Assembly: GCF_000373365.1 (NCBI RefSeq)
Contig: NZ_KB891263.1
Location: 104,299-168,298, forward strand
From: Parafrankia discariae
GTDB taxonomy: Bacteria > Actinomycetota > Actinomycetes > Frankiales > Frankiaceae
Direction of reading: 5' to 3'
Length of the DNA: 64,000 nt
The position numbers and the translations under genes are program-made. Positions 1 through 64,000 of this stretch are shown here, piece after piece; the first letter of the stretch is position 1, and every line of letters begins with the position of its first letter. Below the pieces are notes generated by a model. That model was not told the DNA's origin, made no database searches, and saw nothing but the letters and a program-made list of their open reading frames with translations.

Positions 1-47
1 CTGACGTGGCGCCGGCTGATCCCTCATCGGAGAGGACTCCGCCCAAG

Positions 48-1043
48 ATGCAGTTCACACAGCTCGGTCGTTCCGGTCTGTCCGTCTCGCGTCTGTGCCT
101 CGGCACGATGAACTTCGGCCCCCTGACCAGCGAGGACGACTCCCACAAGATCATGGAGTCGGCGCATGGGCACGGCATCAACTTCTTCGACACGGCCAAC
201 GCCTACGGTCTGCGTTCGGCCGGCGTGTCGGGCCTCGGTGAGGGCAGGGGCTACACCGAGTCGATCATCGGCCGTTGGTTCGCGCGGGGCGGTGGGCGCC
301 GGGAGCGCACTGTGCTGGCGACCAAGGTCTACAGCCCCATGGGGGAGTGGCCCAACGAGGGCAGGCTGTCGGCGCTCAACATCCGCCGTGCCCTGGACGC
401 GAGCCTGACCCGCCTGCAGACCGACTACATCGATCTCTACCAGTTCCACCACGTCGACCGCGCCACCCCGTGGGATGAGATCTGGCAGGCTGTCGACGTC
501 GCCGTCACGGCCGGCAAGATCCTCTACGTCGGCAGCAGCAATTTCGCCGGCTGGCACATCGCCCAGGCGCAGGCCGCCGCAGCCCAGCGCGGGACGTTCG
601 GCCTGGTCAGCGAGCAGCCGATCTACAACCTCCTCACCCGGGAGGTCGAGCTGGAGGTGTTGCCCGCCGCGCAGCACTACGGCGTGGGCCTCCTCCCGTG
701 GTCGCCGCTGCAGAGCGGGCTGCTCGGTGGTGTGCTGCGCAAGGAGCGCGAGAGCCTGCGTCGCCTCGAAGGCCGTGCCGCGCAGACGCTGGAGGCCAGC
801 CGCCCCCAGATCGAGGCCTACGAGGACTTCGCCGCCGAGCTCGGCCACGAACCCGGTGACGTCGCGCTCGCCTGGCTGCTGCACCAGCCGGCCGTCACCG
901 CGCCGATCGTCGGCCCGCGCATCCAGCAGCACCTCGACGACGCCGTCCGGGCGCTCGACGTCCACCTGGACGAGAAGGCGCTCGCCCGGCTGGACGAGAT
1001 CTTCCCGGGCTACCGGACGGCCCCCGAGCACTTCGCCTGGTAG
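48..1043 (+). CDS. Aldo/keto reductase
   Basis: This is a 331-aa cytosolic NADPH-dependent aldo/keto reductase, predicted to reduce aldehydes or ketones; the substrate is unknown. The TIM-barrel catalytic tetrad is visible: Asp48 and Tyr53 in FFDTANAYG, Lys93 in LATKVYSP and His134 in YQFHHVD. The C-terminal half has the AKR cofactor region, with SNFAGW at the end of one strand and IVGPRIQQHLDDA near the end. The length is normal for the YghZ/Kvbeta-like branch. I take the ATG at 48, which begins the usual MQFTQLGRSGLxVS start; a GTG at 6 would add 14 residues with no family resemblance. Genes upstream of the window are not visible, so operon membership is unknown. Confidence 0.9.
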   Translation: MQFTQLGRSGLSVSRLCLGTMNFGPLTSEDDSHKIMESAHGHGINFFDTANAYGLRSAGVSGLGEGRGYTESIIGRWFARGGGRRERTVLATKVYSPMGEWPNEGRLSALNIRRALDASLTRLQTDYIDLYQFHHVDRATPWDEIWQAVDVAVTAGKILYVGSSNFAGWHIAQAQAAAAQRGTFGLVSEQPIYNLLTREVELEVLPAAQHYGVGLLPWSPLQSGLLGGVLRKERESLRRLEGRAAQTLEASRPQIEAYEDFAAELGHEPGDVALAWLLHQPAVTAPIVGPRIQQHLDDAVRALDVHLDEKALARLDEIFPGYRTAPEHFAW

Positions 1044-1134
1044 CGAGGACCGCCCGCCGCGTCGGCCACCGCGCCATGGTCGAGGTGGTCGCCGCGGGCG
1101 GGCCCGGTCCGACCAGTTCGGGTGTGGCCGTGGG

Positions 1135-2109
1135 CTACTTGGACTCGAGTCGGCCCAGTGGGTGGTCGCTGTCGGCCAGCGCCCTGTGGGCCGTCCGCCA
1201 GCTGGCGTCCTCGACGCCCAGGGCGTGGCGCAGGTAGGCCCAGGTGACCTGCTGGAGCAGGGCGACGCGGGCGGGGTTCTCGTCAGTGGTCTCGGTGACC
1301 TGGTAGCCGGAGATCCCGCCCAGGAAGTGCTGGGCGCCGTTCAGGACGAGCAGGCTCTTGGGCCCGGGGCTGAGGTGGTAGGGGTCCGCGGTCCAGGCCG
1401 CGCCGCGCACGGTCAGCGGCAGGTCGTCCTGGTCGCCCATGACCACCAGGGCCGGCGTGGTCATCTGGGCGAAGCTCTGCTCGCGCAGCCACGGCAGGTT
1501 CTCCACCGCGAACGGCGTCAGGCCCGCCCCGCCCTGTCCGGCCGTGGCCAGCAGAACCCCGGCCTTGATCCGCGGGTCGGACAGGTCCTGGGCGATGCCG
1601 GTCCGCGGGTCGGTCACGCGCAGGCCCAGCAGGATGCCCGCGGTCTGGCCGCCGAAGGAGTGCCCGACAGCGGCGATCCGGCCGCGGTCGGTGCGCCCGG
1701 AGAGGCCCGGGACGGCTGCTTCCAGCCCGTCGAGGTGGTCCAGGATGCGCTTGTTGTCCTCCACCCGGTATCTCCAGGTGTCGGGCCCGCGCGGGTCGGC
1801 GGGGTCCGGGCCCGCCGTCCGCGAGTCCAGGTGGGTGGCCTGGATCACCACGAAGCCGTGCGCGGCCCAGAAGTCGACCAGCGGGCCGTAGCCCTCCAGC
1901 GAGGACCCGAAGCCGTGCGAGAAGACGATGATCGGCAGATTCCGCCCGGTCGCGGGCGCCGAGACCCGGACCAGCTGGTCGCGGCCGCGGCCCGGGGCCG
2001 GCAGCGCGATCGGCTTGACCGAGATCACCGGGACTCCCGCGCCCGTGTCCACGACCTCGATGGTCGCCGTCGCCGTGTCCGATGCGTTCCTGAGATCCGA
2101 TGCGTTCAT
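1135..2109 (-). CDS. Alpha/beta hydrolase (chlorophyllase/PET-hydrolase-like esterase)
   Basis: This 324-aa serine hydrolase is related to dienelactone hydrolase, chlorophyllase and platelet-activating-factor acetylhydrolase-like esterases. The oxyanion segment HGFGSS is at residues 65-70. The nucleophile Ser151 lies in GHSFGGQ, a likely acid Asp in VVMGDQDD, and the His in NGAQHFLGG. No signal peptide is visible, so it is probably cytosolic. A GGAAGG ribosome site lies 8 nt before the ATG. It is transcribed divergently from the TetR gene at 2269, and the two share an intergenic region with two palindromic operators. That arrangement suggests it is the regulator's main target, probably induced by its ester substrate or a relative. 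The substrate cannot be deduced from the sequence. Confidence 0.85.
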   Translation of the reverse strand: MNASDLRNASDTATATIEVVDTGAGVPVISVKPIALPAPGRGRDQLVRVSAPATGRNLPIIVFSHGFGSSLEGYGPLVDFWAAHGFVVIQATHLDSRTAGPDPADPRGPDTWRYRVEDNKRILDHLDGLEAAVPGLSGRTDRGRIAAVGHSFGGQTAGILLGLRVTDPRTGIAQDLSDPRIKAGVLLATAGQGGAGLTPFAVENLPWLREQSFAQMTTPALVVMGDQDDLPLTVRGAAWTADPYHLSPGPKSLLVLNGAQHFLGGISGYQVTETTDENPARVALLQQVTWAYLRHALGVEDASWRTAHRALADSDHPLGRLESK

Positions 2110-2195
2110 GACAGTCGCCTTCCAGGTGCTTCGATCGCCGGATCCGCGCTCGCGCCGACTTGGCCGACGGGTTCCGGTCTGACACCATCAGAAGT

Positions 2196-2234
2196 GGGAC
2201 GCCGTCCCGATTGACGATATGGGACGCTGTCCCG
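2196..2234. promoter_or_regulatory. Twin TetR operators between esterase and tetR
   Basis: Two copies of a palindrome, GGGACGCCGTCCC at 2196-2208 and GGGACGCTGTCCC at 2221-2233, start 25 bp apart. The first is a perfect 6-1-6 inverted repeat and the second a 5-3-5. GGGACG...CGTCCC is a form often seen in TetR operators. They lie between the divergent esterase and TetR genes, with a TTGACG hexamer at 2211-2216 between them, so a bound repressor would block both directions. Confidence 0.75.
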
Positions 2235-2268
2235 TTTTTCAATCCGGCTGGTGAAGAAGGATGTGGTC

Positions 2269-2841
2269 GTGACCGGGAGCAACGTCGACAGGGCGGCGCA
2301 GCCCAAGCGGGCGGACGCGCGACGCAACGAGAAGAACCTGCTCGACGCCGCCGCCGCGGTCTTCGTCACCTCCGGCGTCGAGGCACCGCTGCGCGACATC
2401 GCGGCCCGGGCCGGCACCGGGACGGCCACGATCTACCGCCACTTCCCCACCCGCGCCGATCTGATCATCGCCGTCTACCGCCACCAGGTCGAGGCGCTCG
2501 CCGAAGCCGGACCCGCCCTGCTGGAGTCCAGCCCGACCCCCTACGCCGCGCTCACCCGGTGGATCGACCTGTTCGTCGACTTCGTGGTCACCAAGCTCGG
2601 CCTCGCCGCCGTCCTGCAGTCCGACGACCACTGCTACGACCCCCTGCACTCCTACTTCCTGGAGCGGCTCGTGCCCGTGTGCACCCGACTGCTCGAAGCC
2701 GCCGCCGACGAGATTCGCTCCGACGTCGACGCGTTCGAGCTGATGTACGGCATCGGGGGCATCTGCGCCGGCGCCGGCGCCAACCAGCGCTACGACACCC
2801 GGCGTCTCGTCCAACTCCTCGTCGCGGGGCTGCGCCGGTGA
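2269..2841 (+). CDS. TetR-family transcriptional repressor
   Basis: This 190-aa TetR repressor has an N-terminal helix-turn-helix with the typical run ARRNEKNLLDAAAAVF, then PLRDIAARAGTGTATIYRHF, then FPTRADLI. The C-terminal ligand-binding domain is divergent, as usual, and its effector is unknown. I prefer the GTG at 2269 because GAAGAAGG stands 8 nt upstream; GTG codons at 2251 and 2263 in the same frame are alternatives. The gene is divergent from the esterase at 1135-2109, and two GGGACGnnGTCCC palindromes lie between them, so autoregulation plus repression of the esterase is the natural reading. The 250 bp downstream, up to the next gene, contain nothing I recognise. Confidence 0.9.
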   Translation: MTGSNVDRAAQPKRADARRNEKNLLDAAAAVFVTSGVEAPLRDIAARAGTGTATIYRHFPTRADLIIAVYRHQVEALAEAGPALLESSPTPYAALTRWIDLFVDFVVTKLGLAAVLQSDDHCYDPLHSYFLERLVPVCTRLLEAAADEIRSDVDAFELMYGIGGICAGAGANQRYDTRRLVQLLVAGLRR

Positions 2842-3086
2842 AAGTGGCCACGCCCGATCCCACGGGGTCGAGACCATCGCCACCGGGCTGAGGTGGAAGC
2901 GCCCGCGAGCCACTGTCGATCGTCGGCGAGGTGGACGCCGCCGCGGGCGAGGCCTGCCGGGAACTCGGGGCGACGGTCGCGGCTATGGCCGCTGGCAGCC
3001 GGGTACGGCAGCGGGACCTTTGCGTTCGGCGGGCTGTCCGTCGGGGAGCGCGAGACGGCCGAGCGGCCGCCGAGTTCGCGGAGTGA

Positions 3087-3575
3087 TCAGCCGGCTCGCG
3101 GCTGAGGCGGCGCGGGTGTCGGAGAAGGATCGTCGAGCCACCAGGCCGACCGTTCCTCCTTGTGCAGACCCGTGAGAGTGGGATACCAGGTGCTGTTTTC
3201 GGAGAAGTAGTCCCTCATGGCCGGTGACGAGTTGAAGAGGTCCAGAATCCATGCGCGCCAGGAGCTGAGATCCTTCTTGGAGTACTCGAGTTTCCGATCC
3301 CAAATGCATTCCAGAATGTCGAGACAGAACTCGGTTATCGCCAGTACCTGGCTGCGGTCCTGGTGTGTGGAATCCGCGGGGATCGGCTTGTCGTCATAGA
3401 AGTGGGGTCGCCACTGGGGGTACTCGATAAAGACTCTGTCTATTTGGAGGGCTAGATCGGTCGTACTGTTGTAGGTCGTGACCGTCCGATTTCTTCTGGC
3501 GTCCGACACGGACAGTGCCGTCGCGCCGAGGGAAAGCATCAGCGCGACGACCGCGACAATGTTCGACATGTCCAT
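3087..3575 (-). CDS. Small membrane-anchored protein of unknown function
   Basis: This 162-aa protein has one N-terminal membrane segment (about residues 5-24, NIVAVVALMLSLGATALSVS) followed by a soluble region rich in Trp and Tyr. The soluble part carries FIEYPQWRPHFYDDKP and SWRAWILDLFNSSPAMRDYF and ends in a short Pro tail. I recall similar single-pass proteins of unknown function in Streptomyces and Frankia, but I cannot name a Pfam family with certainty. It starts 6 bp after the stop of the GNAT gene upstream and is almost surely co-transcribed with it. A second Met at codon 3 is an alternative start. The lower GC of both genes compared with their neighbours hints at more recent acquisition. 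Confidence 0.7.
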   Translation of the reverse strand: MDMSNIVAVVALMLSLGATALSVSDARRNRTVTTYNSTTDLALQIDRVFIEYPQWRPHFYDDKPIPADSTHQDRSQVLAITEFCLDILECIWDRKLEYSKKDLSSWRAWILDLFNSSPAMRDYFSENSTWYPTLTGLHKEERSAWWLDDPSPTPAPPQPRAG

Positions 3576-3581
3576 CCGAGG

Positions 3582-4211
3582 TCACTTTCCAGATGTCGCG
3601 ATGACAAGTGGGTGGTCGGGAGGGAGGTCGTAGCCTTCTTCGTACAGCGCTCGGACGAGGTCGGTCAGCTCGGCGCCGGTCGGCGGATCCGGCTGGGCGG
3701 CCGGTGCCCACATCAGGAGCATCGGCTGTTCTCCGTCTCCCTGGAGGAGCGGAACCCGGAAGTCCGTGACGGGCAGCATGCGGGCGCCTCTGTTCTCGTA
3801 GAAGCGGATGCGCCTTCGGCGTGCGACGGCCGCGGCTGGACCGATGTCCGGCTCGTCGGGGTCTTCGACCTCAAGGACAATCGCTGAGACGCCCTGACGG
3901 TGCCGGACGTCGGTACGGATGTGATGCCACAGCTCACCGCCGAACCCGCCGCCGCGGTGCCTCTTCTCGATCGCGATGTATTCAAGGAAGAACGTCTGGA
4001 CCGACTGGAGGACGTAGGCCGAGGCAAAGCCCAGCGCAGTGTCCTCGTCAAGTGCGACGTAAGCAACGCGAATACCGGCGTCGACATCCCGCAGTATCTC
4101 CTTGAACGGCATCCGCTCCCCCGCGGGAAAGGCCTCCAGATAAATTCTCTCAACCGAAACGACCTGCGATGGCTCGAGATCAGACAGTGTCGTGACCCGC
4201 ATACCTCGCAT
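3582..4211 (-). CDS. GNAT-family N-acetyltransferase
   Basis: This 209-aa protein shows a GNAT acetyl-CoA-binding fold. A beta strand carries LGFASAYVLQ, then FFLEYIAIEKRHRGGGFGGELW, which is the Q/RxxGxG/A pyrophosphate loop (RHRGGGFG). Then comes SAIVLEVEDPDEPDIG and a late FYENRGARML segment. The substrate is unknown. It heads a two-gene operon with the membrane-anchored protein at 3087-3575. Base composition is less GC-rich than the window average (AT-containing third positions such as aatt and cgaata), which suggests horizontal origin. An in-frame ATG three codons downstream is an alternative start. Confidence 0.82.
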   Translation of the reverse strand: MRGMRVTTLSDLEPSQVVSVERIYLEAFPAGERMPFKEILRDVDAGIRVAYVALDEDTALGFASAYVLQSVQTFFLEYIAIEKRHRGGGFGGELWHHIRTDVRHRQGVSAIVLEVEDPDEPDIGPAAAVARRRRIRFYENRGARMLPVTDFRVPLLQGDGEQPMLLMWAPAAQPDPPTGAELTDLVRALYEEGYDLPPDHPLVIATSGK

Positions 4212-4534
4212 ACTAGCCGGTTTGGTGGCATCCCCGTACGGATTACTGCGGAAGTCGATATCTGGTCCTGATCATGACAGGCCGTGGGCGGCGATCGAAC
4301 CCTCGGCGGTCCGATGGCCCACCGGATGAACGGCGGTCGGGCGCTGCTCGCGCGTGAACCGAGGCTTTCCGCCGGTGAGCGTGGCCTGGCCCGAGTGTCC
4401 GCCGGGTGATCTGACGTCTGTGGGTACCGGACCGCCGGTAATGCTAGTGTCCTCTGCTACGGAAACGGCGTCCGATCTGACGTAGCTGTACGTGATAGAC
4501 GGACTGGCGAGAGTTCCGTGGGGGGCAGGGGCTC
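4212..4534. other. Intergenic region between GNAT gene and lipase
   Basis: This 323-bp divergent spacer holds promoters for both flanking genes. TAATGCTAGTGT near 4439 could be a -10 element for the lipase, but no good -35 partner is visible. I see no gene, hairpin or repeat in it. Confidence 0.4.
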
Positions 4535-5803
4535 GTGAGCGGCAGTCGCGTGGTCGCGTCGGTTTCTCGCGTCATGGCATGGACGACGACCTGTGGCCTG
4601 GCCTTGGTGGTCGCCGCCTGTGCGGGGTCGGGCGGAGGCAACGGGAACGACGCGCCCGCGTCACCGACATCTGCCGCCGTCCGCTATACCGGCCCGGTGG
4701 CGGCGCCGGCCGGTGACGCGTTCTATATTCCGCCCAAGGTGCTGCCGGCGGGTGATCCCGGAGACATTCTGTGGTCCCGGAAGGTCCCGGCCGCTGGCAA
4801 GCTCAAGGACGCCAATTTCACCGTCTACCAGGTGCTTTACCTGTCGACGGACACGCACGACCAACCGGTCGCCGTGTCCGGCACGATTGTGTTCCCACCG
4901 GCCGGGTCCCGGGCCGACATGCCGTTGCTCGGGTTCGCGACCGGCACCCACGGTCTCGGTGACGACTGCGCGCCGTCGAAGTCCCTCGCGGCCGGCGCGG
5001 ATGACTGGGCCGACATCCTCGAGCTGGCGGCGAGCCACGGCTGGGCGGTCGCGGCCACCGATTACGAGGGTCTGGGCACACCCGGACCCCACACCTACGC
5101 TGTCGGCCGGGCCGAGGGGCATGCCGTCCTCGACGCGGCGCGGGCCGCGTTGCGCCTTCGCGAGGGCGGCCTGTCCAGGAACGCCAAGGTCGGCTTCTGG
5201 GGTTACTCCCAGGGCGGCGGCGCCGCGAGTTGGGCCGGAGAGCTCGCGCCGGGCTACGCGCCGGATCTGAACACGGTGGGGATCGCCGCCGGTGGGGTCC
5301 CCGCGGACCTGCTGAAGGTCAGCGCGGGGGTCGACGGCGCGACCTGGGCCGCGGTGGAGTTCATGGCGGCTCTCGGGTTCGACGCGGCCTATTCGGAGCT
5401 GAAGCTCGACAGTTTCGTCCTGCCGGCGGCTCGCGCCAGCCTCGACCAGCTTCGGACCGCGTGCGTGAAGCAGGCCGTTCTCTCGTTCGCGGGAAAACAC
5501 GCCAGAGACGTCTTCACCACGGATCCGCTGAAGTCCACCACGTGGCAGAAGCGGCTGGCTGAGAACTCGTTGGGTTCCACACCGCCGAAGGTTCCGATCT
5601 TCCTCTACCACGGGGAAAAGGACGACGTCGTCGCCTTCGGGCAGGCGGAGAGCCTGGAGCGCACGTACTGCGCGGGCGGAGCGGATGTCACCTGGATGCC
5701 GATCGCCGGCGCCAACCACGACGCGGCCTCCTATCTGGAGGCCGAGCCGGTCGCGTTCCTCGCCGACCGGTTCGCGGGCAACCCCCTGGCCTCCACCTGC
5801 TGA
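4535..5803 (+). CDS. Secretory lipase (LIP family) lipoprotein
   Basis: This 422-aa protein resembles the fungal/actinobacterial secretory lipases (LIP, PF03583). The N-terminus is a lipoprotein signal: a basic start, a hydrophobic stretch and the lipobox LVVAAC, with Cys29 as the lipidated residue. The mature protein has the alpha/beta-hydrolase nucleophile in GFWGYSQGG, a late Asp in YHGEKDDVV and a His in ANHDAAS, which form a plausible catalytic triad. It should act at the outer face of the membrane on acyl esters or related lipids. The GTG at 4535 follows a weak purine-rich segment. It appears monocistronic. Whether it is a true triacylglycerol lipase or another secreted esterase cannot be told from the sequence. 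Confidence 0.85.
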   Translation: MSGSRVVASVSRVMAWTTTCGLALVVAACAGSGGGNGNDAPASPTSAAVRYTGPVAAPAGDAFYIPPKVLPAGDPGDILWSRKVPAAGKLKDANFTVYQVLYLSTDTHDQPVAVSGTIVFPPAGSRADMPLLGFATGTHGLGDDCAPSKSLAAGADDWADILELAASHGWAVAATDYEGLGTPGPHTYAVGRAEGHAVLDAARAALRLREGGLSRNAKVGFWGYSQGGGAASWAGELAPGYAPDLNTVGIAAGGVPADLLKVSAGVDGATWAAVEFMAALGFDAAYSELKLDSFVLPAARASLDQLRTACVKQAVLSFAGKHARDVFTTDPLKSTTWQKRLAENSLGSTPPKVPIFLYHGEKDDVVAFGQAESLERTYCAGGADVTWMPIAGANHDAASYLEAEPVAFLADRFAGNPLASTC

Positions 5804-5834
5804 CCTGGCGCAGGGCCGCGCTGGCGGTAGCCGC

Positions 5835-5903
5835 ATGAGCCGCATGCCGGGCAACGTCTGGGACTGGTGCCGGGACACCTACGGCGCCGAGGCGAGCGTG
5901 GTG
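5835..5903 (+). pseudogene. Fragment resembling a formylglycine-generating/SUMF1 domain
   Basis: A short open stretch encodes RMPGNVWDWCRDTYG, which matches the signature GNVWEWCxDWY of FGE/SUMF1-type proteins (also found in EgtB and PvdO). Nothing upstream or downstream continues the domain: upstream is the lipase stop, downstream the nitroreductase on the opposite strand. It is best read as the remnant of a deleted gene. A match of this length could still be chance, so confidence is moderate. Confidence 0.5.
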
Positions 5904-5925
5904 AGGTGGGGGGCGGGAGACTTTG

Positions 5926-6720
5926 TCAGCGGGAGGGCAGGCCCAGGTTCTCCAGGATTTCGCGGAGGCGGTGGCGGCCCGCCATCGACTCCGGGCCCGC
6001 CAGACGGGCCAGCGCTCGGTCGCTCCAGGCGCCGTCCAGGCCGAAGCGCGTGTTGTAGGTGGACAGCCGCTGATCGTAGGTCTCGATGTGGGCGTCCGCG
6101 GCGATGTCGTAGCGTTCCCGGTGCAGCACCGCGTCCCGTGGCAGCCGTGGTTTGACGTCCGCCCGCTCGGTCGGGTCCGGCTCGCCGACAGCCAGGCCGA
6201 AGGCCGCGACGGCGTGCGGGGGCAACCCGAGCTCGGCCGCCACCTCCTCGGGGCGGTTGCGGACCGCGCCGACGAACACGGTGCCCAGGCCGAGTGACTC
6301 GGCGGCCACGGCGGCGTTCTGCGCCGCGAGGGCGGTGTCGACGAAGCCGACGATCGTGGTCTCCAGGTAGTCGACCGCGGTCACCTGGGTTCCCGCCCGC
6401 TCGGCGAGCCGGTGGACCCGGCTGAGGTCGGCGATCCAGACCAGGAACAGCGGGGCCCGCGCGATGAACCGCTGGTTGCCGGCGAGCGTGGCCAGGCGGG
6501 CCTTGCGCTCGGGGTCGCGCACCGCGATCACACTCCACACCTGGAGATTGGAGGATGTCGACGCGGACTGCGCGGCCGCGACCAGCGCGGCCAGTTCGTC
6601 CTCGCCGACGTCGCGCGGCCCGAAGCTGCGCACCGAACGGTGCGCGAGCTGCACCCGCAGGACGTCGTTGAGCACGTCGAGGGTCGCGGCGGGATCCCCG
6701 TAGCGGGCGGCGGCAGGCAT
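5926..6720 (-). CDS. FMN-dependent nitroreductase (NfsA/FRP type)
   Basis: This 264-aa flavin oxidoreductase belongs to the nitroreductase superfamily, NfsA/FRP branch, and probably uses NADPH. Near the start it has AHRSVRSFGPRDVGEDEL, the FMN-phosphate contact HRSVRxF. It continues with AAQSASTSSNLQVWSVI, the second FMN-binding signature, and later with VGFVDTALAAQNAAVAAESLGLG, the long central helix followed by LG. It then ends in the variable C-terminal arm. It is cytosolic and could reduce nitroaromatics, quinones or free flavin. Upstream (6721-6900) a region richer in A and T probably holds its promoter. It is not linked in an operon to its neighbours. Confidence 0.9.
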   Translation of the reverse strand: MPAAARYGDPAATLDVLNDVLRVQLAHRSVRSFGPRDVGEDELAALVAAAQSASTSSNLQVWSVIAVRDPERKARLATLAGNQRFIARAPLFLVWIADLSRVHRLAERAGTQVTAVDYLETTIVGFVDTALAAQNAAVAAESLGLGTVFVGAVRNRPEEVAAELGLPPHAVAAFGLAVGEPDPTERADVKPRLPRDAVLHRERYDIAADAHIETYDQRLSTYNTRFGLDGAWSDRALARLAGPESMAGRHRLREILENLGLPSR

Positions 6721-6900
6721 CGGACGAGGACCTCACCTATCAGCGCATTGTCGATCGTTTTAGTGAAGAATAGCGACTCGCGCGACTACACGCGAGGCCG
6801 ACCCGGCCCTGGGCGTCCAGCGCACCCCTGCGCGGGTCCCTGCGACGCGGGGATGGCGACCACGACGGCCTTCGGCCTCGCCCACGGCTGATCTCGTTGG

Positions 6901-8424
6901 TCAGCGTCCCCGCGGTGCCGGTGCGGGCGACGTGCGAGCGGCGTGCCCGGCGGCCCCGCTCGGAAGGGGCGAGTCAGGCGGCGGAGTCCGGGGACCTGGG
7001 AGGACCGGGACGACCGGGGGACGCGGGGAACCCGTGGGAGCGGGCGCCGGGCCGCCCTGCGCGCGGACGTCGAAGGCGGCGAGCTCGGCGAGCCAGTTGC
7101 CGGCCAGGTCGGTGTGACGGGGGACGCTCGCGCTGGCCGTGAACGCCGCGCAGACCTGCTCGTCCAGGCCGAACAGGGCGGACGACAGATGCTGGCGGCC
7201 CACGAGCAGCGGCGCCATGCCGATCAGCGTGGTGACCCGACGGCCGGCCACCGTGTACGGGCCCACCATCGTCCCCAGGTTGCTCGTGACCAGAGCGGTG
7301 TCCGTCGGACGGGCCGCGGTGGACACGATCTTCGCGAACACGCGGGGTGAGGTGTCCTGCGACATCCTGTCCAGAAGCCTCCGTTCGACCACGCCGAACC
7401 TGCCCCGCGCCTTGATGCGTCGGGTCTGCTCGGCGATCTGGGCGAGTCGCCGCCGGGGATCGGCCTCGGCGCAGGGCAGCGGCACCCGTATGCCCAGGGT
7501 GAAGTTGGAAAGGATCTCCTGTTCGTCCGGGGTACGCACGTTGATGGGCATCGCCGTGTGGATGGTCCGCTGACGGCGGCGAGGGAGGGCGCGGCGGGGC
7601 CGGCCCGACCCGTCGACCGTCGCGGGCAGCCATTCCGGCAGCGACCAGGCGCGCAGGGCGCCGGCGACCGCCGCGAGGTAGACGTCGTTGACCGTGACGG
7701 CTTCGCGTCGGGCGATCCGGCGCAGCCGCTCCAGCTCGGTCACCGCCCAGGTGTGCCGCGCCGCGCCCCGCGGTGGTCCGGCCCAGGACGCGAGCTGCCG
7801 GGTCCGGGGAAGGTTGCGGAACACCCCGGCGGCCATCCGGGCGTAGTCGCGGGCCTGCGGCGCCCCGAACGTCCGCAGCGTGCGCGGCGCTGGCTCGGGA
7901 CCGGCTCCGAACAGCAGATGCAGCGCCTGGTGCACGGCGCTGCCGTCCTGGTGGATGTGGTTGAACCGGTAGACGATCGCGACCTCGGTGGGACTGTGAC
8001 CGCGCAGCAGCCAGAGCCGCCACAGCGGGTGTTCCAGGTCGAGCGGCTGGGTGGCGATCCGGTCCATCGCGGCCCGCAGGCCGCTGTTCCCGCTGCCGGC
8101 GCGCAGGTTCTCGACGCTCACGTGATAGTCGAGATCGGGAGTGTCGTTGTCGTCGTGCCGCCAGATGACGGCGCCGGGGGAGTGGGCGACAGTGACCGGC
8201 CGGAAGAGGCGCTCGGTGAGCGCCGGCGCCCCGGGAAGCCGCGCCGTGACGTGCGCACGCAGCTCGGCGAGGGTCAGCGTCGGATCGTCGACACAGAGCA
8301 CCACGCCCCCCTCCAGGAACTCTCCGGGATTCTGCAGGGTGAAATGGAAGAACGCGCGATCTCCGGTGGTCAGCGGCCTGGTCCTCAGCCCGCGCTCGGC
8401 GACATTCGTGGACACACAGGTCAT
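6901..8424 (-). CDS. WS/DGAT-type acyltransferase (wax ester synthase/diacylglycerol acyltransferase family)
   Basis: This 507-aa protein belongs to the WES/DGAT family, which transfers acyl groups from acyl-CoA to long-chain alcohols or diacylglycerol for storage lipids. Family blocks are visible: PLTTGDRAFFH at the start, PLDLEHPLWRLWLL, the active-site region RFNHIHQDGSA, and SNFTLGIRVPLPC. The C-terminal domain shows ALVTSNLGTMVGP and LSSALFGLDEQVCAAF. The HHxxxDG motif reads NHIHQDG here: the second, catalytic His is kept and the first is Asn. I choose the ATG at 8424, preceded by GAGAGG at 7 nt; a longer frame to 8514 adds a non-conserved Arg-rich leader. The extreme C-terminus is a Pro/Arg-rich tail. 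It stands alone on its strand. Confidence 0.88.
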   Translation of the reverse strand: MTCVSTNVAERGLRTRPLTTGDRAFFHFTLQNPGEFLEGGVVLCVDDPTLTLAELRAHVTARLPGAPALTERLFRPVTVAHSPGAVIWRHDDNDTPDLDYHVSVENLRAGSGNSGLRAAMDRIATQPLDLEHPLWRLWLLRGHSPTEVAIVYRFNHIHQDGSAVHQALHLLFGAGPEPAPRTLRTFGAPQARDYARMAAGVFRNLPRTRQLASWAGPPRGAARHTWAVTELERLRRIARREAVTVNDVYLAAVAGALRAWSLPEWLPATVDGSGRPRRALPRRRQRTIHTAMPINVRTPDEQEILSNFTLGIRVPLPCAEADPRRRLAQIAEQTRRIKARGRFGVVERRLLDRMSQDTSPRVFAKIVSTAARPTDTALVTSNLGTMVGPYTVAGRRVTTLIGMAPLLVGRQHLSSALFGLDEQVCAAFTASASVPRHTDLAGNWLAELAAFDVRAQGGPAPAPTGSPRPPVVPVLPGPRTPPPDSPLPSGAAGHAARTSPAPAPRGR

Positions 8425-9146
8425 GCCGTTTCCTCTCGACGACATCCACGCCAGAACGGACCCGGAACGGTCACTCACCGGACGTCGCCGGCGCGTATCC
8501 GTCACCGTGTCCACTTAGTCACGACGGGTGGTGAGCCTAAGTCCTGACGCATTCGAGTTCGGCGGACACGCCGGCGGATCCCGCCCGTGTCGCGGACCGA
8601 CGACCAGGCATGGGGCCGCGGAGCCGGGGCGGATCGTCTGTTCGGGCGCGCGGTGCCGGGGCCCACCGCGCGGTGCCGGGGCCTGGTTCGCCTGTCCGCA
8701 CGGCAGTCGTGCCACCGGGCGGCAGCGGGCGGAATCGGGCCTCGACATCGCCGCCTACTCCGGCGGCACACGGCCTCCGAACTCCTTCGGCGTGCTCCTG
8801 CCGGCTGGCGTCAATCTTCTCGTCCTCGACAACGCCCCGAAGGAGATTAATTCTCGCGGACTCTTCGAGCGGTAAACAGGTAACACCGGCCGGTGGTCTC
8901 GTGTGCGGGTGGAAGCCACCGCGCGGGCGGCTTTCCGGAGTCGAGAGCGATGGTCGCCACCCGTCTCGTCGGAAATCGACCTCCGCCTATCCCGATCTCG
9001 GCGGCGCCGGTGGGGTGTCGCTGTCCACGGGCCAGGTGGGAACGCGTACAGTTTGTCGCGCCTGTGACGGCGGAGTCGCCTGCTGTCACGCGCGTCCGTC
9101 GCCATGGTTCGGCATCGCGACACCACTGTTTCTGAAGGGAAAGGTC
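8425..9146. other. 722-bp divergent intergenic region
   Basis: This spacer separates the WS/DGAT gene from the OsmC gene. Open frames run through it, including one continuous with the OsmC frame back to 8610, but they lack family resemblance and a ribosome site. I see no clear hairpin, RNA gene or repeat. It presumably holds both promoters. Confidence 0.4.
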
Positions 9147-9815
9147 ATGTCGACGACCAATGCATCGGCGGCCGGTGAACCCGGCCTCGCCAGCCAGCCC
9201 ACTGCTCCCAGCGCGCCGGCGGGTGACGGCACCGGTAGTAGTCAGGGGGCCGAGCAGTACAGATCCACCTCTGACGGGTCGAGGCCCGGCCTGCGGGATT
9301 TTCTCGTCCACAAGCGCGCGGCTGTGCGGGAACGCGAGGACGCGATCGCCGCGGGCACCTTCCCGGGCCCGGCGGTGCTGCGGGCGCAATCGGTCGCCGA
9401 AGGGCGCAGCGGCGTCCGGCGCATCCGGATCCGCGACCACCAGATCCTCAGCGACTCGCAGCCTGACTACGCCGGTCACGATCTCGGGCCCAGCTCACCC
9501 GAGCTCGTGCTCGGCGTGTTCGCCAGCTGCCTGACCCACGTTTTCGAGATCGTCGCCGCCCGCCTGGAGATACCACTCGACGAGATCAGGGTGGAGGTCG
9601 AGGGCCAGATGGAGCCCCGGGCCGGCCGGCCCGGCTTCGAGGGTGTGCCCCGTGAACCCCACAACATCACCTATCAGGCCTCCGTCACCTCCCCGGCCGC
9701 ACCCGAGGAGATCGAGGCACTGTTCCAGACCGTCGAGGCGGAGTGCCCGCTCCTCGCACTGTTCACGAATCCGCAGACGATCATCGGTTCGCTGCTTCAC
9801 ACCCCGAGTGCCTGA
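9147..9815 (+). CDS. OsmC-family protein
   Basis: This 222-aa protein has an OsmC/Ohr-like domain from about residue 70 onward. GPSSPELVLGVFASCLTHVFEIVAARL carries the central helix with its single conserved Cys, and EIRVEVEGQMEPR follows. After the insertion comes NITYQASVTSPAAPEEIEALFQTVEAECPLLALF, with the second redox Cys in AECPLL. Both peroxidatic and resolving cysteines of the family are therefore present, which suggests hydroperoxide or thiol chemistry. The first 60 residues are a low-complexity Ala/Ser/Pro leader. The ATG at 9147 has GAAGGGAAAGG just upstream, so the longer reading frame back to 8610 is not used. Confidence 0.85.
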   Translation: MSTTNASAAGEPGLASQPTAPSAPAGDGTGSSQGAEQYRSTSDGSRPGLRDFLVHKRAAVREREDAIAAGTFPGPAVLRAQSVAEGRSGVRRIRIRDHQILSDSQPDYAGHDLGPSSPELVLGVFASCLTHVFEIVAARLEIPLDEIRVEVEGQMEPRAGRPGFEGVPREPHNITYQASVTSPAAPEEIEALFQTVEAECPLLALFTNPQTIIGSLLHTPSA

Positions 9816-9876
9816 CCGGCGGCGAGCTGGTGCCCGGTGCCGCCGCGACGGCTACCGGGACTGGGTACGGTCGTGA

Positions 9877-10266
9877 TCACGCGCCGGCGGGCAGCTCGAG
9901 TACCTCCTTCATCTCCCTGATGCCGTGTGCGGTGCGGGCCTCGATGAGGCCCGCCAGGCTGTCGGGGAGGAGGTCCGTGATCCAGAGAAGTCGGCTGCGC
10001 CCGTCGCCGTCGGGCAGGACCTGGAAGGACGCATGGTGGTGGCGTAGCGGCGGTCTGGCTCCCTCGACCACCGCGTAGGCGAGCCGACGAGCCTCGTCGT
10101 CGACGGCGACGATGAGCTCACGCACCAAATGCCCGTCCGGCATGGTCAGTGTCCTGACGTTCCCGTCCACGCTGACGTCCAGCACCCGTCCCGGCAGCAG
10201 CCGCCGATGCACCGCTCCCACGTCGCGCAGGACGTCCCACACATCCTCCGGGGACCGGACGACCAC
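9877..10266 (-). CDS. SRPBCC-family (START/polyketide-cyclase-like) protein
   Basis: This is a small ligand-binding SRPBCC domain of about 129 aa or slightly more. It has SPEDVWDVLRDVGAVHRRLLPG after the first strand, RTLTMPDGHLVRELIVAVDDEARRLAYAVVEG in the sheet, and a C-terminal helix TAHGIREMKEVLE. The annotated GTG at 10266 cuts through the first beta strand: the codons before it read EITIASIRHEVVVV, clearly part of the fold, and stay open back into the tetR gene. No ATG, GTG or TTG occurs in that stretch, so the true start is unresolved. It lies 90 bp downstream of, or overlaps, the TetR gene on the same strand and is probably co-transcribed with it. Confidence 0.75.
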   Translation of the reverse strand: MVVRSPEDVWDVLRDVGAVHRRLLPGRVLDVSVDGNVRTLTMPDGHLVRELIVAVDDEARRLAYAVVEGARPPLRHHHASFQVLPDGDGRSRLLWITDLLPDSLAGLIEARTAHGIREMKEVLELPAGA

Positions 10267-10355
10267 GACTTCGTGTCGGATGGAGGCGATGGTGATCTCC
10301 CGGCGTCGGAGGCGGTTCGGAGGCGGTGTCGCGGGTGGGGGAACCCTGGCGGCGG

Positions 10356-10943
10356 TCAGGCGCGCAGGCCGGCGGAGAGGGCCGCGTCACCTGGGCCGGG
10401 AGCCGATGCCCGCGGCGGGCCGCCCGCCCGCAGGCCGTCGAGCATGACGGTGATCAGGTGGTCGTCGGCGCGGGCTCCCGGCCGGCAGACAACTACGTTC
10501 AGTATTTTGACGACTTCGCGGGGTGGGATGTCCGGGCGCAGCGTCCGTTCCCGCTGGGCCCGTTCGACGACGCCGACGAGCAGGTCTTCGGCCTCGGTGG
10601 TCAGACCGGCCACCTCCGGTGTGGCGGCCACCCCCTCGGCGAGCGTCTTGACCAGGGCCAGCGGCAGCCTTGTGCAGTGCTCGATGACGCGCAGCAGGAC
10701 CTGCCAGCCGGGGAGGTCCCGGGCCGCCTCGGCGCGGCCGAGTGCGAGGAAGCGTCCGAGGGTGTCGGCCGCGACGGCCTCCAGCAGGGCCGCCCGATCG
10801 GGGAAGTGCCGGTAGAGCGTCCCCACCCCGAGCCCGGCCGCGCCGGCGATCTCCTCCATGGAGACGGCCGCGCCACGCTCGGTGAACAGTTCGCGTGCGG
10901 TGTCGGAGATCAGCTCGCGGTTGCGTCGGGCGTCGGATCGCAC
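10356..10943 (-). CDS. TetR-family transcriptional regulator
   Basis: This TetR regulator of about 195 aa has the HTH region RRNRELISDTARELF, then VSMEEIAGAAGLGVGTLYRHFPDRAALLEAV. The C-terminal half resembles the common SbtR-like domain of actinobacterial TetR proteins (LLVGVVERAQRERTLRPDI, then LDGLRA). I prefer the GTG at 10943, which follows a G-rich segment. A longer frame to 10988 would translate through an inverted repeat at 10962-10979 that looks like the operator. The gene is divergent from the LLM oxidoreductase at 11033 and sits just upstream of the SRPBCC gene, so those two are its likely targets. Confidence 0.88.
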   Translation of the reverse strand: MRSDARRNRELISDTARELFTERGAAVSMEEIAGAAGLGVGTLYRHFPDRAALLEAVAADTLGRFLALGRAEAARDLPGWQVLLRVIEHCTRLPLALVKTLAEGVAATPEVAGLTTEAEDLLVGVVERAQRERTLRPDIPPREVVKILNVVVCRPGARADDHLITVMLDGLRAGGPPRASAPGPGDAALSAGLRA

Positions 10944-10961
10944 AGCCTGGCACCCCCCCGG

Positions 10962-10979
10962 AATCTGAGCCCCCAGATT
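10962..10979. promoter_or_regulatory. Probable TetR operator (AATCTG-N6-CAGATT)
   Basis: This is a perfect 6-bp inverted repeat, AATCTG and CAGATT with a 6-bp spacer, in the short gap between the divergent TetR and LLM genes. Its place suggests that the regulator controls both directions. Confidence 0.6.
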
Positions 10980-11032
10980 ACTGTTCACCGTCCAAGAGGA
11001 AGCGGAACATCCGATTCACCTTGGAGGCGTCG

Positions 11033-11947
11033 ATGCGGTTGGGTGTCTATGTGGGCGGGGCCGGCTCCACCCTGGAGGAGATGATCGAACAGGCGCGCGC
11101 GGCCGCTGAAGCCGGCTTCGACAGCGTCTTCTTCAGCCAGCTCACCGCGTGGGACGCGCTCACCGTCGCCGCGCTCGCGGGACAACGGGTACCGGGCGTC
11201 GAACTCGGCACGGCCGTCGTGCAGACCTATCCCCGCCATCCGCTCGCGCTGGCCGGGCAGGCGCTCACCGCCCAGGTGGCAACGGGTCACCGGGTCACCC
11301 TCGGAATCGGGCCGAGCCATCGGGTCCTCATCGAGGATGCCTTCGGCCACTCCTACGACCAGCCGGCGCGGCACACCCGGGAGTACCTGTCCGCGCTGCG
11401 CCCGCTGCTGCGTGGGGAGCACGTCGAGCACCGTGGATCCTTCCTGACCGTGGCGGGACAGGTCGAGGTTCCCGGCGCCACCGAGGTCCCGGTCCTGCTG
11501 GCCGCGCTCGGGCCGGTCATGCTGCGCGTCGCCGGCGAGCTGGCCGACGGGACGGTGACGGTGTGGGCCGGTCCCGAGGCCATCGCCGGGCATGTCGTGC
11601 CGACGATCACACGTGCCGCCGCGGCGGCGGGACGGCCCGCCCCGCGGATCGTGGCCGGCGTCCCGATCGGCGTCACCGCCGATCCGGAGGGGGTGCGGCA
11701 GGCGGTCGAGGCCCAGGTGGGCTTCGCCGCCGACTTCCCCGCCTACCGCGCGATCCTGGCGCGGGACGGCAGGTCGGCTGTGCATGAGACGGTCGTCGCG
11801 GGAGACGAGGCGACCGTCGCGTCGGAGGTCCGGCGGTTCGCCGACGCCGGGGCGACCGATCTGCTGGTCAGCCTTGTCGGCAGTGAAGAAGATCGACAGC
11901 GGACCCTGCGGTGGCTCGGGCAGCGCCGCCTGGCCGACCTGATCTAG
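11033..11947 (+). CDS. LLM-class (luciferase-like) F420-dependent oxidoreductase
   Basis: This 304-aa TIM-barrel enzyme of the luciferase-like monooxygenase class is probably F420-dependent (the TIGR03564-like group, by recall). It begins MRLGVYVGGAGSTLEEMIEQARAAAEAGFDSVFFSQ. DALTVAALAG and the strand GVELGTAVVQTYPRHPLALAGQALTAQ, with the Pro-Arg-His segment typical of the family, follow. RVTLGIGPSHR and the late GATDLLVSL are also present. The ATG at 11033 follows TTGGAGG at a good distance. It is divergent from a TetR regulator and likely controlled by it. The substrate is unknown. Confidence 0.88.
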   Translation: MRLGVYVGGAGSTLEEMIEQARAAAEAGFDSVFFSQLTAWDALTVAALAGQRVPGVELGTAVVQTYPRHPLALAGQALTAQVATGHRVTLGIGPSHRVLIEDAFGHSYDQPARHTREYLSALRPLLRGEHVEHRGSFLTVAGQVEVPGATEVPVLLAALGPVMLRVAGELADGTVTVWAGPEAIAGHVVPTITRAAAAAGRPAPRIVAGVPIGVTADPEGVRQAVEAQVGFAADFPAYRAILARDGRSAVHETVVAGDEATVASEVRRFADAGATDLLVSLVGSEEDRQRTLRWLGQRRLADLI

Positions 11948-12076
11948 CCGCCTGGCCGGGCGGGCTCGGCGCCTTCGCGGCTGCCGCCCTGGCCGGCCCG
12001 GCGCCGGATCCGGTCCGGTCCGGTCCGCACATGGGAAGACGTCATCTCGACTCCTGCCGGCCGTTCACCTGACGGG

Positions 12077-12103
12077 TGTTACGCCGCCCTGATCATTCGC
12101 GTC
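12077..12103 (+). promoter_or_regulatory. Predicted ECF41-type promoter of the sigJ-like gene
   Basis: TGTTACG at 12077-12083, a 16-bp spacer and CGTC at 12100-12103 match the bipartite ECF41 promoter as I recall it (TGTCACA-N16-CGTC). The start codon is 36 nt further on. The same GTTAC-N17-CGTC spacing occurs upstream of the neighbouring AhpD-like gene, which supports autoregulation by this sigma factor. Confidence 0.65.
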
Positions 12104-12138
12104 AGGATGGTGGTGACAGCGGCGAAGCAAGGACGATC

Positions 12139-13023
12139 ATGACTGGACAGGACGGGCTGGCCGCGCGGTTCGACGAGCACCGCGCGCATCTGCGCTCCGT
12201 GGCGTATCGGATGCTCGGTTCGCTGCACGAGGCGGACGACGCGGTGCAGGAGTCCTGGCTGCGGCTCAGCTCGTCCGACACCGGTGACGTGACCAATCTG
12301 CGCGGTTGGCTGACCACGGTGACCGGCCGGATCTGCCTGGACATGCTGCGGGCGCGTGGCTCGCGGCGAGAACAACCGTTGGACGTCCACGTGCCGGACC
12401 CGATTGTGAGCCCCGCGAAGGGCGGTGACCCTGAGCAGGAGGCACTGCTCGCCGAGTCGGTGGGGCTCGCCCTGCACGTGGTCCTGGAGACCCTCACCCC
12501 TGCCGAGCGACTGGCCTTCGTGCTGCACGACATGTTCGCGGTGCCGTTCCACGACATCGCGGTGTTGCTCGGTCGGTCCACGGCGGCCACCAGGCAGTTG
12601 GCGAGCCGCGCCCGCGGGCGGATCCGGGCCGGCGGGCCGCTGCCGGAAGCGGATCTGGCCCAGCAGCACGACGTGGTCCGTGCGTTCTTCGACGCGGCCC
12701 GTGGCGGTGACTTCGACGCCCTCGTCGCGCTGTTGGCCCCGAATGTCGAGATGCGTTCGGACGGCGGCACCGCGCGTCCCGCGGCCACCGCGGCGCTCCG
12801 GGGAGCGGCAGCGGTCGCCGGGCGGGCGCTGATGTTTGCCCGGCCGGATGCCCAGGTTCACCCGGCCCTGGTCAACGGCGCTGCCGGCGTGGTCGTCACC
12901 GTGGCTGGCCGGGCAGTCTCGATCATGGGTTTCACGGTCAGGGACCAGGCGATCGTCGCGGTCGACGTGCTCGCCGACGTCGATCGGTTGGGACGGCTCG
13001 AACTGTCCGCGTTCGAGAGCTGA
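12139..13023 (+). CDS. SigJ/ECF41-like RNA polymerase sigma factor with C-terminal SnoaL-like domain
   Basis: This 294-aa ECF sigma factor has sigma region 2 near the start (YRMLGSLHEADDAVQESWLRL, then GWLTTVTGRICLDMLRARGSRR). Region 4 carries ETLTPAERLAFVLHDMFAVPFHDIAVLLGRSTAATRQLASRARGRI. The last 110 residues form a SnoaL/NTF2-like extension (VVRAFFDAARGGDFDALVALLAPNVEMRSDGG), the hallmark of the SigJ/ECF41 group, in which this domain replaces an anti-sigma factor. The usual DGGGK of that domain reads DGGTA here, a deviation that may alter regulation. It faces an AhpD-like gene, the classic ECF41 partner. The ATG at 12139 follows a weak AAGGA. Confidence 0.88.
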   Translation: MTGQDGLAARFDEHRAHLRSVAYRMLGSLHEADDAVQESWLRLSSSDTGDVTNLRGWLTTVTGRICLDMLRARGSRREQPLDVHVPDPIVSPAKGGDPEQEALLAESVGLALHVVLETLTPAERLAFVLHDMFAVPFHDIAVLLGRSTAATRQLASRARGRIRAGGPLPEADLAQQHDVVRAFFDAARGGDFDALVALLAPNVEMRSDGGTARPAATAALRGAAAVAGRALMFARPDAQVHPALVNGAAGVVVTVAGRAVSIMGFTVRDQAIVAVDVLADVDRLGRLELSAFES

Positions 13024-13056
13024 CGTCAGGGCGGCCCGGCCCGGGCCGCCCTGACG
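13024..13056. terminator. Bidirectional hairpin terminator between sigJ-like and ahpD-like genes
   Basis: A perfect 15-bp GC-rich stem (13024-13038 with 13042-13056) and a 3-nt loop start right after the sigma-factor stop codon, 5 bp from the stop of the convergent AhpD-like gene. It can serve both genes. There is no clear T-run. Confidence 0.8.
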
Positions 13057-13060
13057 CTCC

Positions 13061-13519
13061 TCAGCCCCAGGTGGTGCCCGCGGGCTCCCTGATCGTGGTG
13101 TTGATCCGGTTGAAGAAGTTCGTGGTGGCGATCATCAGGATGATTGCCGCGAGTTGCCTCTCGTCATAGTGCCTGCTGGCCGCCTCCCAGAGCTCATCGG
13201 TGACCGAGCCGGGCCTGTCGCAGAGTCGGGTGGCGGCCTCGGTGAGTGCGAGGGCGGCCCGTTCTGCGTCATCGAAAAGCGGCGACTCGTACCACGCCGC
13301 CACGGCGAACAGCCGGTCCGCGCTCTCGCCGGCCTTCGTGGCTTCCGTCACCCCGGCGTGCACACATGCGCTGCAGCCGTTGATCTGGCTGGCCCGCAGG
13401 TGCACCAGCTCCAGTGTCCGCTGCGCCACTCCGCCCGAGCTCATCGCCTTGTAGAGCGACTGGACTGCCTCCATCGCATGCGGAAGCACCATCGCCGGAT
13501 TGGTCATCCGTGCCTGCAT
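13061..13519 (-). CDS. AhpD-like carboxymuconolactone decarboxylase-family protein
   Basis: This is a 152-aa all-helical CMD/AhpD-family protein. The redox motif CxxCxxxH reads NGCSACVHAG, followed by EATKAGESADRLFAVAAWYESPLFDDAERAALALTEAATRL, which is typical of alkylhydroperoxidase-like members. It may reduce peroxides or quinones. It is convergent with the SigJ/ECF41-like gene, and such pairs (sigma factor plus carboxymuconolactone decarboxylase, oxidoreductase or epimerase) are the known ECF41 neighbourhood. A matching promoter lies at 13573-13598. Starts at codon 1 or at Met5 are both possible. A second paralogue with a similar promoter is at 30117-30557. Confidence 0.88.
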   Translation of the reverse strand: MQARMTNPAMVLPHAMEAVQSLYKAMSSGGVAQRTLELVHLRASQINGCSACVHAGVTEATKAGESADRLFAVAAWYESPLFDDAERAALALTEAATRLCDRPGSVTDELWEAASRHYDERQLAAIILMIATTNFFNRINTTIREPAGTTWG

Positions 13520-13572
13520 CGTCGAAGCTCCTCCTGGGGTCCACGCCCCTTCGACTGACGAGTCACGGCTAT

Positions 13573-13598
13573 GACGTGTCGGATCGGCGAAAAGTAAC
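13573..13598 (-). promoter_or_regulatory. Predicted ECF41-type promoter of the ahpD-like gene
   Basis: Read on the minus strand, CGTTACT, 16 bp and CGTC (13573-13576) reproduce the sigJ-like promoter, sharing GTTAC-N17-CGTC exactly. It lies about 54 bp before the start codon. Confidence 0.6.
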
Positions 13599-13732
13599 GC
13601 TCACGGTGCCTCTGCGCGGCCCGTGGACGAAGGTCCGCGGCGATCACCGCCCGCGCACGTGATGGTCGGCAGACCCGCCACACGCGGTTGCGCGTGGCTC
13701 GGGATCCTCGTCGCGTCGAGGTTCCGGTAGCC

Positions 13733-13900
13733 CTACGGGATCGGGACGGGGCGCCTGGGGGGAGTCTGCGGGGTGCCGGGGCTTGACGAGGCGATGAGGC
13801 TGACCGCGAGGGCGCCGACCCATCCGGTGACGGTCAGCGAGCGCCGGGCCGTCGCCGGGCGGGGCGTGGCCGGGGCGACCTCGGGCGGGCGGCGGGTCAC
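13733..13900 (-). CDS. Small protein with one membrane segment, coupled to marR
   Basis: This is a possible 55-aa protein starting with a GTG that overlaps the MarR stop codon in a GTGA arrangement, a classic sign of translational coupling. It has a Pro/Ala/Arg-rich N-terminus, one hydrophobic segment (VTGWVGALAVSLIASSS) and a Pro-rich tail. It might be a small membrane protein or the stub of a transporter that usually follows such MarR genes. I do not recognise a family. Confidence 0.4.
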   Translation of the reverse strand: MTRRPPEVAPATPRPATARRSLTVTGWVGALAVSLIASSSPGTPQTPPRRPVPIP

Positions 13901-14397
13901 GTCTGCTGCTCCCGCCACCACGCGTTCCCGCGAGCGGGCGCCGGGGGCACGACGACGCCGTCGGTGAGCCGCCTGGCCAGCGCCGAGAACGTCCGGACCT
14001 CCGCGGGCGTCCAGTCGGTGACCCAGGCGGCGAACAGCTCCAGTCCCTTGGCGACCAGGTCGTCGAGCTCCGCCTGGCCGGTCGGGCTGAGCGCCACCCG
14101 GTAGGACCGGGCGTCACCGGGATTCGGGCGGATTTCGATCTTTTCGGCGGCCTCGAGTGTCTGTAGTCGTCGGGTGACGGAGGAGCGCGGGGAGCTGAGA
14201 GCGTCGGCGATCTCGCTCGGCGCGAGCACGCGGCCGTCGCCGAGCAGCTCCATGACCGCGACCAGTTCGGTGCCGAACGCCCGCGCCTGGCCACGCCGGA
14301 TGAGATTGACGAGCGCCATGACCGCGCCGGTGAACTCCTCGACGTCCGTTCTCTCGTGTATGCGGGTGATCCTAAAATAGTTGGTTCCAGATAGCAA
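13897..14397 (-). CDS. MarR-family transcriptional regulator
   Basis: This winged-helix MarR regulator is up to 166 aa. Its DNA-binding part is LAPSEIADALSSPRSSVTRRLQTLEAAEKIEIRPNPGDARSYRVALSPTGQAEL, with the wing between RPNPGD and RVALS. Flanking dimerisation helices complete the fold. The start is uncertain: the longest frame uses a TTG inside an operator-like repeat (14378-14400), and the first internal ATG, 26 codons in, would trim the first helix. A short coupled ORF follows, and the acyltransferase gene at 14610 is divergent. The inverted repeat at the 5' end suggests autoregulation. Confidence 0.85.
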   Translation of the reverse strand: MLSGTNYFRITRIHERTDVEEFTGAVMALVNLIRRGQARAFGTELVAVMELLGDGRVLAPSEIADALSSPRSSVTRRLQTLEAAEKIEIRPNPGDARSYRVALSPTGQAELDDLVAKGLELFAAWVTDWTPAEVRTFSALARRLTDGVVVPPAPARGNAWWREQQT

Positions 14398-14400
14398 CTA
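14378..14400. promoter_or_regulatory. MarR-type operator (TAGTTG-N11-CAACTA)
   Basis: A perfect inverted repeat, TAGTTG and CAACTA with 11 bp between, sits at the 5' end of the marR frame in an AT-rich spot. TAGTTG...CAACTA is a form often found for MarR operators in actinobacteria (from memory). Confidence 0.65.
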
Positions 14401-14609
14401 CATCGGTCGATGTGGGCCCGGCTGTGGGCTTTTTGTGCCACGGCGGGCCCGGTCGACGTAACCGCGTGGTCACAGCGCGGCACTGTGCCCACCGAGGCGG
14501 GGCACAGAAGCCTGACAGCCGACACCAAGCTTGGCCGGATACAAGGTGCTAACGACCAGAAGACGGGGAGTTCGACAGTTCTGACTCGACAGTTCTGAGA
14601 GGAGCGTGG

Positions 14610-16007
14610 ATGGCCGAGCACGGACCTGACTCGGAACACGGATCCTGCCGCGTGGACGAGATGGCGCGCAGCGGTCCTGCGGTGGTGTACCGCCGGCCGA
14701 GGCCCCCGGTAGCCGGCCAGCCGCCGGCGCGGATACCCGGCCAGCCGCGTCCCGATCTCCGGTCGGCCGGTACGGCCGGACCGCCCGGTCCTCGCACCCA
14801 GGCCGGTCGGCTCACCGGAGCCGAGGAACGAGGCGGCGCCAGGACCGGCGGCCACAACCCCGCGCTGGACGGCGTCCGGGCGCTCGCGGTGCTCTGCGTG
14901 CTCGTGTTCCACATGGACTCACTGAGCGGCGGCTACCTGGGTGTCGACGTGTTCTTCGTGCTCAGCGGTTTCCTGATCACCAAACAGCTGCTGGCCGAAC
15001 GGGACCGGACCGGCCGGGTGTCGCTCAGGCGGTTCTACCTCCGGCGCGCCTACCGCCTGCTGCCCGCGTTCTGGCTGCTGGCCCTGGTCGGCCTCACGAC
15101 GGTCGTGGTGCTGGGGATCGGCACCGCCGGCGAGCGGGACGAGTTTCTCGACAGCCTGGCCGCGTCGATGTTCTACCTGAACAACTACTTCCAGGTGGTG
15201 CGGCAGAGCACCGGGGCCGGCTGGCTCGGGCACACCTGGTCGCTGTCGCTGGAGGAGCAGTTCTATCTGCTCTGGCCGCTGGTGCTGATCGTCCTGTGTC
15301 GCCGGCCACGGCTCGTCCGCCGGCTTCCCCTGGTCCTGCTGGGCGGGGCGGTCGCCGTCGCGCTGTGGCGCAACGTGCTGACCTCGTTCGGAGCCTCCGG
15401 AACGCGGACGTACTTCGCCCTGGACACCCGGGCGGACGCGCTGCTGGTCGGCTGCGCGGTGGCCGCCTGGCTGCGGGCGGCGCGACGCGGGGCGTCCGGT
15501 GAGAACGGTGCCGGTGCGGGCGGTGCCGCCAAGGGCGGTACCGGCGAGGACGGTGCCGCGCTCGCCTGGCGGCGCCGCCTCGACCGTGTCACCGCTGTCC
15601 TGCCGGTGGCCGGCCCGGTCGCGCTCGCCCTGCTGGCGGTGGCGGCGGTGACCGCGCCGGGCAGCTGGGGCCCACGGCCGACGGTGCTGTCCCACGGCGG
15701 GTACACCGTCGTCGCGCTGCTCGCCGGCGCCGTCGTCCTGGCCCTGGAGCTGGGGCCGAGAACGAGTTGGCTGTTCCGTGCCCTCGCCGCCCCGCCGCTC
15801 GCCTGGCTCGGCCGGATCTCCTACGGCTTCTACCTCTGGCACTTCCCCGTGGTCGCGCACTGGGGCCACGACCTGACCGGCGCGCTCGGCCGGTGGCCGG
15901 CGATCCTCGCCGTCGGCCTCATCTCCGTGGCCCTGGCCGCGGCCTCTTACTACCTGCTCGAACGACCCGTCCAGCGGCACCGCCCAGCTGGGATCAGCGC
16001 GGGCTGA
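14610..16007 (+). CDS. Acyltransferase 3 (OafA/YrhL-type) membrane protein
   Basis: This 465-aa integral membrane acyltransferase (acyltransferase 3 family) O-acetylates or O-acylates cell-surface glycans or antibiotics. An 80-residue Pro/Gly/Arg cytosolic leader precedes the typical start LDGVRALAVLCVLVFHM, with the conserved His after the first helix. Next comes GGYLGVDVFFVLSGFLITKQLL, then RFYLRRAYRLLPAFW with the RxxR motif, then WSLSLEEQFYLLWPL. About ten membrane segments follow, ending in SYYLLERPVQR. A Gly/Ala-rich cytosolic loop around residues 295-315 is low complexity. The ATG has GAGAGGAG upstream. It is divergent from the MarR gene. No SGNH extracellular domain is present. Confidence 0.9.
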   Translation: MAEHGPDSEHGSCRVDEMARSGPAVVYRRPRPPVAGQPPARIPGQPRPDLRSAGTAGPPGPRTQAGRLTGAEERGGARTGGHNPALDGVRALAVLCVLVFHMDSLSGGYLGVDVFFVLSGFLITKQLLAERDRTGRVSLRRFYLRRAYRLLPAFWLLALVGLTTVVVLGIGTAGERDEFLDSLAASMFYLNNYFQVVRQSTGAGWLGHTWSLSLEEQFYLLWPLVLIVLCRRPRLVRRLPLVLLGGAVAVALWRNVLTSFGASGTRTYFALDTRADALLVGCAVAAWLRAARRGASGENGAGAGGAAKGGTGEDGAALAWRRRLDRVTAVLPVAGPVALALLAVAAVTAPGSWGPRPTVLSHGGYTVVALLAGAVVLALELGPRTSWLFRALAAPPLAWLGRISYGFYLWHFPVVAHWGHDLTGALGRWPAILAVGLISVALAAASYYLLERPVQRHRPAGISAG

Positions 16008-16061
16008 CCCGGCGCGGGAGGCCTCGGCGGTCGGCGCGGGCGTCATCCCACGGACCACTGC

Positions 16062-17213
16062 GTGACCTTCCGGCCTGACGTGCGCGACCATTGGATCGTG
16101 GGGGGACGTACAGAAAAACTTGTAGGGGAGACGGAAGGGCTTGTCGTCGAGCTGAAGACCGTTCGGCGGCAGGGTCTCGTCAGGCTCCGAGACGTCGAGC
16201 TTCCGCGACTGACCAGTGTGGTCCGCGCGCTCGGCCTGCCCGACGACGCGGCCCAGCTCGAAGGTTCACTGGCGCGGCTGCTGACGGAAGTGATCGCCGG
16301 CCTCGACGATCAGCTGGCGAATGCCGCCGCCTGCACCTTCGGTCTGGCGAGAGGGTCGCTGCACTGGTCACCCGCGCAGCGCCGCCAGGCCGCGGCCGAG
16401 GTCTACGGGATAGACCCGCAGTCCTTCCGGCGGCGCCAGGAGATCGACCTCCTGCATCTGGTCGCCGCGCGGATTTTGGCGTCCCTCGCCCGTCCGGGTG
16501 CCGACACCGCCGCCGGGACCGGTACGGAGCCGCTCCCGATCGGCGCGACCAGGCGAGTCGAGATCGCCACCCGGCAGGGCCCGCGGGTCGTGACGGTGCA
16601 CCGCGGTCCCGTGGAGGCACTGCGCGACGTCGACGTCGTGGTGTCCTCGGAGAACACGTACCTGGAGATGGCGAAGACGTTCCGGACCTCGCTGTCGGGA
16701 TCCCTGCGCAACGCGGCGGCACGGCGTGACGCCGTCGGCGGCCTGGTCGAGGACGTCCTGCAGGACGAGCTGCGGGAGTGGCTGCGCCGCAACGGGCGGA
16801 CGGGCCTGAGCGTCGCCCCCGGGGTGGTGGTGCCGACCTCGTCCGGCGAGCTCGCCAAACACGGGATCCGGCGTGTCTACCACGCGGCCGTCGCGGAACC
16901 CCGACCCTTCAGCAACGGCTACGACGTGTCACCGGGCGCGCTGCAGCGGGCGGTGCGCAATGTGTTCCTGCTCGCGCGCGCCGACCCGGAACGGCCCCCG
17001 CTGCGGTCGGTCTGCCTGCCTCTGCTCGGCGCCGGTCGCGCCGGCCTGGAGCCCGCCACCAGTTTCGGGTTGATCTGGCGCGCCCTGCTCGACGAGCTCG
17101 ACGAACCGGCCCGGTGGGAGGTCCATCTGCTGACCAGGTCGGAGATGGGGGCCGCCGCGGTCATCCGGGGCCTGGAGATCGGTGCGCCGAGCCGGAGCCA
17201 GGCCCGCCTGTGA
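16062..17213 (+). CDS. Macro-domain protein with N-terminal helical domain
   Basis: This is a 383-aa protein. Residues about 60-150 form a helical domain with a pattern I recall from actinobacterial conflict-system proteins: AACTFGLARGSLHWSPAQRR, then YGIDPQSFRRRQEIDLLH. Residues about 180-375 look like a macro domain. GPVEALRDVDVVVSSENTYL matches the ADP-ribose-binding entry (VDAIVNAAN type). VVPTSSGELAKHGIRRVYHAA matches the central strand, and RSVCLPLLGAGRAGL matches the AFPAIGTGxxG loop. It may bind or hydrolyse ADP-ribose derivatives. The usual Asn-Asn pair is replaced by Ser-Ser-Glu-Asn, so catalysis is uncertain. It lies 34 bp upstream of the CHAT gene, surely in one operon. The GTG start is tentative. 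Confidence 0.72.
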   Translation: MTFRPDVRDHWIVGGRTEKLVGETEGLVVELKTVRRQGLVRLRDVELPRLTSVVRALGLPDDAAQLEGSLARLLTEVIAGLDDQLANAAACTFGLARGSLHWSPAQRRQAAAEVYGIDPQSFRRRQEIDLLHLVAARILASLARPGADTAAGTGTEPLPIGATRRVEIATRQGPRVVTVHRGPVEALRDVDVVVSSENTYLEMAKTFRTSLSGSLRNAAARRDAVGGLVEDVLQDELREWLRRNGRTGLSVAPGVVVPTSSGELAKHGIRRVYHAAVAEPRPFSNGYDVSPGALQRAVRNVFLLARADPERPPLRSVCLPLLGAGRAGLEPATSFGLIWRALLDELDEPARWEVHLLTRSEMGAAAVIRGLEIGAPSRSQARL

Positions 17214-17247
17214 CGGACCATGACGGGACAAGGGGGCCTGGCTCGTC

Positions 17248-20200
17248 GTGCAGTACGACTTCCACAACAGCTACCCGCTCGCCCGGCTGGTGGTTCCCCG
17301 CGCCGGGCTTGTCGGCCTGGGGGTCGGCCCGCGGCTCGCCGCCTGGCTGACGGCGGGTGATGTGCGGGCGCAGCGACGCCTGCTGCTCGCGGACGGGACC
17401 CTGGCGACGTCCAAGGAGGCGGCGCGGTTCGTCGCCCGCGTCGAGGCCGAGCCGCCGTCGCGCCTCGCCCGGCAGCTGCGCCGCGACGCCGAGGTACTGC
17501 GCCGCGCGGCTGAGATGTCGTACCGCGCGGCCGGGGTGTCGTGCCGCGCGGCGGTCGGCCGTGCCTACGTCGACGTCTACGGAGGCTTCGCCGACGATCT
17601 TCCGCGCTGGCTGCTCCGGGTCGAGGCGCGCCTCGGTGAGCTGCTTGACGACCGGCACCGGCTGCGGCTGAGCCGGCGGCGGGTCGCGCTGCTCACCGGC
17701 GCGCTGCGCCGTCTCGACGCGACGGCGCCGCCCGGGTACCCGGACGCGCGGGCGACCCTGCTGCGCGAGCTCGCCGTCGCCACCGCCGAGGATCTGCGCG
17801 CGCCCAGGCTGGCCGCCTACGACCGGGCTGTCGGGCTGGCGGAGGAGGCCCTCGCCGCCTGCCGCGCCCGGGATCTCCCGTACCAGGAGGCGGTGACGGC
17901 GACCGCCCTCGGGACCCTGCTGATGGACCGCGTCGGTGGGGAGCTGGCGGCCAACCACCGCCGGGCCGAGGAGCTGCACCGGGCCGCCGTGGAGTTCTTC
18001 GACCCCGGGCGGTACCCGGTCGAACACGCGGAGGCCCTCGTCGGGCTCGCCATCGACTACCAGTACGGCAGGGCGCGGGAACGGCGGGCCAACCAGGAGC
18101 AGGCGATCGTGTGGTACCACGAGGCCCTACGGATCTTCGCGGCCTACGGCGTCGAGCAGCCGCTGGCCCGCACCCGTTACTTCCTCGGTACCGCGTTCTG
18201 GCAACGTGATTCGGGCGACCGGCGCGACAACCTGGAACAGGCGATCCGGTGCCTGCGCGGGGCGGCCGGCCACTGGGCCGCCGAGCTGCCCGTGCAGCAT
18301 GCCCGTGTCCGGCACGGCCTCGGGCTGATGCACCTCGAACGACTCGCCGGGGACGTGACGGAGAACATCGAGTTGGCGCTGGACTACACGTCCGGAGTGC
18401 TACCGGTGTTCACCCGCGAGGAGTTCCCCGTCCAGCACGGCCAGACACTGCTGAACCTGGCCGGGATGTACCAGCGGCGGATCGCGGGCGACCACGCCGA
18501 GAACCTGGCGACGGCGGTGCGGTTGCTGCGGTCGGCGCTGCGCATCCGCACCCTCGAGGCGTTCCCGAACGAGTACGCCGTCACCCAGCTGATGCTGGGC
18601 CGGACCCACGCGCTGCTCGCGGCCGCGGCCGACCCGGCCGTTCCTGACCCGGCCGCGTCCGGTGGGAGCCTCGGTGCCGGGCTCGCCCGGCGCGTCGACG
18701 AGCTGCGCGCGGCGGAGTCCTGCTATTTGGAGGCGCTGCGGGTGTGGACGCTCGAGGTCTCACCTCGCGACAACTGGGAGGTGCTGCTCCAGCTGGCTCA
18801 GGCACGGGCGGACGGCGGCCGCTGGGCCGAGGCCGCGCGGGCCTACGGCGAGGCGATCCACGCCGAGGAGCTGTTGCTGGGCCGCGGAACCGGCGTGGCC
18901 GGGGTGGACGCGGTGCTGTCCCAGGGGCGTGACGCGGCCACCCGGCGCGCCTTCGCGCTGCGCCACGCCGGCGACCCGGCCGGCGCGGCGCTGTGCGTCG
19001 AGCTGGGCCGCGCCCGGGTGCTCGCCCAGGAGTCGCTGATCGACGCCGCGAACCCCGAGGACATCGCCGACCCGGCCCGCCGGGCCGACTTCGTGGCGGC
19101 CCGGGCCGACCTGGTCTCGGCGCACGCGGCCCTGAGCGAAACGGCACCGGAGACACTCGGCATCCTGGAGCGTCAGGTGGCCGAGCTCGACCGTATGCGC
19201 CGCTTCCACGGAGCGCGGGCCCGGTTCGATCGGATCGTCGCCGCGGTCCGGGCGGCCGGTGACCCGCCCGACTTCCTGGCCGAGAGCTGCGACCTCGACA
19301 CGCTTCGCGGGGCGGCCGGAGCCCTCGGCACGGGCGGCGCGGTCGTCTACGTGCTTCCCACGCCGTGGGGTGGCCTCGCGCTCGCCGTTCGGGACCGGTC
19401 GGCCGGCGGCGGCGTCGTCGCCCTCGACCTGCCCGGCCTCACAGACGACCTGCTCGTCCCGTTGCTCGAGCACCTGGGCCTCGCGCAGGACGGCGACTGC
19501 CTGGCCGCGCTCGCCGAGCGTCACCCGGGTCGGACCACGCTGGACTGCCTCGCCGGCCTCGCCCGGACCGGGGCCGGCGGCCCGGAGCCGATTCTGGTGG
19601 CCGCCGGCCGGCAGGCCGCCGCCAGGCCGCTGTTCGCGGCCCTCGCGGCCCTCCCGCTCGATCTGCTGGGCCCGCGGGAGCGGGGCCTGCTCGACGAGAC
19701 CCTCGCCGAGGCACTGGTACGAGTGGTTCTGGAACGTGCGGAGCCCACGCTGGGTGCTGTCGTCACCGAGCCGTTGACGGCCTGGCTGGGGGATCTCGGT
19801 CTCGACCGGGTGGCTCTGGTCGTGTGCGGCGGGCTCGCGGCGCTGCCGCTGACGTCCCTGCGGCGCGCGGACGGCCGCTGCCTCGCCGACCTGTTCGTGA
19901 CCAGCGTCGTCCCCAACGCCCGGATCCTCGACCGCCGCCGGTGGGGCCCGGGCGAGCGGGCCGCGGACCGTCCCGGAGCCCGCGGCCCGGTCGGCCCGGT
20001 CGGGATGGTCGCCGTCGGCGACCCGACCGGCAGCCTGCCCTGGAGCCGGGTCGAGGCCGCGTCGGTGCTCGCGATCGCCCGGCGGGCGGGGCTGCGGGCT
20101 CACCTGCTGACCGAGGAGGGCGCGACCCGGGTGGGCCTGCTCGACGCGCTCGCCCAGGGGCAGATCGTCACGGTCGCCTGCCACGGGACGTTCGACCGGC

Positions 20201-20781
20201 GGGACAGCCTGGGTTCCGCGCTGCACCTCGCCGGCGGCGAGCGGGTCACCCTGGGGGAGATCCTGGCCCGTGCCGTCGACCTGCGCGGGCTCCGTCTCCT
20301 CGTGCTGTCGGCGTGCCAGAGCGCCACGCTCGACACGGGCCGGGTACCGGACGAGATGCGCAGCATGGCTGGAGCCATGCTGCAGGCCGGCGCCGGTGTG
20401 GTGCTGGCGGCCCTGTGGCCGGTCGACGACCGGGCGACGTGCCTGTTGGTCAGTCGGTTCGTCGCGCAGTGGCTTGACGGCGGAGCTGGCCCGCCGGGTC
20501 CGGCGCTCGCCCGTGCGCAGCGCTGGCTGCGCACGGCCACCGGGGCCGAGCTGGCGGGCTGGCAGGCGTCGCTCGGAGTCCTGGACGGGCCGGCTGGCGC
20601 GGCGGCGGTCCGAGGCCGTGTCCGGCGAGCGCGGACACCCACGCCGGTGGCCGGCGCCCCGCCTGTCGACAGCCCCGTGGCCGTAGGGGCGATCCGCCTC
20701 CCCGAGGGGCCCGGTGGGCCCGCGGACCGCCCCTACGCCAACCCGTACTTCTGGGCTGGTCTCCAGGTGTTCGGCTGGTGA
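17248..20781 (+). CDS. TPR-repeat CHAT-domain cysteine protease
   Basis: This 1177-aa protein is built as a CHAT protease. Residues about 150-640 are tandem TPR-like helical repeats (for example NLEQAIRCLRGAAGHWAAE and NLATAVRLLRSALRIRTLE) that could sense a partner. Residues about 690-1177 are the caspase-like CHAT domain, with catalytic His979 in VACHGTFD and Cys1023 in LVLSACQSA. It ends with the usual PYFWAGLQVFG strand. Both catalytic residues are intact, so it should be an active peptidase, cytosolic in location. In characterised systems CHAT proteases are activated by a sensor and cleave an effector. It follows the macro-domain gene and is convergent with the AAA+ operon, only 6 bp from its last gene. 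Confidence 0.9.
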   Translation: MQYDFHNSYPLARLVVPRAGLVGLGVGPRLAAWLTAGDVRAQRRLLLADGTLATSKEAARFVARVEAEPPSRLARQLRRDAEVLRRAAEMSYRAAGVSCRAAVGRAYVDVYGGFADDLPRWLLRVEARLGELLDDRHRLRLSRRRVALLTGALRRLDATAPPGYPDARATLLRELAVATAEDLRAPRLAAYDRAVGLAEEALAACRARDLPYQEAVTATALGTLLMDRVGGELAANHRRAEELHRAAVEFFDPGRYPVEHAEALVGLAIDYQYGRARERRANQEQAIVWYHEALRIFAAYGVEQPLARTRYFLGTAFWQRDSGDRRDNLEQAIRCLRGAAGHWAAELPVQHARVRHGLGLMHLERLAGDVTENIELALDYTSGVLPVFTREEFPVQHGQTLLNLAGMYQRRIAGDHAENLATAVRLLRSALRIRTLEAFPNEYAVTQLMLGRTHALLAAAADPAVPDPAASGGSLGAGLARRVDELRAAESCYLEALRVWTLEVSPRDNWEVLLQLAQARADGGRWAEAARAYGEAIHAEELLLGRGTGVAGVDAVLSQGRDAATRRAFALRHAGDPAGAALCVELGRARVLAQESLIDAANPEDIADPARRADFVAARADLVSAHAALSETAPETLGILERQVAELDRMRRFHGARARFDRIVAAVRAAGDPPDFLAESCDLDTLRGAAGALGTGGAVVYVLPTPWGGLALAVRDRSAGGGVVALDLPGLTDDLLVPLLEHLGLAQDGDCLAALAERHPGRTTLDCLAGLARTGAGGPEPILVAAGRQAAARPLFAALAALPLDLLGPRERGLLDETLAEALVRVVLERAEPTLGAVVTEPLTAWLGDLGLDRVALVVCGGLAALPLTSLRRADGRCLADLFVTSVVPNARILDRRRWGPGERAADRPGARGPVGPVGMVAVGDPTGSLPWSRVEAASVLAIARRAGLRAHLLTEEGATRVGLLDALAQGQIVTVACHGTFDRRDSLGSALHLAGGERVTLGEILARAVDLRGLRLLVLSACQSATLDTGRVPDEMRSMAGAMLQAGAGVVLAALWPVDDRATCLLVSRFVAQWLDGGAGPPGPALARAQRWLRTATGAELAGWQASLGVLDGPAGAAAVRGRVRRARTPTPVAGAPPVDSPVAVGAIRLPEGPGGPADRPYANPYFWAGLQVFGW

Positions 20782-20787
20782 GAGCCG

Positions 20788-21117
20788 TCAGCTCCAGACA
20801 ACGACCTGTGAGTTGCGGTGTGCCTGACGGACCCGTGCGTCGACGTCGTCCGCGGACCACGGCTGGACCTCGATCAGCTCGTCCCGTCCGGGCTCGAAGA
20901 TGCCCGTCACGTGGGTGACGTCCCCGTCGTCCAGCGCCTTCTTGATCTCCTTGTTGGCCTTCATGGAGATGGCCTTGCGGCGCTTCTTCTGAATCTTGTG
21001 CTGGCGCTCGCGGAACCAGTCGGCCAGCAGCACGAACGTCAGCAGCGCCACCCAGATCGCGGCGACGAATCCGAACGCGGCGAGGCAGCCGACGAGGGCG
21101 ATGGCTTCGAGAATCAT
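20788..21117 (-). CDS. Small membrane protein in the AAA+ operon
   Basis: This is a 109-aa protein with one long N-terminal membrane segment (about residues 3-33, AIALVGCLAAFGFVAAIWVA and onward). A strongly basic juxtamembrane stretch (ERQHKIQKKRRKAISMKANKE) and a C-terminal acidic-to-polar domain follow. No family is recognised. Its start overlaps the AAA+ stop codon by 4 bp, so it is translationally coupled and probably works with the ATPase. A membrane anchor beside an AAA+ protein and a CHAT protease recalls effector or anchor subunits in defence operons; that is inference only. Confidence 0.75.
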   Translation of the reverse strand: MILEAIALVGCLAAFGFVAAIWVALLTFVLLADWFRERQHKIQKKRRKAISMKANKEIKKALDDGDVTHVTGIFEPGRDELIEVQPWSADDVDARVRQAHRNSQVVVWS

Positions 21118-22412
21118 CGTTGTTTCTCCTCGAGATCGGTGGTGTCGGTGAGATCGGTGGTGTCGGTGGTGGTCAGGGTGGCGGCGGCGGCCGGCGGGTC
21201 GCCGGACGGCGCGCGGCCGCGTAGCGCGGTGGCGGCGGCACCGAGGAGACGGGTTTCCTGGTCGCTCCCCGCGGGCACCGGTGTGGCCTGGCCCAGCCCC
21301 GCGGAGACCCGGCTGGCGACCGCCTGGTGCAGGGCCGTGGCGAGCCGTTCGTGCCTTACCGAGCTCTCCCCGGCGAGCCGGGCGGCGGTCGCCGCCTCCA
21401 CGACCGCGTTGCGGATGTCGCGCCCTGTCGTCGTGTCGACCGCGGCCAGCGCGTCGCGGTCCACGTCAGCGGCCAGCGGCAGCCCGGCCACGAGGTGGCG
21501 GTCCCACAGCCTGCGGCGGGTCTCCCCGTCGGGTGCCGGGAAGTGGACGTGACGGACCCGGCTCTCGAAGGCGCGGTCGTAGCTGCGGGCCAGGTTGCCG
21601 GCGAAGACGACGAGCCCGTCGTGCTGGTCGAGCGCGAGCAGCAGTTCGCTGCGCATGGCGTTGACGGCGTGCTCCGAGCCCTGGCTCAGGCTCTCGAACC
21701 GCTGCGAGAGCAGGGACTCGGCCTCGTCGACGAACAGCACGGCGTCGGTCGCCCGGGCCGCGTGGAACAGCGCCCGGAGGTTCTTCGGGCCCTCTCCGTG
21801 ATATTTGCTCTCCAACTGTGAGTAGCTCGCACAGATGATCTTCTTCTTCAGGTGCGCGGCCACCGCGTGGGCGGCGAGTGTCTTGCCCGTCCCGGGGTCA
21901 CCGTGCAGGCTGATCGCCGACCCGGGATGCGGCTGGATCTGTCGCAGCTCCCATTCGTCGAACACCTGCTGACGAAGCTCGACGACGGCGACCGCCAACA
22001 GCAGCCGCTCCATCGCGGCCGCCGGGAGAATCAGCTGGTCTAGGGTGTGGGCGGGGTCGATCGCCGGGAAATAGGCGGCCCGGTCCTCGATCGACACGAC
22101 GTCGGGCTCGGCTACGCCGGTCCCCGTCCGCGGCCGGGCCGAACCGGCGGCCGACCCCCCGGTGGGACCGCCGCGACGTCCGTCGTTGGTCACCACGAAG
22201 GTCAGGCTCCGGCCCGGCTCGGTGGCCGCGAACTCACGGGCCGCCGAGAGCAGGCGGGAGCGCAGCTCGGCGGCCCGGGCCCGATCCGCGTCGGCCGGGA
22301 CCCCGTGTATCGCGAAGCCGTCCCGGACGGCGTCGAGCAACCGGTCCAACCGGCCACCGGTCCCGGCCTGGTACGGGGGCATTCCAGGCTGCCCCTCGTC
22401 GGGCCGCCTCAT
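21114..22412 (-). CDS. AAA+ ATPase
   Basis: This is a 432-aa classic AAA ATPase of the FtsH/spastin/Cdc48-like core type. The N-terminal 110 residues are helical and variable. The Walker A motif GDPGTGKT is at 171-178, Walker B VLFVDEAES at about 225-233, sensor 1 VVFAGN and an arginine-finger region (YDRAFESRVRH) follow. The C-terminal lid carries TTGRDIRNAVVEAATAAR. The pore-loop-like KYHGEGPKN suggests substrate threading. It is the middle gene of a three-gene operon with 4-bp overlaps on both sides. Its position beside a CHAT protease and a RES toxin suggests a role in sensing or remodelling within that island. I see no protease domain. Confidence 0.88.
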   Translation of the reverse strand: MRRPDEGQPGMPPYQAGTGGRLDRLLDAVRDGFAIHGVPADADRARAAELRSRLLSAAREFAATEPGRSLTFVVTNDGRRGGPTGGSAAGSARPRTGTGVAEPDVVSIEDRAAYFPAIDPAHTLDQLILPAAAMERLLLAVAVVELRQQVFDEWELRQIQPHPGSAISLHGDPGTGKTLAAHAVAAHLKKKIICASYSQLESKYHGEGPKNLRALFHAARATDAVLFVDEAESLLSQRFESLSQGSEHAVNAMRSELLLALDQHDGLVVFAGNLARSYDRAFESRVRHVHFPAPDGETRRRLWDRHLVAGLPLAADVDRDALAAVDTTTGRDIRNAVVEAATAARLAGESSVRHERLATALHQAVASRVSAGLGQATPVPAGSDQETRLLGAAATALRGRAPSGDPPAAAATLTTTDTTDLTDTTDLEEKQR

Positions 22413-22903
22413 GACACGATGATCACGTCGTGCCTGCCGAACGCCCGGTCCAGCTCGCGGTCGATGTGCTCCACCAGGTAGGAGGCGGCGGGCGCGGCGG
22501 CGAGCGGCTCGGCCTGAGCGTCCAGGAACACCAGGCGGATGATCATCTTTTCGGGTGCCGCGCTCCGGCCGGAAGGCGGGGCCTCGGCCCGCTCCCGCAC
22601 GATCGCGCCGGCCTTCGCGCCGCCGGAGCGGCGCTGGTTCTCCGCGAAGAACGCGACCGCGTCGCGGTAGGTGAGTTCCCGCCTGGCCACGGGACGCTCG
22701 TCGTCGCGGCCGCGCCGGCCGGTGCTGTAGGCGGCGCGCAGCCGGCGGGCGAGCTCACCGACGCCCCGGGCCAGGTCCAGGCCCGCGGCGACGAGCTCGT
22801 CGGTGGACAGGGCGGCGACGGGCGGAGGAGGAGGCCCCGCGGACCGGGGATCACGGTTGTCCGGCCCCGCGGTGCGCGCAGGCCGGTCGTCTCGCTGATT
22901 CAT
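22409..22903 (-). CDS. Unknown protein heading the AAA+ operon
   Basis: This is a 164-aa protein. After a disordered Arg/Pro start, a helical stretch (TDELVAAGLDLARGVGELARRLRAAY) leads to YRDAVAFFAENQRRSGGAKAGAIVRERAE. The C-terminal half is alpha/beta-like: EKMIIRLVFLDAQAEPL, then HIDRELDRAFGRHDVIIVS. I do not recognise a family. The ATG at 22903 is chosen because an 80-residue upstream extension is low complexity and has no family look. It overlaps the AAA+ start by 4 bp. It is divergent from the antitoxin-like gene at 23016, with 112 bp between them, so the two halves of the island may share regulation. Confidence 0.7.
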   Translation of the reverse strand: MNQRDDRPARTAGPDNRDPRSAGPPPPPVAALSTDELVAAGLDLARGVGELARRLRAAYSTGRRGRDDERPVARRELTYRDAVAFFAENQRRSGGAKAGAIVRERAEAPPSGRSAAPEKMIIRLVFLDAQAEPLAAAPAASYLVEHIDRELDRAFGRHDVIIVS

Positions 22904-23015
22904 GGGATGAGTGCACCGCGGGAACCTGGGCCGTTTCAGTACGGAAACCGCGCGACTTCTGGTTGTTTTCTGCCGGATGCTGGGACGGAACCGGTCGCGG
23001 ACGGGAGGCGTGACA

Positions 23016-23753
23016 ATGACAGTCGAGGACGCTCTGGCTGTTCTCCCGCACCACTGGCACGACGTCGTCGCACTACTCGGAGAGTCGGACGTGGCGCGGC
23101 TGCGCGCCCTCGCCAGCACCGGTGCCGGTGCCGGTGCCGCTGGGGCGGACCCGCCCGGGACGGGCCTGGACCAGATCGTCGCGCTGCTGCTCAGGCTGCC
23201 CGATGGTCACCCGGTGCGCGCGGCGCTGCTCGCCGGGCACACCCGGTTCCGCCCCACGGCGCCACCCGGAGGTCGGGTGTCCGGTTGGCCTGATCTCGCC
23301 TCGGCTGTCTCAACACCCCCGTCCGCCGCCGTGGCCTCCGGCCCGGCGGACGCGTCGGCCGCCGATCCGTCCTCCGCCGAGCCGTGGGCCGGTCAGGCGG
23401 CCTTCGTGAACGCCGAGGTCCGCGTCCGGCTGCTCCTGGCACCGGCGTACTCGCCGGCCGAGCTCCGTGCCTGCGGGGGCGACCCGGACATGCCGGACCT
23501 GATCTGCCTGGTCACGCCGGGCGGTGAGACACGCCTGCCCGCGTTCCAGTTCGACGACCTGGGTCGGGCCGTCGACGTGGTCGCGCGTATCAACCGCGCG
23601 CTGGGTGCCGCCGAGGACCCGTGGGGTGTCGCGGACTGGTGGCTGGGCCCGAACAGTCTGCTCAACGCCGTCCCGGCGGACATCGTCACCGCCGGTGCCG
23701 GTGCCGGCGGCCGGCTGCTGGCCGCCGCCGCCGACCTGCTCGGCGAGGAGTGA
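23016..23753 (+). CDS. MbcA/ParS-type antitoxin-like protein
   Basis: This is a 245-aa protein. Its last 110 residues match the Xre/MbcA/ParS toxin-binding domain (DUF2384). The visible blocks are TRLPAFQFDDLGRAVDVVARINRAL, DPWGVADWWLGPNSLL and NAVPADIVTAG, the conserved WxxxxNxxLxGxxP pattern. The first 75 residues form a helical module (WHDVVALLGESDVARLRAL, LLLRLPDGHPVRAALL) with no recognisable HTH, then a Pro/Ala linker. Canonical partners of RES toxins carry an N-terminal Xre HTH, so this one is unusual. The ATG follows GGGAGG at 7 nt. It sits 3 bp upstream of the RES gene, so the pair is a clear toxin-antitoxin operon. Confidence 0.8.
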   Translation: MTVEDALAVLPHHWHDVVALLGESDVARLRALASTGAGAGAAGADPPGTGLDQIVALLLRLPDGHPVRAALLAGHTRFRPTAPPGGRVSGWPDLASAVSTPPSAAVASGPADASAADPSSAEPWAGQAAFVNAEVRVRLLLAPAYSPAELRACGGDPDMPDLICLVTPGGETRLPAFQFDDLGRAVDVVARINRALGAAEDPWGVADWWLGPNSLLNAVPADIVTAGAGAGGRLLAAAADLLGEE

Positions 23754-23756
23754 GCG

Positions 23757-24434
23757 GTGCCCCGCTACCTGCCGCGCGGCTGCGACGGAGTCCCGAACCG
23801 GGAGATCATTCCCGTCGGCACGACACTGTGGCGGGTGCACGGCAGCCACCGCCGCGTCGACGAGTTCAACCGGACGGCCAACGACCGCCACGTCGGCGGC
23901 GGGCGGTTCAGCGGCACGGAGGACTGCCCGTATCCCTACCTGTATCTGGCACTCTCCGAGGACACGGCGCTCGTCGAGGTCCTGCTGCGCGCGATCCCGT
24001 TCGGCGGGCCGCGGCGGCGCCTCGTCCCGCGCGCGGCGGTGGCCGGCCGTCGGCTGTCCGCGGTCACGGTCACGGCACCGGTCGTCCTGCTGCGGCTCAT
24101 CAGCTCGCCGGACCTGGCCGCGGTGTGTCAGGACGAGTGGCTCGTCCACGCGGACCCGCCCGACTACGGGCTGACCCGGCGGTGGGCGCACTGGCTCCAC
24201 GAACACCATCCGTGGGCGCAGGGCCTGATCTGGCACTCCCGGCGCAATCTCGGGGAACCGACCACCATGCTGTTCGGTGACCGTTGCCAGGGTGTCCTGC
24301 GCGGATCACCCGCGAGGTTCACCGACCTCGCCGACGCCGCCGCCCTGGGCTGGCTGAACAACCGCCTCGGGCCGTTCGGAGCCCAGGTGAGCGCCCCGGC
24401 CGTCCTGGCATCTCATCCCGCGGCGGCCCAGTAG
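23757..24434 (+). CDS. RES-domain toxin (ParT/MbcT-like NAD+-degrading enzyme)
   Basis: This 225-aa RES-domain protein has LWRVHGSHRRVDEFN near residue 22, where the first conserved Arg lies. Then come GGRFSGTED with its Arg-Phe-Ser, and YLYLALSEDTALVEVLLR, giving the Tyr and Glu of the active site. A Trp-rich end, RRWAHWLHEHHPWAQGLIWHSRR, completes it. The known members MbcT and Res attack NAD+ (MbcT as a phosphorylase releasing ADP-ribose-1''-phosphate), arresting growth unless the antitoxin binds. It is translated from a GTG 3 bp after the antitoxin-like gene. By its position it may belong functionally to the CHAT/AAA+ island. Confidence 0.85.
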   Translation: MPRYLPRGCDGVPNREIIPVGTTLWRVHGSHRRVDEFNRTANDRHVGGGRFSGTEDCPYPYLYLALSEDTALVEVLLRAIPFGGPRRRLVPRAAVAGRRLSAVTVTAPVVLLRLISSPDLAAVCQDEWLVHADPPDYGLTRRWAHWLHEHHPWAQGLIWHSRRNLGEPTTMLFGDRCQGVLRGSPARFTDLADAAALGWLNNRLGPFGAQVSAPAVLASHPAAAQ

Positions 24435-24811
24435 GCGGGTCGCGCCGCCCGACGATCCCGCACACCGTCTCCTCGGCCATGCCCCCACTCAATGGCCGCC
24501 GTCGACCCGAGTCAAGATCCGGGCGCCAGGGGCTTCCGGCGTGCCAGCCACCGGATGTACGGAGAGGACCAGGGCGTGGCGCCTGTCGGTGCGCGGACGG
24601 CGTCGAGGGCGCGGGCGGTCGCCGGCGCGATTCCGAAGCCCGTCCGTGCGGGGCGTCATCCACCTGCTCGAAGACGTCCGGCAGCCGTGCGGGATGGTTG
24701 TCAACCAGGTGGCCGGCGCCGATGGCGCCCTCTACGCTTCCGGTGTCGGTGCTTCGCCGGGTGGTGGGTGATGCTCCGCCGCCGGTGAGTGACCCCTCCG
24801 GAGGGAGAATC
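24435..24811. other. Intergenic region between RES and SDR genes
   Basis: In this 377-bp stretch short frames exist on both strands, but none has a ribosome site or family resemblance. I see no hairpin with good structure; the region should contain the SDR promoter. Confidence 0.4.
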
Positions 24812-25585
24812 ATGAGCTTCTTGGAGAAGTACGGGCCCTGGGCCCTGGTGGTCGGCGGCTCGGAGGGAATCGGCGAGGGCTATGCCCGCAAGCTCGCCGC
24901 CCAGGGATTCAACCTGGTTCTCACGGCGCGCAAGCCGGGCCCGTTGAACGCCCTCGCCGACGACCTGCGCGAAGCCGGCACGGAGGTACGGGTGTTATCC
25001 GTCGACCTGAGCCGGCCGGACGCCCTGGAGCGGACGCGGACCGTGACCGACGACATCGAGGTCGGTCTGCTCATCTACAACGCCGGGGCCAACAGCGTCC
25101 GGGGGGATCTCGTCGAGCTGGATCCCGAGGTCTACCGGGCGGTCATCGCCGTCAACGTCCTCGGTCAGACCGAGTTCGCGCGGCACTACGGCGGCCTGAT
25201 GCGCGAGCGGCGCCGCGGCGGGATCATCCTGTCCGGATCGAGCGCCGGGTACATGGGGGCGCCGTCGCTGGCCGCCTACTGCGCCTCGAAGGCCTTCAGT
25301 CGCATCTTCAGCGAGTCGCTGTGGATCGAGTGCGAGAAGTACGGAGTCGACGTGCTCCACTTCTGCGTCGGTTTCACCGCCACTCCCGCGATGGCCCGAC
25401 TCGGATACCCCCTGGACGCCGCCCAGCCCGCCGACGAGGCCGCGCAGGAGGCCCTGGACAATCTCGCGAACGGCCCGGTGTGGATCGCCGGCGGACAGCG
25501 GTCGGTCGAGAACGCCGTCAACCGGTCCAGGGTCGACGACCGGGCCGAAGCCGTTCGCGCCTTCGCCACCCCGGGAAGGTTCTAG
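24812..25585 (+). CDS. Short-chain dehydrogenase/reductase
   Basis: This is a 257-aa Rossmann-fold SDR. The NAD(P) motif is GGSEGIGEG at about residues 15-23 (classical TGxxxGIG form). ARKPGP afterwards favours NADP, and NAGA is near residue 90. The catalytic Ser in LSGSSAGYMG and the YCASK (Tyr-x-x-x-Lys) are present. It resembles the YqjQ/DltE-like oxidoreductase group. The ATG follows GGAGGGAG. Its stop overlaps the stop of the convergent HxlR gene (CTAG). The substrate is unknown. Confidence 0.9.
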   Translation: MSFLEKYGPWALVVGGSEGIGEGYARKLAAQGFNLVLTARKPGPLNALADDLREAGTEVRVLSVDLSRPDALERTRTVTDDIEVGLLIYNAGANSVRGDLVELDPEVYRAVIAVNVLGQTEFARHYGGLMRERRRGGIILSGSSAGYMGAPSLAAYCASKAFSRIFSESLWIECEKYGVDVLHFCVGFTATPAMARLGYPLDAAQPADEAAQEALDNLANGPVWIAGGQRSVENAVNRSRVDDRAEAVRAFATPGRF

Positions 25586-26040
25586 ACCGGGCGGATCCCA
25601 GCAAGGGCTGACGGGGCCGCACCGGCACCGGCGCCCTCGCCGGTGCCGGTGCCGTGGCGGAGGAGGTCGTCGTGGTGCCGGCGGGCGGCCAGGAGGTCGT
25701 CGAGATTGTCCCGGGCCCAGCTCCGGGCCGCGTCGACCAGCTGCAGCAGTGACCGGCCGAGGGCGGTCAGCTGGTACTCCACCCGGGGCGGGTTCTCGTC
25801 GAAGGCGTTTCTGCTCACCAGACCGTCGCGTTCCATCGCGCGCAGGGTCTCGGTCAAAACCTTCGCGCTCACCGCGCCGAGAAGCTGCCTGAGCTCGGTG
25901 AACCGCCGCGGCCGCGTCTCGAGACACAGGACGACCATCGCGGTCCACTTGTCGCCGATCCGCACCGGGAAGGCGCTCATCGGGCAGGCCGGATCGAACG
26001 TCGGGGCTTCGGCCGCGGGGGCTCCGGCCGCGTTCTCCAT
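25582..26040 (-). CDS. HxlR-family transcriptional regulator
   Basis: This 152-aa HxlR-type winged helix regulator opens with DPACPMSAFPVRIGDKWTAMVVLCLETRPRRFTELRQLL, including the CP(M) cysteine and GDKWT of the family. SAKVLTETLRAMERDGLVSRNAFDENPPRVEYQLTALG follows. The C-terminal 25 residues are Gly/Ala-rich. The ATG at 26040 matches the usual start; the frame remains open far upstream only as a shadow. It is divergent from the NAD(P)-binding protein at 26101, and the 60-bp gap has repeat elements that are the likely operator. Several HxlR proteins sense quinones, aldehydes or other electrophiles through that Cys. Confidence 0.9.
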   Translation of the reverse strand: MENAAGAPAAEAPTFDPACPMSAFPVRIGDKWTAMVVLCLETRPRRFTELRQLLGAVSAKVLTETLRAMERDGLVSRNAFDENPPRVEYQLTALGRSLLQLVDAARSWARDNLDDLLAARRHHDDLLRHGTGTGEGAGAGAAPSALAGIRPV

Positions 26041-26043
26041 TCG

Positions 26044-26075
26044 GCAACGGTAGCCGGTCACGTTGCGGTAACCGG
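26044..26075. promoter_or_regulatory. Probable HxlR operator
   Basis: The 60-bp divergent gap holds the direct repeat GGTAGCCGG (26049-26057) and GGTAACCGG (26067-26075), 18 bp apart. It is interleaved with the inverted repeat GCAACG-N11-CGTTGC (26044-26066). Such composite repeats suit a dimeric winged-helix regulator controlling both genes. Confidence 0.55.
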
Positions 26076-26100
26076 CCTGTCGTCCGCTACTTTCCGCGCC

Positions 26101-26847
26101 ATGACAGGAACACAGCCCGTCGGGACGGGGCCCCGGCCGCCCACCCGACTGCACACGGTCGTGCTCGGTGCCGGTGGCCGCGCCGGACGAGCCGTCAGCC
26201 GGGAGCTCGTCACCAGGGGGCACCGGGTGACCGGGGTGGTGCGGGACCTCCGCCGGCATTCCGCCCGCGCCGACTTCGCCGCCCTCGCGGGCCTCGGGGT
26301 CGACGTGGCCGAGGCGGACGTCACCCGCGGCGCCGACCTGGTGGAGATCCTCCCCGCGGCCGACGTCGTCATCGTGGCCGTCACGCCGTTCTCGGCCCCG
26401 CCGCCGTCGTTCGACGGTTTCGACGAGGCTTTCTACGAGAACGTCGTGGCCGGGGTGGTCGGCGCGGTGCGACGCTCGCCGGCGACCCGGCTGATCACGA
26501 TCGGGCTGTTCGCCACGCTGACCCTGGCCGACGGGCGCACGGTCATGGACGATCCGGCGGTCTTCCCCCCGGGGCTCCTGCCCTTCGCGCGGGCGCACGC
26601 CCGCGAGCTGCCCGCGCTGCGCCGCCTCGCGTCCGGGCACGACTGGCTGGTCGTCACCCCACCCGCGGGGCTGCGGGCCGACGGCGCCGACGAGACGGCG
26701 GGCTACGCGCTCGTCGAACCACCCGTCGACCACCGCCTGTTCGACGGCGTGCTCGGCTACGGCCAGCTGGCACGGGCCGTGGCGGACCAGTCCGAGACCC
26801 CGACCCTGCACCGGACCCAGGTGGCCGTCCTGCCCACGCCGCCGTGA
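26101..26847 (+). CDS. NmrA/SDR-a5-like NAD(P)-binding protein
   Basis: This 248-aa atypical SDR has the Rossmann motif VVLGAGGRAGRAVSRELVTRGHRVTGVVRD, giving GxxGxxG and an Arg for NADP. The acidic turn DVAEADVTRGADLVEIL follows. It resembles the PRISE/NmrA-like quinone reductases (YwnB, QorB-like) often placed under HxlR control. The classical Tyr-Lys pair is absent, as in NmrA-type members. It may be an epimerase-like or regulatory redox protein. It is divergent from the HxlR gene with a shared operator region. A four-copy 15-bp repeat begins 3 bp after its stop. Confidence 0.85.
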   Translation: MTGTQPVGTGPRPPTRLHTVVLGAGGRAGRAVSRELVTRGHRVTGVVRDLRRHSARADFAALAGLGVDVAEADVTRGADLVEILPAADVVIVAVTPFSAPPPSFDGFDEAFYENVVAGVVGAVRRSPATRLITIGLFATLTLADGRTVMDDPAVFPPGLLPFARAHARELPALRRLASGHDWLVVTPPAGLRADGADETAGYALVEPPVDHRLFDGVLGYGQLARAVADQSETPTLHRTQVAVLPTPP

Positions 26848-26849
26848 CC

Positions 26850-26909
26850 GGGCGCCGGAGGGCCGGGCGCCGGAGGGCCGGGCGCCGGAGGGCCGGGCGC
26901 CGGAGGGCC
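26850..26909. repeat. Tandem 15-bp repeat, four copies
   Basis: Four perfect copies of GGGCGCCGGAGGGCC lie head to tail between two convergent genes. Each holds the palindrome GGCGCC. It could fold as a multi-hairpin terminator; a simple slipped-strand expansion is equally likely. Confidence 0.9.
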
Positions 26910-26948
26910 GGGGCGGCGGGGGTGCCGCCGTCCCGGCCGTAGGTCGGA

Positions 26949-28193
26949 TCAGGACCTGACGTACGGTCCCGTCCAGAGCTCCTTGTAGCGTTGCGCCGCC
27001 GCCTGGTGGTAGTCGTAGCCGCAGTCCTTGTCGTGCAGGGTGAACTTGCAGCTGTAGGCCTTCGATCCGTCGAAGTAGGACTCGTAGGCCAGCCCGGTCG
27101 GCGACGCGGCGGCGGTGGTGAACACCGTGCGCATCTGCGTGATGAACGCCGGGTCGGTCGAGCCCCACTCCTGGTCGTTGACGCCCCACTCGGGCACCGC
27201 CAGCGGGACGCCCTTCTCGGCGACCCAGGCCGCCCAGGCACCGATGCCCAGCGGTTCGCCGTGCGGCCCGCGCTTGTCCGGGTCGCGCAGCTGGCCGTTG
27301 TCACTGATCGCGTAGAAGTCCGGCCCGGCGGCGTCGACGTACTGCGCGCCCGGCCAGAACTCGGTGACGTCGACGTCCTGGTTGGAGCTCTCCGCATTGG
27401 GGTTCCACACCAGCTTGAAGTCCGGCGAGATGGACTTCACCACGTCGTGCCAGCGGATCCAGCAGGCCTTGAACGCCTCGGCGTCGCCCGGCTGCACGCT
27501 CCAGTGGTACCAGTTGCCGTTGAACTCCCAGCCGAGCCTGATGAAAGCGTCCTTGGACGGCCAGTACTCGACCAGCTTGTTCATGAGAGTCGAGATCTGG
27601 TCCTCGGTCGCGCAGTCCCTGACGTTCTGGTCGCCGGCGAACATCGGCTGGGCGAGGCTGAGCTCACCCGGCCAGGCGGCATCGGTGAAATACTGCTTGA
27701 CCGTGTAGAGACCGTTCATCGACCCCCATGTGGTGACGCCGGTAGCCGGGTCCTTGGCGTCGTTCCACGTCTCGGAGATCTGGACCGGCCAGCCACGCCA
27801 CGAAGCCCATTCATCGTGGTCGGCGTAGCCGGTACCGCTCAGCGCGGCCGCGGCGGGGGTCCCGCCGCCTCCGCCGGGTGCCGGACTGCTGCTCGGCGTC
27901 GCCCCGGCGGTGGGAGTGGCGCCCGTGGTGGGCGGTGTGCTCGGGCCGGGTGTGCCGGCGGGAGCGGTGCTGGTCGGGGCGGTGCTGGGCGGAACCGTGC
28001 TCGTCGGCGCGGCGGTGACCGAGGCGGTCGCGCTCGGTACCGGGCCGGCGCCGCCGCCCGAGCCCTGGGCCGGAAGGCAGGCGGACAGCCCCACCGCGGC
28101 GGCCGCGACAACCAGCGCGGCTCGCGCGGGCAGCACGGCCCTGTTTCTGGCCGCTGGTTTCGTCCGCCGGTTCTTCTGCATTGTTGACAGCAT
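26949..28193 (-). CDS. GH26-like glycoside hydrolase lipoprotein (beta-mannanase type)
   Basis: This 414-aa surface lipoprotein has a basic N-terminus, the hydrophobic stretch AALVVAAAAVGLSAC with lipobox Cys39, and a 75-residue Thr/Pro/Ser linker. The catalytic domain follows from about residue 115. Two GH26 signatures are visible: FIRLGWEFNGNWYHW (acid/base Glu) and VPLAVPEWGVND (nucleophile Glu). The substrate may be beta-mannan or another beta-glucan. ATG at 28193 has TGAGGAG upstream; an ATG four codons later is possible. It is monocistronic. The nearest upstream neighbour is a protease remnant on the other strand. Confidence 0.82.
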   Translation of the reverse strand: MLSTMQKNRRTKPAARNRAVLPARAALVVAAAAVGLSACLPAQGSGGGAGPVPSATASVTAAPTSTVPPSTAPTSTAPAGTPGPSTPPTTGATPTAGATPSSSPAPGGGGGTPAAAALSGTGYADHDEWASWRGWPVQISETWNDAKDPATGVTTWGSMNGLYTVKQYFTDAAWPGELSLAQPMFAGDQNVRDCATEDQISTLMNKLVEYWPSKDAFIRLGWEFNGNWYHWSVQPGDAEAFKACWIRWHDVVKSISPDFKLVWNPNAESSNQDVDVTEFWPGAQYVDAAGPDFYAISDNGQLRDPDKRGPHGEPLGIGAWAAWVAEKGVPLAVPEWGVNDQEWGSTDPAFITQMRTVFTTAAASPTGLAYESYFDGSKAYSCKFTLHDKDCGYDYHQAAAQRYKELWTGPYVRS

Positions 28194-28654
28194 TGTCGAT
28201 TTTTCTCCTCAGACGTTCGGGCATGTCCCCCTCCCCATCCCGTCTGCAATTAACGGCGCCGGTCACCGGCTTCTCCAAGGCCATTTGTCCGGACGCAGGG
28301 CGACCGTAGGAAAACGGTCGCCGAGTTGTCAACGGCCGGGAGTTCGACGACGCCGCATCCGTTGCGCCGACAACATCGCGCGCAATGCGGCGCATCGGCG
28401 GCGCCGGCTGGAATTGTGGCGCCGTCGTCTTCTCCGTGGTGTTTCCGGTCCGGCGGCCGGTGGGTCACGGGGCGTCTCGGACCGGCTGCGCGCACGGACA
28501 TCCCCGGTGGCGCACGCGGTCCGGGGGTGTCCGCGGTGAGACGGCCGGCCGGCCGGCCCGGACAGCGGTTGATCTACCGGTCGGTAGCGGTGCCACTGTT
28601 CGAACCGCCCGCGGTGTCAAGTTCGTGACCGGCACCTTCGGGCCATGTCTTTCG
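28194..28654. other. Intergenic region upstream of the GH26-like gene
   Basis: In about 460 bp I see no gene. It holds the GH26 promoter region and a palindrome at 28574-28587. It leads into a protease remnant on the plus strand. Confidence 0.4.
28574..28587. promoter_or_regulatory. TetR-like palindrome CTACCGGTCGGTAG
   Basis: This perfect 6-2-6 palindrome looks like a common TetR operator (ACCGACCGGT type). No tetR gene lies nearby, and downstream is only a gene remnant, so it may be left over from a lost regulated gene. Confidence 0.5.
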
Positions 28655-28852
28655 TCCCATCAAGGCCCGCATGTCACCTCGCCACCTCGTCCGGCGCTCT
28701 CGGTGGCGGCGCTCTACCTGCAGCAGCGTCTGGGCGCGGGGCCGGACGGGGTGCGCGACGCGATCGTCGACACCGCGACCCGCGGCGCGCTCACCGGGAT
28801 CGGTTCTGGCTCGCCGAACCTGCTGCTCTACTCGCGCGGGTCGGGCTTCTGA
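28655..28852 (+). pseudogene. C-terminal remnant of a subtilisin-family (S8) peptidase
   Basis: The frame ending at 28852 reads GPHVTSPPRPALSVAALYLQ, then VRDAIVDTATRGALTGIG, then SPNLLLYSRGSGF. This matches the end of an S8 peptidase after the SMASPHVAGVAALYLQ helix. The catalytic Ser segment is missing or scrambled, and nothing upstream continues the domain. It is therefore a truncated, dead copy. It ends next to an AT-rich palindrome cluster. Confidence 0.7.
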
Positions 28853-28913
28853 ACTATTCAAGATAGTCAACAGAGTTGACGATTTACCCTGTCCAAAAAC
28901 GATCTTGAAGATC
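28853..28913. repeat. AT-rich cluster of nested palindromes
   Basis: Three perfect palindromes lie in 61 bp: ACTAT-N5-ATAGT (28853-28867), GTCAAC-AGA-GTTGAC (28866-28880) and GATCTT-G-AAGATC (28901-28913). TTCAAGAT (28857-28864) also pairs with ATCTTGAA (28902-28909). The patch is far more AT-rich than its surroundings. It may be an orphan operator or an excision scar. Confidence 0.65.
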
Positions 28914-28932
28914 TGAAGGGGCCCAGCACAAC

Positions 28933-28984
28933 GGCCGGGCCCGACGGGGGAGACACGCTTCGCGTCAGCCCGTCGGGCCCGGCC
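28933..28984 (-). terminator. Hairpin terminator of the ADP-ribosylglycohydrolase gene
   Basis: A perfect 16-bp GC-rich stem (28933-28948 with 28969-28984) and a 20-nt loop. The upstream arm, in the sense of transcription, covers the last codons of the gene and the stop codon sits in the loop. No T-run follows. Confidence 0.75.
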
Positions 28985-30041
28985 CGCGCAGTGTGGCGAG
29001 GCCGTCCGCGAGGACGTCGATCGTGCCTTGGGGCGGGAGCAGGGCACGTGAGCTCCAGGGGAGTTCCGCGCGGACCTCCTCGGACGTGTGGCGGCCGCCC
29101 AGGATTCCGCCGGTGAGCGCGGCGACCGTGTCGGTGTCCCCGCCGAGACCGATCGCGGCTGGCAGCGCCGCGCCGAGCGTGGGCCGCGTCGCCACACAGT
29201 GCAACACGGCCCCGAGGGTCTCCACCGGGTCGAGGCTGACGCCGGCCGGCGGTGGCACCCACCGGCCCCGCTCGATCTCCCTGACCAGCGTGAAAAGTGA
29301 CCGAACCTGGTCGGCTCCCGGCCGCGCGACGGGTTCGGCCGGCAGGGCGGCCCCGGCCGGCGCCTCGGCTTCGGCCAGTGTCTCGACTTCGGCCAGTGTC
29401 TCGGCTTCGGCCAGTGCCTCGACTTCGGCCAGTGCCTCGGCCTCCGCCACGGCCAGCAGCGTCGGCCCGTCCGCGCCCGCGACGGCCCAGCTCGCGCAGG
29501 CGGCGGCGATGACGGCCGCGGCCTGCGCGACCGGGTCGGGGTGGGTGATCGCTGACAGTGCGCGTACCCATCGGCGGCGGCGCGCCGCGTCGTCCGGCGC
29601 GGTGGCCCAGCCGATCGGCAGCGCCCGCATGAGGGCGCCGTTGGTACGGCCACCCCGCGCCGGTGGCCTGCCGTGCGCGCGGAAGTGGTCGATCGCGGCG
29701 ATCGTGCTCGGACCCAGCCCGTGGATCGACGCCGCCCGGTCGGCCAGGGTCCCCAGCAGGGCGGCCGGATCGCCCGCGCCGCCGTGGGCGGTCAGGTGCT
29801 CGGCGACGAGCAGGGTCAGCGCCGTGTCGTCGGAGGTGCTGCCGCGTTCCCACCGCCCGCGGGCCGGGATGTCCGCGGCCCGCGGGACGTCGACGTCTTG
29901 GGGCGCGCTCCCCTCCCAGGGGAGCCCGAAGGCGTCGCCGCAGGCGTACGCCGTCAGCGCCCCCGCGATCCGCGCCGCGGCGGGCGTCGGGCCGGGCCGG
30001 TCCTCCGTGGATGTCCGGTCGCCGAGCGTCACGTCGATCAC
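28965..30041 (-). CDS. ADP-ribosylglycohydrolase-family protein
   Basis: This 358-aa protein is of the DraG/ARH type, which removes ADP-ribose from proteins or small molecules using two Mg ions. Metal-site blocks are present: ACGDAFGLPWEG near the start, STSDDTALTLLVAE (the T-D-D motif), and LGGDTDTVAALTGGILGG near the end. A low-complexity insertion around residues 195-230 is built of 6-residue AEAEALAEVEALAE repeats, which may be a coiled-coil loop. Translation starts at a GTG. It is monocistronic with its own hairpin terminator. It lies 4.5 kb from the RES/macro-domain genes, which share ADP-ribose chemistry. Confidence 0.88.
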   Translation of the reverse strand: MIDVTLGDRTSTEDRPGPTPAAARIAGALTAYACGDAFGLPWEGSAPQDVDVPRAADIPARGRWERGSTSDDTALTLLVAEHLTAHGGAGDPAALLGTLADRAASIHGLGPSTIAAIDHFRAHGRPPARGGRTNGALMRALPIGWATAPDDAARRRRWVRALSAITHPDPVAQAAAVIAAACASWAVAGADGPTLLAVAEAEALAEVEALAEAETLAEVETLAEAEAPAGAALPAEPVARPGADQVRSLFTLVREIERGRWVPPPAGVSLDPVETLGAVLHCVATRPTLGAALPAAIGLGGDTDTVAALTGGILGGRHTSEEVRAELPWSSRALLPPQGTIDVLADGLATLRGPGPTG

Positions 30042-30116
30042 TATGGACCCGCCCGGCCGCCGTGGTTCGGCGTTCGCGCGATTCGCCTCGGATCCGTGGC
30101 CGGCCCGGCCGCGGGC

Positions 30117-30557
30117 TCAGACCGTCGCGGGAGGCTGGGTGCGGGCCGAGATCGCCACCCGGTTCCAGACGTTGATCGTCGCGATGGCGATCACCAGGTT
30201 CGCCACCTCCTCCTCGCTCCAGACCTTCGTCGCGCCGTCCCACACGTCGTCGGGGACGCCGTCCTGGCCGAGCCGGGTGACGGCGTCGGTCAGCGCGAGC
30301 GCCGCCCGCTCCTTCTCGCTGAAGAAGGGCGACTCGTGCCAGGCGGCGACCGCGAACAGCCGTCGGCTCGACTCGCCGGCGGCGAGCGCGTCGCGGCTGT
30401 GCAGGTCCACGCAGAACGCGCAGCCGTTCAGGATCGACGCGCGCAGCTTGACCAGTTCGAGCACGGTCCCGTCGACAACCGACCGGACGTACTTCTCCAG
30501 GCCCAGCACCGCCTTGTAGGCGTCCGGTACGACGCTCGCCATGTCGATGCGCTGCAT
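30117..30557 (-). CDS. AhpD-like carboxymuconolactone decarboxylase-family protein (second copy)
   Basis: This 146-aa CMD/AhpD-family protein has the redox motif in LNGCAFCVDLHSRDA (CxxCxxxH), then FAVAAWHESPFFSEKERAALALTDAVTRL. It is paralogous to the gene at 13061-13519. The start is the ATG at 30557, with GAGGAGG 6 nt upstream; the longer frame to 30599 would begin at the transcription start of the predicted promoter (30606-30632). That promoter matches the ECF41 consensus, so this gene is probably controlled by the sigma factor at 12139. The predicted role is peroxide or quinone detoxification. Confidence 0.88.
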   Translation of the reverse strand: MQRIDMASVVPDAYKAVLGLEKYVRSVVDGTVLELVKLRASILNGCAFCVDLHSRDALAAGESSRRLFAVAAWHESPFFSEKERAALALTDAVTRLGQDGVPDDVWDGATKVWSEEEVANLVIAIATINVWNRVAISARTQPPATV

Positions 30558-30605
30558 GGTGACCTCCTCGTCATCGTGCGTGCCGTGGAAGGGTTCCACT
30601 TCGAC

Positions 30606-30632
30606 GACGACGTTCCGGGGCGTGCCGTGACA
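30606..30632 (-). promoter_or_regulatory. Predicted ECF41-type promoter (TGTCACG-N16-CGTC)
   Basis: On the minus strand TGTCACG (30626-30632), 16 bp and CGTC (30606-30609) match the recalled ECF41 consensus TGTCACA-N16-CGTC in all but one base. It stands 49 bp before the ATG at 30557 and is the best of three such sites in the window. Confidence 0.7.
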
Positions 30633-30739
30633 CCGTCACGATGTGCTCCCGGTCACATGATCGGGGCTCCCTGGGGCCGCCGCCAGCGGGCGGGCAGCCG
30701 CATCCCGCCGGCAGCGCACTCCCACCGGGGGGCGCCCGG

Positions 30740-32659
<1,920 letters not shown>

Positions 32660-32887
32660 CGTGCCCCCTCGTTACCGGCCCGGCCGGGCCGTTGCGTCGA
32701 TCCTGCGGTGGGCGTTGTCCGGCCCCTGTTCGTGATGTCGTGAGCGCGCGGCTTTCGCCCGACTGCGTCGGGCGTCCCACAATGCCAACTCTGGCGCCCG
32801 AATAGCGGTAGGCCCGTCCGGGTGCGTCCGTTGTGCCCGTCACACTCACCTGGCCGGGGGGTGGGCCGCCGGTTCTCGATGGCCACG

Positions 32888-34666
32888 TCAGCGGTGGTCG
32901 TCCACCGTCGGATCATCGGACGGGATGGGGTCGAGGGCCACGAAACCCGTGCCGTTCCAGCGGAAACGCACCGATGCCGTCCCCGTGGGTGTCGTTCCGT
33001 TCGCGGCGTAGGTCCGGTAGGTCACCGTCGCGTCAGTGTTCGTCCCGACCTCCACCGTGATGGCGTTGCTCGGCGCTTTGGTGTCGGTGCCCTGGTACGC
33101 GCCGTCGGCGAAGACGAAGGCCGTCTGGCGCTGCCGGCCGTCATCCCCCTGCCGGGTGCCGCGGACGAGGTTGAGCATCCGGTCCGGGTCGTAGGTGTCC
33201 ATGTCGGGGGTGTAGCCGTGCTCGCGGACGACCCCGGCCGCCTCGTCGGCGCTCATCACCCGCCGCGGTGTCGAGGTGGACGTCGGCCCGCCCCCGGGTG
33301 TGGTAGGCGGCGTCGTGGTGGCATCCGGGCCGGGGCTCGTCGGGTCCGTGGTCGGCCCGGTCGGCCCGGCCGAGGCGGTGGGCCCGCCGTCGGGGCCGGT
33401 GGACGGGCTGCTCAACGTGGAGGTGACGCCCGGCCCCGTGGACGGGCCGGTTTGGCCGCCGTCCCCGTCGCCGCTCGAGAGCAGCAGGGCTCCCACGGTG
33501 ACGCCACCGACGACGAGCAGCACGGCCAGGGCGGCGAGCACGGCCACCGGCGTCCCGCGGCGGCCGGGGTTGGGCTGCCCGCCGGCGTCGGGCCAGCCGC
33601 CGCGCGGGCCGGAGGCGTCGGGCCAGCCGCCGCGCGGCCCGGAGGAGTCGGACCAGCCGCGCGGCCCGGAGGCCGGCGGGCCGGGGTCGGGTCGGTGCGC
33701 CGGCTGGAAGCGCGCCCCGCCCGGAGACCCGTCGTGGGGACGGCCGCCCGCCGGCGGGTATCCACGCAGCGGCGCGGCGCCTCCGGGCGGGGTCGGCGGC
33801 AGGTTCCACCACCGGCTCATCAGGAGCCCGGTCGCCGCGTCCGAGTCGGCCGGGCCACCGACCGGCCGGCCGAGCAGCCCGCCGAGGATCTCGGCGGCGC
33901 TGGGCCGGGCGGCCGGCTCCTTGCGCAGCGCGGCGCGCACGTGTGGCTCGATGGTCGGTGGCAGGCGTTCCAGCACCGGCTCGCCGGTGAGGATCTGCAG
34001 GCCGACGGCCTCGGCCCGGTCGCCGCGGAACGCCGGCTGCCCGGCCGCCGCGAACGCGACGCACGCCCCCCACGCGAAGATGTCGGCGGCCGGGCCGGCG
34101 CGCTCGCCGCGCAGCTGCTCGGGCGCCATCCAGGTCAGCGTGCCGATGAGGCTGCCGGTCCGGGTGTGCGAGGTGTTGTTCTCGGCCCGGGCGATGCCGA
34201 AGTCGATGACCCGCGGCCCGTCCCAGGCCAGCAGGATGTTGGACGGCTTGAGGTCGCGGTGCACCACCCCGGCGGCGTGGATGGCGACCAGGGCGTCGGC
34301 CAGGCCGACGGCGAGCCCGGTGAGCAGGTGCTCGTCGAACGGGCCCCGGGTCGCGACCGCGTCGGTGAGGTTGCGGCCCTCGACGTACTCGGTGGCCATC
34401 CAGGGGCGCGTCCCGGTGAGGTCGGCGTCGATGACGGCGGCGACGGCGCTGCCGCGCACCCGCCGGGCGGCGTCCACCTCCTGGCGGAAGCGGGCGCGGA
34501 ACTCGGGGTCGTCCACCAGCCCCGCCGAGGGAACCTTGATCGCGGCCGGCTTGCCGTCGTCGGAGAAGCCGAGATAGACGATGCCCATGCCGCCCGCGCC
34601 GATGCGGTTGGCCAGCCGGTACGGACCGATCCGCTGCGGGTCGTCCGTGGTCAGGGGCGTCAGCAC
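32888..34666 (-). CDS. Receptor-type Ser/Thr protein kinase with LppP/LprE-like ectodomain
   Basis: This is a 592-aa membrane kinase. The catalytic domain (about 15-280) has GAGGMGIVYLG, AIKVP, VHRDLKPSN, VIDFGIAR and WMAPEQL. A Pro/Gly-rich linker with three GPRGGWPDxS-like repeats precedes one membrane segment (VAVLAALAVLLVVGGVTVGALLL). The outer part begins with a Thr/Pro/Ser linker and ends in a folded domain of about 110 residues. That domain resembles the LppP/LprE lipoprotein family: VREHGYTPDMDTYDPDRML, RQTAFVFADGAYQGTD and SVRFRWNGTGFVALDPIPS. It may bind a cell-envelope ligand. It is paralogous to the kinase downstream, 228 bp away on the same strand. Confidence 0.9.
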   Translation of the reverse strand: MLTPLTTDDPQRIGPYRLANRIGAGGMGIVYLGFSDDGKPAAIKVPSAGLVDDPEFRARFRQEVDAARRVRGSAVAAVIDADLTGTRPWMATEYVEGRNLTDAVATRGPFDEHLLTGLAVGLADALVAIHAAGVVHRDLKPSNILLAWDGPRVIDFGIARAENNTSHTRTGSLIGTLTWMAPEQLRGERAGPAADIFAWGACVAFAAAGQPAFRGDRAEAVGLQILTGEPVLERLPPTIEPHVRAALRKEPAARPSAAEILGGLLGRPVGGPADSDAATGLLMSRWWNLPPTPPGGAAPLRGYPPAGGRPHDGSPGGARFQPAHRPDPGPPASGPRGWSDSSGPRGGWPDASGPRGGWPDAGGQPNPGRRGTPVAVLAALAVLLVVGGVTVGALLLSSGDGDGGQTGPSTGPGVTSTLSSPSTGPDGGPTASAGPTGPTTDPTSPGPDATTTPPTTPGGGPTSTSTPRRVMSADEAAGVVREHGYTPDMDTYDPDRMLNLVRGTRQGDDGRQRQTAFVFADGAYQGTDTKAPSNAITVEVGTNTDATVTYRTYAANGTTPTGTASVRFRWNGTGFVALDPIPSDDPTVDDHR

Positions 34667-35049
34667 CGCGTCCTGGACACCTCCTCGTGCGGGGGCGCCC
34701 TGCGGCGCTCGGTGGTGGCCTGCCCGGTGCGTTCGGTGCCGCCGGACGTTCCAGGTGGAACTGTCGGGAACGCCGGAAAGCGACTGGTCGGACTTTTCCG
34801 GTGATCCCAGACTGTGATGTTCCCAGAAGGCAGGGTGGAGGCACCACGCCAGGTGCCCGTATTGATGTCTGATCTGTCCTTGTAAGACATAATTCGTGCA
34901 GGTGGTGGGGTGGCGGGCGGCCGGGTGCCGACGGTCCGCGGGGCCGGCCCGCCATGATCGGATCGCGGTTCCGCTCGGTAACCGCGACCCTGGTGCCCTG
35001 ACGCGGACGTCCTCGTGGGCCGGTCGCGCGGTGCGGAAGGAGGCCGGCC
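34667..35049. other. Divergent intergenic region between kinase and lat
   Basis: This 383-bp region holds an AT-rich inverted repeat at 34865-34890 and otherwise nothing I recognise. It should carry promoters for the kinase and for the lysine-degradation operon. Confidence 0.4.
34865..34890. promoter_or_regulatory. Possible Lrp/AsnC-type operator upstream of lat
   Basis: An inverted repeat, ATGTCT (34865-34870) and AGACAT (34885-34890), has a 14-bp spacer in an AT-rich patch 160 bp before lat. In mycobacteria lat is regulated by a linked Lrp-like protein; here no such gene lies beside it. The link is inference. Confidence 0.45.
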
Positions 35050-36501
35050 GTGGCCGTCATGAGTGTCGCGGGCCGTGCGGGCGGGGGGAGCCGGGCCCGG
35101 CCGGAGCCGGCCGACGTGATCCCGATGTTGTCCAGACACGTCCTGACCGACGGATACGACGTCGTCTGCGACCTGAAGGCCAGTACGGGCAGCACGATCG
35201 TCGACGCCCGCACCGGGACGCGCCACCTCGACCTCTACAGCTTCTTCGCCTCCGCGCCGCTCGGGATCAACCCGCCGGCCCTGCTGGGCGACCCGGAGTT
35301 CCTCGCCGAGCTCGCCCGGGCCGCCGTCAACAAGCCGGCGAACCCCGACCTGGCGACCGTCGCCTACGCCGAGTTCGTCGAGACCTTCGCCCGGGTGCTG
35401 GGCGACCCGGAGCTGCCGCACCTGTTCTTCGTCGAGGGCGGGTCGGCCGCCGTCGAGAACGCCCTCAAGTGCGCGTTCGACTGGAAGAGCCGGCACAACG
35501 AGGCGCACGGGCGGCCCCCCGAGCTCGGCGGGCGGGTGCTGCACCTGCGGTCGGCGTTCCACGGCCGTGGCGGGTACACCCTTTCGGCGACCAACACCGA
35601 GCCGGTCAAGACCGCGCGCTTCCCGGTCTTCGACTGGCCGCGGATCGACTGCCCGGCGATGACCTTCCCCTGCACCGGCGCGGCGCTGGACGCGGTGGTC
35701 GCCGCCGAACGGCGCGCGCTCGCCCAGGCCGAGGAGGCGTTCGACCGCCACCGCCACGACATCGCCTGCTTCCTCGCCGAGCCGATCCAGGGCGAGGGCG
35801 GGGACAACCACCTGCGCGGCGAGTTCCTGCGCGCGATGGCGGCGCTGTGCGAGCGTCACGACGCGCTGTTCGTCGTCGACGAGGTACAGACCGGGGTGGG
35901 CCTGACCGGCTCCGCCTGGGCGCACACCCAGCTGGGCCTGCGCCCGGACGTCGTCGCGTTCGGCAAGAAGGTCCAGCTCGGCGGGGTGATGGCCGGGCGG
36001 CGGGTGGACGAGGTCGCCGACAACGTCTTCCGGCTGCCCGGGCGGATCAGCTCCACCTGGGGCGGCGGGCTCGTCGACATGGTGCGCTCCCGGCGGATGC
36101 TGGAGATCATGGAGTCGGAGCGGCTGTTCGACCGGGCCGCCACCCTGGGCGCCGAACTGCTGGCCGGGCTCGAGGCACTGGCCCGCCGCCACCCCCGCCT
36201 GCTGTGCAACGCCCGCGGCCGTGGGTTGATGTGCGCCGTGGACCTGCCCGACCGCGCCCGGCGCGACGAGGCCGTCCGGCTGTTGCGGGAACGCGAGCAC
36301 GTCCTGCTGCTGCCGTCGGGGGAGCGGGCGCTGCGGTTCCGCCCGGCGCTCACCATCGGCGCCGAGGAGCTCGCCGCCGGGGTGCGGGCCCTCGACCGCG
36401 TGCTCACCTCCCTGGCCACCCCCGTGTCCCCGGACGCCTCCACATCACCGGCCGTCCCCGTGTCCCCGGACGCGCCCGCACACGAGGAGAGAGCGCGATG
36501 A
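35050..36501 (+). CDS. lat: L-lysine 6-aminotransferase
   Basis: This 483-aa PLP enzyme of class-III aminotransferase fold transfers the epsilon-amino group of lysine to 2-oxoglutarate, giving the semialdehyde that cyclises to piperideine-6-carboxylate. Family marks are DGYDVVCDLKASTGSTIVDARTG, FFASAPLGINPPAL, FFVEGGSAAVENALKCAFDWK, the PLP-binding DEVQTGVGLTG and the Lys in VVAFGKKVQLGG. The GTG at 35050 has AAGGAGG 6 nt before it. The stop overlaps the ATG of the aldehyde dehydrogenase by 4 bp, so the two make alpha-aminoadipate from lysine. The C-terminus has a Pro/Ser/Ala tail with a repeated VPVSPDA motif. Confidence 0.93.
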   Translation: MAVMSVAGRAGGGSRARPEPADVIPMLSRHVLTDGYDVVCDLKASTGSTIVDARTGTRHLDLYSFFASAPLGINPPALLGDPEFLAELARAAVNKPANPDLATVAYAEFVETFARVLGDPELPHLFFVEGGSAAVENALKCAFDWKSRHNEAHGRPPELGGRVLHLRSAFHGRGGYTLSATNTEPVKTARFPVFDWPRIDCPAMTFPCTGAALDAVVAAERRALAQAEEAFDRHRHDIACFLAEPIQGEGGDNHLRGEFLRAMAALCERHDALFVVDEVQTGVGLTGSAWAHTQLGLRPDVVAFGKKVQLGGVMAGRRVDEVADNVFRLPGRISSTWGGGLVDMVRSRRMLEIMESERLFDRAATLGAELLAGLEALARRHPRLLCNARGRGLMCAVDLPDRARRDEAVRLLREREHVLLLPSGERALRFRPALTIGAEELAAGVRALDRVLTSLATPVSPDASTSPAVPVSPDAPAHEERAR

Positions 36502-38099
36502 CACTCGTTCATCCACGCCGGGTGGCGGCGGTGATCGGCGGTCGCCAGCACGACCTGTACGCCGCGGCCGGCCCGGCGGGCATCGCCCCGGAGACCGCCC
36601 GCGTCGTCAGCTCGACGAACCCGGCCCGCCTGAGCGACGTGGTCGCCGAGGTCGTGCTGGACGGGGCGGAGGCCATCGTCGCCGCCGCGGCCGCCGCCCG
36701 CGCCGCCCAGCGGGAGTGGGCGGACGTCCCGGCGCCGGTGCGCGGCGAGGTCATCGGCGCCTTCGGCCGGCTCGTAGAGGACAACGCGGAGACACTCGCC
36801 CGGCTGGTCACCCGGGAGATCGGCAAGCCGCTGGCGGAGGCGCGCGGCGAGGTCCGCGAGATCATCGACACCTGCGCGCTGTTCCGCGGCGAGGGCCGGC
36901 GCCCGCACGGCCAGACGGTGCCCTCCGAGATGCCCGACCGGGAGCTGTTCACCTACCGGGAGCCGCTCGGCGTGGTCATGGTGATCACCGCCGGCAACTT
37001 CCCGGTGGCGGTGCCCTCCTGGTACCTGGTGCCGGCGCTGCTGACCGGCAACGCGGTGGTGTGGAAGCCCGCCGAGTACGCCGCCGCCTGCGCCGCGGCC
37101 CTGATGGACCTGCTCACCGCCGCCGGCGTCCCGCCCGGGGTGGCGAACCTCGTCCTCGCCGACGGCCCGGTCACCTCGCTCGGCCTCGAACGCGCCCTGG
37201 AGGCCGGCCTCGTCGACAAGGTCGGCTTCACCGGCTCGACGTCCGTCGGCCGCTTCGTCGGCGCGCTGTGCGGGCGGCACCTGCAGTCGCCGTGCCTGGA
37301 GCTGGGCGGCAAGAACCCGATGGTGCTGGCCCCCGACGCCGACCTGGACGCCGCCGTCGCCGCCGCGCTGTTCGCCGGGTTCGGGACGGCCGGCCAGCGG
37401 TGCACCTCGCTGGGCACGGTGATCGCGCACGAGTCGGTGCACGGCGCGTTCCGGCGCCGGCTGGACGCCGCCGTCAGCGGCGCCGTGCTCGGCGACCCGA
37501 CCCGTGACGTCCTCTACGGCCCGCTGCTCGACGCCCGGTTCGCCGCCGGGTTCGAGGACCACCTGGCGTGCGTGCGCGACCATCACGAGCCGTTCGGGTC
37601 CACCGCGCTCGGCCGGATCGGCCCGGCCAGCCCGCGGCGCGGGTTCGTCGGTGACCCCGAGACCGGCCTGTACTACCACCCGGTCGTCATCGACCGGGTG
37701 CGCCCCGACGACGAGCTGTTCACCGCGGAGACCTTCGGCCCGATCGTCGGGCTGACCACCTACCGCCACCTGGAGGAGGCCGCCGAGCTCGCGAACCTGC
37801 CCGGCTACGGGCTGTCCTCGTCGATCTTCACCGGGGACCCGGTGAGCGTCCGGCGCTTCCGGCGCGGGGTGCGCGCCGGGATGGTCAGCGTGAACACCTC
37901 CACCTCCGGCGCCGAGGCGCACCTGCCCTTCGGCGGCAACGGGCGCTCCGGCAACGGCGCCCGCCAGTCCGGCCAGTGGGTCCTCGACCAGATGACCCGC
38001 TGGCAGTCCCTGACCTGGGAACTGTCCGGCCGCCTGCAGAAGGCCCAGCTGGACGTCTCCGTCCCCCCGGCCGACCTCGGCTTCCGCCTGCCGCGCTGA
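36498..38099 (+). CDS. Aldehyde dehydrogenase (alpha-aminoadipate semialdehyde / piperideine-6-carboxylate dehydrogenase)
   Basis: This 533-aa NAD(P)-dependent aldehyde dehydrogenase is of the ALDH7-like branch. Visible sites are the catalytic Glu in LELGGKNPMVLA and the catalytic Cys in GTAGQRCTSLGT. NAD contacts are in VITAGNFPVAVPSWYLVPAL and KVGFTGSTSVGRFV, and ETFGPIVGL is near the end. Starting with ATGA overlapping the lat stop, it should oxidise the lat product to alpha-aminoadipate, as Pcd does in beta-lactam producers. No beta-lactam genes are visible here, so catabolism of lysine or osmolyte synthesis is also possible. It is convergent with the cyclopropane synthase gene. Confidence 0.9.
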   Translation: MTLVHPRRVAAVIGGRQHDLYAAAGPAGIAPETARVVSSTNPARLSDVVAEVVLDGAEAIVAAAAAARAAQREWADVPAPVRGEVIGAFGRLVEDNAETLARLVTREIGKPLAEARGEVREIIDTCALFRGEGRRPHGQTVPSEMPDRELFTYREPLGVVMVITAGNFPVAVPSWYLVPALLTGNAVVWKPAEYAAACAAALMDLLTAAGVPPGVANLVLADGPVTSLGLERALEAGLVDKVGFTGSTSVGRFVGALCGRHLQSPCLELGGKNPMVLAPDADLDAAVAAALFAGFGTAGQRCTSLGTVIAHESVHGAFRRRLDAAVSGAVLGDPTRDVLYGPLLDARFAAGFEDHLACVRDHHEPFGSTALGRIGPASPRRGFVGDPETGLYYHPVVIDRVRPDDELFTAETFGPIVGLTTYRHLEEAAELANLPGYGLSSSIFTGDPVSVRRFRRGVRAGMVSVNTSTSGAEAHLPFGGNGRSGNGARQSGQWVLDQMTRWQSLTWELSGRLQKAQLDVSVPPADLGFRLPR

Positions 38100-38111
38100 T
38101 CAGGGCGACGG

Positions 38112-39509
38112 TCAGTAGGAAGGCCGCAGCGGCTGGTGCGAGGCGCCGGAGTCGGGGCGTACGCCCAGGACCTGGTGGATCTGCGAGCGGCCGGCCTCGA
38201 AGCTGAGCGCGGAGCCGGCCATGTACAGCCGCCACACCCGGGCCCGGCCCGCCCCGACCAGCGCGACCGCCTCGTCCCACCGGTTCTCCAGGTTGGTGAC
38301 CCACGCCCGCAGCGTCAGCGCGTAGTGCTCGCGCAGGTTCTCGACGTGGCGCACCTCGAAGCCGCCGGCCTGCATCAGCGTGACGAGCGCGCCGATCTCG
38401 TGCAGCTCCCCGTCGGGGAAGACGTAGCGGTGCAGGAAGTCGGCGTCGCGGGGCAGCGGGACCGGCCCGATCCGCGGCCGGCGGCGGGCCGCCCCGGCCG
38501 GGTCGCCCGGGAAGGAGATGCCGTGGTTGAGCAGCCGCCCGCCCGGCCGGAGCAGGCGGAACAGGGTGTCGAAGTAGACCGGGAGCTTCGCCCGGCCGAC
38601 GTGCTCGACCATGCCCACCGAGCTGATCGCGTCGAACGGGCCGTCGGTGATCTCCCGGTAGTCCTGCAGCCGGATCTCGATCCGGTCCGCCAGGCCGGCC
38701 TCGGCGACCCGGCGGCGCGCCTCGGCGGCCTGCTCCGCGGAGATGGTGATCCCCACCGCCTCGACACCGTGGTGGCGCGCGGCGTGCAGCACCATGCCGC
38801 CCCAGCCGCAGCCGACGTCCAGCAGCCGCTCGCCGGGCCGCAGGCCGAGCTTGCGGCAGACCAGCTCGTGCTTGGCCGTCTGCGCGGCGGTCAGCCCGGT
38901 CTCCGGTGACTCCCAGACCGCGCACGAGTAGGTCATGGACGGCCCGAGGACCAGCCGGTAGAAGTCGTTCGAGACGTCGTAGTGGTGGGAGATGGCGGCG
39001 GCGTCGCGGGTGCGGCTGTGCTGGCGCCCGCGCCCGCGCAGCCGGGTCTCCTCGGGCGGCGGCTGCGGCGGCCGTGGGCCGAACTGCCGGACGAGCACCG
39101 CCAGCGCCCGCACCGCCGCCGGGGACGGTCGCAGCCGCGTGATCCGCTCCCGTAGCGCCAGCGCGGCGAAGACGTCCCCGTCGAGCTCGAGGTCGCCGGC
39201 CACGTAGCCGCGGGCGAACCCGAGTTCGCCGGGGTGGAACAGCGCCCGCCGCAGCGCGTGCGGTGAGCGGATGATCACCTTCGTCGAGGTGTCGGGCCCG
39301 ATGGCGAACCCGTCCCACAATTCGACGCGGACCTCCGGGTCGGGTCCGAACAGGTCGAGCAGCAGGTCCCGACCGGCCCGGTCGACCTCGGGCGGCCAGT
39401 CGAAGCCCGCCGGCCGGGTCGCCGGTGGGCTCCACTGCCGAGGCGGCGCCGCGGATCTCTCGGGTGTGGATTGCTCGGGTTCTGTGTCGACGGGACGATC
39501 GACCGTCAC
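38112..39509 (-). CDS. Cyclopropane-fatty-acyl-phospholipid synthase family methyltransferase
   Basis: This 465-aa SAM-dependent enzyme is of the CfaS/mycolic acid cyclopropane synthase family, which methylates or cyclopropanates membrane lipid chains. An N-terminal lipid-binding region (HALRRALFHPGELGFARGYVAGDLELDGD) precedes ISHHYDVSNDFYRLVLGPSMTYSCAVW, the family signature. SAM-binding LLDVGCGWGGMVLHAA follows, then VGMVEHVGRAKLPVYF and FPDGELHEIG. The C-terminal FEAGRSQIHQVL completes the standard form. I choose the GTG at 39509 because GGAGG stands 7 nt upstream; the longer frame adds an Arg-rich leader. It is convergent with the lysine-degradation operon with a 12-bp gap. Confidence 0.9.
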   Translation of the reverse strand: MTVDRPVDTEPEQSTPERSAAPPRQWSPPATRPAGFDWPPEVDRAGRDLLLDLFGPDPEVRVELWDGFAIGPDTSTKVIIRSPHALRRALFHPGELGFARGYVAGDLELDGDVFAALALRERITRLRPSPAAVRALAVLVRQFGPRPPQPPPEETRLRGRGRQHSRTRDAAAISHHYDVSNDFYRLVLGPSMTYSCAVWESPETGLTAAQTAKHELVCRKLGLRPGERLLDVGCGWGGMVLHAARHHGVEAVGITISAEQAAEARRRVAEAGLADRIEIRLQDYREITDGPFDAISSVGMVEHVGRAKLPVYFDTLFRLLRPGGRLLNHGISFPGDPAGAARRRPRIGPVPLPRDADFLHRYVFPDGELHEIGALVTLMQAGGFEVRHVENLREHYALTLRAWVTNLENRWDEAVALVGAGRARVWRLYMAGSALSFEAGRSQIHQVLGVRPDSGASHQPLRPSY

Positions 39510-39811
39510 ATTGTCCTCCGGGTCCCGGGATACCGGGTCCGCCCGCCGGAGGCGCCGCCACCGGCCCGCGTCTTGCGCCACGCGACCCGGAGGCCGGTCT
39601 CGCGGTGTACGCGGAACTCGGCCCATCACTCTGCAAGGGCTGCGTCGGCGAAGGCAGGGCGACGCGACCCACGTCACGCCCATGGTCCCCCCACGGAGGG
39701 GTGTCGCAAACGGTGTCGTGGGTCGCGTCGCGCGTGTCGCGCTGGTGGGCCACCCGGCGGTGTCGCCGCGCGGGGCGACCGCGTGGGGCGCCGCGCGGGG
39801 CGGGGGTCCGC

Positions 39812-42800
39812 TCAGGCCACGGCGGAGGCACCCAGCAGGGCCTTGAGATCACCCATCAGCGCGGCGGTCCGCTGCACCTTGTACGCGTCGTCGAGCCGGA
39901 GCAGGGTCGTGCGGCTCGCCGACTGCAGGCGCAGGTGGACCTCGGTGGTGCCGGGGTGGTCGCCGAGCACCTCGCGCAGCCGGTCGACGGTCGGTGGGTT
40001 GACCCGCGACGCCGGCAGCGTGATCACGACCGGCGGGCTCAGGGCGTGCTCGCTGAGGTCGGGCACGGTCAGATCCGAGGCGACCAGACGCGGGGTGTCC
40101 TCCCGCTTGTCGATCCGCCCCTTGACGATGACGACCGCGTCCTCGGCGAGCTGGGTGGAGCAGGTCTCGTAGGTGGCCGGGAAGAACATGACCTCCAGGC
40201 CGCCCTCGAGATCCTCCACGGTGGCCAGGGCCCACAGTTTGCCCTGCTTGGTCACCTTGCGCTGCAGGCTGGAGATGATCCCGCCGATGGTGACGACCGA
40301 GCCGTCCGGGTAGTCGCCGCCGTTGAGGGAGGCGATGCCGCAGTCGGCCTTCGCCGCGAGGATGTGCTCGACCCCGAGCAGCGGATGGTCCGAGACGTAC
40401 AGGCCGAGCATCTCCCGCTCGTGGGAGAGCAGTACGGACTTGTCCCATTCCTGGTCGGAGAACTCCTGCACGCCGAAGATGGGGGCGGTGTCCTCCGCGG
40501 CGTCGTCGCCGTCGAAGGCGAAGAGGTCGAACTGGCCCTCGGCGTTCTTCTTCTTCACGCCCATCACCGCGTCGACGGCCTGCTCGTGCTTTTCCACCAG
40601 GCCGCGGCGGGTGTGACCGAGGGTGTCGAACGCGCCGGCCTTGATGAGTGACTCGATCGTGCGCTTGTTGCAGGCGACGGCGTCGACCTTGTCGAGGAAG
40701 TCGGGGAACGAGGCGAACCGGCTCTTGGCCTTCCGGTTGCGCACGATCGACTCGACGACGTTGACGCCGACGTTGCGGATCGCGGCGAGGCCGACCTTGA
40801 TCTCGTTGTCGCCGTGCGCGGTGTAGTCGGCGTCGGAGGTGTTCACGTCCGGCGGCAGGACGCGGATTCCCATTCGGCGGCACTCGTTGAGGTAGATGGC
40901 GCTTTTGTCCTTGTCGTCGCGCACCGAGGTCAGGAGGGCCGCCATGTACTCGGCCGGGAAGTTCGCCTTGAGATAGGCTGTCCAGTAGGAGACCAGACCG
41001 TAGCCGGCGGTGTGCGCCTTGTTGAAGGCGTAGTCGGAGAAGGGGACGAGAATGTCCCACAGGGTCTTGATGGCGGCCGGGGAGAACCCGCTGGCCTTCA
41101 TGCCGTCGGAGAACGGCACGAACTCCTTGTCGAGGATCTCCTTCTTCTTCTTGCCCATCGCGCGGCGCAGCAGGTCGGCCTGGCCGAGGGTGTAGCCGGC
41201 GACCTTCTGCGCGATGGCCATGACCTGCTCCTGGTACACGATCAGGCCGTGGGTGGTGTCCAGGATGTCGGCCAGCGGCTCGGCGAGCTCGGGATGGATC
41301 GGGGTGATCTCCTGCTGGCCGTTCTTGCGCAGCGCGTAGTTGATGTGCGAGTTGGCGCCCATCGGCCCCGGCCGGTACAGGGCTAGGACGGCGGAGATGT
41401 CCTCGAAGTTGTCCGGGCGCATCATCCGCAGCAGCGAGCGCATCGGCCCGCCGTCGAGCTGGAACACCCCGAGGGTGTCGCCGCGGGCGAGCAGCTCGTA
41501 GGACGCGGTGTCGTTGAGTTCCAGGGCCATCAGGTCGATCTTGAAGCCGCGGTTCGCCTCCACGTTGCGCACCGCGTCGTCCATCACGGTGAGGTTGCGC
41601 AGGCCGAGGAAGTCCATCTTCAGCAGGCCGAGGTTCTCGCAGGTCGGGTAGTCGAACTGCGTGATGATCGCGCCGTCGGCGTCGCGGCGCCACACCGGGA
41701 TGTGGTCGATGATCGGCTCGGCCGACATGATCACACCGGCGGCGTGCACACCCGCCTGGCGGATGAGCCCCTCCAGGCCCTTCGCCGTGTCGATGACCTT
41801 GCGGACGTCCGCGTCGGACTCGTAGAGGCCGCGGATCTCACCGGCCTCGCTGTAGCGGGGGTGCTTGGGGTCGAAGATCCCGCCGAGCGGGATGTCCTTG
41901 CCCATCACGGCCGGTGGCATCGCCTTGGTGATCCGGTCGCCCACCGCGTAGGGGTAGCCGAGGACCCGGGAGGAGTCCTTGATGGCGGCCTTGGCCTTGA
42001 TGGTGCCGTAGGTGACGATCTGGGCGATGCGGTCGTCGCCCCACTTCTCGGTGACGTACCGGATCACGTCGCCGCGCCGACGTTCGTCGAAGTCGATGTC
42101 GATGTCCGGCATCGAGACGCGGTCGGGGTTGAGGAACCGCTCGAACAGCAGGCTGTGCGGGATGGGGTCGAGGTCGGTGATGCCCAGGGCGAAGGCGACC
42201 ATGGAGCCCGCCGCGCTCCCGCGCCCGGGGCCGACCGGGATTCCCTGGCTCTTCGCCCACATGATGAAGTCGGCGACCACCAGGAAATAGGACGGGAAGC
42301 CCATCGCCAGGATGACCCCGAGCTCGTACTCGACCCGGGTGCGGTGCTCCTCGTCGAACCCGTCGGGGAACCGCCGGGCCATGCCCGCCCACGTCTCCTT
42401 GCGGAACCACGACTCGTCGGTCTCCCCGTCGGGGACGGGGAAGCGCGGCATCAGGTTCCGCTTGGTGAACATGCCCGCCGGGTCGACCCGCTCGGCGATC
42501 ATCAGCGTCGTCTCGCAGCCCTGCTGCCAGGCGTCGGACGTGTCGATCGCGTACATCTGCTCGGCGCTCTTCAGGAAGTAGCCCGAGCCCTCGAACTGGA
42601 AGGCCGGGTTCGCCACCGTCGAGGCGGTCTGCACGCACAGCAGCGCGGCGTGGGTCGTCCGCTCGGACTCGTAGGTGTAGTGCGAGTCGTTGGTGACGAC
42701 GAAACGCATGTCGAGCGCGCGGGCGATGTCGACCAGCCCGTCACGGACCCGGCGCTCGATCTCGATGCCGTGGTCCATGATCTCGCAGTAGTAGTTCTCG

Positions 42801-43348
42801 CGGCCGAAGATCTCCTGGTAGGTCGCGGCGGCCTTCAGCGCGGCGTCGTACTGGCCGAGCCGCAGCCTCGTCTGGACCTCGCCGGACGGGCACCCGGTCG
42901 TCGCCATCAGGCCCGCGGAGTGCTCGGAGATGATCTCCCGGTCCATGCGCGGCCACTTGATGTAATGGCCCTCGATGGATGCCCGGGAATTGAGCCGGAA
43001 AAGATTGTGCAGGCCCTCGGCGTTCCGCGCCCACACTGTCATGTGTGTGTAGGAGCCGCCACCGGAGACGTCGTCGCTCTTCTGGTGCGGCTCGCCCCAG
43101 CGGACGCGCTGCTTGAGCAGTCGTGATTCCGGCGCGACGTACGCCTCGCAGCCGATGATCGGTTTCACGCCCGCCGCGGTCGCCTGCTTGTAGAAGTCGT
43201 ACGCCCCGTACATGTAGCCGTGGTCGGTGATCGCCACGGCGGGCATGCCCTGTCGCGAGACCTCGCTGAACATGTCCTTGAGTCGCGCCGCACCGTCGAG
43301 CATCGAGTACTCGGTGTGAACGTGAAGGTGGACGAAAGAGTTCGACAT
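39812..43348 (-). CDS. dnaE: DNA polymerase III subunit alpha
   Basis: This 1178-aa replicative polymerase is of the DnaE1 type. The PHP domain begins at once: [19 protein letters not shown], then [10 protein letters not shown]. The polymerase palm shows the catalytic Asp residues in [13 protein letters not shown] at about 414-420 and [14 protein letters not shown] just before. Fingers with [10 protein letters not shown], the [12 protein letters not shown] region and YALRKNG follow. Then come tandem HhH ([14 protein letters not shown] region) and a C-terminal OB domain ([28 protein letters not shown]). The length is usual. The ATG at 43348 has GGAAGG upstream; a longer frame is a shadow. It is a conserved core gene, which anchors this part of the window in the chromosome. 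Confidence 0.97.
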
Positions 43349-43796
43349 GTCGTCGGACCTTCCCGCGCGCGGAGGGCACGCCGGTCGATGCTCTGTGGGG
43401 GCTCGATGCTCGCTGGGGGGCGGTGCCGGGGCGGTCGCCCAGGGTGTTCGGGGTGTTCGGTGACGCGCTGAGAAACATGTGACGAGATTTAGGCGGTTCC
43501 CTCGTTCAATTGTTCTCAGGTTGATTCTCGGGGTGACGGTGACGGCATTGTGTCTCTCGGTGTCCGTGTGGGGTGCCGGTCGTCGTCCGGCGTCTTCCCA
43601 GCAGCCTAACCCGGCCCGCTGGGAGGGCTTCGGGAAGATGCCGACGTGTCCCACCCGGGGGCACGCAAACAGGCCGTCCCGCACCCGCCGGACACTTCAG
43701 CGGACTACATGCGGGACTACGCCGTCCGCGGGGCGCGCCGTTCGCGAGGCCCCCTCTTCGGGAGACGGGCGCGTCGCGGGACAGGCCGTCGCGGGA
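43349..43796. other. Upstream region of dnaE
   Basis: This 448-bp region lies between dnaE and the decarboxylase gene, both on the minus strand, so it holds the dnaE promoter and the decarboxylase 3' end. A more AT-rich patch at 43480-43545 is the likely promoter. No gene or strong hairpin is visible. Confidence 0.4.
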
Positions 43797-45230
43797 CTAC
43801 GGCCGCCGGCCGCCGACACGGGCCGCGGCGACGGCGGCCGCGACCGCCCGCACCGCCCGGTCGACATCGGCCTCGGTCGTCGTCCAGTTGCAGACCGAGA
43901 CCCGCATCGCCACCCGGCCGCGCCACACCGTGCCCGACATGAACGCCTCCCCGCCCGCGACCACCAGGTCCGTGGTCGCGGCGGTCGTCGCGTCGTCGTC
44001 GTCCACCCGCACCAGCACCTGGTTGAGCTCGACCTCGTTGAGCACCGCGACGCCGTCCAGCGCGGCGAGGGACGTGGCGAAACGCCGCGCGTGCGCGCAG
44101 CAACGGTCGACCAGCTCGGTCAGGCCCGACCGCCCGAGCGAGCGCAACGCGGCGTACAGGGCGAACCCGCGGGCCCGCCTGCTGAACTCCGGCGTCCACT
44201 CCAGCGGGTCGAGCTCGCCGTCCGTGGCATGGACGAGGTAGTCGGCCCGGGTGGACATCGCCGCCCGGTGCGCCCGTTCGTCGGCGACGATCGCGATCCC
44301 GCAGTCGTAGGCCACGTTGAGCCACTTGTGCCCGTCCGTGGCCCAGGAGTCGGCAGCCGCCATCCCCGCGACCAGGTCCCGGCGCCGGGCCGACGCGGAC
44401 ACGGCCGCCCACAGCCCGAAGGCGCCGTCCACATGCACCCACGCCCCGTGCGCGTGGCCGATCGCGCAGATCTCCGCGAGCGGGTCGAAGGCGCCGGTGT
44501 TGATCTCGCCGGCCTGGGCCACCACGATCGCCGGGCCGGACCCGTCCGCGAGGGCCGCGCGCAGCGCGTCGGGCCGCATCCGCCCCGCCTCGTCCGCGGC
44601 CACCACCGTCAGCCGGCGGGTGCCGAACCCCAGCAGGCGCAGCGCGACGTCCACCGTGGTGTGTCGGTCGGCGCCCACCAGGATCCGCACCGGCGGGGCC
44701 CCGTGCAGGCCGTCGGCCTCCACATCCCAGCCGTGGCGGGCCAGCACCCGGTGCCGGGCGGCGCCCAGCGCGGTCACGTGCGCCATCTGGGTGCCGGTGG
44801 TGATCCCGACCGAGGCGGACGCGGGCAGTCCGAGCAGCTCCTTGACCCACGATCCGGCGACCGACTCGGCGGCGGCGGCCGCCGGGGCCAGGCTGGACAG
44901 GCCCGCGTTCTGGTCCCAGGCGACGGCCATCAGGTCGGCGGCCAGCGCCGCCGGCATGATCCCGCCGATCACGTACCCGAAGAAGCGTGGCGACCCGGTG
45001 GCGGTGAGCCCGTCGGCCGCCGCGGCGGCGAGCGCGTCGACGACCTCGACGGGATCAGCGGGCCCTGCCGGCAGCGGCCCGCCGAGCTGGGCGCGGATCT
45101 TCTCGAATCCCGAGGTCGGGGCGACGGGCCGCTGCCGCAGGCCGTCCAGATAGCCCGCGACATGCTCGAAGGCCCGCAGCGTCGTCGCCCGCACCGTCTC
45201 GGCCTGCGCTGCCGTGCCGTCGAGCGCCAC
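43797..45230 (-). CDS. PLP-dependent group II decarboxylase-like protein
   Basis: This 477-aa PLP enzyme is related to aromatic-L-amino-acid and glutamate decarboxylases. The Lys that binds PLP is in SWATDGHKWLNVAYDCG, with the cofactor Asp-Ala-like pair in AWVHVDGAFGLWAA. Earlier blocks are HPRFFGY-like SPRFFGYVIGGIMPAALAADL, GSWVKELLGLP and GITTGTQMAHVTAL. It probably decarboxylates an aromatic or other amino acid; many actinobacterial members of unknown substrate look like this. The C-terminal part AMRVSVCNWTTTEADVDRAV is standard. It seems monocistronic; the 353 bp upstream separate it from the peptide cassette on the other strand. Confidence 0.88.
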   Translation of the reverse strand: MALDGTAAQAETVRATTLRAFEHVAGYLDGLRQRPVAPTSGFEKIRAQLGGPLPAGPADPVEVVDALAAAAADGLTATGSPRFFGYVIGGIMPAALAADLMAVAWDQNAGLSSLAPAAAAAESVAGSWVKELLGLPASASVGITTGTQMAHVTALGAARHRVLARHGWDVEADGLHGAPPVRILVGADRHTTVDVALRLLGFGTRRLTVVAADEAGRMRPDALRAALADGSGPAIVVAQAGEINTGAFDPLAEICAIGHAHGAWVHVDGAFGLWAAVSASARRRDLVAGMAAADSWATDGHKWLNVAYDCGIAIVADERAHRAAMSTRADYLVHATDGELDPLEWTPEFSRRARGFALYAALRSLGRSGLTELVDRCCAHARRFATSLAALDGVAVLNEVELNQVLVRVDDDDATTAATTDLVVAGGEAFMSGTVWRGRVAMRVSVCNWTTTEADVDRAVRAVAAAVAAARVGGRRP

Positions 45231-45583
45231 CGGTCACCCCTCCAGTCCTGGACGGTCCGCGCCGGCCGCCGAGCCGTCCGCTTCCGTCTTCCCGTCGGCC
45301 GTTGCGGCCCGTCCGCGAGCTGTGTCCCGAGAATGCCGGACGTCCCGGCCCACCCGCGCGCCGGCGTGACCCTCCCGACTGCCGGCCCGGCGGCGAGGAG
45401 TCGTCCGTGCTGGATGTGGCGTTACGCGGCCCGAGACGTCCGGAGTGAGCACATCGGGCCCGCTACCGGAGGCGGGTCGGGATCACTGTGACCGCGGACA
45501 CCTGGTGCGTAAGGATGCAGGTCCACTCGATACCGTTTTGGTATCCAGTGTCGATTCGGCGCCTCTTCGGAAAGGTGTTGCGC
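45231..45583. other. Divergent region before the small peptide gene
   Basis: This 353-bp region includes the palindrome at 45529-45545 just upstream of the 58-aa ORF. I see no other feature. Confidence 0.4.
45529..45545. promoter_or_regulatory. Palindrome GATACC-N5-GGTATC before the small ORF
   Basis: A perfect 6-5-6 inverted repeat with a T-rich centre ends 38 bp before the ATG of the 58-aa ORF. It is a plausible operator or promoter element. Confidence 0.5.
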
Positions 45584-45760
45584 ATGGAGCAGGACGAGTC
45601 GGTTGGCCCCGAGGTGGGGTCTGTGGTGCCAGGTCAGCGGGAGGTGGTCTCGGTGACGGCGGATGCCGCCGACCTCTCGGAGACGAGCACCGAGGGGCTC
45701 TCCTTCGGCCCGCTGGCGAACCCGAGGCGGCTACGACTGGGCGTGTCACCCTCGCTCTGA
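45584..45760 (+). CDS. Small acidic peptide of unknown function
   Basis: This 58-aa ORF starts MEQDESVGPEVGSVVPGQRE, continues with an acidic Ser/Thr-rich part (VTADAADLSETSTEGLS) and ends in a basic, Pro-containing tail (FGPLANPRRLRLGVSPSL). An AAAGG site precedes the ATG. It lies between a palindrome at 45529 and an 18-bp hairpin terminator at 45825, so it looks like its own transcription unit. The acidic leader and short distinct tail recall a modified-peptide precursor, but no maturation enzyme is adjacent, and it contains no Cys. A longer frame from 45488 (90 aa) is possible. I do not recognise a family. Confidence 0.45.
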   Translation: MEQDESVGPEVGSVVPGQREVVSVTADAADLSETSTEGLSFGPLANPRRLRLGVSPSL

Positions 45761-45824
45761 CCGCTGTCGGGTGATCCTCCGGAGGTCGCGACCCGCGACC
45801 GGTCCAGGAGGCCGAGGCGAAACC

Positions 45825-45864
45825 AACGGTGCCCCGGAACGCGGATGCGTTCCGGGGCACCGTT
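45825..45864. terminator. 18-bp perfect hairpin terminator
   Basis: The stem 45825-45842 pairs perfectly with 45847-45864 around the loop GGAT; the stem begins with AA and ends with TT. It lies 65 bp after the small peptide ORF and can end transcription from that side. Confidence 0.85.
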
Positions 45865-45880
45865 CGTATGAGCGCCATCC

Positions 45881-45912
45881 TCAGGTCTGACCCGGCTTCG
45901 GGTCAGACCTGA
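45881..45912 (-). terminator. 14-bp hairpin terminator of the helicase gene
   Basis: The stem 45881-45894 pairs perfectly with 45899-45912 around a GCTT loop, 9 bp after the helicase stop codon on the minus strand. Confidence 0.85.
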
Positions 45913-45921
45913 GTCGATGGG

Positions 45922-47535
45922 TCAGGCTCCGGGAGCGGGGTGGGGGTCCACCCGCGGCGTGGGGCGGGTCTGGGCCGGGCCCCGGGCCGGGCGGCCCGGG
46001 CGGTGCGCGTCGCGGGCCGCCCCGGTGAAGGTGGAGCCGGCGGTACGGGCGCTCGGCCCGCCGCGCCGGTGGCCGCCCTCGCGCGGCGCGCCATCGCGCC
46101 GGCCCGAGTCCCGGCGGCCGCCGCCGTCGCGTCGGCCGTCACCACGCCGGCCCTCGCTGCGCTGGCGGCGAGCCTGGATGGTGGCCGGGTCGACCGGCGG
46201 CGCAGGCGGTCCGGCGAGCTCGATGACGATCGGGTCGTCGGGCAGCGTCGGGACCGGCTGGGTCGGGATGCCGACCGCCCGCAGCAGCGACCGGGCCTTG
46301 CCACGCTCGGCCGGCACGGTCACCAGGACGTCGGCGCCGTCAGCCCCGGCCCGGGCGGTACGCCCGCCGCGGTGCTGGTAGGTCTTGGCGTCCTCGGGCG
46401 GGCCCAGGTGCAGCACGAGGCTGATGCCGTCGACGTGGATGCCGCGGGCGGCGACGTCGGTGGCGACCAGCACCCGGTAGAACCCGTCGGTGAACCCGGC
46501 GAGCGCCCGGGTGCGGGCGCCCTGCGGCATGCCGCCGTGCAGGGGCTCGGCCGGTACCCCGGCCTCGGTGAGCGACTGCGCGACACGGTCGGCGTCGCGC
46601 TGGGTGCGCACGAACACCAGGGTGCGGCCGGCGCCGCAGGCGAGCGAGGTGACCAGCCGGAGCTGGGCGTTGCGGTCGACGGACTCCATCGCGTGCCGGG
46701 CCAGGGTCGAGACCTGCGACACCTCCGGGTCGACGGCGACGAGGACCGGCTCGGGCAGGTAGCCCCGGACGAGGACCTCGACCTCGCGGTCCAGCGTGGC
46801 GCTGAACAGCAGCCGCTGGCTGTCGGACGGGGTCATGTCCAGCAGCGCCTTGACCGCCGGGAGGAAACCGAGGTCGCACATGAAGTCGGCTTCGTCCAGG
46901 ACGGTGATCTCGATCTCGTCGAGGATGCAGGCGTCGCGCTCGATCAGGTCGGTGAGCCGGCCCGGGGTGGCGACGACGAGGTGCACACCCCGGCGCATGG
47001 CCGAGATCTGCCGGCTGATCGACGTTCCGCCGTAGACCGGGGTCATCCACAGCCCCAGCGCCCGGGTGAGCGGGGCCAGCACGTCGTTGACCTGCTGGGC
47101 CAGCTCGCGGGTCGGGACGAGGATCAGCCCGCGGGGCTGACGGGGGCGGGCGGCGCCGGTGGTGGCGAGCCGGGCGAGCAGCGGCAGGCCGAACGCCAGG
47201 GTCTTGCCGGAGCCGGTGCGGGCCCGGCCGAGCACGTTCTCGCCGGCCAGCACGTCGGGCAACGTGGCGGCCTGGACCGGGAACGGCCCGTGGATGCCCT
47301 TGTCCGCGAGCGCGGAGACCAGCCGCGGGGGCAGACCCGCCTCGGCGAAGGACTCGGCGGGCGGACGGGGGGAACGGGTGGCGAGCGCCGGGCGCGCCGC
47401 CGGGCGCTCACCGCCACGGAACGGGGCGGGACGAGGCCCGCCGCGGCCGTGTCCGGTGGGACGGGTACGGCTGCCCCGGGAGGGACGGGCCGGACGGTGG
47501 GTGGGGGTGGGCTGGGTGCTGCGGGGCTGAGTCAG
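45922..47535 (-). CDS. DEAD-box RNA helicase
   Basis: This is an ATP-dependent RNA helicase, about 537 aa. Motifs in order: Q motif region GPFPVQAATLPDVLAG, motif I ARTGSGKT, Ia PTRELAQQV, Ib TPGRLTD, motif II VLDEADFM, motif III FSATL. In the second domain come IV LVFVRTQ, V ATDVAARGIHVDG and VI HRGGRTARAG. An Arg/Gly-rich tail (RRQRSEGRRGDGRRDGGGRR) should bind RNA. The first ATG/GTG/TTG codon lies inside the Q-motif region, yet the frame is open back to a stop at 47548 with coding look but no standard start. The CTG at 47535 (giving MTQPRSTQP) is the best candidate. A terminator follows the gene. Confidence 0.88.
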   Translation of the reverse strand: MTQPRSTQPTPTHRPARPSRGSRTRPTGHGRGGPRPAPFRGGERPAARPALATRSPRPPAESFAEAGLPPRLVSALADKGIHGPFPVQAATLPDVLAGENVLGRARTGSGKTLAFGLPLLARLATTGAARPRQPRGLILVPTRELAQQVNDVLAPLTRALGLWMTPVYGGTSISRQISAMRRGVHLVVATPGRLTDLIERDACILDEIEITVLDEADFMCDLGFLPAVKALLDMTPSDSQRLLFSATLDREVEVLVRGYLPEPVLVAVDPEVSQVSTLARHAMESVDRNAQLRLVTSLACGAGRTLVFVRTQRDADRVAQSLTEAGVPAEPLHGGMPQGARTRALAGFTDGFYRVLVATDVAARGIHVDGISLVLHLGPPEDAKTYQHRGGRTARAGADGADVLVTVPAERGKARSLLRAVGIPTQPVPTLPDDPIVIELAGPPAPPVDPATIQARRQRSEGRRGDGRRDGGGRRDSGRRDGAPREGGHRRGGPSARTAGSTFTGAARDAHRPGRPARGPAQTRPTPRVDPHPAPGA

Positions 47536-47987
47536 GGGATCCGCCGATCAGGTCAGGGCCGACAGAACAACGCCACGTCGGTTCCACGCGCCATGCGGCG
47601 TGGTCTACAAGCGCGGAAAGTGTCGTCCGGCGGCCAGGGGGGGCGGCCGGTTTTCACGCGACCGGACCCAACCGCGGTCTGAGACCGCCATGGCGCTCGC
47701 ACCGACCTTCGGACACCCGGCCCGATTGGCCGGATGTCCCAGAGATCTTGTCTGCGCCTCGAGGTTGGTTGCCCTCGGTGACGCCGACATGAAGACGTTA
47801 CCTCGTACCGGGCCGTGATCGGGGGCCGTGAGGTGTGTGGTTAACCATGCGGGGAGGAGGTTCTACGTCACATCCGGTCCAGTGAAGCACCGAACTGCGG
47901 TTCGGAGTCGGTTGGACGACATTTCCTCTTCAGATGACCTTGGAGACGTCAGCATACGCCGGAATGCCCATGCCTGGCGGGCATCTG
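47536..47987. other. Helicase upstream region
   Basis: This 452-bp gap lies between GT87 and the helicase, both on the minus strand. It holds a perfect 7-1-7 palindrome (GCGGTCT-G-AGACCGC, 47674-47688). Long structured leaders are common for DEAD-box helicase mRNAs, but no promoter is clear enough to map here. Confidence 0.45.
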
Positions 47988-49598
47988 TTACTGGGGGTGC
48001 ACCCGGCCCGTTCGGGTGCGCGGCGCGCCGGCGGCGGGCGTCGGCGCCTGCCACCGGACCCGGCGTCGGCGCGGGCCCGTCGGGCTTCCCGGGCCTCCCG
48101 AACCGAGCGGGCTTCCCGGGCCGAGCGGGTCGCGCGGGCCCACCGGACCAGGCCGTGCCGCCCCCCGGTCCCGGCTGGCGGCGACCGCCCAGGCCAGGAG
48201 GGCCAGCGTGCCCACGAGCGCCCCGTAGGCCCCGATGACCCGGGTGTCCTCGCCGCGGGCGCGGGCCGCCGTCCAGCACACCGCCCCGACCCCGCCGACC
48301 AGCGCGGCCACCAGGACGGCCCGTAGCGCCGCGACGGCCATCCGTGGTGCGGCCCACGGCGCGGACCCGGCCGGGCCGGGTACGGCGCTACCAGGCACCG
48401 CCACGGTGGACGTGGCGGGCGCGGGCCCGGCCCGCCGCCGGGCCGTGCGCACCAGCGGCAGGGCGACCAGGGGACCGAGGACGACGGCCGCCACGAGCAG
48501 GTCGATCGGCGTGCTCAGGTGCGGGGTCACCAGGAGCCAGCTGCCGCCGGTGAACAGGGCGAGAGGCAGATCCGGGTCGCCCCCGGCGGCCGGACGGCCC
48601 GGGCCGCCGTGGGTGATCGCCAGCAGTGGGGCCACCAGCAGGAGCAGATAGTGGCTCCACACGATCGGCGAGGCCACGAGCGCCGCCGCCACCACGCCGG
48701 CGAACAGCAGCCCGTCGCCGCCGGGGCGCCCGCGGCCGCGGGCCAGCCACAGGCATCCGGCCAGCAGCAGGCCGGCGGTGGCCCGGGCGACCCAGGTGGC
48801 GGCGCCGAGGCCCAGCCCGACGTTCATCAGCAGCCCGGTGAGGCTCAGCCCGTCGGGCGCCTCCTCCCGGGCGAGGACCGACAGCATGTCGGCGTAGGTG
48901 CGCACCGCCACCGGGCTGTAGATCTCCCCGACGCCGAACAGCGCGGCCAGGGTGAGCAGGGCCACCGCTGTCGCGCGTGGCCGGCGGGTCAGCGCGAGCC
49001 AGAGCACGACGGGGACGAGGAAGAGCTTGCTGTACACGAGCACGGCGGTGAGGATCCCGGCCGCCACGGGGACGTCCCGCAGCCGCCACAGGGCCACCAG
49101 CCCGCAGAACAACAGCGCGTTGAGGGTGCCCATCTGCAGCCCGGTGATGGTGCAGGACGCGGTCAGCACCAGGGCGAACGTCCACCGGCCGGCGCCGGCG
49201 AGCCGGCAGGCGGCGAGCAGCGCGAGCACCGACAGCGCGATGAACAACTCAGCCGCGCCGGGGAGGGCCGAGAGCGGGACGAACGGCAGCGACACCAGGT
49301 ACGGGTAGACGAAGGCGAAACCGGAGTAGACCTCGGGTGTCCCGGGAGGGGGATAGGGGTCACGGCCGTCGGCGACCGCCGCGCCGGCGCGCAGGAAGAC
49401 GTCGACGTCGAAGTGGCCGATCGGGGCCACGTAGCCCACCCAGATCAGGGCGAGGAGCCCGGCGATGACCAGCGGGCCAGCCGCGGCGGCGCCCCGGTGT
49501 CGTCGTGCGGTCATGCGGCCTGGTCCGCTCGGCGCTCCACCCAAACCCCCGGGGTCGTCGTGTGCTGCGGCGGCCATGTTCCCACCCGTCGTTCCCAC
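47988..49598 (-). CDS. GT87-family (DUF2029) polytopic glycosyltransferase
   Basis: This 536-aa membrane protein has about 10-12 transmembrane segments. It fits the GT-C fold GT87 family (mannosyl/arabinosyl-type transferases using polyprenyl-phosphate sugars). An early loop with the conserved acidic pair reads GHFDVDVFLRAGAAVADGRDPYPP, and VYPYLVSLPFVPLSAL, GLQMGTLNALLF and FLVPVVLWLALTRRPRATAVALL follow the usual pattern. The last 110 residues are low complexity (Pro/Gly/Arg). It starts 3 bp after the stop of the DUF445 gene and so is in an operon with it. Several GTG/ATG choices exist at the start; the Ala/Gly leader is not conserved. Role: probably cell-envelope glycan assembly. Confidence 0.85.
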   Translation of the reverse strand: MGTTGGNMAAAAHDDPGGLGGAPSGPGRMTARRHRGAAAAGPLVIAGLLALIWVGYVAPIGHFDVDVFLRAGAAVADGRDPYPPPGTPEVYSGFAFVYPYLVSLPFVPLSALPGAAELFIALSVLALLAACRLAGAGRWTFALVLTASCTITGLQMGTLNALLFCGLVALWRLRDVPVAAGILTAVLVYSKLFLVPVVLWLALTRRPRATAVALLTLAALFGVGEIYSPVAVRTYADMLSVLAREEAPDGLSLTGLLMNVGLGLGAATWVARATAGLLLAGCLWLARGRGRPGGDGLLFAGVVAAALVASPIVWSHYLLLLVAPLLAITHGGPGRPAAGGDPDLPLALFTGGSWLLVTPHLSTPIDLLVAAVVLGPLVALPLVRTARRRAGPAPATSTVAVPGSAVPGPAGSAPWAAPRMAVAALRAVLVAALVGGVGAVCWTAARARGEDTRVIGAYGALVGTLALLAWAVAASRDRGAARPGPVGPRDPLGPGSPLGSGGPGSPTGPRRRRVRWQAPTPAAGAPRTRTGRVHPQ

Positions 49599-49601
49599 CG
49601 C

Positions 49602-50909
49602 TCAGAGCAGCAGCTCGGTGAGCAGGTGGATCACCAGCCCGGCGAGCGCGCCGACCACCGTCCCGTTGATGCGGATGAACTGCAGGTCCCGACCGACGTG
49701 CAGCTCGATCCGACGGGACGTGTCAGCCGGCTCCCAGCGGGCCACGGTGTCCCCGATGACGGCGGCGATGTCCTCGCGGTAGCGGCCGACGGCACGGGTG
49801 GCGACGTCGGCGGCGGCCCGGTTCACGGTGGCGGCCAGCTCCGGCTCGGTGGCGAGACGGTTCCCGAAGGCGGCCAGCTCCGCGGTGGCCCGGGTGCGCG
49901 CGGTTCCGCCCGGGTCCGTGGTCAGATCGAGCAGCACGCCGCGGGCGGTCGCCCAGATCGCCGACACGGCCCGGTCGGTCTCCGGGTGGGCGATGATCCG
50001 CCGTTTCAGCTCCTCCACCCGGTCGCCGAGCTCGTCGTCGGTGCGCAGCCGCTCGGCGAACGTGGTGAGGAAGGAGTCCAGCGCGCGGCGGACCCGGTGG
50101 TCGGGATCCGTCCGCAGATCGGTGGCGAACCGCAGCGCCTCGGCGTACGCCTTGGCGGCGACCGCCTCGTCGAGCCATTTCGGGGACCAGGCCGGCGCCT
50201 GCTCCCGGACCATCCGCACGACCGTGTCCGGGTTCTGCTTCAGCCAGTCGTCGATCTCGGTGACGAGCAGGTCGACCAGGTGGTGATGGGTGCCCTCCGC
50301 GACCACCCGGTCCAGGGCCACCCCGAGCACGCCCGCCCACCGTCGCTCCACGAGCCGGGGCAGGACGGTCTTCTCGACCAGCTCGCGGACAAGGTCGTCA
50401 CTGATGCCGGAGATCAGCGAGGCCACCCGCGCCGAGACCTCGGAGGTGACCCGCTCGGCGTTCTCCCGGCGGCGCAGCCAGGCCCCGACCCGGCCGGCGA
50501 CCCCGAGCTGGTCCAGCTTCTCGCGGACCACCTCCTCGGCGAGGAAATGCGTCCCGACGAAGTTCTGCAGGCCGCGGCCGAGGGCGTCCTTGCGGCGTGG
50601 GATGATCGCGGTGTGCGGGATCGGCAGCCCGAGCGGGTGCCGGAACAGCGCGGTGACCGCGAACCAGTCGGCCAGCGCGCCGACCGTGCCGGCCTCCGCC
50701 GCGGCCGCCACATAGCCGACCCAGCCCGGCCCGCCGGAGGCGTCCCACCGCCAGGCGACGACGTACACGGTGACCATGAAGGCGAGCAGCCCGGTCGCGA
50801 TGGTGCGCATCCGGCGCAGCCCCTGGCGCATCCGGGCCTCGCTGAACGGGTCGCCGCCGAGATCGCGGGGGCCGCCGATGCCGGCCCCGTCCGTCGCTGT
50901 CAGTGTCAT
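49602..50909 (-). CDS. DUF445 membrane protein
   Basis: This 435-aa DUF445 protein starts EARMRQGLRRMRTIATGLLAFMVTVYVVAWRW (first membrane segment) and has the family segment VGALADWFAVTALFRHPLGLPIPHTAIIPRRKDALGRGLQNFVGTHFL. A long charged helical region follows, and one C-terminal membrane segment with the typical end (LQFIRINGTVVGALAGLVIHLL). The function of the family is unknown; the helical middle may form coiled coils. I choose the ATG at 50909, which fits the family start; a longer frame is antisense shadow. It is followed 3 bp later by the GT87 gene. Confidence 0.93.
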   Translation of the reverse strand: MTLTATDGAGIGGPRDLGGDPFSEARMRQGLRRMRTIATGLLAFMVTVYVVAWRWDASGGPGWVGYVAAAAEAGTVGALADWFAVTALFRHPLGLPIPHTAIIPRRKDALGRGLQNFVGTHFLAEEVVREKLDQLGVAGRVGAWLRRRENAERVTSEVSARVASLISGISDDLVRELVEKTVLPRLVERRWAGVLGVALDRVVAEGTHHHLVDLLVTEIDDWLKQNPDTVVRMVREQAPAWSPKWLDEAVAAKAYAEALRFATDLRTDPDHRVRRALDSFLTTFAERLRTDDELGDRVEELKRRIIAHPETDRAVSAIWATARGVLLDLTTDPGGTARTRATAELAAFGNRLATEPELAATVNRAAADVATRAVGRYREDIAAVIGDTVARWEPADTSRRIELHVGRDLQFIRINGTVVGALAGLVIHLLTELLL

Positions 50910-50973
50910 CCGCGCCCGCCCGCCCGCTGTCCGCCCGCCCGCCGACCCGCTCCGGCGGGGAGACAGCAACACC

Positions 50974-51297
50974 CTACGGGCGCGGGCCGCCGGCCCGGCG
51001 GCCCGCGCCCGCCCGGCGATGGATGACGACGAGGTCGACCAGCGCCGTGGCGGCGATGATCCCGAGGACGACGGCCGGCGCGGTTCGGCCGGCCACCGCC
51101 AGCAACCCGCTGAAGACTCCGCAGAAGACCAGGCCGAACAGCGCCAGCGCCCGGCGCAGACCGAGGGCGCTGGCGGCCGGCGCGGCACCCGTCCGCGCGT
51201 CGCCGAGCGAGCCCAGCCGGCGCCACCACGGGGTACGCCACCACGGTGGGGGGTGCGCGGGGCGCTCGGTGCGCTGCCGGGGTACGGGACCGGTCAC
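50974..51297 (-). CDS. Small two-helix membrane protein (DUF6343-like)
   Basis: This is a 107-aa protein with a Trp/Pro/Arg-rich cytosolic start and two membrane segments (RRALALFGLVFCGVFSGLLAV, then APAVVLGIIAATALVDLVVI), ending in a basic tail. The pattern SALGLRRALALFGL recalls the small actinobacterial DUF6343 family (from memory). It lies 64 bp upstream of the DUF445 gene on the same strand and may be in that operon. The start codon is tentative. Function unknown. Confidence 0.6.
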   Translation of the reverse strand: MTGPVPRQRTERPAHPPPWWRTPWWRRLGSLGDARTGAAPAASALGLRRALALFGLVFCGVFSGLLAVAGRTAPAVVLGIIAATALVDLVVIHRRAGAGRRAGGPRP

Positions 51298-51542
51298 GAC
51301 CTGCGGTGTGCCCGCGCGGGCGCGGACGAACCTGGGTCACCCCGACCGATCGCGCCGACCCGGCGCGAGCCGGGTCACCGAGGTTAATCATCAGACATAT
51401 AAAGGGCACCGAAAAGGTTTGGCAGGAAGTTGCCTGTTCGGCTGGCTGGCCCCCACTGATACTTCATCCCGTGATAAAGGCATTGAGGGGTCGGCTGGGG
51501 CGGTCGACGGCCGCCCTGACCGGCGAGCGGCCGGGCGAGCGA

Positions 51543-52529
51543 TTAGTGACCTGGCCCGGCCGGGGCGTCGCCGATCGCGTCGACGAGCACCTTCGTCGCG
51601 GTGAAATCGACCGGGACCTCGATGACCCGGACCCCGCCCGCGCCCAGCGCGGAAGCCAGGCGCTCGCGGTGGTCGGCGGCCGAGCGGAGCCCGCCCCGCT
51701 GGCCCCACACCTCGACAACCAGGTCGGCGTCCAGCTCCGAGGCCAGCCTGAGCAGGGTGGCGGTGGTGCCGGTCGGGGGCTGCTCGACGACCGCCACCCC
51801 CACCTGGCCCCGCCGCCAGGCCAGCAGGGCACCGGCCACGGCGACCCCGCCCCCGACGGCCGTGACGCGCACCTGCGCGCCGGAGGCGGGACCGGTGTGC
51901 TCCACCCACAGTCCTGCGGCACCGGGATCGGCCAGGATGATCCCGTTCGCCGGCAGCACCTCGGCGACGTCGGCGGTGGCGCGGGCCGGGTTGAGCGGCG
52001 CGTCGTCCCGGGGGAGGAGCGCCCCGACGACCTCGGACGCCGCCCCGGCGCCGGGGCCCGTCTCGGCAACCGTCTCCGCCGTCTCCGCGGGCGCGGGCGC
52101 GGTGCTGGGGGCGGGCGTGGGCGCGGGCGCGGGTCCGGGGGAGTCGAGGGGGAACCCCAGCCGCAGCCGGATCTCGGACGTGCCGCGGGCGCGGGCCGCC
52201 GCCAGGGCGGTGACCAGGGCGGCTGGTGCGGAGATCAGCTTCGCCTGGGTCGGCGGGGCCGACTGTGCCCCGCCGAGGGCGGCCACGCCCGGCCCGAGCG
52301 GCCGAGGCGGCCCGGGCCGGGTGGGCGGCGCGGTCAGCAGCGTGAGCACCTCGCCGTCCCAGATCGCGCCCGGCCCGTGGTCGAGCGCGCCGGCGGCCGT
52401 CGCCAGCAGGCGGGCGCAGGCCTCGTCCGGCGCGGGTAGTGGCGGGGGCGTGCCCGGGACCGTCGGCACGCCCGGCATTGTCACCAGCTGACGCACTCCG
52501 ACCGAGACGAGCCACTCCCCGACAGTCAT
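51543..52529 (-). CDS. Divergent ThDP-enzyme-like protein
   Basis: This is a 328-aa protein. The start TVGEWLVSVGVRQLVTMPGV looks like the N-terminal domain of acetolactate-synthase-type ThDP enzymes (TxGExLVxxLxxxGVxxxFxxPG). The end shows DADLVVEVWGQRGGLRSAADHRERLASALGAGGVRVIEVPVDF, which resembles their C-terminal PP domain. The middle is shortened and contains a Pro/Ala linker. The GDGxxxN thiamine motif and the catalytic Glu of the Pyr domain are not evident, so it is probably a non-catalytic derivative. It seems monocistronic. Compare sulfopyruvate-decarboxylase-like split enzymes as the alternative. Confidence 0.55.
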   Translation of the reverse strand: MTVGEWLVSVGVRQLVTMPGVPTVPGTPPPLPAPDEACARLLATAAGALDHGPGAIWDGEVLTLLTAPPTRPGPPRPLGPGVAALGGAQSAPPTQAKLISAPAALVTALAAARARGTSEIRLRLGFPLDSPGPAPAPTPAPSTAPAPAETAETVAETGPGAGAASEVVGALLPRDDAPLNPARATADVAEVLPANGIILADPGAAGLWVEHTGPASGAQVRVTAVGGGVAVAGALLAWRRGQVGVAVVEQPPTGTTATLLRLASELDADLVVEVWGQRGGLRSAADHRERLASALGAGGVRVIEVPVDFTATKVLVDAIGDAPAGPGH

Positions 52530-52808
52530 GGACCGAACGCTCCTTCTCCGGACGGATGGCGGGCGTCGGTGTGGATTCGGCTGTTCATGGTGGTCTGGCC
52601 GCGTCAGCCCCGTTGCGCCCCGGTGTCCCGCATGTCCACGGTGGCGTGCCAGGCGGCGGCGGGGAAAGTGTTGTGACCCGCGTCCACCGGACGGACCTCG
52701 GTCGATCGCGCTGCGTGGCCCCGATCTGGCGCTGAGCCGTGACCCGCCGCGTGAGGTGACATCCCGGAAGTAAGCGCCTGCTCAGCGTTCGCCCACTCGG
52801 CGTGCCTC

Positions 52809-52844
52809 ATCCCGCCACACATCCGGATCCCGCCACACATCCGG
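52809..52844. repeat. Two-copy 18-bp tandem repeat
   Basis: ATCCCGCCACACATCCGG occurs twice in perfect tandem within the gene-poor region. Function unknown. Confidence 0.85.
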
Positions 52845-53433
52845 GGACGAGGCTGGTGCGGAGGTCGGTGGCTGGCGGGGCGAACCGGGTGGTGGCGCGG
52901 TCGATGGTGGAACGACCTGGTTCACGGTGCTACGCGGAGAATCCCCCTTTTCAGGGAAATTCGCGGCGAGGTGGGATCCCGCCGACCTCGGCGGATCGTG
53001 CCGGCCGATCTCACCCGGCCGTCTCACCTGGGCCTTCGTCTGGTTGTGCGCGGGATCGTCGTCGGGTGGCGCCGAGTCCGGCCGCCGCGCTGTGTCCGTC
53101 CGAGGTGCCGGCGGGGTGGTGTCGAGGCCGCGTGGCGGGTCGGCGCGGCGCTCCGGATCGCGAACTCAAACCCGACTTCAACCCAACAGTTGGCGGATTT
53201 GCTCATCTGCAGCGCTCCGCGTCCGCGGAGGATCTCGGGCCGGGCCGGGTCGCGCTCGGGCGCGGGGCGCGGTGGCCCGGGTGGCGGGCGAATGAGCCCC
53301 CGCGGGTCTCGGTCGGCCGCCACGGCTTCCCCGCTCGCTTCACGGTTCGCCGACGGTGATCGGTTCCCGTTTGCGAATGCGCAGGTAGTACGTCCGCTGA
53401 CGGCTATCGGGACAGGATCTAGACCACAGGTGA

Positions 53434-53449
53434 TGTGAGGTGCATCACC
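53434..53449. promoter_or_regulatory. Crp/GlxR-like site TGTGA-N6-TCACC
   Basis: This matches the Crp consensus TGTGA-N6-TCACA at 9 of 10 positions and sits inside a 7-7-7 inverted repeat (GGTGATG...CATCACC, 53429-53449). It lies 364 bp upstream of the conservon kinase. Confidence 0.5.
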
Positions 53450-53812
53450 ACTACCGTATGCATTCCTGTATATCAAAGGACGTCCGGCAAACACTGACGC
53501 CAAGGCGGGGAGTGCTTACAGCCTGTGATTCGATGATTCCTGCCGGGAATACCCTTCCGTGAGCCAGTTGACAAAAGCCGCCCACTCTCGCCGTCCTGGT
53601 CGGTGTGCTGATGGGACGTGCTGAGGGGACTTGTAGGTCGGCTCGCTACAGTTGTCCGACGTCGGACGCTTTCAGGCGGGCGCGGGCCGGATGTCATCGA
53701 TCGCGGCCCGCCCTTGTCGCGCGCCGTCCGTCGCGGACCAGGCATCGAAAGAGCGACTCGCTCACCCCGCACACGAGGCGCCCAACCCCGGGGCGTCGGA
53801 CGAGAGGACTGG

Positions 53813-56800
53813 ATGCTCCGGAATTGGCCCATCCGCTCGAAGCTAGTGGTGATTCTGATCGTCCCGCTGGCCGCGCTGGCCGTGCTGAGCGCGATACAGG
53901 TGCGCGGGGACGTCGACAACGTCCGGGCCGCGGACCGCATCGAGGCGCTCGCCGACTTCTCGATCAAAGGTAACAACCTGGTCCACGTGCTTCAGCGGGA
54001 GCGCTATGCGACCAACTCTTACGTTGGATCGAACTTCCTCATCCCGGTGCTGGGCCAGCAGGCTGTGGATGCCCGCAAGCCCGTGGACGACGCCCTCGCC
54101 ATCTACCTGGCCGACGAGCAGGCACTGCCCGCGTCCGCGCGGGACGCCCTCGGCTCGACGCTGAGTTCCATCCGTACGCATCTCGACCAGCTCGGCGAGC
54201 ACCGCAAGCAGATCGACGCGCACCAGACCGAGATCGCGTCGAACGGGGCCTTCTACAACGAGGCCGTGAACGAGCTGCTGCTGCTCAACGCGCGGATCGC
54301 GGCCGGTAGCTCGGACGCCAAGCTGGTCAACGGCTCTACCACGCTGGCCGGTATCGCCCAGGCCAAGGAACAGGCCTCCCAGCAGCGCGGCGCCGTCGCC
54401 CAGATGCTCTCCATGCACAACGCCACGCCGCAGATGCTGCGTGCTCTGCTGGCCTACGCCGGTGCCGAGACCGCCTGGACCGAGCAGTTCCGCTCCACGG
54501 CGACGCCGGCCGAGCTGGAGCTGTTCACGAACACGGTCGGGCGCTCCGCCACCGGCGTCAACCAGATGCGCGAAGACGTGGTCAACACGTTCAGCGGGCA
54601 GCCGGCTTCCGAGGTCACCCTCGACGCCTGGCGGACCGCCGCCGACGGCAAGATCACGCAGATGCACGACGTCGAGGTGCAGATCGCCACCGACCTGGCG
54701 GCGACAAGCCGCGACATCGCCTCGACGGCCTCCCGGGACGCCCTGATCGGAAGCATCGGCGTCGCGATCATTCTCGTCCTGTCGGTCGTGATCTCGCTGC
54801 TCGTCGCCAGCCCCATGATCGGCCAGCTCCGCCGGCTGCGTGGCGGCGCGCTCGACGTCGCCAACGACCGGCTGCCCAGCGTCGTCGAGCGGCTGCACCG
54901 AGGTGAGCCCGTCGACATCGACGCGGAGTCCTTCCCGGTACCCGCGACCAGCAAGGACGAGATCGGCCAACTGGCGGAGGCGTTCGCCACGGTGCACGAG
55001 GTGGCGGTGCGCACCGCCGTCGAGCAGGCCGCGATGCGCAAGAGCATCGGGGACACCTTCCTCAACCTCGCCCGCCGCAGCCAGGCCCTGATCCACCGCC
55101 AGCTGAAGATCATCGACGCGCTGGAGCGCAAGGAGACCGACCCGGACGAGCTCGAGGAGCTGTTCCGCCTCGACCACCTCGCGACCCGTATGCGCCGCCA
55201 CGCCGAGGACCTCATCGTCCTCTCCGGCTCCAAGCCGGCCCGTGGCTGGCGCCGGCCGGTTCCGATCAAGGACGTCGTCCGCGGTGCCGTCGCCGAGGTC
55301 GAGGACTACACCCGGGTCAAGGTCCTGCCCATCACCGGTGGCGCCGTCTCCGGCCACGCCGTCGGTGACGTGATCCACATGTTCGCCGAGCTGATCGAGA
55401 ACGCGACCTCCTTCTCGCCCCCGCACACCCCGGTGCAGGTCTCCGGGCACCCGGTCTCCAACGGCTTCGTGGTCGAGATCGAGGACCGCGGGCTCGGGAT
55501 GAACCAGGAGGAGATCGACGCGCTCAACAACCGGCTGGCCAACCCGCCGCCGTTCGACCTGTCGACCAGCGAGCGGCTGGGCCTGTTCGTGGTCAGCCGG
55601 CTCGCCGAGCGGCACGAGGTCCAGGTGCGGCTGCGGCCCTCGCCGTACGGCGGCACGATGGCGATCGTCCTGCTGCCCGCGACCCTGCTGCGCGCCTCCG
55701 ACGACAAGGGCGAGGACAGCGGCCCGCGCGAGTTCGCCGCGGTCGGCGCGTCGAGCGCCGGTACGGAGGGCTCGGACCTGGCCGGCTCGCTCAACGGCAC
55801 CGGCGACCGGGTGAACGGGGCCGGCGGCGCCGGCTCGGAGAGCAACGGCCACTGGGCGGGGGACATCCCCGGGGGCACCCTGGACGCGGCGGCGCTGTCG
55901 ACGGCCGGAGCCAACGGTGCCGGCCCCAACACCGACGAGACGCTGATCGACGACCTCCCGGTCTTCGCCACGGCGCGGTCGAGCTGGTTCGTCGCGGAGA
56001 AGCCCGGTGGCAGGAACCGGACAGAGGACGAGGGGGGCGACGACGGTCCGGTACCGCCGCGCCGTCCGGGCGAGCTGACCGGCCCGACGCGGCGGGCCGA
56101 GCTCCCGCCGTCCCGGGACGGCGCCGGTTACCCGGACGACGCGGGGGCCGGGATGAACACGGGCTGGTCCGACGGCCGGTCCGACCCGGCGGCCTCGCTG
56201 TTCGGTCCGCCGCCGGGAGGCGGCGAGTTCGGTGGCGGCTCGCTGTTCAGCGCTCCGCCCGACACCGGTCAGTTCAGCGGCTTCGGCCCGAACGGGTTCG
56301 GTGACGGCGCCGGCGGCGGCTACGGCGACGCGGGCTTCGGCGACGGCGGCAACGGGTCGAGCGGCAACGGAACGGGCGGCTTCGCCGACTCGGACTACCA
56401 CACCGCCGAGTTCAGTCGGTCCGGTTTCGGCTCCGGCGGCGGTTTCGGGAACGACGGTGGCTTCGGGAACGACGGTGGCTTCGGGAACGACGGTGGCTTC
56501 GGGAACGACGGTGGCTTCGGGAGCAACGGTGGCTTCGGGAGCAACGGTGGCTTCGGGAGCAACGGCGGTTTCGGCGGCGACGGCGGCTCGGGGCAGGAGA
56601 CCGGCGACGGCTTCGGTCCGGCCGGCGGTTTCGGCTCGGGTGACGGTTTCGGTTCGGCCGACTCCCAGCCCGGGGCCGGGCTGCCGTCCCGTTCCAGAAA
56701 CGGTCGAGGCTCGGGTGACTACGCCCGCGCCGACTACACGCCACCCGGCCAGCAGGGCCCGGCCGGGGACGGGACCGGCTACCGCGAGCCCTACGCGGAC

Positions 56801-57250
56801 CGCGGCCAGCAGTTCGGCCGTCCTGCCCGGGAAAACGGGTACGGCGGGGCGGAACAGGCCCAGGGTGGCGACGGCGGCCTCGGTGACGGCGCCTTCCGCC
56901 GCTCGCCCCGGTCGTCACGCCCGGGGCAGCCGACCGGTGGGGGCTCCGCCTACCCCGGGGCCAACCCGCCGCCGGCGGCGCCCCCGCTCGACCCGGGAGC
57001 CGCCGCGCCGGAGGAGCCCGGCGACGACGGTCTCGACGAGCTCGGCCTGCCCAAGCGGCGGCGCCGCGCGAACCTGGCGCCGCAGCTGCGCCGGGAGAAC
57101 GCCGACGCGGGCCGTTCGGCGCTCGCCGCGGGCCCTCGTTCACCCGAGGAGATCCGCAGCATGATGTCGTCCTTCCAGGCCAACTTCGGCCGTGGGATCG
57201 AGGACGGAACGGTGTCCAATGACGGAGATGATGTGAGGAAGGTAACCTGA
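53813..57250 (+). CDS. Conservon sensor histidine kinase (CvnA type) with NIT domain
   Basis: This 1145-aa membrane kinase has a first membrane segment at about 9-27 and an outer nitrate/nitrite-sensor-type (NIT) helical domain to about 305. The second membrane segment is at 314-336, followed by a HAMP linker. An atypical H-box (FRLDHLATRMRRHAEDL) precedes the HATPase domain with FAELIENATSFSPP (N box, about 522) and EDRGLGM (about 557). The last 450 residues are low complexity, including eight 6-residue GFGNDG/GFGSNG repeats (877-924). In Streptomyces such kinases recruit the roadblock and GTPase proteins at the membrane. ATG with GAGAGGA. Its stop overlaps the roadblock start by 1 nt. Confidence 0.92.
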   Translation: MLRNWPIRSKLVVILIVPLAALAVLSAIQVRGDVDNVRAADRIEALADFSIKGNNLVHVLQRERYATNSYVGSNFLIPVLGQQAVDARKPVDDALAIYLADEQALPASARDALGSTLSSIRTHLDQLGEHRKQIDAHQTEIASNGAFYNEAVNELLLLNARIAAGSSDAKLVNGSTTLAGIAQAKEQASQQRGAVAQMLSMHNATPQMLRALLAYAGAETAWTEQFRSTATPAELELFTNTVGRSATGVNQMREDVVNTFSGQPASEVTLDAWRTAADGKITQMHDVEVQIATDLAATSRDIASTASRDALIGSIGVAIILVLSVVISLLVASPMIGQLRRLRGGALDVANDRLPSVVERLHRGEPVDIDAESFPVPATSKDEIGQLAEAFATVHEVAVRTAVEQAAMRKSIGDTFLNLARRSQALIHRQLKIIDALERKETDPDELEELFRLDHLATRMRRHAEDLIVLSGSKPARGWRRPVPIKDVVRGAVAEVEDYTRVKVLPITGGAVSGHAVGDVIHMFAELIENATSFSPPHTPVQVSGHPVSNGFVVEIEDRGLGMNQEEIDALNNRLANPPPFDLSTSERLGLFVVSRLAERHEVQVRLRPSPYGGTMAIVLLPATLLRASDDKGEDSGPREFAAVGASSAGTEGSDLAGSLNGTGDRVNGAGGAGSESNGHWAGDIPGGTLDAAALSTAGANGAGPNTDETLIDDLPVFATARSSWFVAEKPGGRNRTEDEGGDDGPVPPRRPGELTGPTRRAELPPSRDGAGYPDDAGAGMNTGWSDGRSDPAASLFGPPPGGGEFGGGSLFSAPPDTGQFSGFGPNGFGDGAGGGYGDAGFGDGGNGSSGNGTGGFADSDYHTAEFSRSGFGSGGGFGNDGGFGNDGGFGNDGGFGNDGGFGSNGGFGSNGGFGSNGGFGGDGGSGQETGDGFGPAGGFGSGDGFGSADSQPGAGLPSRSRNGRGSGDYARADYTPPGQQGPAGDGTGYREPYADRGQQFGRPARENGYGGAEQAQGGDGGLGDGAFRRSPRSSRPGQPTGGGSAYPGANPPPAAPPLDPGAAAPEEPGDDGLDELGLPKRRRRANLAPQLRRENADAGRSALAAGPRSPEEIRSMMSSFQANFGRGIEDGTVSNDGDDVRKVT
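56441..56584 (+). repeat. Eight 18-bp repeats within the conservon kinase gene
   Basis: Eight in-frame 18-bp units (consensus GGCTTCGGGAACGACGGT, later GGCTTCGGGAGCAACGGT) encode GFGNDG/GFGSNG hexapeptides. Copy number probably varies between strains. Confidence 0.95.
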
Positions 57251-57669
57251 TGCGTCCGCTGGGGCCGTCGGAGAACATGAACTGGTTGCTCAACAACCTG
57301 GTCAAGAAGGTCCCCGAGGTCACCTATGTGATCGTGCTTTCTTCGGACGGTCTGCTGCTCGCGACCTCGCGTGGAATGGACCGGGCCACCGCTGACCAGC
57401 TCGCCGCGGTGGCCTCCGGATTCAACAGCCTCGCCCGGGGCGCCGGCCGGTTCTTCGGCGGCGGTAACGTCCGGCAGACCATCGTCGAGATGGAGGCGGG
57501 ATTCCTGTTCGTCACCGCGGTCGGTGACGGCTCGTGTCTGGCTATTCTCAGCAGCCCGGGCGCGGACATCGGCCTCATCGCCTACGAGATGGCGCTGCTG
57601 GTGACGAGGGTGGGTGAGTTTCTGACGCCGGAGCTTCGCGCCGAGATGCAGTCGGCGCTGCCGATTTAG
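57250..57669 (+). CDS. Roadblock/LC7 protein (CvnB type)
   Basis: This 139-aa roadblock/LC7 fold protein reads NWLLNNLVKKVPEVTYVIVLSSDGLLLATSRGMDRATADQLAAVASGF, then IVEMEAGFLFVTAVGDGSCLAIL and IGLIAYEMALLVTRV. In conservons it is a GTPase regulator or adaptor between kinase and CvnD. The ATG at 57250 overlaps the kinase stop; a second Met 10 codons in is possible. A 26-bp perfect hairpin follows it and precedes the DUF742 gene, so the downstream genes may be expressed at a different level. Confidence 0.93.
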   Translation: MRPLGPSENMNWLLNNLVKKVPEVTYVIVLSSDGLLLATSRGMDRATADQLAAVASGFNSLARGAGRFFGGGNVRQTIVEMEAGFLFVTAVGDGSCLAILSSPGADIGLIAYEMALLVTRVGEFLTPELRAEMQSALPI

Positions 57670-57687
57670 GACCTGTCCGAATGCACG

Positions 57688-57756
57688 CGCGGTGGCGCGT
57701 CACCGGTTTCCGGCCCGTCCCCCGACGGGCCGGAAACCGGTGACGCGCCCACCGCG
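57688..57756 (+). terminator. Long intra-operon hairpin between cvnB- and cvnC-like genes
   Basis: A perfect 26-bp stem (57694-57719 with 57724-57749), loop CCCC, is extended by 6 more pairs with a one-base bulge (57688-57693 with 57751-57756). It lies 18 bp after the roadblock stop and 33 bp before the DUF742 start. It could be an attenuator, a processing site or a stabiliser of the upstream transcript. Confidence 0.9.
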
Positions 57757-57788
57757 GGCAAATGACGATCCCAGGCAGGAGGACCGCG

Positions 57789-58160
57789 GTGTCAGGGGAT
57801 GAGGAATGGTTCGACGACGAGGCCGGGCCGGTGGTGCGGCCGTATGCCGTCACGGGGGGACGCACCCGTCCCAGTAACCGGACCCTGGATCTGGTGGCCC
57901 TGGTGTCCACCTCTCCGCAGGGACGGGCCATCGCGACCACGCTGGAACCGGAGCAGCGTGCCATAGCGCTGCTCTGCCAGCGACTCCAGTCCGTCGTTGA
58001 GATCTCCGCCCGACTCAACCTCCCAGTCGGCGTGGCACGTGTGCTCGTCGGCGACATGCTCGACGCCGGGCTGGTGAGTGTGCACCGGCCCGAACGAACG
58101 TCGGACCGCCCCAGCGTGGCGATTATCGAAAAGGTGCTCAGTGGACTCCAGGCTCTCTAG
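57789..58160 (+). CDS. DUF742 protein (CvnC type)
   Basis: This 123-aa DUF742 protein reads VRPYAVTGGRTRPSNRTLDLVALVST, then EQRAIALLCQRLQSVVEISARLNLPVGVARVLVGDMLDAGLVSVHRP, a winged-helix-like form. It is the third element of the conservon, of unknown mechanism. The GTG at 57789 has GGAGG 7 nt upstream; an ATG at 57762 in the same frame is an alternative. It overlaps the GTPase gene by 20 bp. Confidence 0.92.
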   Translation: MSGDEEWFDDEAGPVVRPYAVTGGRTRPSNRTLDLVALVSTSPQGRAIATTLEPEQRAIALLCQRLQSVVEISARLNLPVGVARVLVGDMLDAGLVSVHRPERTSDRPSVAIIEKVLSGLQAL

Positions 58161-58764
58161 GACCCGAGCGGCCGATACACCGGCGCCGCATCCGGTCAAG
58201 ATCATCGTTGCCGGTGGTTTCGGAGTCGGGAAGACGACGTTCGTCGGCGCCGTGAGCGAGATTCCCCCGCTCACCACGGAGGCCGCGATGACGGCCGCGA
58301 GTATCGGTGTCGACGACACCAGCGCCGTCGCGTCCAAGACGACGACGACGGTGGCCATGGACTTCGGTCGGATCACCCTGGTCGACAGCGTGATTCTCTA
58401 CCTGTTCGGGACCCCCGGCCAGGACCGTTTCTGGTTCATGTGGGACGAGCTCGTCCTCGGTGCGATCGGCGCGGTCGTGCTCGTCGACACCCGCCGTCTC
58501 GCCGACTCGTTTCCCGCCATCGACTACTTCGAGGAACGTGACATCCCGTTCCTCATCGCCCTGAACCACTTCGAGGGCGCGCGCCATTACCGCAGCGAGG
58601 ACATCCGCGCGGCGCTGGACCTCGACCCCCGCCGGCCGATGGTGCTGTGCGACGCCCGCCAGCGGGAGTCGGTGCGCCAGTCGCTCATCGCGCTGGTCCG
58701 CCACGCCCTGGAGGTGGTCTCGGCGGAGAGCCAGCGACCGGGGCTGCCGACCGGCTCCCGGTGA
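58141..58764 (+). CDS. Conservon small GTPase (CvnD type)
   Basis: This 207-aa MglA/Ras-like ATP/GTP-binding protein has G1 GGFGVGKTT at residues 25-33, followed by TTTTVAMDFGRI (switch region). G3 reads LYLFGTPGQDRFWF, and G4 is ALNHFEGA in place of NKxD. The C-terminal LIALVRHALEVV helix is usual. The conservon complex is proposed to link the sensor kinase to an intracellular switch at the membrane. The start is GTG 58141 (VDSRLSRTRA); its stop overlaps the GTG of the LuxR-type regulator (GTGA), so the two are coupled. Confidence 0.93.
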   Translation: MDSRLSRTRAADTPAPHPVKIIVAGGFGVGKTTFVGAVSEIPPLTTEAAMTAASIGVDDTSAVASKTTTTVAMDFGRITLVDSVILYLFGTPGQDRFWFMWDELVLGAIGAVVLVDTRRLADSFPAIDYFEERDIPFLIALNHFEGARHYRSEDIRAALDLDPRRPMVLCDARQRESVRQSLIALVRHALEVVSAESQRPGLPTGSR

Positions 58765-59825
58765 ACGACACCGCGCGTGCCACCCCAGCGCCCGCGGGCC
58801 ATCCGATTCTACCTGGGAAGGGGATCTTGCTCGAGCTCCTCGGTCTCGACGACGTGACGCTGTCGGCCTACCGGTTGTGGCTGAGACATCCCGACATGGA
58901 TGTCAACGGGGTGGCCATCGCCGTGGGGCAGGCCAACGACACGATCCGCAGGTCCCGGGACCGGCTCGTCGAGCTGTCACTGCTGTTGCCCTCGACCGAG
59001 CACCCCGGTCACCTGGTCGCCGTCCACCCGGAGGCCGGACTGGAGCATCTGCTCCAGGCTCAGCACGAGGCGCTCATCCGCCGCCACGAGCGGCTCGTCC
59101 GGGCCCGGGCGCAGGTGAGCACGTTCGTCTCGGAGTACCTGGACAACCGGCCCGGTGGGGACGGCGCGGAGGTCGAGCACATCGACAGCGCCGACCAGGC
59201 CCGGGCCGAGCTGCTCACCCTGGTCGGCCGGGCCGAGAAGGAGGTGCTCGCGCTGCACACCCGGCGCGGCCGCCCACCGGCCCTGACCGCGGAGGTCCTC
59301 CCGGTCGAGCTGCGGGCGCTGCAACGCGGTGTGGCGATGCGCAGCGTCCTCCCACGCACGGTGAGTACCGACGAGACGGGGGTCGGGTATGTCCGCACCG
59401 TCGCCTCACACGGCCTGGAAGCCCGGCTCGCCGACGATCCGCGCATCGACGCGACGACGGTGGACGGCCGGGTCGGGCTGGTGCAGTTCGTGCAGCACGG
59501 CACCGACCCGCACGCTCTGATCGTGCGCTCGCCGGCGCTGGCGAACCTGGTCACGATGCTGTTCGAGCAGGTCTGGGACAGCGCCGAGCCGCTGGCCGTG
59601 GAGGCCGACGGTGACCTGGAGAGCCCCGCGGACGATCGACCGAACGACACCGAGCGGCTGCTGTTAAGGCTGCTCAGCCTGGGTGTGAAGGACGAGGCGG
59701 CGGCTCGTCACCTCGGGGTGTCCGTCCGCACGGTGCGGCGGATGGTCGCCGACCTCATGACCCGACTCGACGCCCGCAGCCGTTTTCAGGCCGGGACGGT
59801 CGCGGCCCGGCGCGGCTGGTTGTAG
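58761..59825 (+). CDS. LuxR-type helix-turn-helix regulator
   Basis: This 354-aa regulator has an N-terminal TrmB-like winged helix (ILLELLGLDDVTLSAYRLWLRHP, then NDTIRRSRDRLVELSLL), a helical stretch and a PLD-like middle domain (ADQARAELLTLVGRAEKEVLALHTR). The C-terminal LuxR HTH reads DTERLLLRLLSLGVKDEAAARHLGVSVRTVRRMVADLMTRLDARSRFQAG. Such proteins often control antibiotic or pigment clusters in actinomycetes. Its GTG overlaps the GTPase stop (GTGA), so it is translated with the conservon, while it lies just upstream of the polyketide genes. It is a likely link from the conservon to the cluster; that is inference. Confidence 0.85.
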   Translation: MNDTARATPAPAGHPILPGKGILLELLGLDDVTLSAYRLWLRHPDMDVNGVAIAVGQANDTIRRSRDRLVELSLLLPSTEHPGHLVAVHPEAGLEHLLQAQHEALIRRHERLVRARAQVSTFVSEYLDNRPGGDGAEVEHIDSADQARAELLTLVGRAEKEVLALHTRRGRPPALTAEVLPVELRALQRGVAMRSVLPRTVSTDETGVGYVRTVASHGLEARLADDPRIDATTVDGRVGLVQFVQHGTDPHALIVRSPALANLVTMLFEQVWDSAEPLAVEADGDLESPADDRPNDTERLLLRLLSLGVKDEAAARHLGVSVRTVRRMVADLMTRLDARSRFQAGTVAARRGWL

Positions 59826-60157
59826 CCACGTTGTGATCAGTTGGTCGTTTTGTTGGCAGTAGATGGTCAGGGCAACTTCCTGCCACCCGGAATGCCGGAC
59901 AGAAGTTCCGATGGGCCGCATGATTCCGATGAGCAACCGGAATTACGTATAGCTGGCGCGGACCACCACAGCAGGAACCGGCCAGGTGGCTTCGCCGACC
60001 GGCGAACGCGTGAGACCGGTCACTTGCGCGTGTCGGTGCTGAGCGCCTCCGATCCGGCCGGGGCCTTCGGGCCAGTCCGACCAGTCGATGGCGGTCAGCC
60101 GTGTCCGAACACGCGCGGCGCAGCCTGTTCATCGTGAACTCCGAAAGAGGAGATCGA
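59826..60157. other. Promoter region before the type II polyketide genes
   Basis: This 332-bp region is more AT-rich at 59830-59960. It contains TTCCGATG twice (59906-59913 and 59924-59931, 18 bp apart) and CCGGAAT twice (near 59888 and 59937), a possible binding array for the linked regulator. No gene is visible. Confidence 0.5.
59906..59931. promoter_or_regulatory. Direct repeat TTCCGATG, possible regulator site
   Basis: Two perfect 8-bp direct repeats start 18 bp apart upstream of the polyketide operon. They are flanked by two CCGGAAT copies. They could be the site of the LuxR-type or another activator. Confidence 0.4.
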
Positions 60158-60535
60158 GTGCCGACGGAATCCGGCTCGGTTCCGAACCAACGCACGACCA
60201 GCCAGCGGACGCTGATTGTCGCCCGCATGAACCCCGAGGACGCCGGCGCGGTCGCCGACGTCTTCGCGGAGTCGGACGCCGGCGAGCTCCCACATCTCGT
60301 CGGCGTCGCCCGGCGCGACCTTTTCCGTTTCCACGGGCTGTACTTCCACCTCATCGAGAGCCGGGCGGACATCAACGGCACGCTGCCGCCGGTTCGGGAG
60401 CACCCGCTGTTCGTCGATGTGAACAGCAAGCTCGAGAAGTACATCGCGGCGTACGACCCGCAGACCTGGCGCGGCCCGCGGGACGCGATGGCCGACAGCT
60501 TCTACACCTGGGTGGCCGATCAGAGCGGTCCCTGA
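60158..60535 (+). CDS. TcmI-family type II polyketide cyclase
   Basis: This 125-aa ferredoxin-like-fold cyclase (TcmI/WhiE-ORFVII type) reads TLIVARMNPEDAGAVADVFAESDAGELPHLVGVARRDLFRFHGLYFHLIES, then HPLFVDVNSKLEKYIAAYDPQTWRGPRDAMADSFYTW. It closes later rings of an aromatic polyketide. The GTG at 60158 follows GAGGAG at 6 nt; a longer frame from 60101 has no family resemblance. It is the first gene of the polyketide block; a 334-bp gap follows, so the ACP gene may have its own promoter. Confidence 0.92.
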   Translation: MPTESGSVPNQRTTSQRTLIVARMNPEDAGAVADVFAESDAGELPHLVGVARRDLFRFHGLYFHLIESRADINGTLPPVREHPLFVDVNSKLEKYIAAYDPQTWRGPRDAMADSFYTWVADQSGP

Positions 60536-60869
60536 GCCCCACGCCCGGCCGCTCGGCGCGGGGCCAGGTTCCGCGCCGGCGCCACGGGGGGCCAGCCCCC
60601 GCCCGGCCGACCGCCGCGGGGTGGACGGGCCGTCCCGGTCTTCGCAGCAGGCGCAGCCATCCGCTCCGTGCGGCTGGTTGCCCCGCCATGCCCGCGATGG
60701 CCCAGCCCCGAGGCCCGGACGTCGCCGTCCGGGCCGGGTTCGCGCGCCCCGGTTTCGGAACGCCTGGTCGCCGCGGTGCTGTCTTCCGAGCTTTCAGGAT
60801 GCCCGAGTTCCAGAGATTGATGTCACAACCGTGTCCCGCGAACGCGGGAATGGTGAGAAGGGAACGCAG
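60536..60869. other. Gap between cyclase and ACP genes
   Basis: This 334-bp region is GC-rich with short inverted segments but no long hairpin or gene. GAATGGTGAGAAGGGAACG just before the ACP start holds its ribosome site. Confidence 0.4.
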
Positions 60870-61127
60870 ATGCCCCTGCAGTGGACCGCCGACGAGCTTC
60901 TCGACTTCCTCGTGGAGCAGGCCGGCCTGCCGCCGGAGGACCGTCCGGCCGAACTCGGCGTGACGTTCACCGACATCGGCCTCGACTCGCTCGCCTACCT
61001 GCAGCTCCAGGCCGAGGTGCAGGAGCGGTTCGGCGTCGACCTCCCGAACGAGGCGCCGGAGGGATACACCCTCGCCGACATCCTCACCACCGTGAACAGC
61101 GCGCTCCTGCAGTCCGAGGTCGCCTGA
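60870..61127 (+). CDS. Acyl carrier protein of the type II polyketide synthase
   Basis: This 85-aa ACP has the phosphopantetheine Ser40 in DIGLDSLAYLQLQ, in the classical helical context (TADELLDFLVEQAG, VQERFGVDLPNEAPEGYTLADILTTVN). It carries the growing polyketide chain between the KS pair and the cyclases. ATG with AAGGGAACG upstream. It is the head of the tight cluster ACP, aromatase/cyclase, cupin, KS-alpha, KS-beta. Confidence 0.95.
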   Translation: MPLQWTADELLDFLVEQAGLPPEDRPAELGVTFTDIGLDSLAYLQLQAEVQERFGVDLPNEAPEGYTLADILTTVNSALLQSEVA

Positions 61128-61177
61128 GACGCCCAGACCGAAACCATTCCCCTCCAGTGAGCGAACCGGAGAAACAC

Positions 61178-61672
61178 GTGAGCGGGCACACCGACAACTC
61201 GATCTTCATCGATGCCGACATCGACCTCGTCTGGTCCATGACCAACGACCTGGAGTCCTGGCCGTCGTTGTTCACCGAGTACGCCTCGGTCGAGATCCTC
61301 GAGAAGGCGGAGAACACCTTCAAGTTCCGCCTGACGATGCACCCCGACGAGAACGGGACGTCCTGGAGCTGGGTGTCCGAGCGCACCCTCGACCCGGTGA
61401 ACCACAAGGTCCGTGCCTACCGGGTGGAGACCGGGCCGTTCGAGTACATGCACATCGAGTGGACGTACCTGCCCGAGGGCGCCGGCACCCGGATGCGCTG
61501 GGTGCAGGACTTCCAGATGCGCCCGACGGCCCCGGTGACCACCGAGCAGATGACTCGGCGGATCAACACGAACACGCCGCGCGAGCAGGCGTCCATCCGC
61601 GACAAGGTCGAGGCGGTGGCCCGCGCCGCCGCGCCGACGGCCGACCAGGTCCAGGTTCCCGAGCAGGTCTGA
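61178..61672 (+). CDS. Aromatase/cyclase (SRPBCC, TcmN/WhiE-VI type)
   Basis: This 164-aa single-domain START-fold aromatase/cyclase reads HTDNSIFIDADIDLVWSMTNDLESWPSLFTEYASVEILE, RLTMHPDENGTSWSWVSERTLD, then GTRMRWVQDFQMRPTAPVTTEQM. The single domain matches the TcmN/WhiE type that folds first rings of pentangular or spore-pigment polyketides. GTG at 61178 has GGAGA upstream; an in-frame GTG at 61157 is an alternative. Confidence 0.93.
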   Translation: MSGHTDNSIFIDADIDLVWSMTNDLESWPSLFTEYASVEILEKAENTFKFRLTMHPDENGTSWSWVSERTLDPVNHKVRAYRVETGPFEYMHIEWTYLPEGAGTRMRWVQDFQMRPTAPVTTEQMTRRINTNTPREQASIRDKVEAVARAAAPTADQVQVPEQV

Positions 61673-61682
61673 GGAGATAACG

Positions 61683-62105
61683 GTGAGCATCGCGACCCCC
61701 GCGCCCCTGACGGTCCCCAAGGTCCTCTCGATCCACGACGTGCCGGCCAACCGGCGCCGCGGCGGTGACATCCGCACGCTGCTGTCCCCGGCGACCGTCG
61801 GGGCCAAGTCCGGGTTCCTGGGCACCCTCACCCTGCAGCCCGAAGAAGTGGTGACCGAGCACTGGCACCCCTACTCCGAGGAGTTCCTCTACTGCGTCAG
61901 CGGCGCGGTCACCGCCCGCCTCGACGGTGAGCACACCGCGCTGCCCGCCGAGCACGGCCTGCTCATCCCGATCGGCATGCGGCACCGGATCGTGAACACC
62001 GGCGACGAGGTGGCCTTCCTCGTGTTCCACCTCAGCCCGCTCGCCCCGCGGCCCGACCTCGGGCACGTGGACACCGAGCCGCTACCCGAGCAGTCGCAGC
62101 AGTGA
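61683..62105 (+). CDS. Cupin-domain protein of the polyketide cluster (WhiE-II-like)
   Basis: This 140-aa single cupin keeps metal-binding residues in [17 protein letters not shown] (His, His, Glu) and [14 protein letters not shown] (His). Such cupins accompany spore-pigment and related type II clusters (WhiE-ORFII) and may help folding or oxidation of the polyketide. GTG with GAGGAGATAACG upstream. Its stop overlaps the KS-alpha GTG (GTGA). Confidence 0.92.
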
Positions 62106-63454
62106 ACAAACCCACGCAGCGGTCGCGGCCGGACGGCGCCCACGGGCCGGCGTCGCGGGATGGGGGTCCGCGCCGCACCGCGGTGACCGGGGTCGGCGTC
62201 GTCGCCCCCGGTGGCTCGAACCGCAAGGAGTTCTGGACCCTGCTCACGGATGGCCGCACCGCCACCCGCCGGCTGTCCTTCTTCGACCCGTCGCCGTTCC
62301 GGTCGCAGGTCGCGGCCGAATGCGACTTCGACCCGCTCGCCGCCGGCCTCACCCGCCAGGAGATCGCGCGCAACGACCGGTTCGTGCAGTTCGCCCTGGC
62401 AGCGGCCGCGGAGGCGGTGGCCGACAGCGGGCTGGACCTCGGCCTCGGCGTCGGCGGCGCCGAGCGCGGGCCGGGTGACGGGCCGGTCGTCGGGGTGAGC
62501 ATGGGCAGCGCTGTCGGGGCGACCACCCGGCTCGAGAACGAGTACGTGGTCGTCAGCGACGGCGGGAAGCACTGGGAGGTCGACCCGCGCTACGCGAGCT
62601 CGTTCCTCTACCACGCGCTCGTGCCGAGCTCCCTGGCCACCGAGATCGCCTGCCGGTTCGGCGCGCACGGCCCGTCGTTCGTGGTCTCCACCGGGTGCAC
62701 CTCCGGCATCGACGCGGTCGGCTACGGCCACCAGCTCATCGTCGACGGCGAGGCGGACATCGTGATCGCCGGCGCCTCCGACGCGCCGCTCTCGCCGATC
62801 TCCATCGCCTGCTTCGACGCGATCCGCGCCACCTCGGCCCGCAACGACGACCCCGAGCACGCCTCGCGGCCGTTCGACGCCAGCCGTGACGGCTTCGTGA
62901 TGGGCGAGGGCAGCGCCGTCCTCATCCTCGAGGAGCTGGAGTCGGCGCGGGCCCGCGGCGCGCACATCTACTGCGAGGTCGGCGGGTACGCCTCGCGGTC
63001 CAACGCCTTCCACATGACCGGCCTGCGCCCGGACGGCGTCGAGATGGCCGAGGCCATCCGCATGGCCCTGGGCCAGGCGCGCCTCGACCCGTCCGCCGTC
63101 GACTACGTCAACGCCCACGGGTCGGGGACGAAGCAGAACGACCGGCACGAGACGGCCGCCTTCAAGCGGTCGCTGGGCGCCCACGCCCACGAGGTGCCGG
63201 TCAGCTCGATCAAGTCGATGGTCGGCCACTCCCTCGGCGCGATCGGCTCCATCGAGCTCGCGGCCTGCGCCCTGGCGATCGAGCACAACGTGGTGCCGCC
63301 GACGGCGAACTGGACGACCCGCGACCCCGAGTGCGACCTGGACTACGTCCCGAACACCGCGCGCGACCACACCGTGGACGCGGCGCTGTCGGTGGGCAGC
63401 GGGTTCGGCGGCTTCCAGTCAGCGATCGTCCTGGCCTCGGCGGACCGGACATGA
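62102..63454 (+). CDS. Type II polyketide ketosynthase alpha
   Basis: This 450-aa KS-alpha has the active Cys199 in [15 protein letters not shown], His in [14 protein letters not shown] and His in [12 protein letters not shown]. It makes the poly-beta-keto chain together with KS-beta. [25 protein letters not shown] and the end [15 protein letters not shown] are standard. The GTG overlaps the cupin stop, and its own stop overlaps the KS-beta ATG (ATGA). The sequence and the companion genes (cupin, single-domain aromatase, TcmI) suggest a spore-pigment-like cluster. Confidence 0.95.
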
Positions 63455-64000
63455 CCGTCCTGGACACCGCACCGGCCGAGGCGGCCGGGGCGGCCGGCCG
63501 CCCCGCGGCGGGCGCGGTGCGGCCGGTCGTCACCGGGCTCGGGGTCATCGCGCCCAGCGGGATCGGCCTCGACGCGTACTGGGCCTCGACGCTGCGCGGC
63601 GAACTGCGCGTCGCGCCGATCACCCGGTTCGACGCGAGCCGCTACGACACCCGGATCGCCGGCGAGGTCCCCGACTTCGCCGCCGAGGAGTACGTCGACC
63701 ACCGCTACCTGGTGCAGACCGACCGCTGGACCTGGCTGGGCATGGCCGCGTCCAGGCTGGCGCTGGCCGACGCCGCCTACGACCCGGCCGAGCGCGACCC
63801 GTACGAGACGTCGGTGGTCTTCGGTGCCGGCTCCGGCGGCAACGACTTCGGCCAGCGGGAGCTGTCCCGGCTGTGGACGCGCGGGCGCACCGCGGTCAGC
63901 GTCTACCAGTCGATCGCCTGGTTCTACGCGGCGACGACCGGCCAGACCTCGATCCGGCACGGGCTCAAGGGCCCGTCGGGCGTCCTCGTCTCCGACGGCG
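63451..64000 (+). CDS. Type II polyketide ketosynthase beta / chain length factor (partial)
   Basis: The first 183 codons of KS-beta are visible before the window ends. [46 protein letters not shown] and [21 protein letters not shown] are typical. The last visible residues are [13 protein letters not shown]; aligned with KS-alpha (FVVSTGC) the next residue is the Cys/Gln position, and its codon begins with g, so it cannot be Cys or Gln. It starts with an ATGA overlap on the KS-alpha stop and determines chain length. Confidence 0.93.

Follow-up and report, generated by a model that had tools for sequence, protein, structure and literature searches.

The closest described counterparts of the element reported here are transcript ends of high-GC actinobacteria at which a stable RNA hairpin lacks a U-tract. 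Term-seq data from Streptomyces clavuligerus are reported to show fewer than three U residues after the stem for 353 of the 535 transcript ends that are highly structured (PMC8269248). Read-through at these U-poor ends is described as lower than at random positions but reduced less than at U-rich ends, and the authors liken these ends to I-shaped terminators and also to the 3' termini left on Rho-dependent transcripts (PMC8269248). A further Streptomyces Term-seq survey reports low U content together with hairpins that are the most stable and the longest (PMC12207403). The mycobacterial evidence is conflicting: the RNA polymerase reportedly needs a U-tract to terminate in vitro (PMC5335608, citing Czyz 2014), while in M. 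smegmatis reporter expression was reduced by a hairpin lacking U residues (PMC5335608). Hairpins between cistrons are also known from Escherichia coli malE–malF, where REP elements act as intercistronic stabilising hairpins.

Here we describe a hairpin that bears on whether U-less hairpins really terminate transcription in high-GC actinobacteria, located in a 64,000-nucleotide stretch of DNA from a Parafrankia-type member of the Frankiaceae (the window; the genome comprises 7.9 Mb in 194 contigs). It lies between the second and third genes of a regulatory operon, fkmR2 and fkmR3, and all of the features given below are on the forward strand. Two arms of 26 nt each, 57694–57719 and 57724–57749, are 100% complementary and enclose a 4 nt spacer, the CCCC loop (57720–57723). 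The fold continues beyond a single bulged C at 57750 with six extra pairs, formed between CGCGGT (57688–57693) and ACCGCG (57751–57756). No T-run is present 3' of the stem, where the letters read CACCGCGGGC, and the 8 nt stem tail CACCGCGG contains no T, within the limit of fewer than three U used in PMC8269248. An earlier note on this DNA had given the same anatomy and coordinates and had pointed out the lack of a T-run; the inverted-repeat listing and the fold agree with the former and the sequence with the latter.

The same note regarded the hairpin as the strongest in the window, and this is borne out. It ranks first among the 58 inverted-repeat pairs of the window with arms at most 60 nt apart and is the longest perfect repeat among the best 25 of these 58; three others of these best 25 reach 27–29 nt, yet they are only 74–76% complementary. 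The minimum free energy of the segment 57660–57790 is −88.6 kcal/mol, compared with a mean of −56.5 for 200 dinucleotide shuffles (z = −7.96), none of which is as low. In a 544 kb genome sample consisting of the window and 24 stretches, each of 20 kb, no other perfect hairpin (loop of 3–10 nt) equals its 26 bp; the next stems have 25, 22 and 22 bp. Three Markov-3 simulations matching this sample contain no stem of at least 14 bp.

Three sequence features of the I-shaped class are present: a GC-rich and stable stem with a short loop, fewer than three U in 8 nt and a position soon after a coding sequence. With the I-shaped terminators and HS-U-lack ends of high-GC actinobacteria the hairpin shares a long GC-rich stem, a short loop, the absence of a U-tract, proximity to a stop codon and membership in a class that is enriched at gene 3' ends. 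Unlike them, it sits inside an operon with a start codon 39 nt after the 26 bp stem, and it has the longest perfect stem in the 544 kb sample. It does not resemble a canonical U-tract terminator, as no T-run follows the stem and a scan of 57400–57900 lists a single terminator-like site, at 57482–57499, and none at the hairpin. The alr–groEL1 unit of M. tuberculosis provides a comparable arrangement, in which a U-less hairpin in a multi-gene unit is proposed to lower downstream expression, but the genes are different and that hairpin was tested with a reporter (PMC5335608). The REP elements of malE–malF are likewise intercistronic, and like them the present hairpin could protect the upstream message; in contrast to REP, it is a single-copy element and not a dispersed one. 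The 6C RNA family also has a C-rich loop on a GC stem and is characterized by two hairpins. The element here is a single hairpin; its match to 6C RNA (Rfam RF01066) scores 28.6 bits, whereas the gathering score is 47. In total, Rfam gives nine matches with E up to 1 over 57200–58300, mostly to microRNA models and none at the gathering score. The fkmR2–R3 hairpin is not mentioned in the titles and abstract openings listed from the conservon, frankiamicin and Frankia transcription literature.

The operon is identified by gene order and Pfam matches as fkmR1–R5, the conservon of a frankiamicin-type polyketide cluster. For Frankia sp. EAN1pec, the frankiamicin cluster is reported to contain fkmR1–R5 and fkmC3 in the order seen in the window, and the authors liken fkmR1–R4 to a conservon (PMC4383371). 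The first gene (fkmR1-type, CvnA; 53618–57250) encodes a NIT sensor and a HATPase_c domain (Pfam NIT, 8e-44; HATPase_c, 2e-11) and has the position expected from Table 2 of PMC4383371; its coordinates are those of the longest ORF and the true start may be further downstream. The C-terminal part of this kinase-like protein contains a long glycine-rich repeated stretch, GGFGNDGGFGNDGG... The fkmR2-type gene (CvnB; 57250–57669) encodes a Roadblock/LC7 protein (Robl_LC7, 3e-26) and shares 1 nt with the R1 stop. The fkmR3-type gene (CvnC; 57789–58160) encodes a DUF742 protein (DUF742, 5e-35). It is followed by the overlapping fkmR4-type gene (CvnD; 58141–58764, with the start chosen by us), which is called a small GTPase from conservon gene order (PMC4383371), its Pfam match being to ATP_bind_1 (6e-33). 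Kinase-like protein, roadblock protein, DUF742 protein and GTPase therefore follow each other in the cvnA–D order. The LuxR-family regulator (fkmR5-type) is assigned to the ORF 58647–59825 by gene order and by matches to GerE (3e-4) and HTH_23 (8e-5), both below the curated cut-offs; its true start probably lies around 58761, where it would overlap the R4 stop. The first of the biosynthetic genes is a TcmI-like polyketide cyclase (fkmC3-type; 60101–60535; Cyclase_polyket, 5e-42).

The DUF742 gene probably starts at GTG 57789 and not at ATG 57762, because the Shine–Dalgarno sequence AGGAGG (57777–57782) is located 6 nt before this GTG and the start region is kept, with small changes, in five of five genus relatives. 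As a consequence, the R2–R3 gap measures 119 nt. The hairpin begins 24 nt past the roadblock stop, and the 39 nt that separate the 26 bp stem from the DUF742 start codon leave little room for a promoter; a scan of 57400–57900 for sigma-70-type promoters returned zero sites. R1 and R2 overlap, as do R3 and R4 and probably R4 and R5, leaving R2–R3 as the only separated junction. The earlier note had called this gap unusual for compact conservons, in agreement with the distances of −4, 25, 34, 85 and 21 nt between the upstream ORF and DUF742 at the five further DUF742 loci that the genome contains, where the C-terminus of the upstream ORF served to identify it as roadblock (with a roadblock match confirmed at two of the five). 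The best stems at these five loci have at most 6 bp. None carries a comparable hairpin, and the idea of a general conservon feature is rejected.

Genes R2, R3, R4 and R5 and the cyclase are present at all 22 named Frankiaceae loci and R1 at 21 of them, the exception being L034, where the contig starts 1.5 kb upstream of R2. Judged by the roadblock protein, the nearest named loci are those of Parafrankia soli (100%), Frankia sp. EI5c (99%), Parafrankia sp. EUN1f (99%) and P. colletiae (98%). Outside the genus the best-segment identity of R1 is 49–73% and that of its roadblock partner R2 83–96%, as counted by eye for the named loci L034–L046 and L048–L052 (an R1 match at 16 of 17, none at L034).

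We compared 30 distinct R2–R3 gaps from Frankiaceae, with identical gaps merged and genus labels deduced from named loci with the same gaps. All six genomes of the genus have a stem in this gap that is stronger than in every one of the 200 mononucleotide shuffles made per gap. Absence of the hairpin in close relatives, which had been named at the outset as the observation that would count against it, is thus not what is seen. In four of five Protofrankia-type gaps there is a hairpin that no more than one of 200 shuffles equals. A strong hairpin is found in none of the 11 Frankia s.s. gaps, none of the seven Pseudofrankia-type gaps and not in the single g4 gap. By this survey the R2–R3 hairpin is lineage-specific, and the gaps that lack it show that the operon works without it. 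An eighth Pseudofrankia-type gap (L130), which is short and shows a weak fold only, was set aside due to a miscalled DUF742 start; G007, G011, G022 and G046 have no close fkmR2 match, and loci outside Frankiaceae, with their crude start calls, are not part of the count.

Across the genus, the outer stem and the post-stop leader GACCUGUCCGAAUGC (57670–57684) remain similar, with 14 of the 15 leader positions invariant in six of six genomes, whereas the letters of the inner stem differ widely while their pairing is kept. Four species have a single hairpin in the gap, and when their arms are combined across species these pair worse than the species' own arms in 12 of 12 hybrids (for example −52.3 versus −77.4). 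The loss is small in one direction of the window/P. soli hybrid (−70.2, compared with −77.4 and −71.4 for the parents), two genomes with roadblock genes that are 98.3% identical. In this pair the gap shows no differences outside the hairpin. Within it, one A–T pair is present or absent on both arms, one loop-adjacent pair differs and there is one G–C/G–U change; in addition, C is replaced by G at 57748 of P. soli on one side only and the stem continues with a shifted bulge. The stems of EUN1f and of genus mate G004 differ by a two-sided G–C/A–U change, and that of EUN1f also has one mismatch.

The hairpin is not alone of its kind. We searched for hairpins with a score of at least 14 in the 544 kb sample of this genome and in 400 kb from G004, using GC3-based gene calls that are crude and miss DUF742 itself. 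Forty-six such hairpins are intergenic, among them the fkmR2–R3 hairpin, and 11 more lie inside called genes. The midpoint is located at most 100 nt from a called gene 3' end only in 34 of the 46 (22% expected, p = 5e-14), while two are near a 5' end only, two near both and eight near no called end. A T-rich tail (at least five T among the 10 nt that follow, with both strands considered) accompanies just one of the 46. When the 43 intergenic hairpins with a called gene on both sides are assigned to gap types, their density is 0.41 per kb in convergent gaps (21 in 50.8 kb), 0.14 per kb in tandem gaps (18 in 126.6 kb) and 0.07 per kb in divergent gaps (four in 56.3 kb), with p = 2e-4 for convergent versus divergent gaps. 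Fourteen of the 18 tandem hairpins begin 4–82 nt past the upstream stop, the fkmR2–R3 hairpin doing so at 24 nt. The sole mismatch in these 18 is A–C and not G–U, a number that gives no power to test for selection on the RNA by a G–U versus A–C bias in imperfect stems. Long T-less hairpins are the usual 3'-end element of the genus, and the fkmR2–R3 hairpin is a strong instance of this element in an uncommon place, inside an operon.

These hairpins are apparently under pressure to stay paired. Six hairpins of the window score at least 12; four of them have an orthologous stretch in the part of G003, the P. soli genome, that was covered, and the hairpin is kept in all four. Two strong T-less hairpins, 45825–45864 and 45880–45913, stand in tandem within a convergent gap. 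Relative to G003 the first has one-sided changes and the second three two-sided changes. A 16 bp perfect hairpin at 50977–51011, labelled coding by the crude gene caller, differs from its G003 counterpart by one two-sided swap from G–C to C–G and by one-sided changes.

Our preferred reading, which we consider reasonably probable, is that a U-less ('I-shaped') 3'-end hairpin within the fkmR1–R5 operon causes an excess of kinase and roadblock over DUF742, GTPase and LuxR. The hairpin is probably functional as an RNA hairpin of the 3'-end type. Provided that fkmR1–R5 are co-transcribed, the RNA would form a very stable rod 24 nt past the roadblock stop. Transcription would partly end there, possibly aided by NusG or Rho, and/or 3'-to-5' exonucleases would stop at the hairpin base. 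Either way, a stable fkmR1–R2 message would remain, fkmR3–R4–R5 would be carried by read-through transcripts only and the kinase–roadblock half would then exceed the DUF742–GTPase–LuxR half. The Streptomyces Term-seq precedent, taken together with the conflicting mycobacterial evidence, leads us to infer that fkmR2 is followed by a leaky end or by a site of 3' protection. The earlier note had suggested a partial terminator or processing element that sets the two halves at unequal levels. For this locus the suggestion gains from the T-less class at gene 3' ends and from the hairpin in all six genus genomes; as a general conservon device it fails at the five other DUF742 loci and in the 11 Frankia s.s. 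and seven Pseudofrankia-type gaps. The junction would be a site in an aromatic polyketide cluster where the sensor and output halves of a conservon could be set unequally. It also offers an extreme, single-copy natural case of a U-less hairpin, of which six genus genomes carry different but always paired versions.

Replication template switching between the arms can make or repair perfect inverted repeats and has been proposed as creating and maintaining RNA hairpins (PMC8794818). The hairpin would then be a mutational by-product that arises without selection on the RNA, and the arms, which change together next to near flanks that are almost fixed, behave as this process would have them do. 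It does not predict the 3'-end bias of the class or its rarity in divergent gaps, however, and we regard it as unlikely to be the explanation. Template switching may supply mutations that selection keeps.

A duplex of 26 + 6 bp has the size that is cut by RNase III-type enzymes. Cleavage of the message, after which the operon halves would decay at different rates, would have the same outcome for the stoichiometry as a 3'-end hairpin. Nevertheless, most hairpins of the class lie at gene 3' ends, and their density is highest in convergent gaps, where processing within a message is not needed, and we give this mRNA processing little credence.

A translational role is improbable. The hairpin could close the 119 nt gap, or could help to hide the DUF742 Shine–Dalgarno sequence via the leader, such that DUF742 translation is coupled to that of the roadblock gene. 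Indeed, the minimum free energy fold of 57660–57790 pairs CCUGUC of the leader with GGCAGG, and the leader is the nearly invariant segment described above. Against this, the mean unpaired probability of AGGAGG in the window is 0.53, which is also the median for 30 shuffled gaps, and becomes 0.65 when the leader is masked; sequestration of the Shine–Dalgarno sequence in the window is thus unsupported. Over the six genus members the accessibility of AGGAGG scatters between 0.24 and 0.61, and in P. colletiae the pairing between leader and Shine–Dalgarno sequence is largely lost.

Insertion of a dispersed palindromic repeat or of a mobile-element remnant has next to no likelihood for the window: although the EUN1f (G001) and G004 gaps do contain a repeat whose family has 44 and 43 matches, respectively, in these genomes (this locus included), the window arm occurs at one site only in 7.9 Mb (once per strand, at most three mismatches allowed), the EUN1f/G004-type query has no match in this genome, the hairpins of EI5c and P. 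colletiae match other places in the six genus genomes only weakly and in part, and the single genomic copy rules out a REP/MITE-type repeat. The segment 57660–57790 also has no match that would link it to phage. The family member in the gaps of EUN1f (L047) and G004 (L115) belongs to a set in which most matches are about 69 nt long, with none in the four other genus genomes searched.

In Frankia s.s. the R2–R3 gap contains a different conserved element of 108–128 nt. It was found in 11 of 13 genomes searched (L034, L037–L040, L044–L046, L119, L124 and L127), with one match each at E up to 0.1; as these 11 genomes supplied the sequences for the model, their matches are expected by construction. 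Two mutually exclusive pairings are predicted, one of them with the DUF742 Shine–Dalgarno region. One may imagine the fkmR2–R3 junction as a dedicated RNA control point that splits a G-protein-like signalling operon and is built differently by genus: as a perfect U-less rod in Parafrankia, as strong hairpins in the majority of Protofrankia-type genomes and, for Frankia s.s., as a conserved element with a strand CCGGUC...CCUGCC that pairs with a local GACCGG or with GGCAGGAGGACCGG around the Shine–Dalgarno sequence of DUF742. We put this forward tentatively, as a doubtful possibility. If true, cells would tune the sensor half against the GTPase–LuxR half that controls polyketide synthesis.

The Frankia s.s. 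strand able to pair with the Shine–Dalgarno region is nearly invariant. A three-helix model that includes this pairing has 98.5% of its cells paired, and its two Shine–Dalgarno helices hardly vary. Helix 1 alone shows two-sided changes, at two pairs, which is reached by 42 of 500 shuffles (33 of 500 for the alternative model). A switch is not claimed and the element is a lead and not a finding, because the pairing hardly varies, 33–42 of 500 shuffles do as well and the predicted Shine–Dalgarno accessibility in Frankia s.s. is inconsistent. Counted by cells, six have two-sided changes, a number reached by none of the 500 shuffles. Among 35 family genomes the only other match of the Frankia s.s. 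model is in the genome of the window (G000; C129, E 0.03, 31 bits) and is taken as chance.
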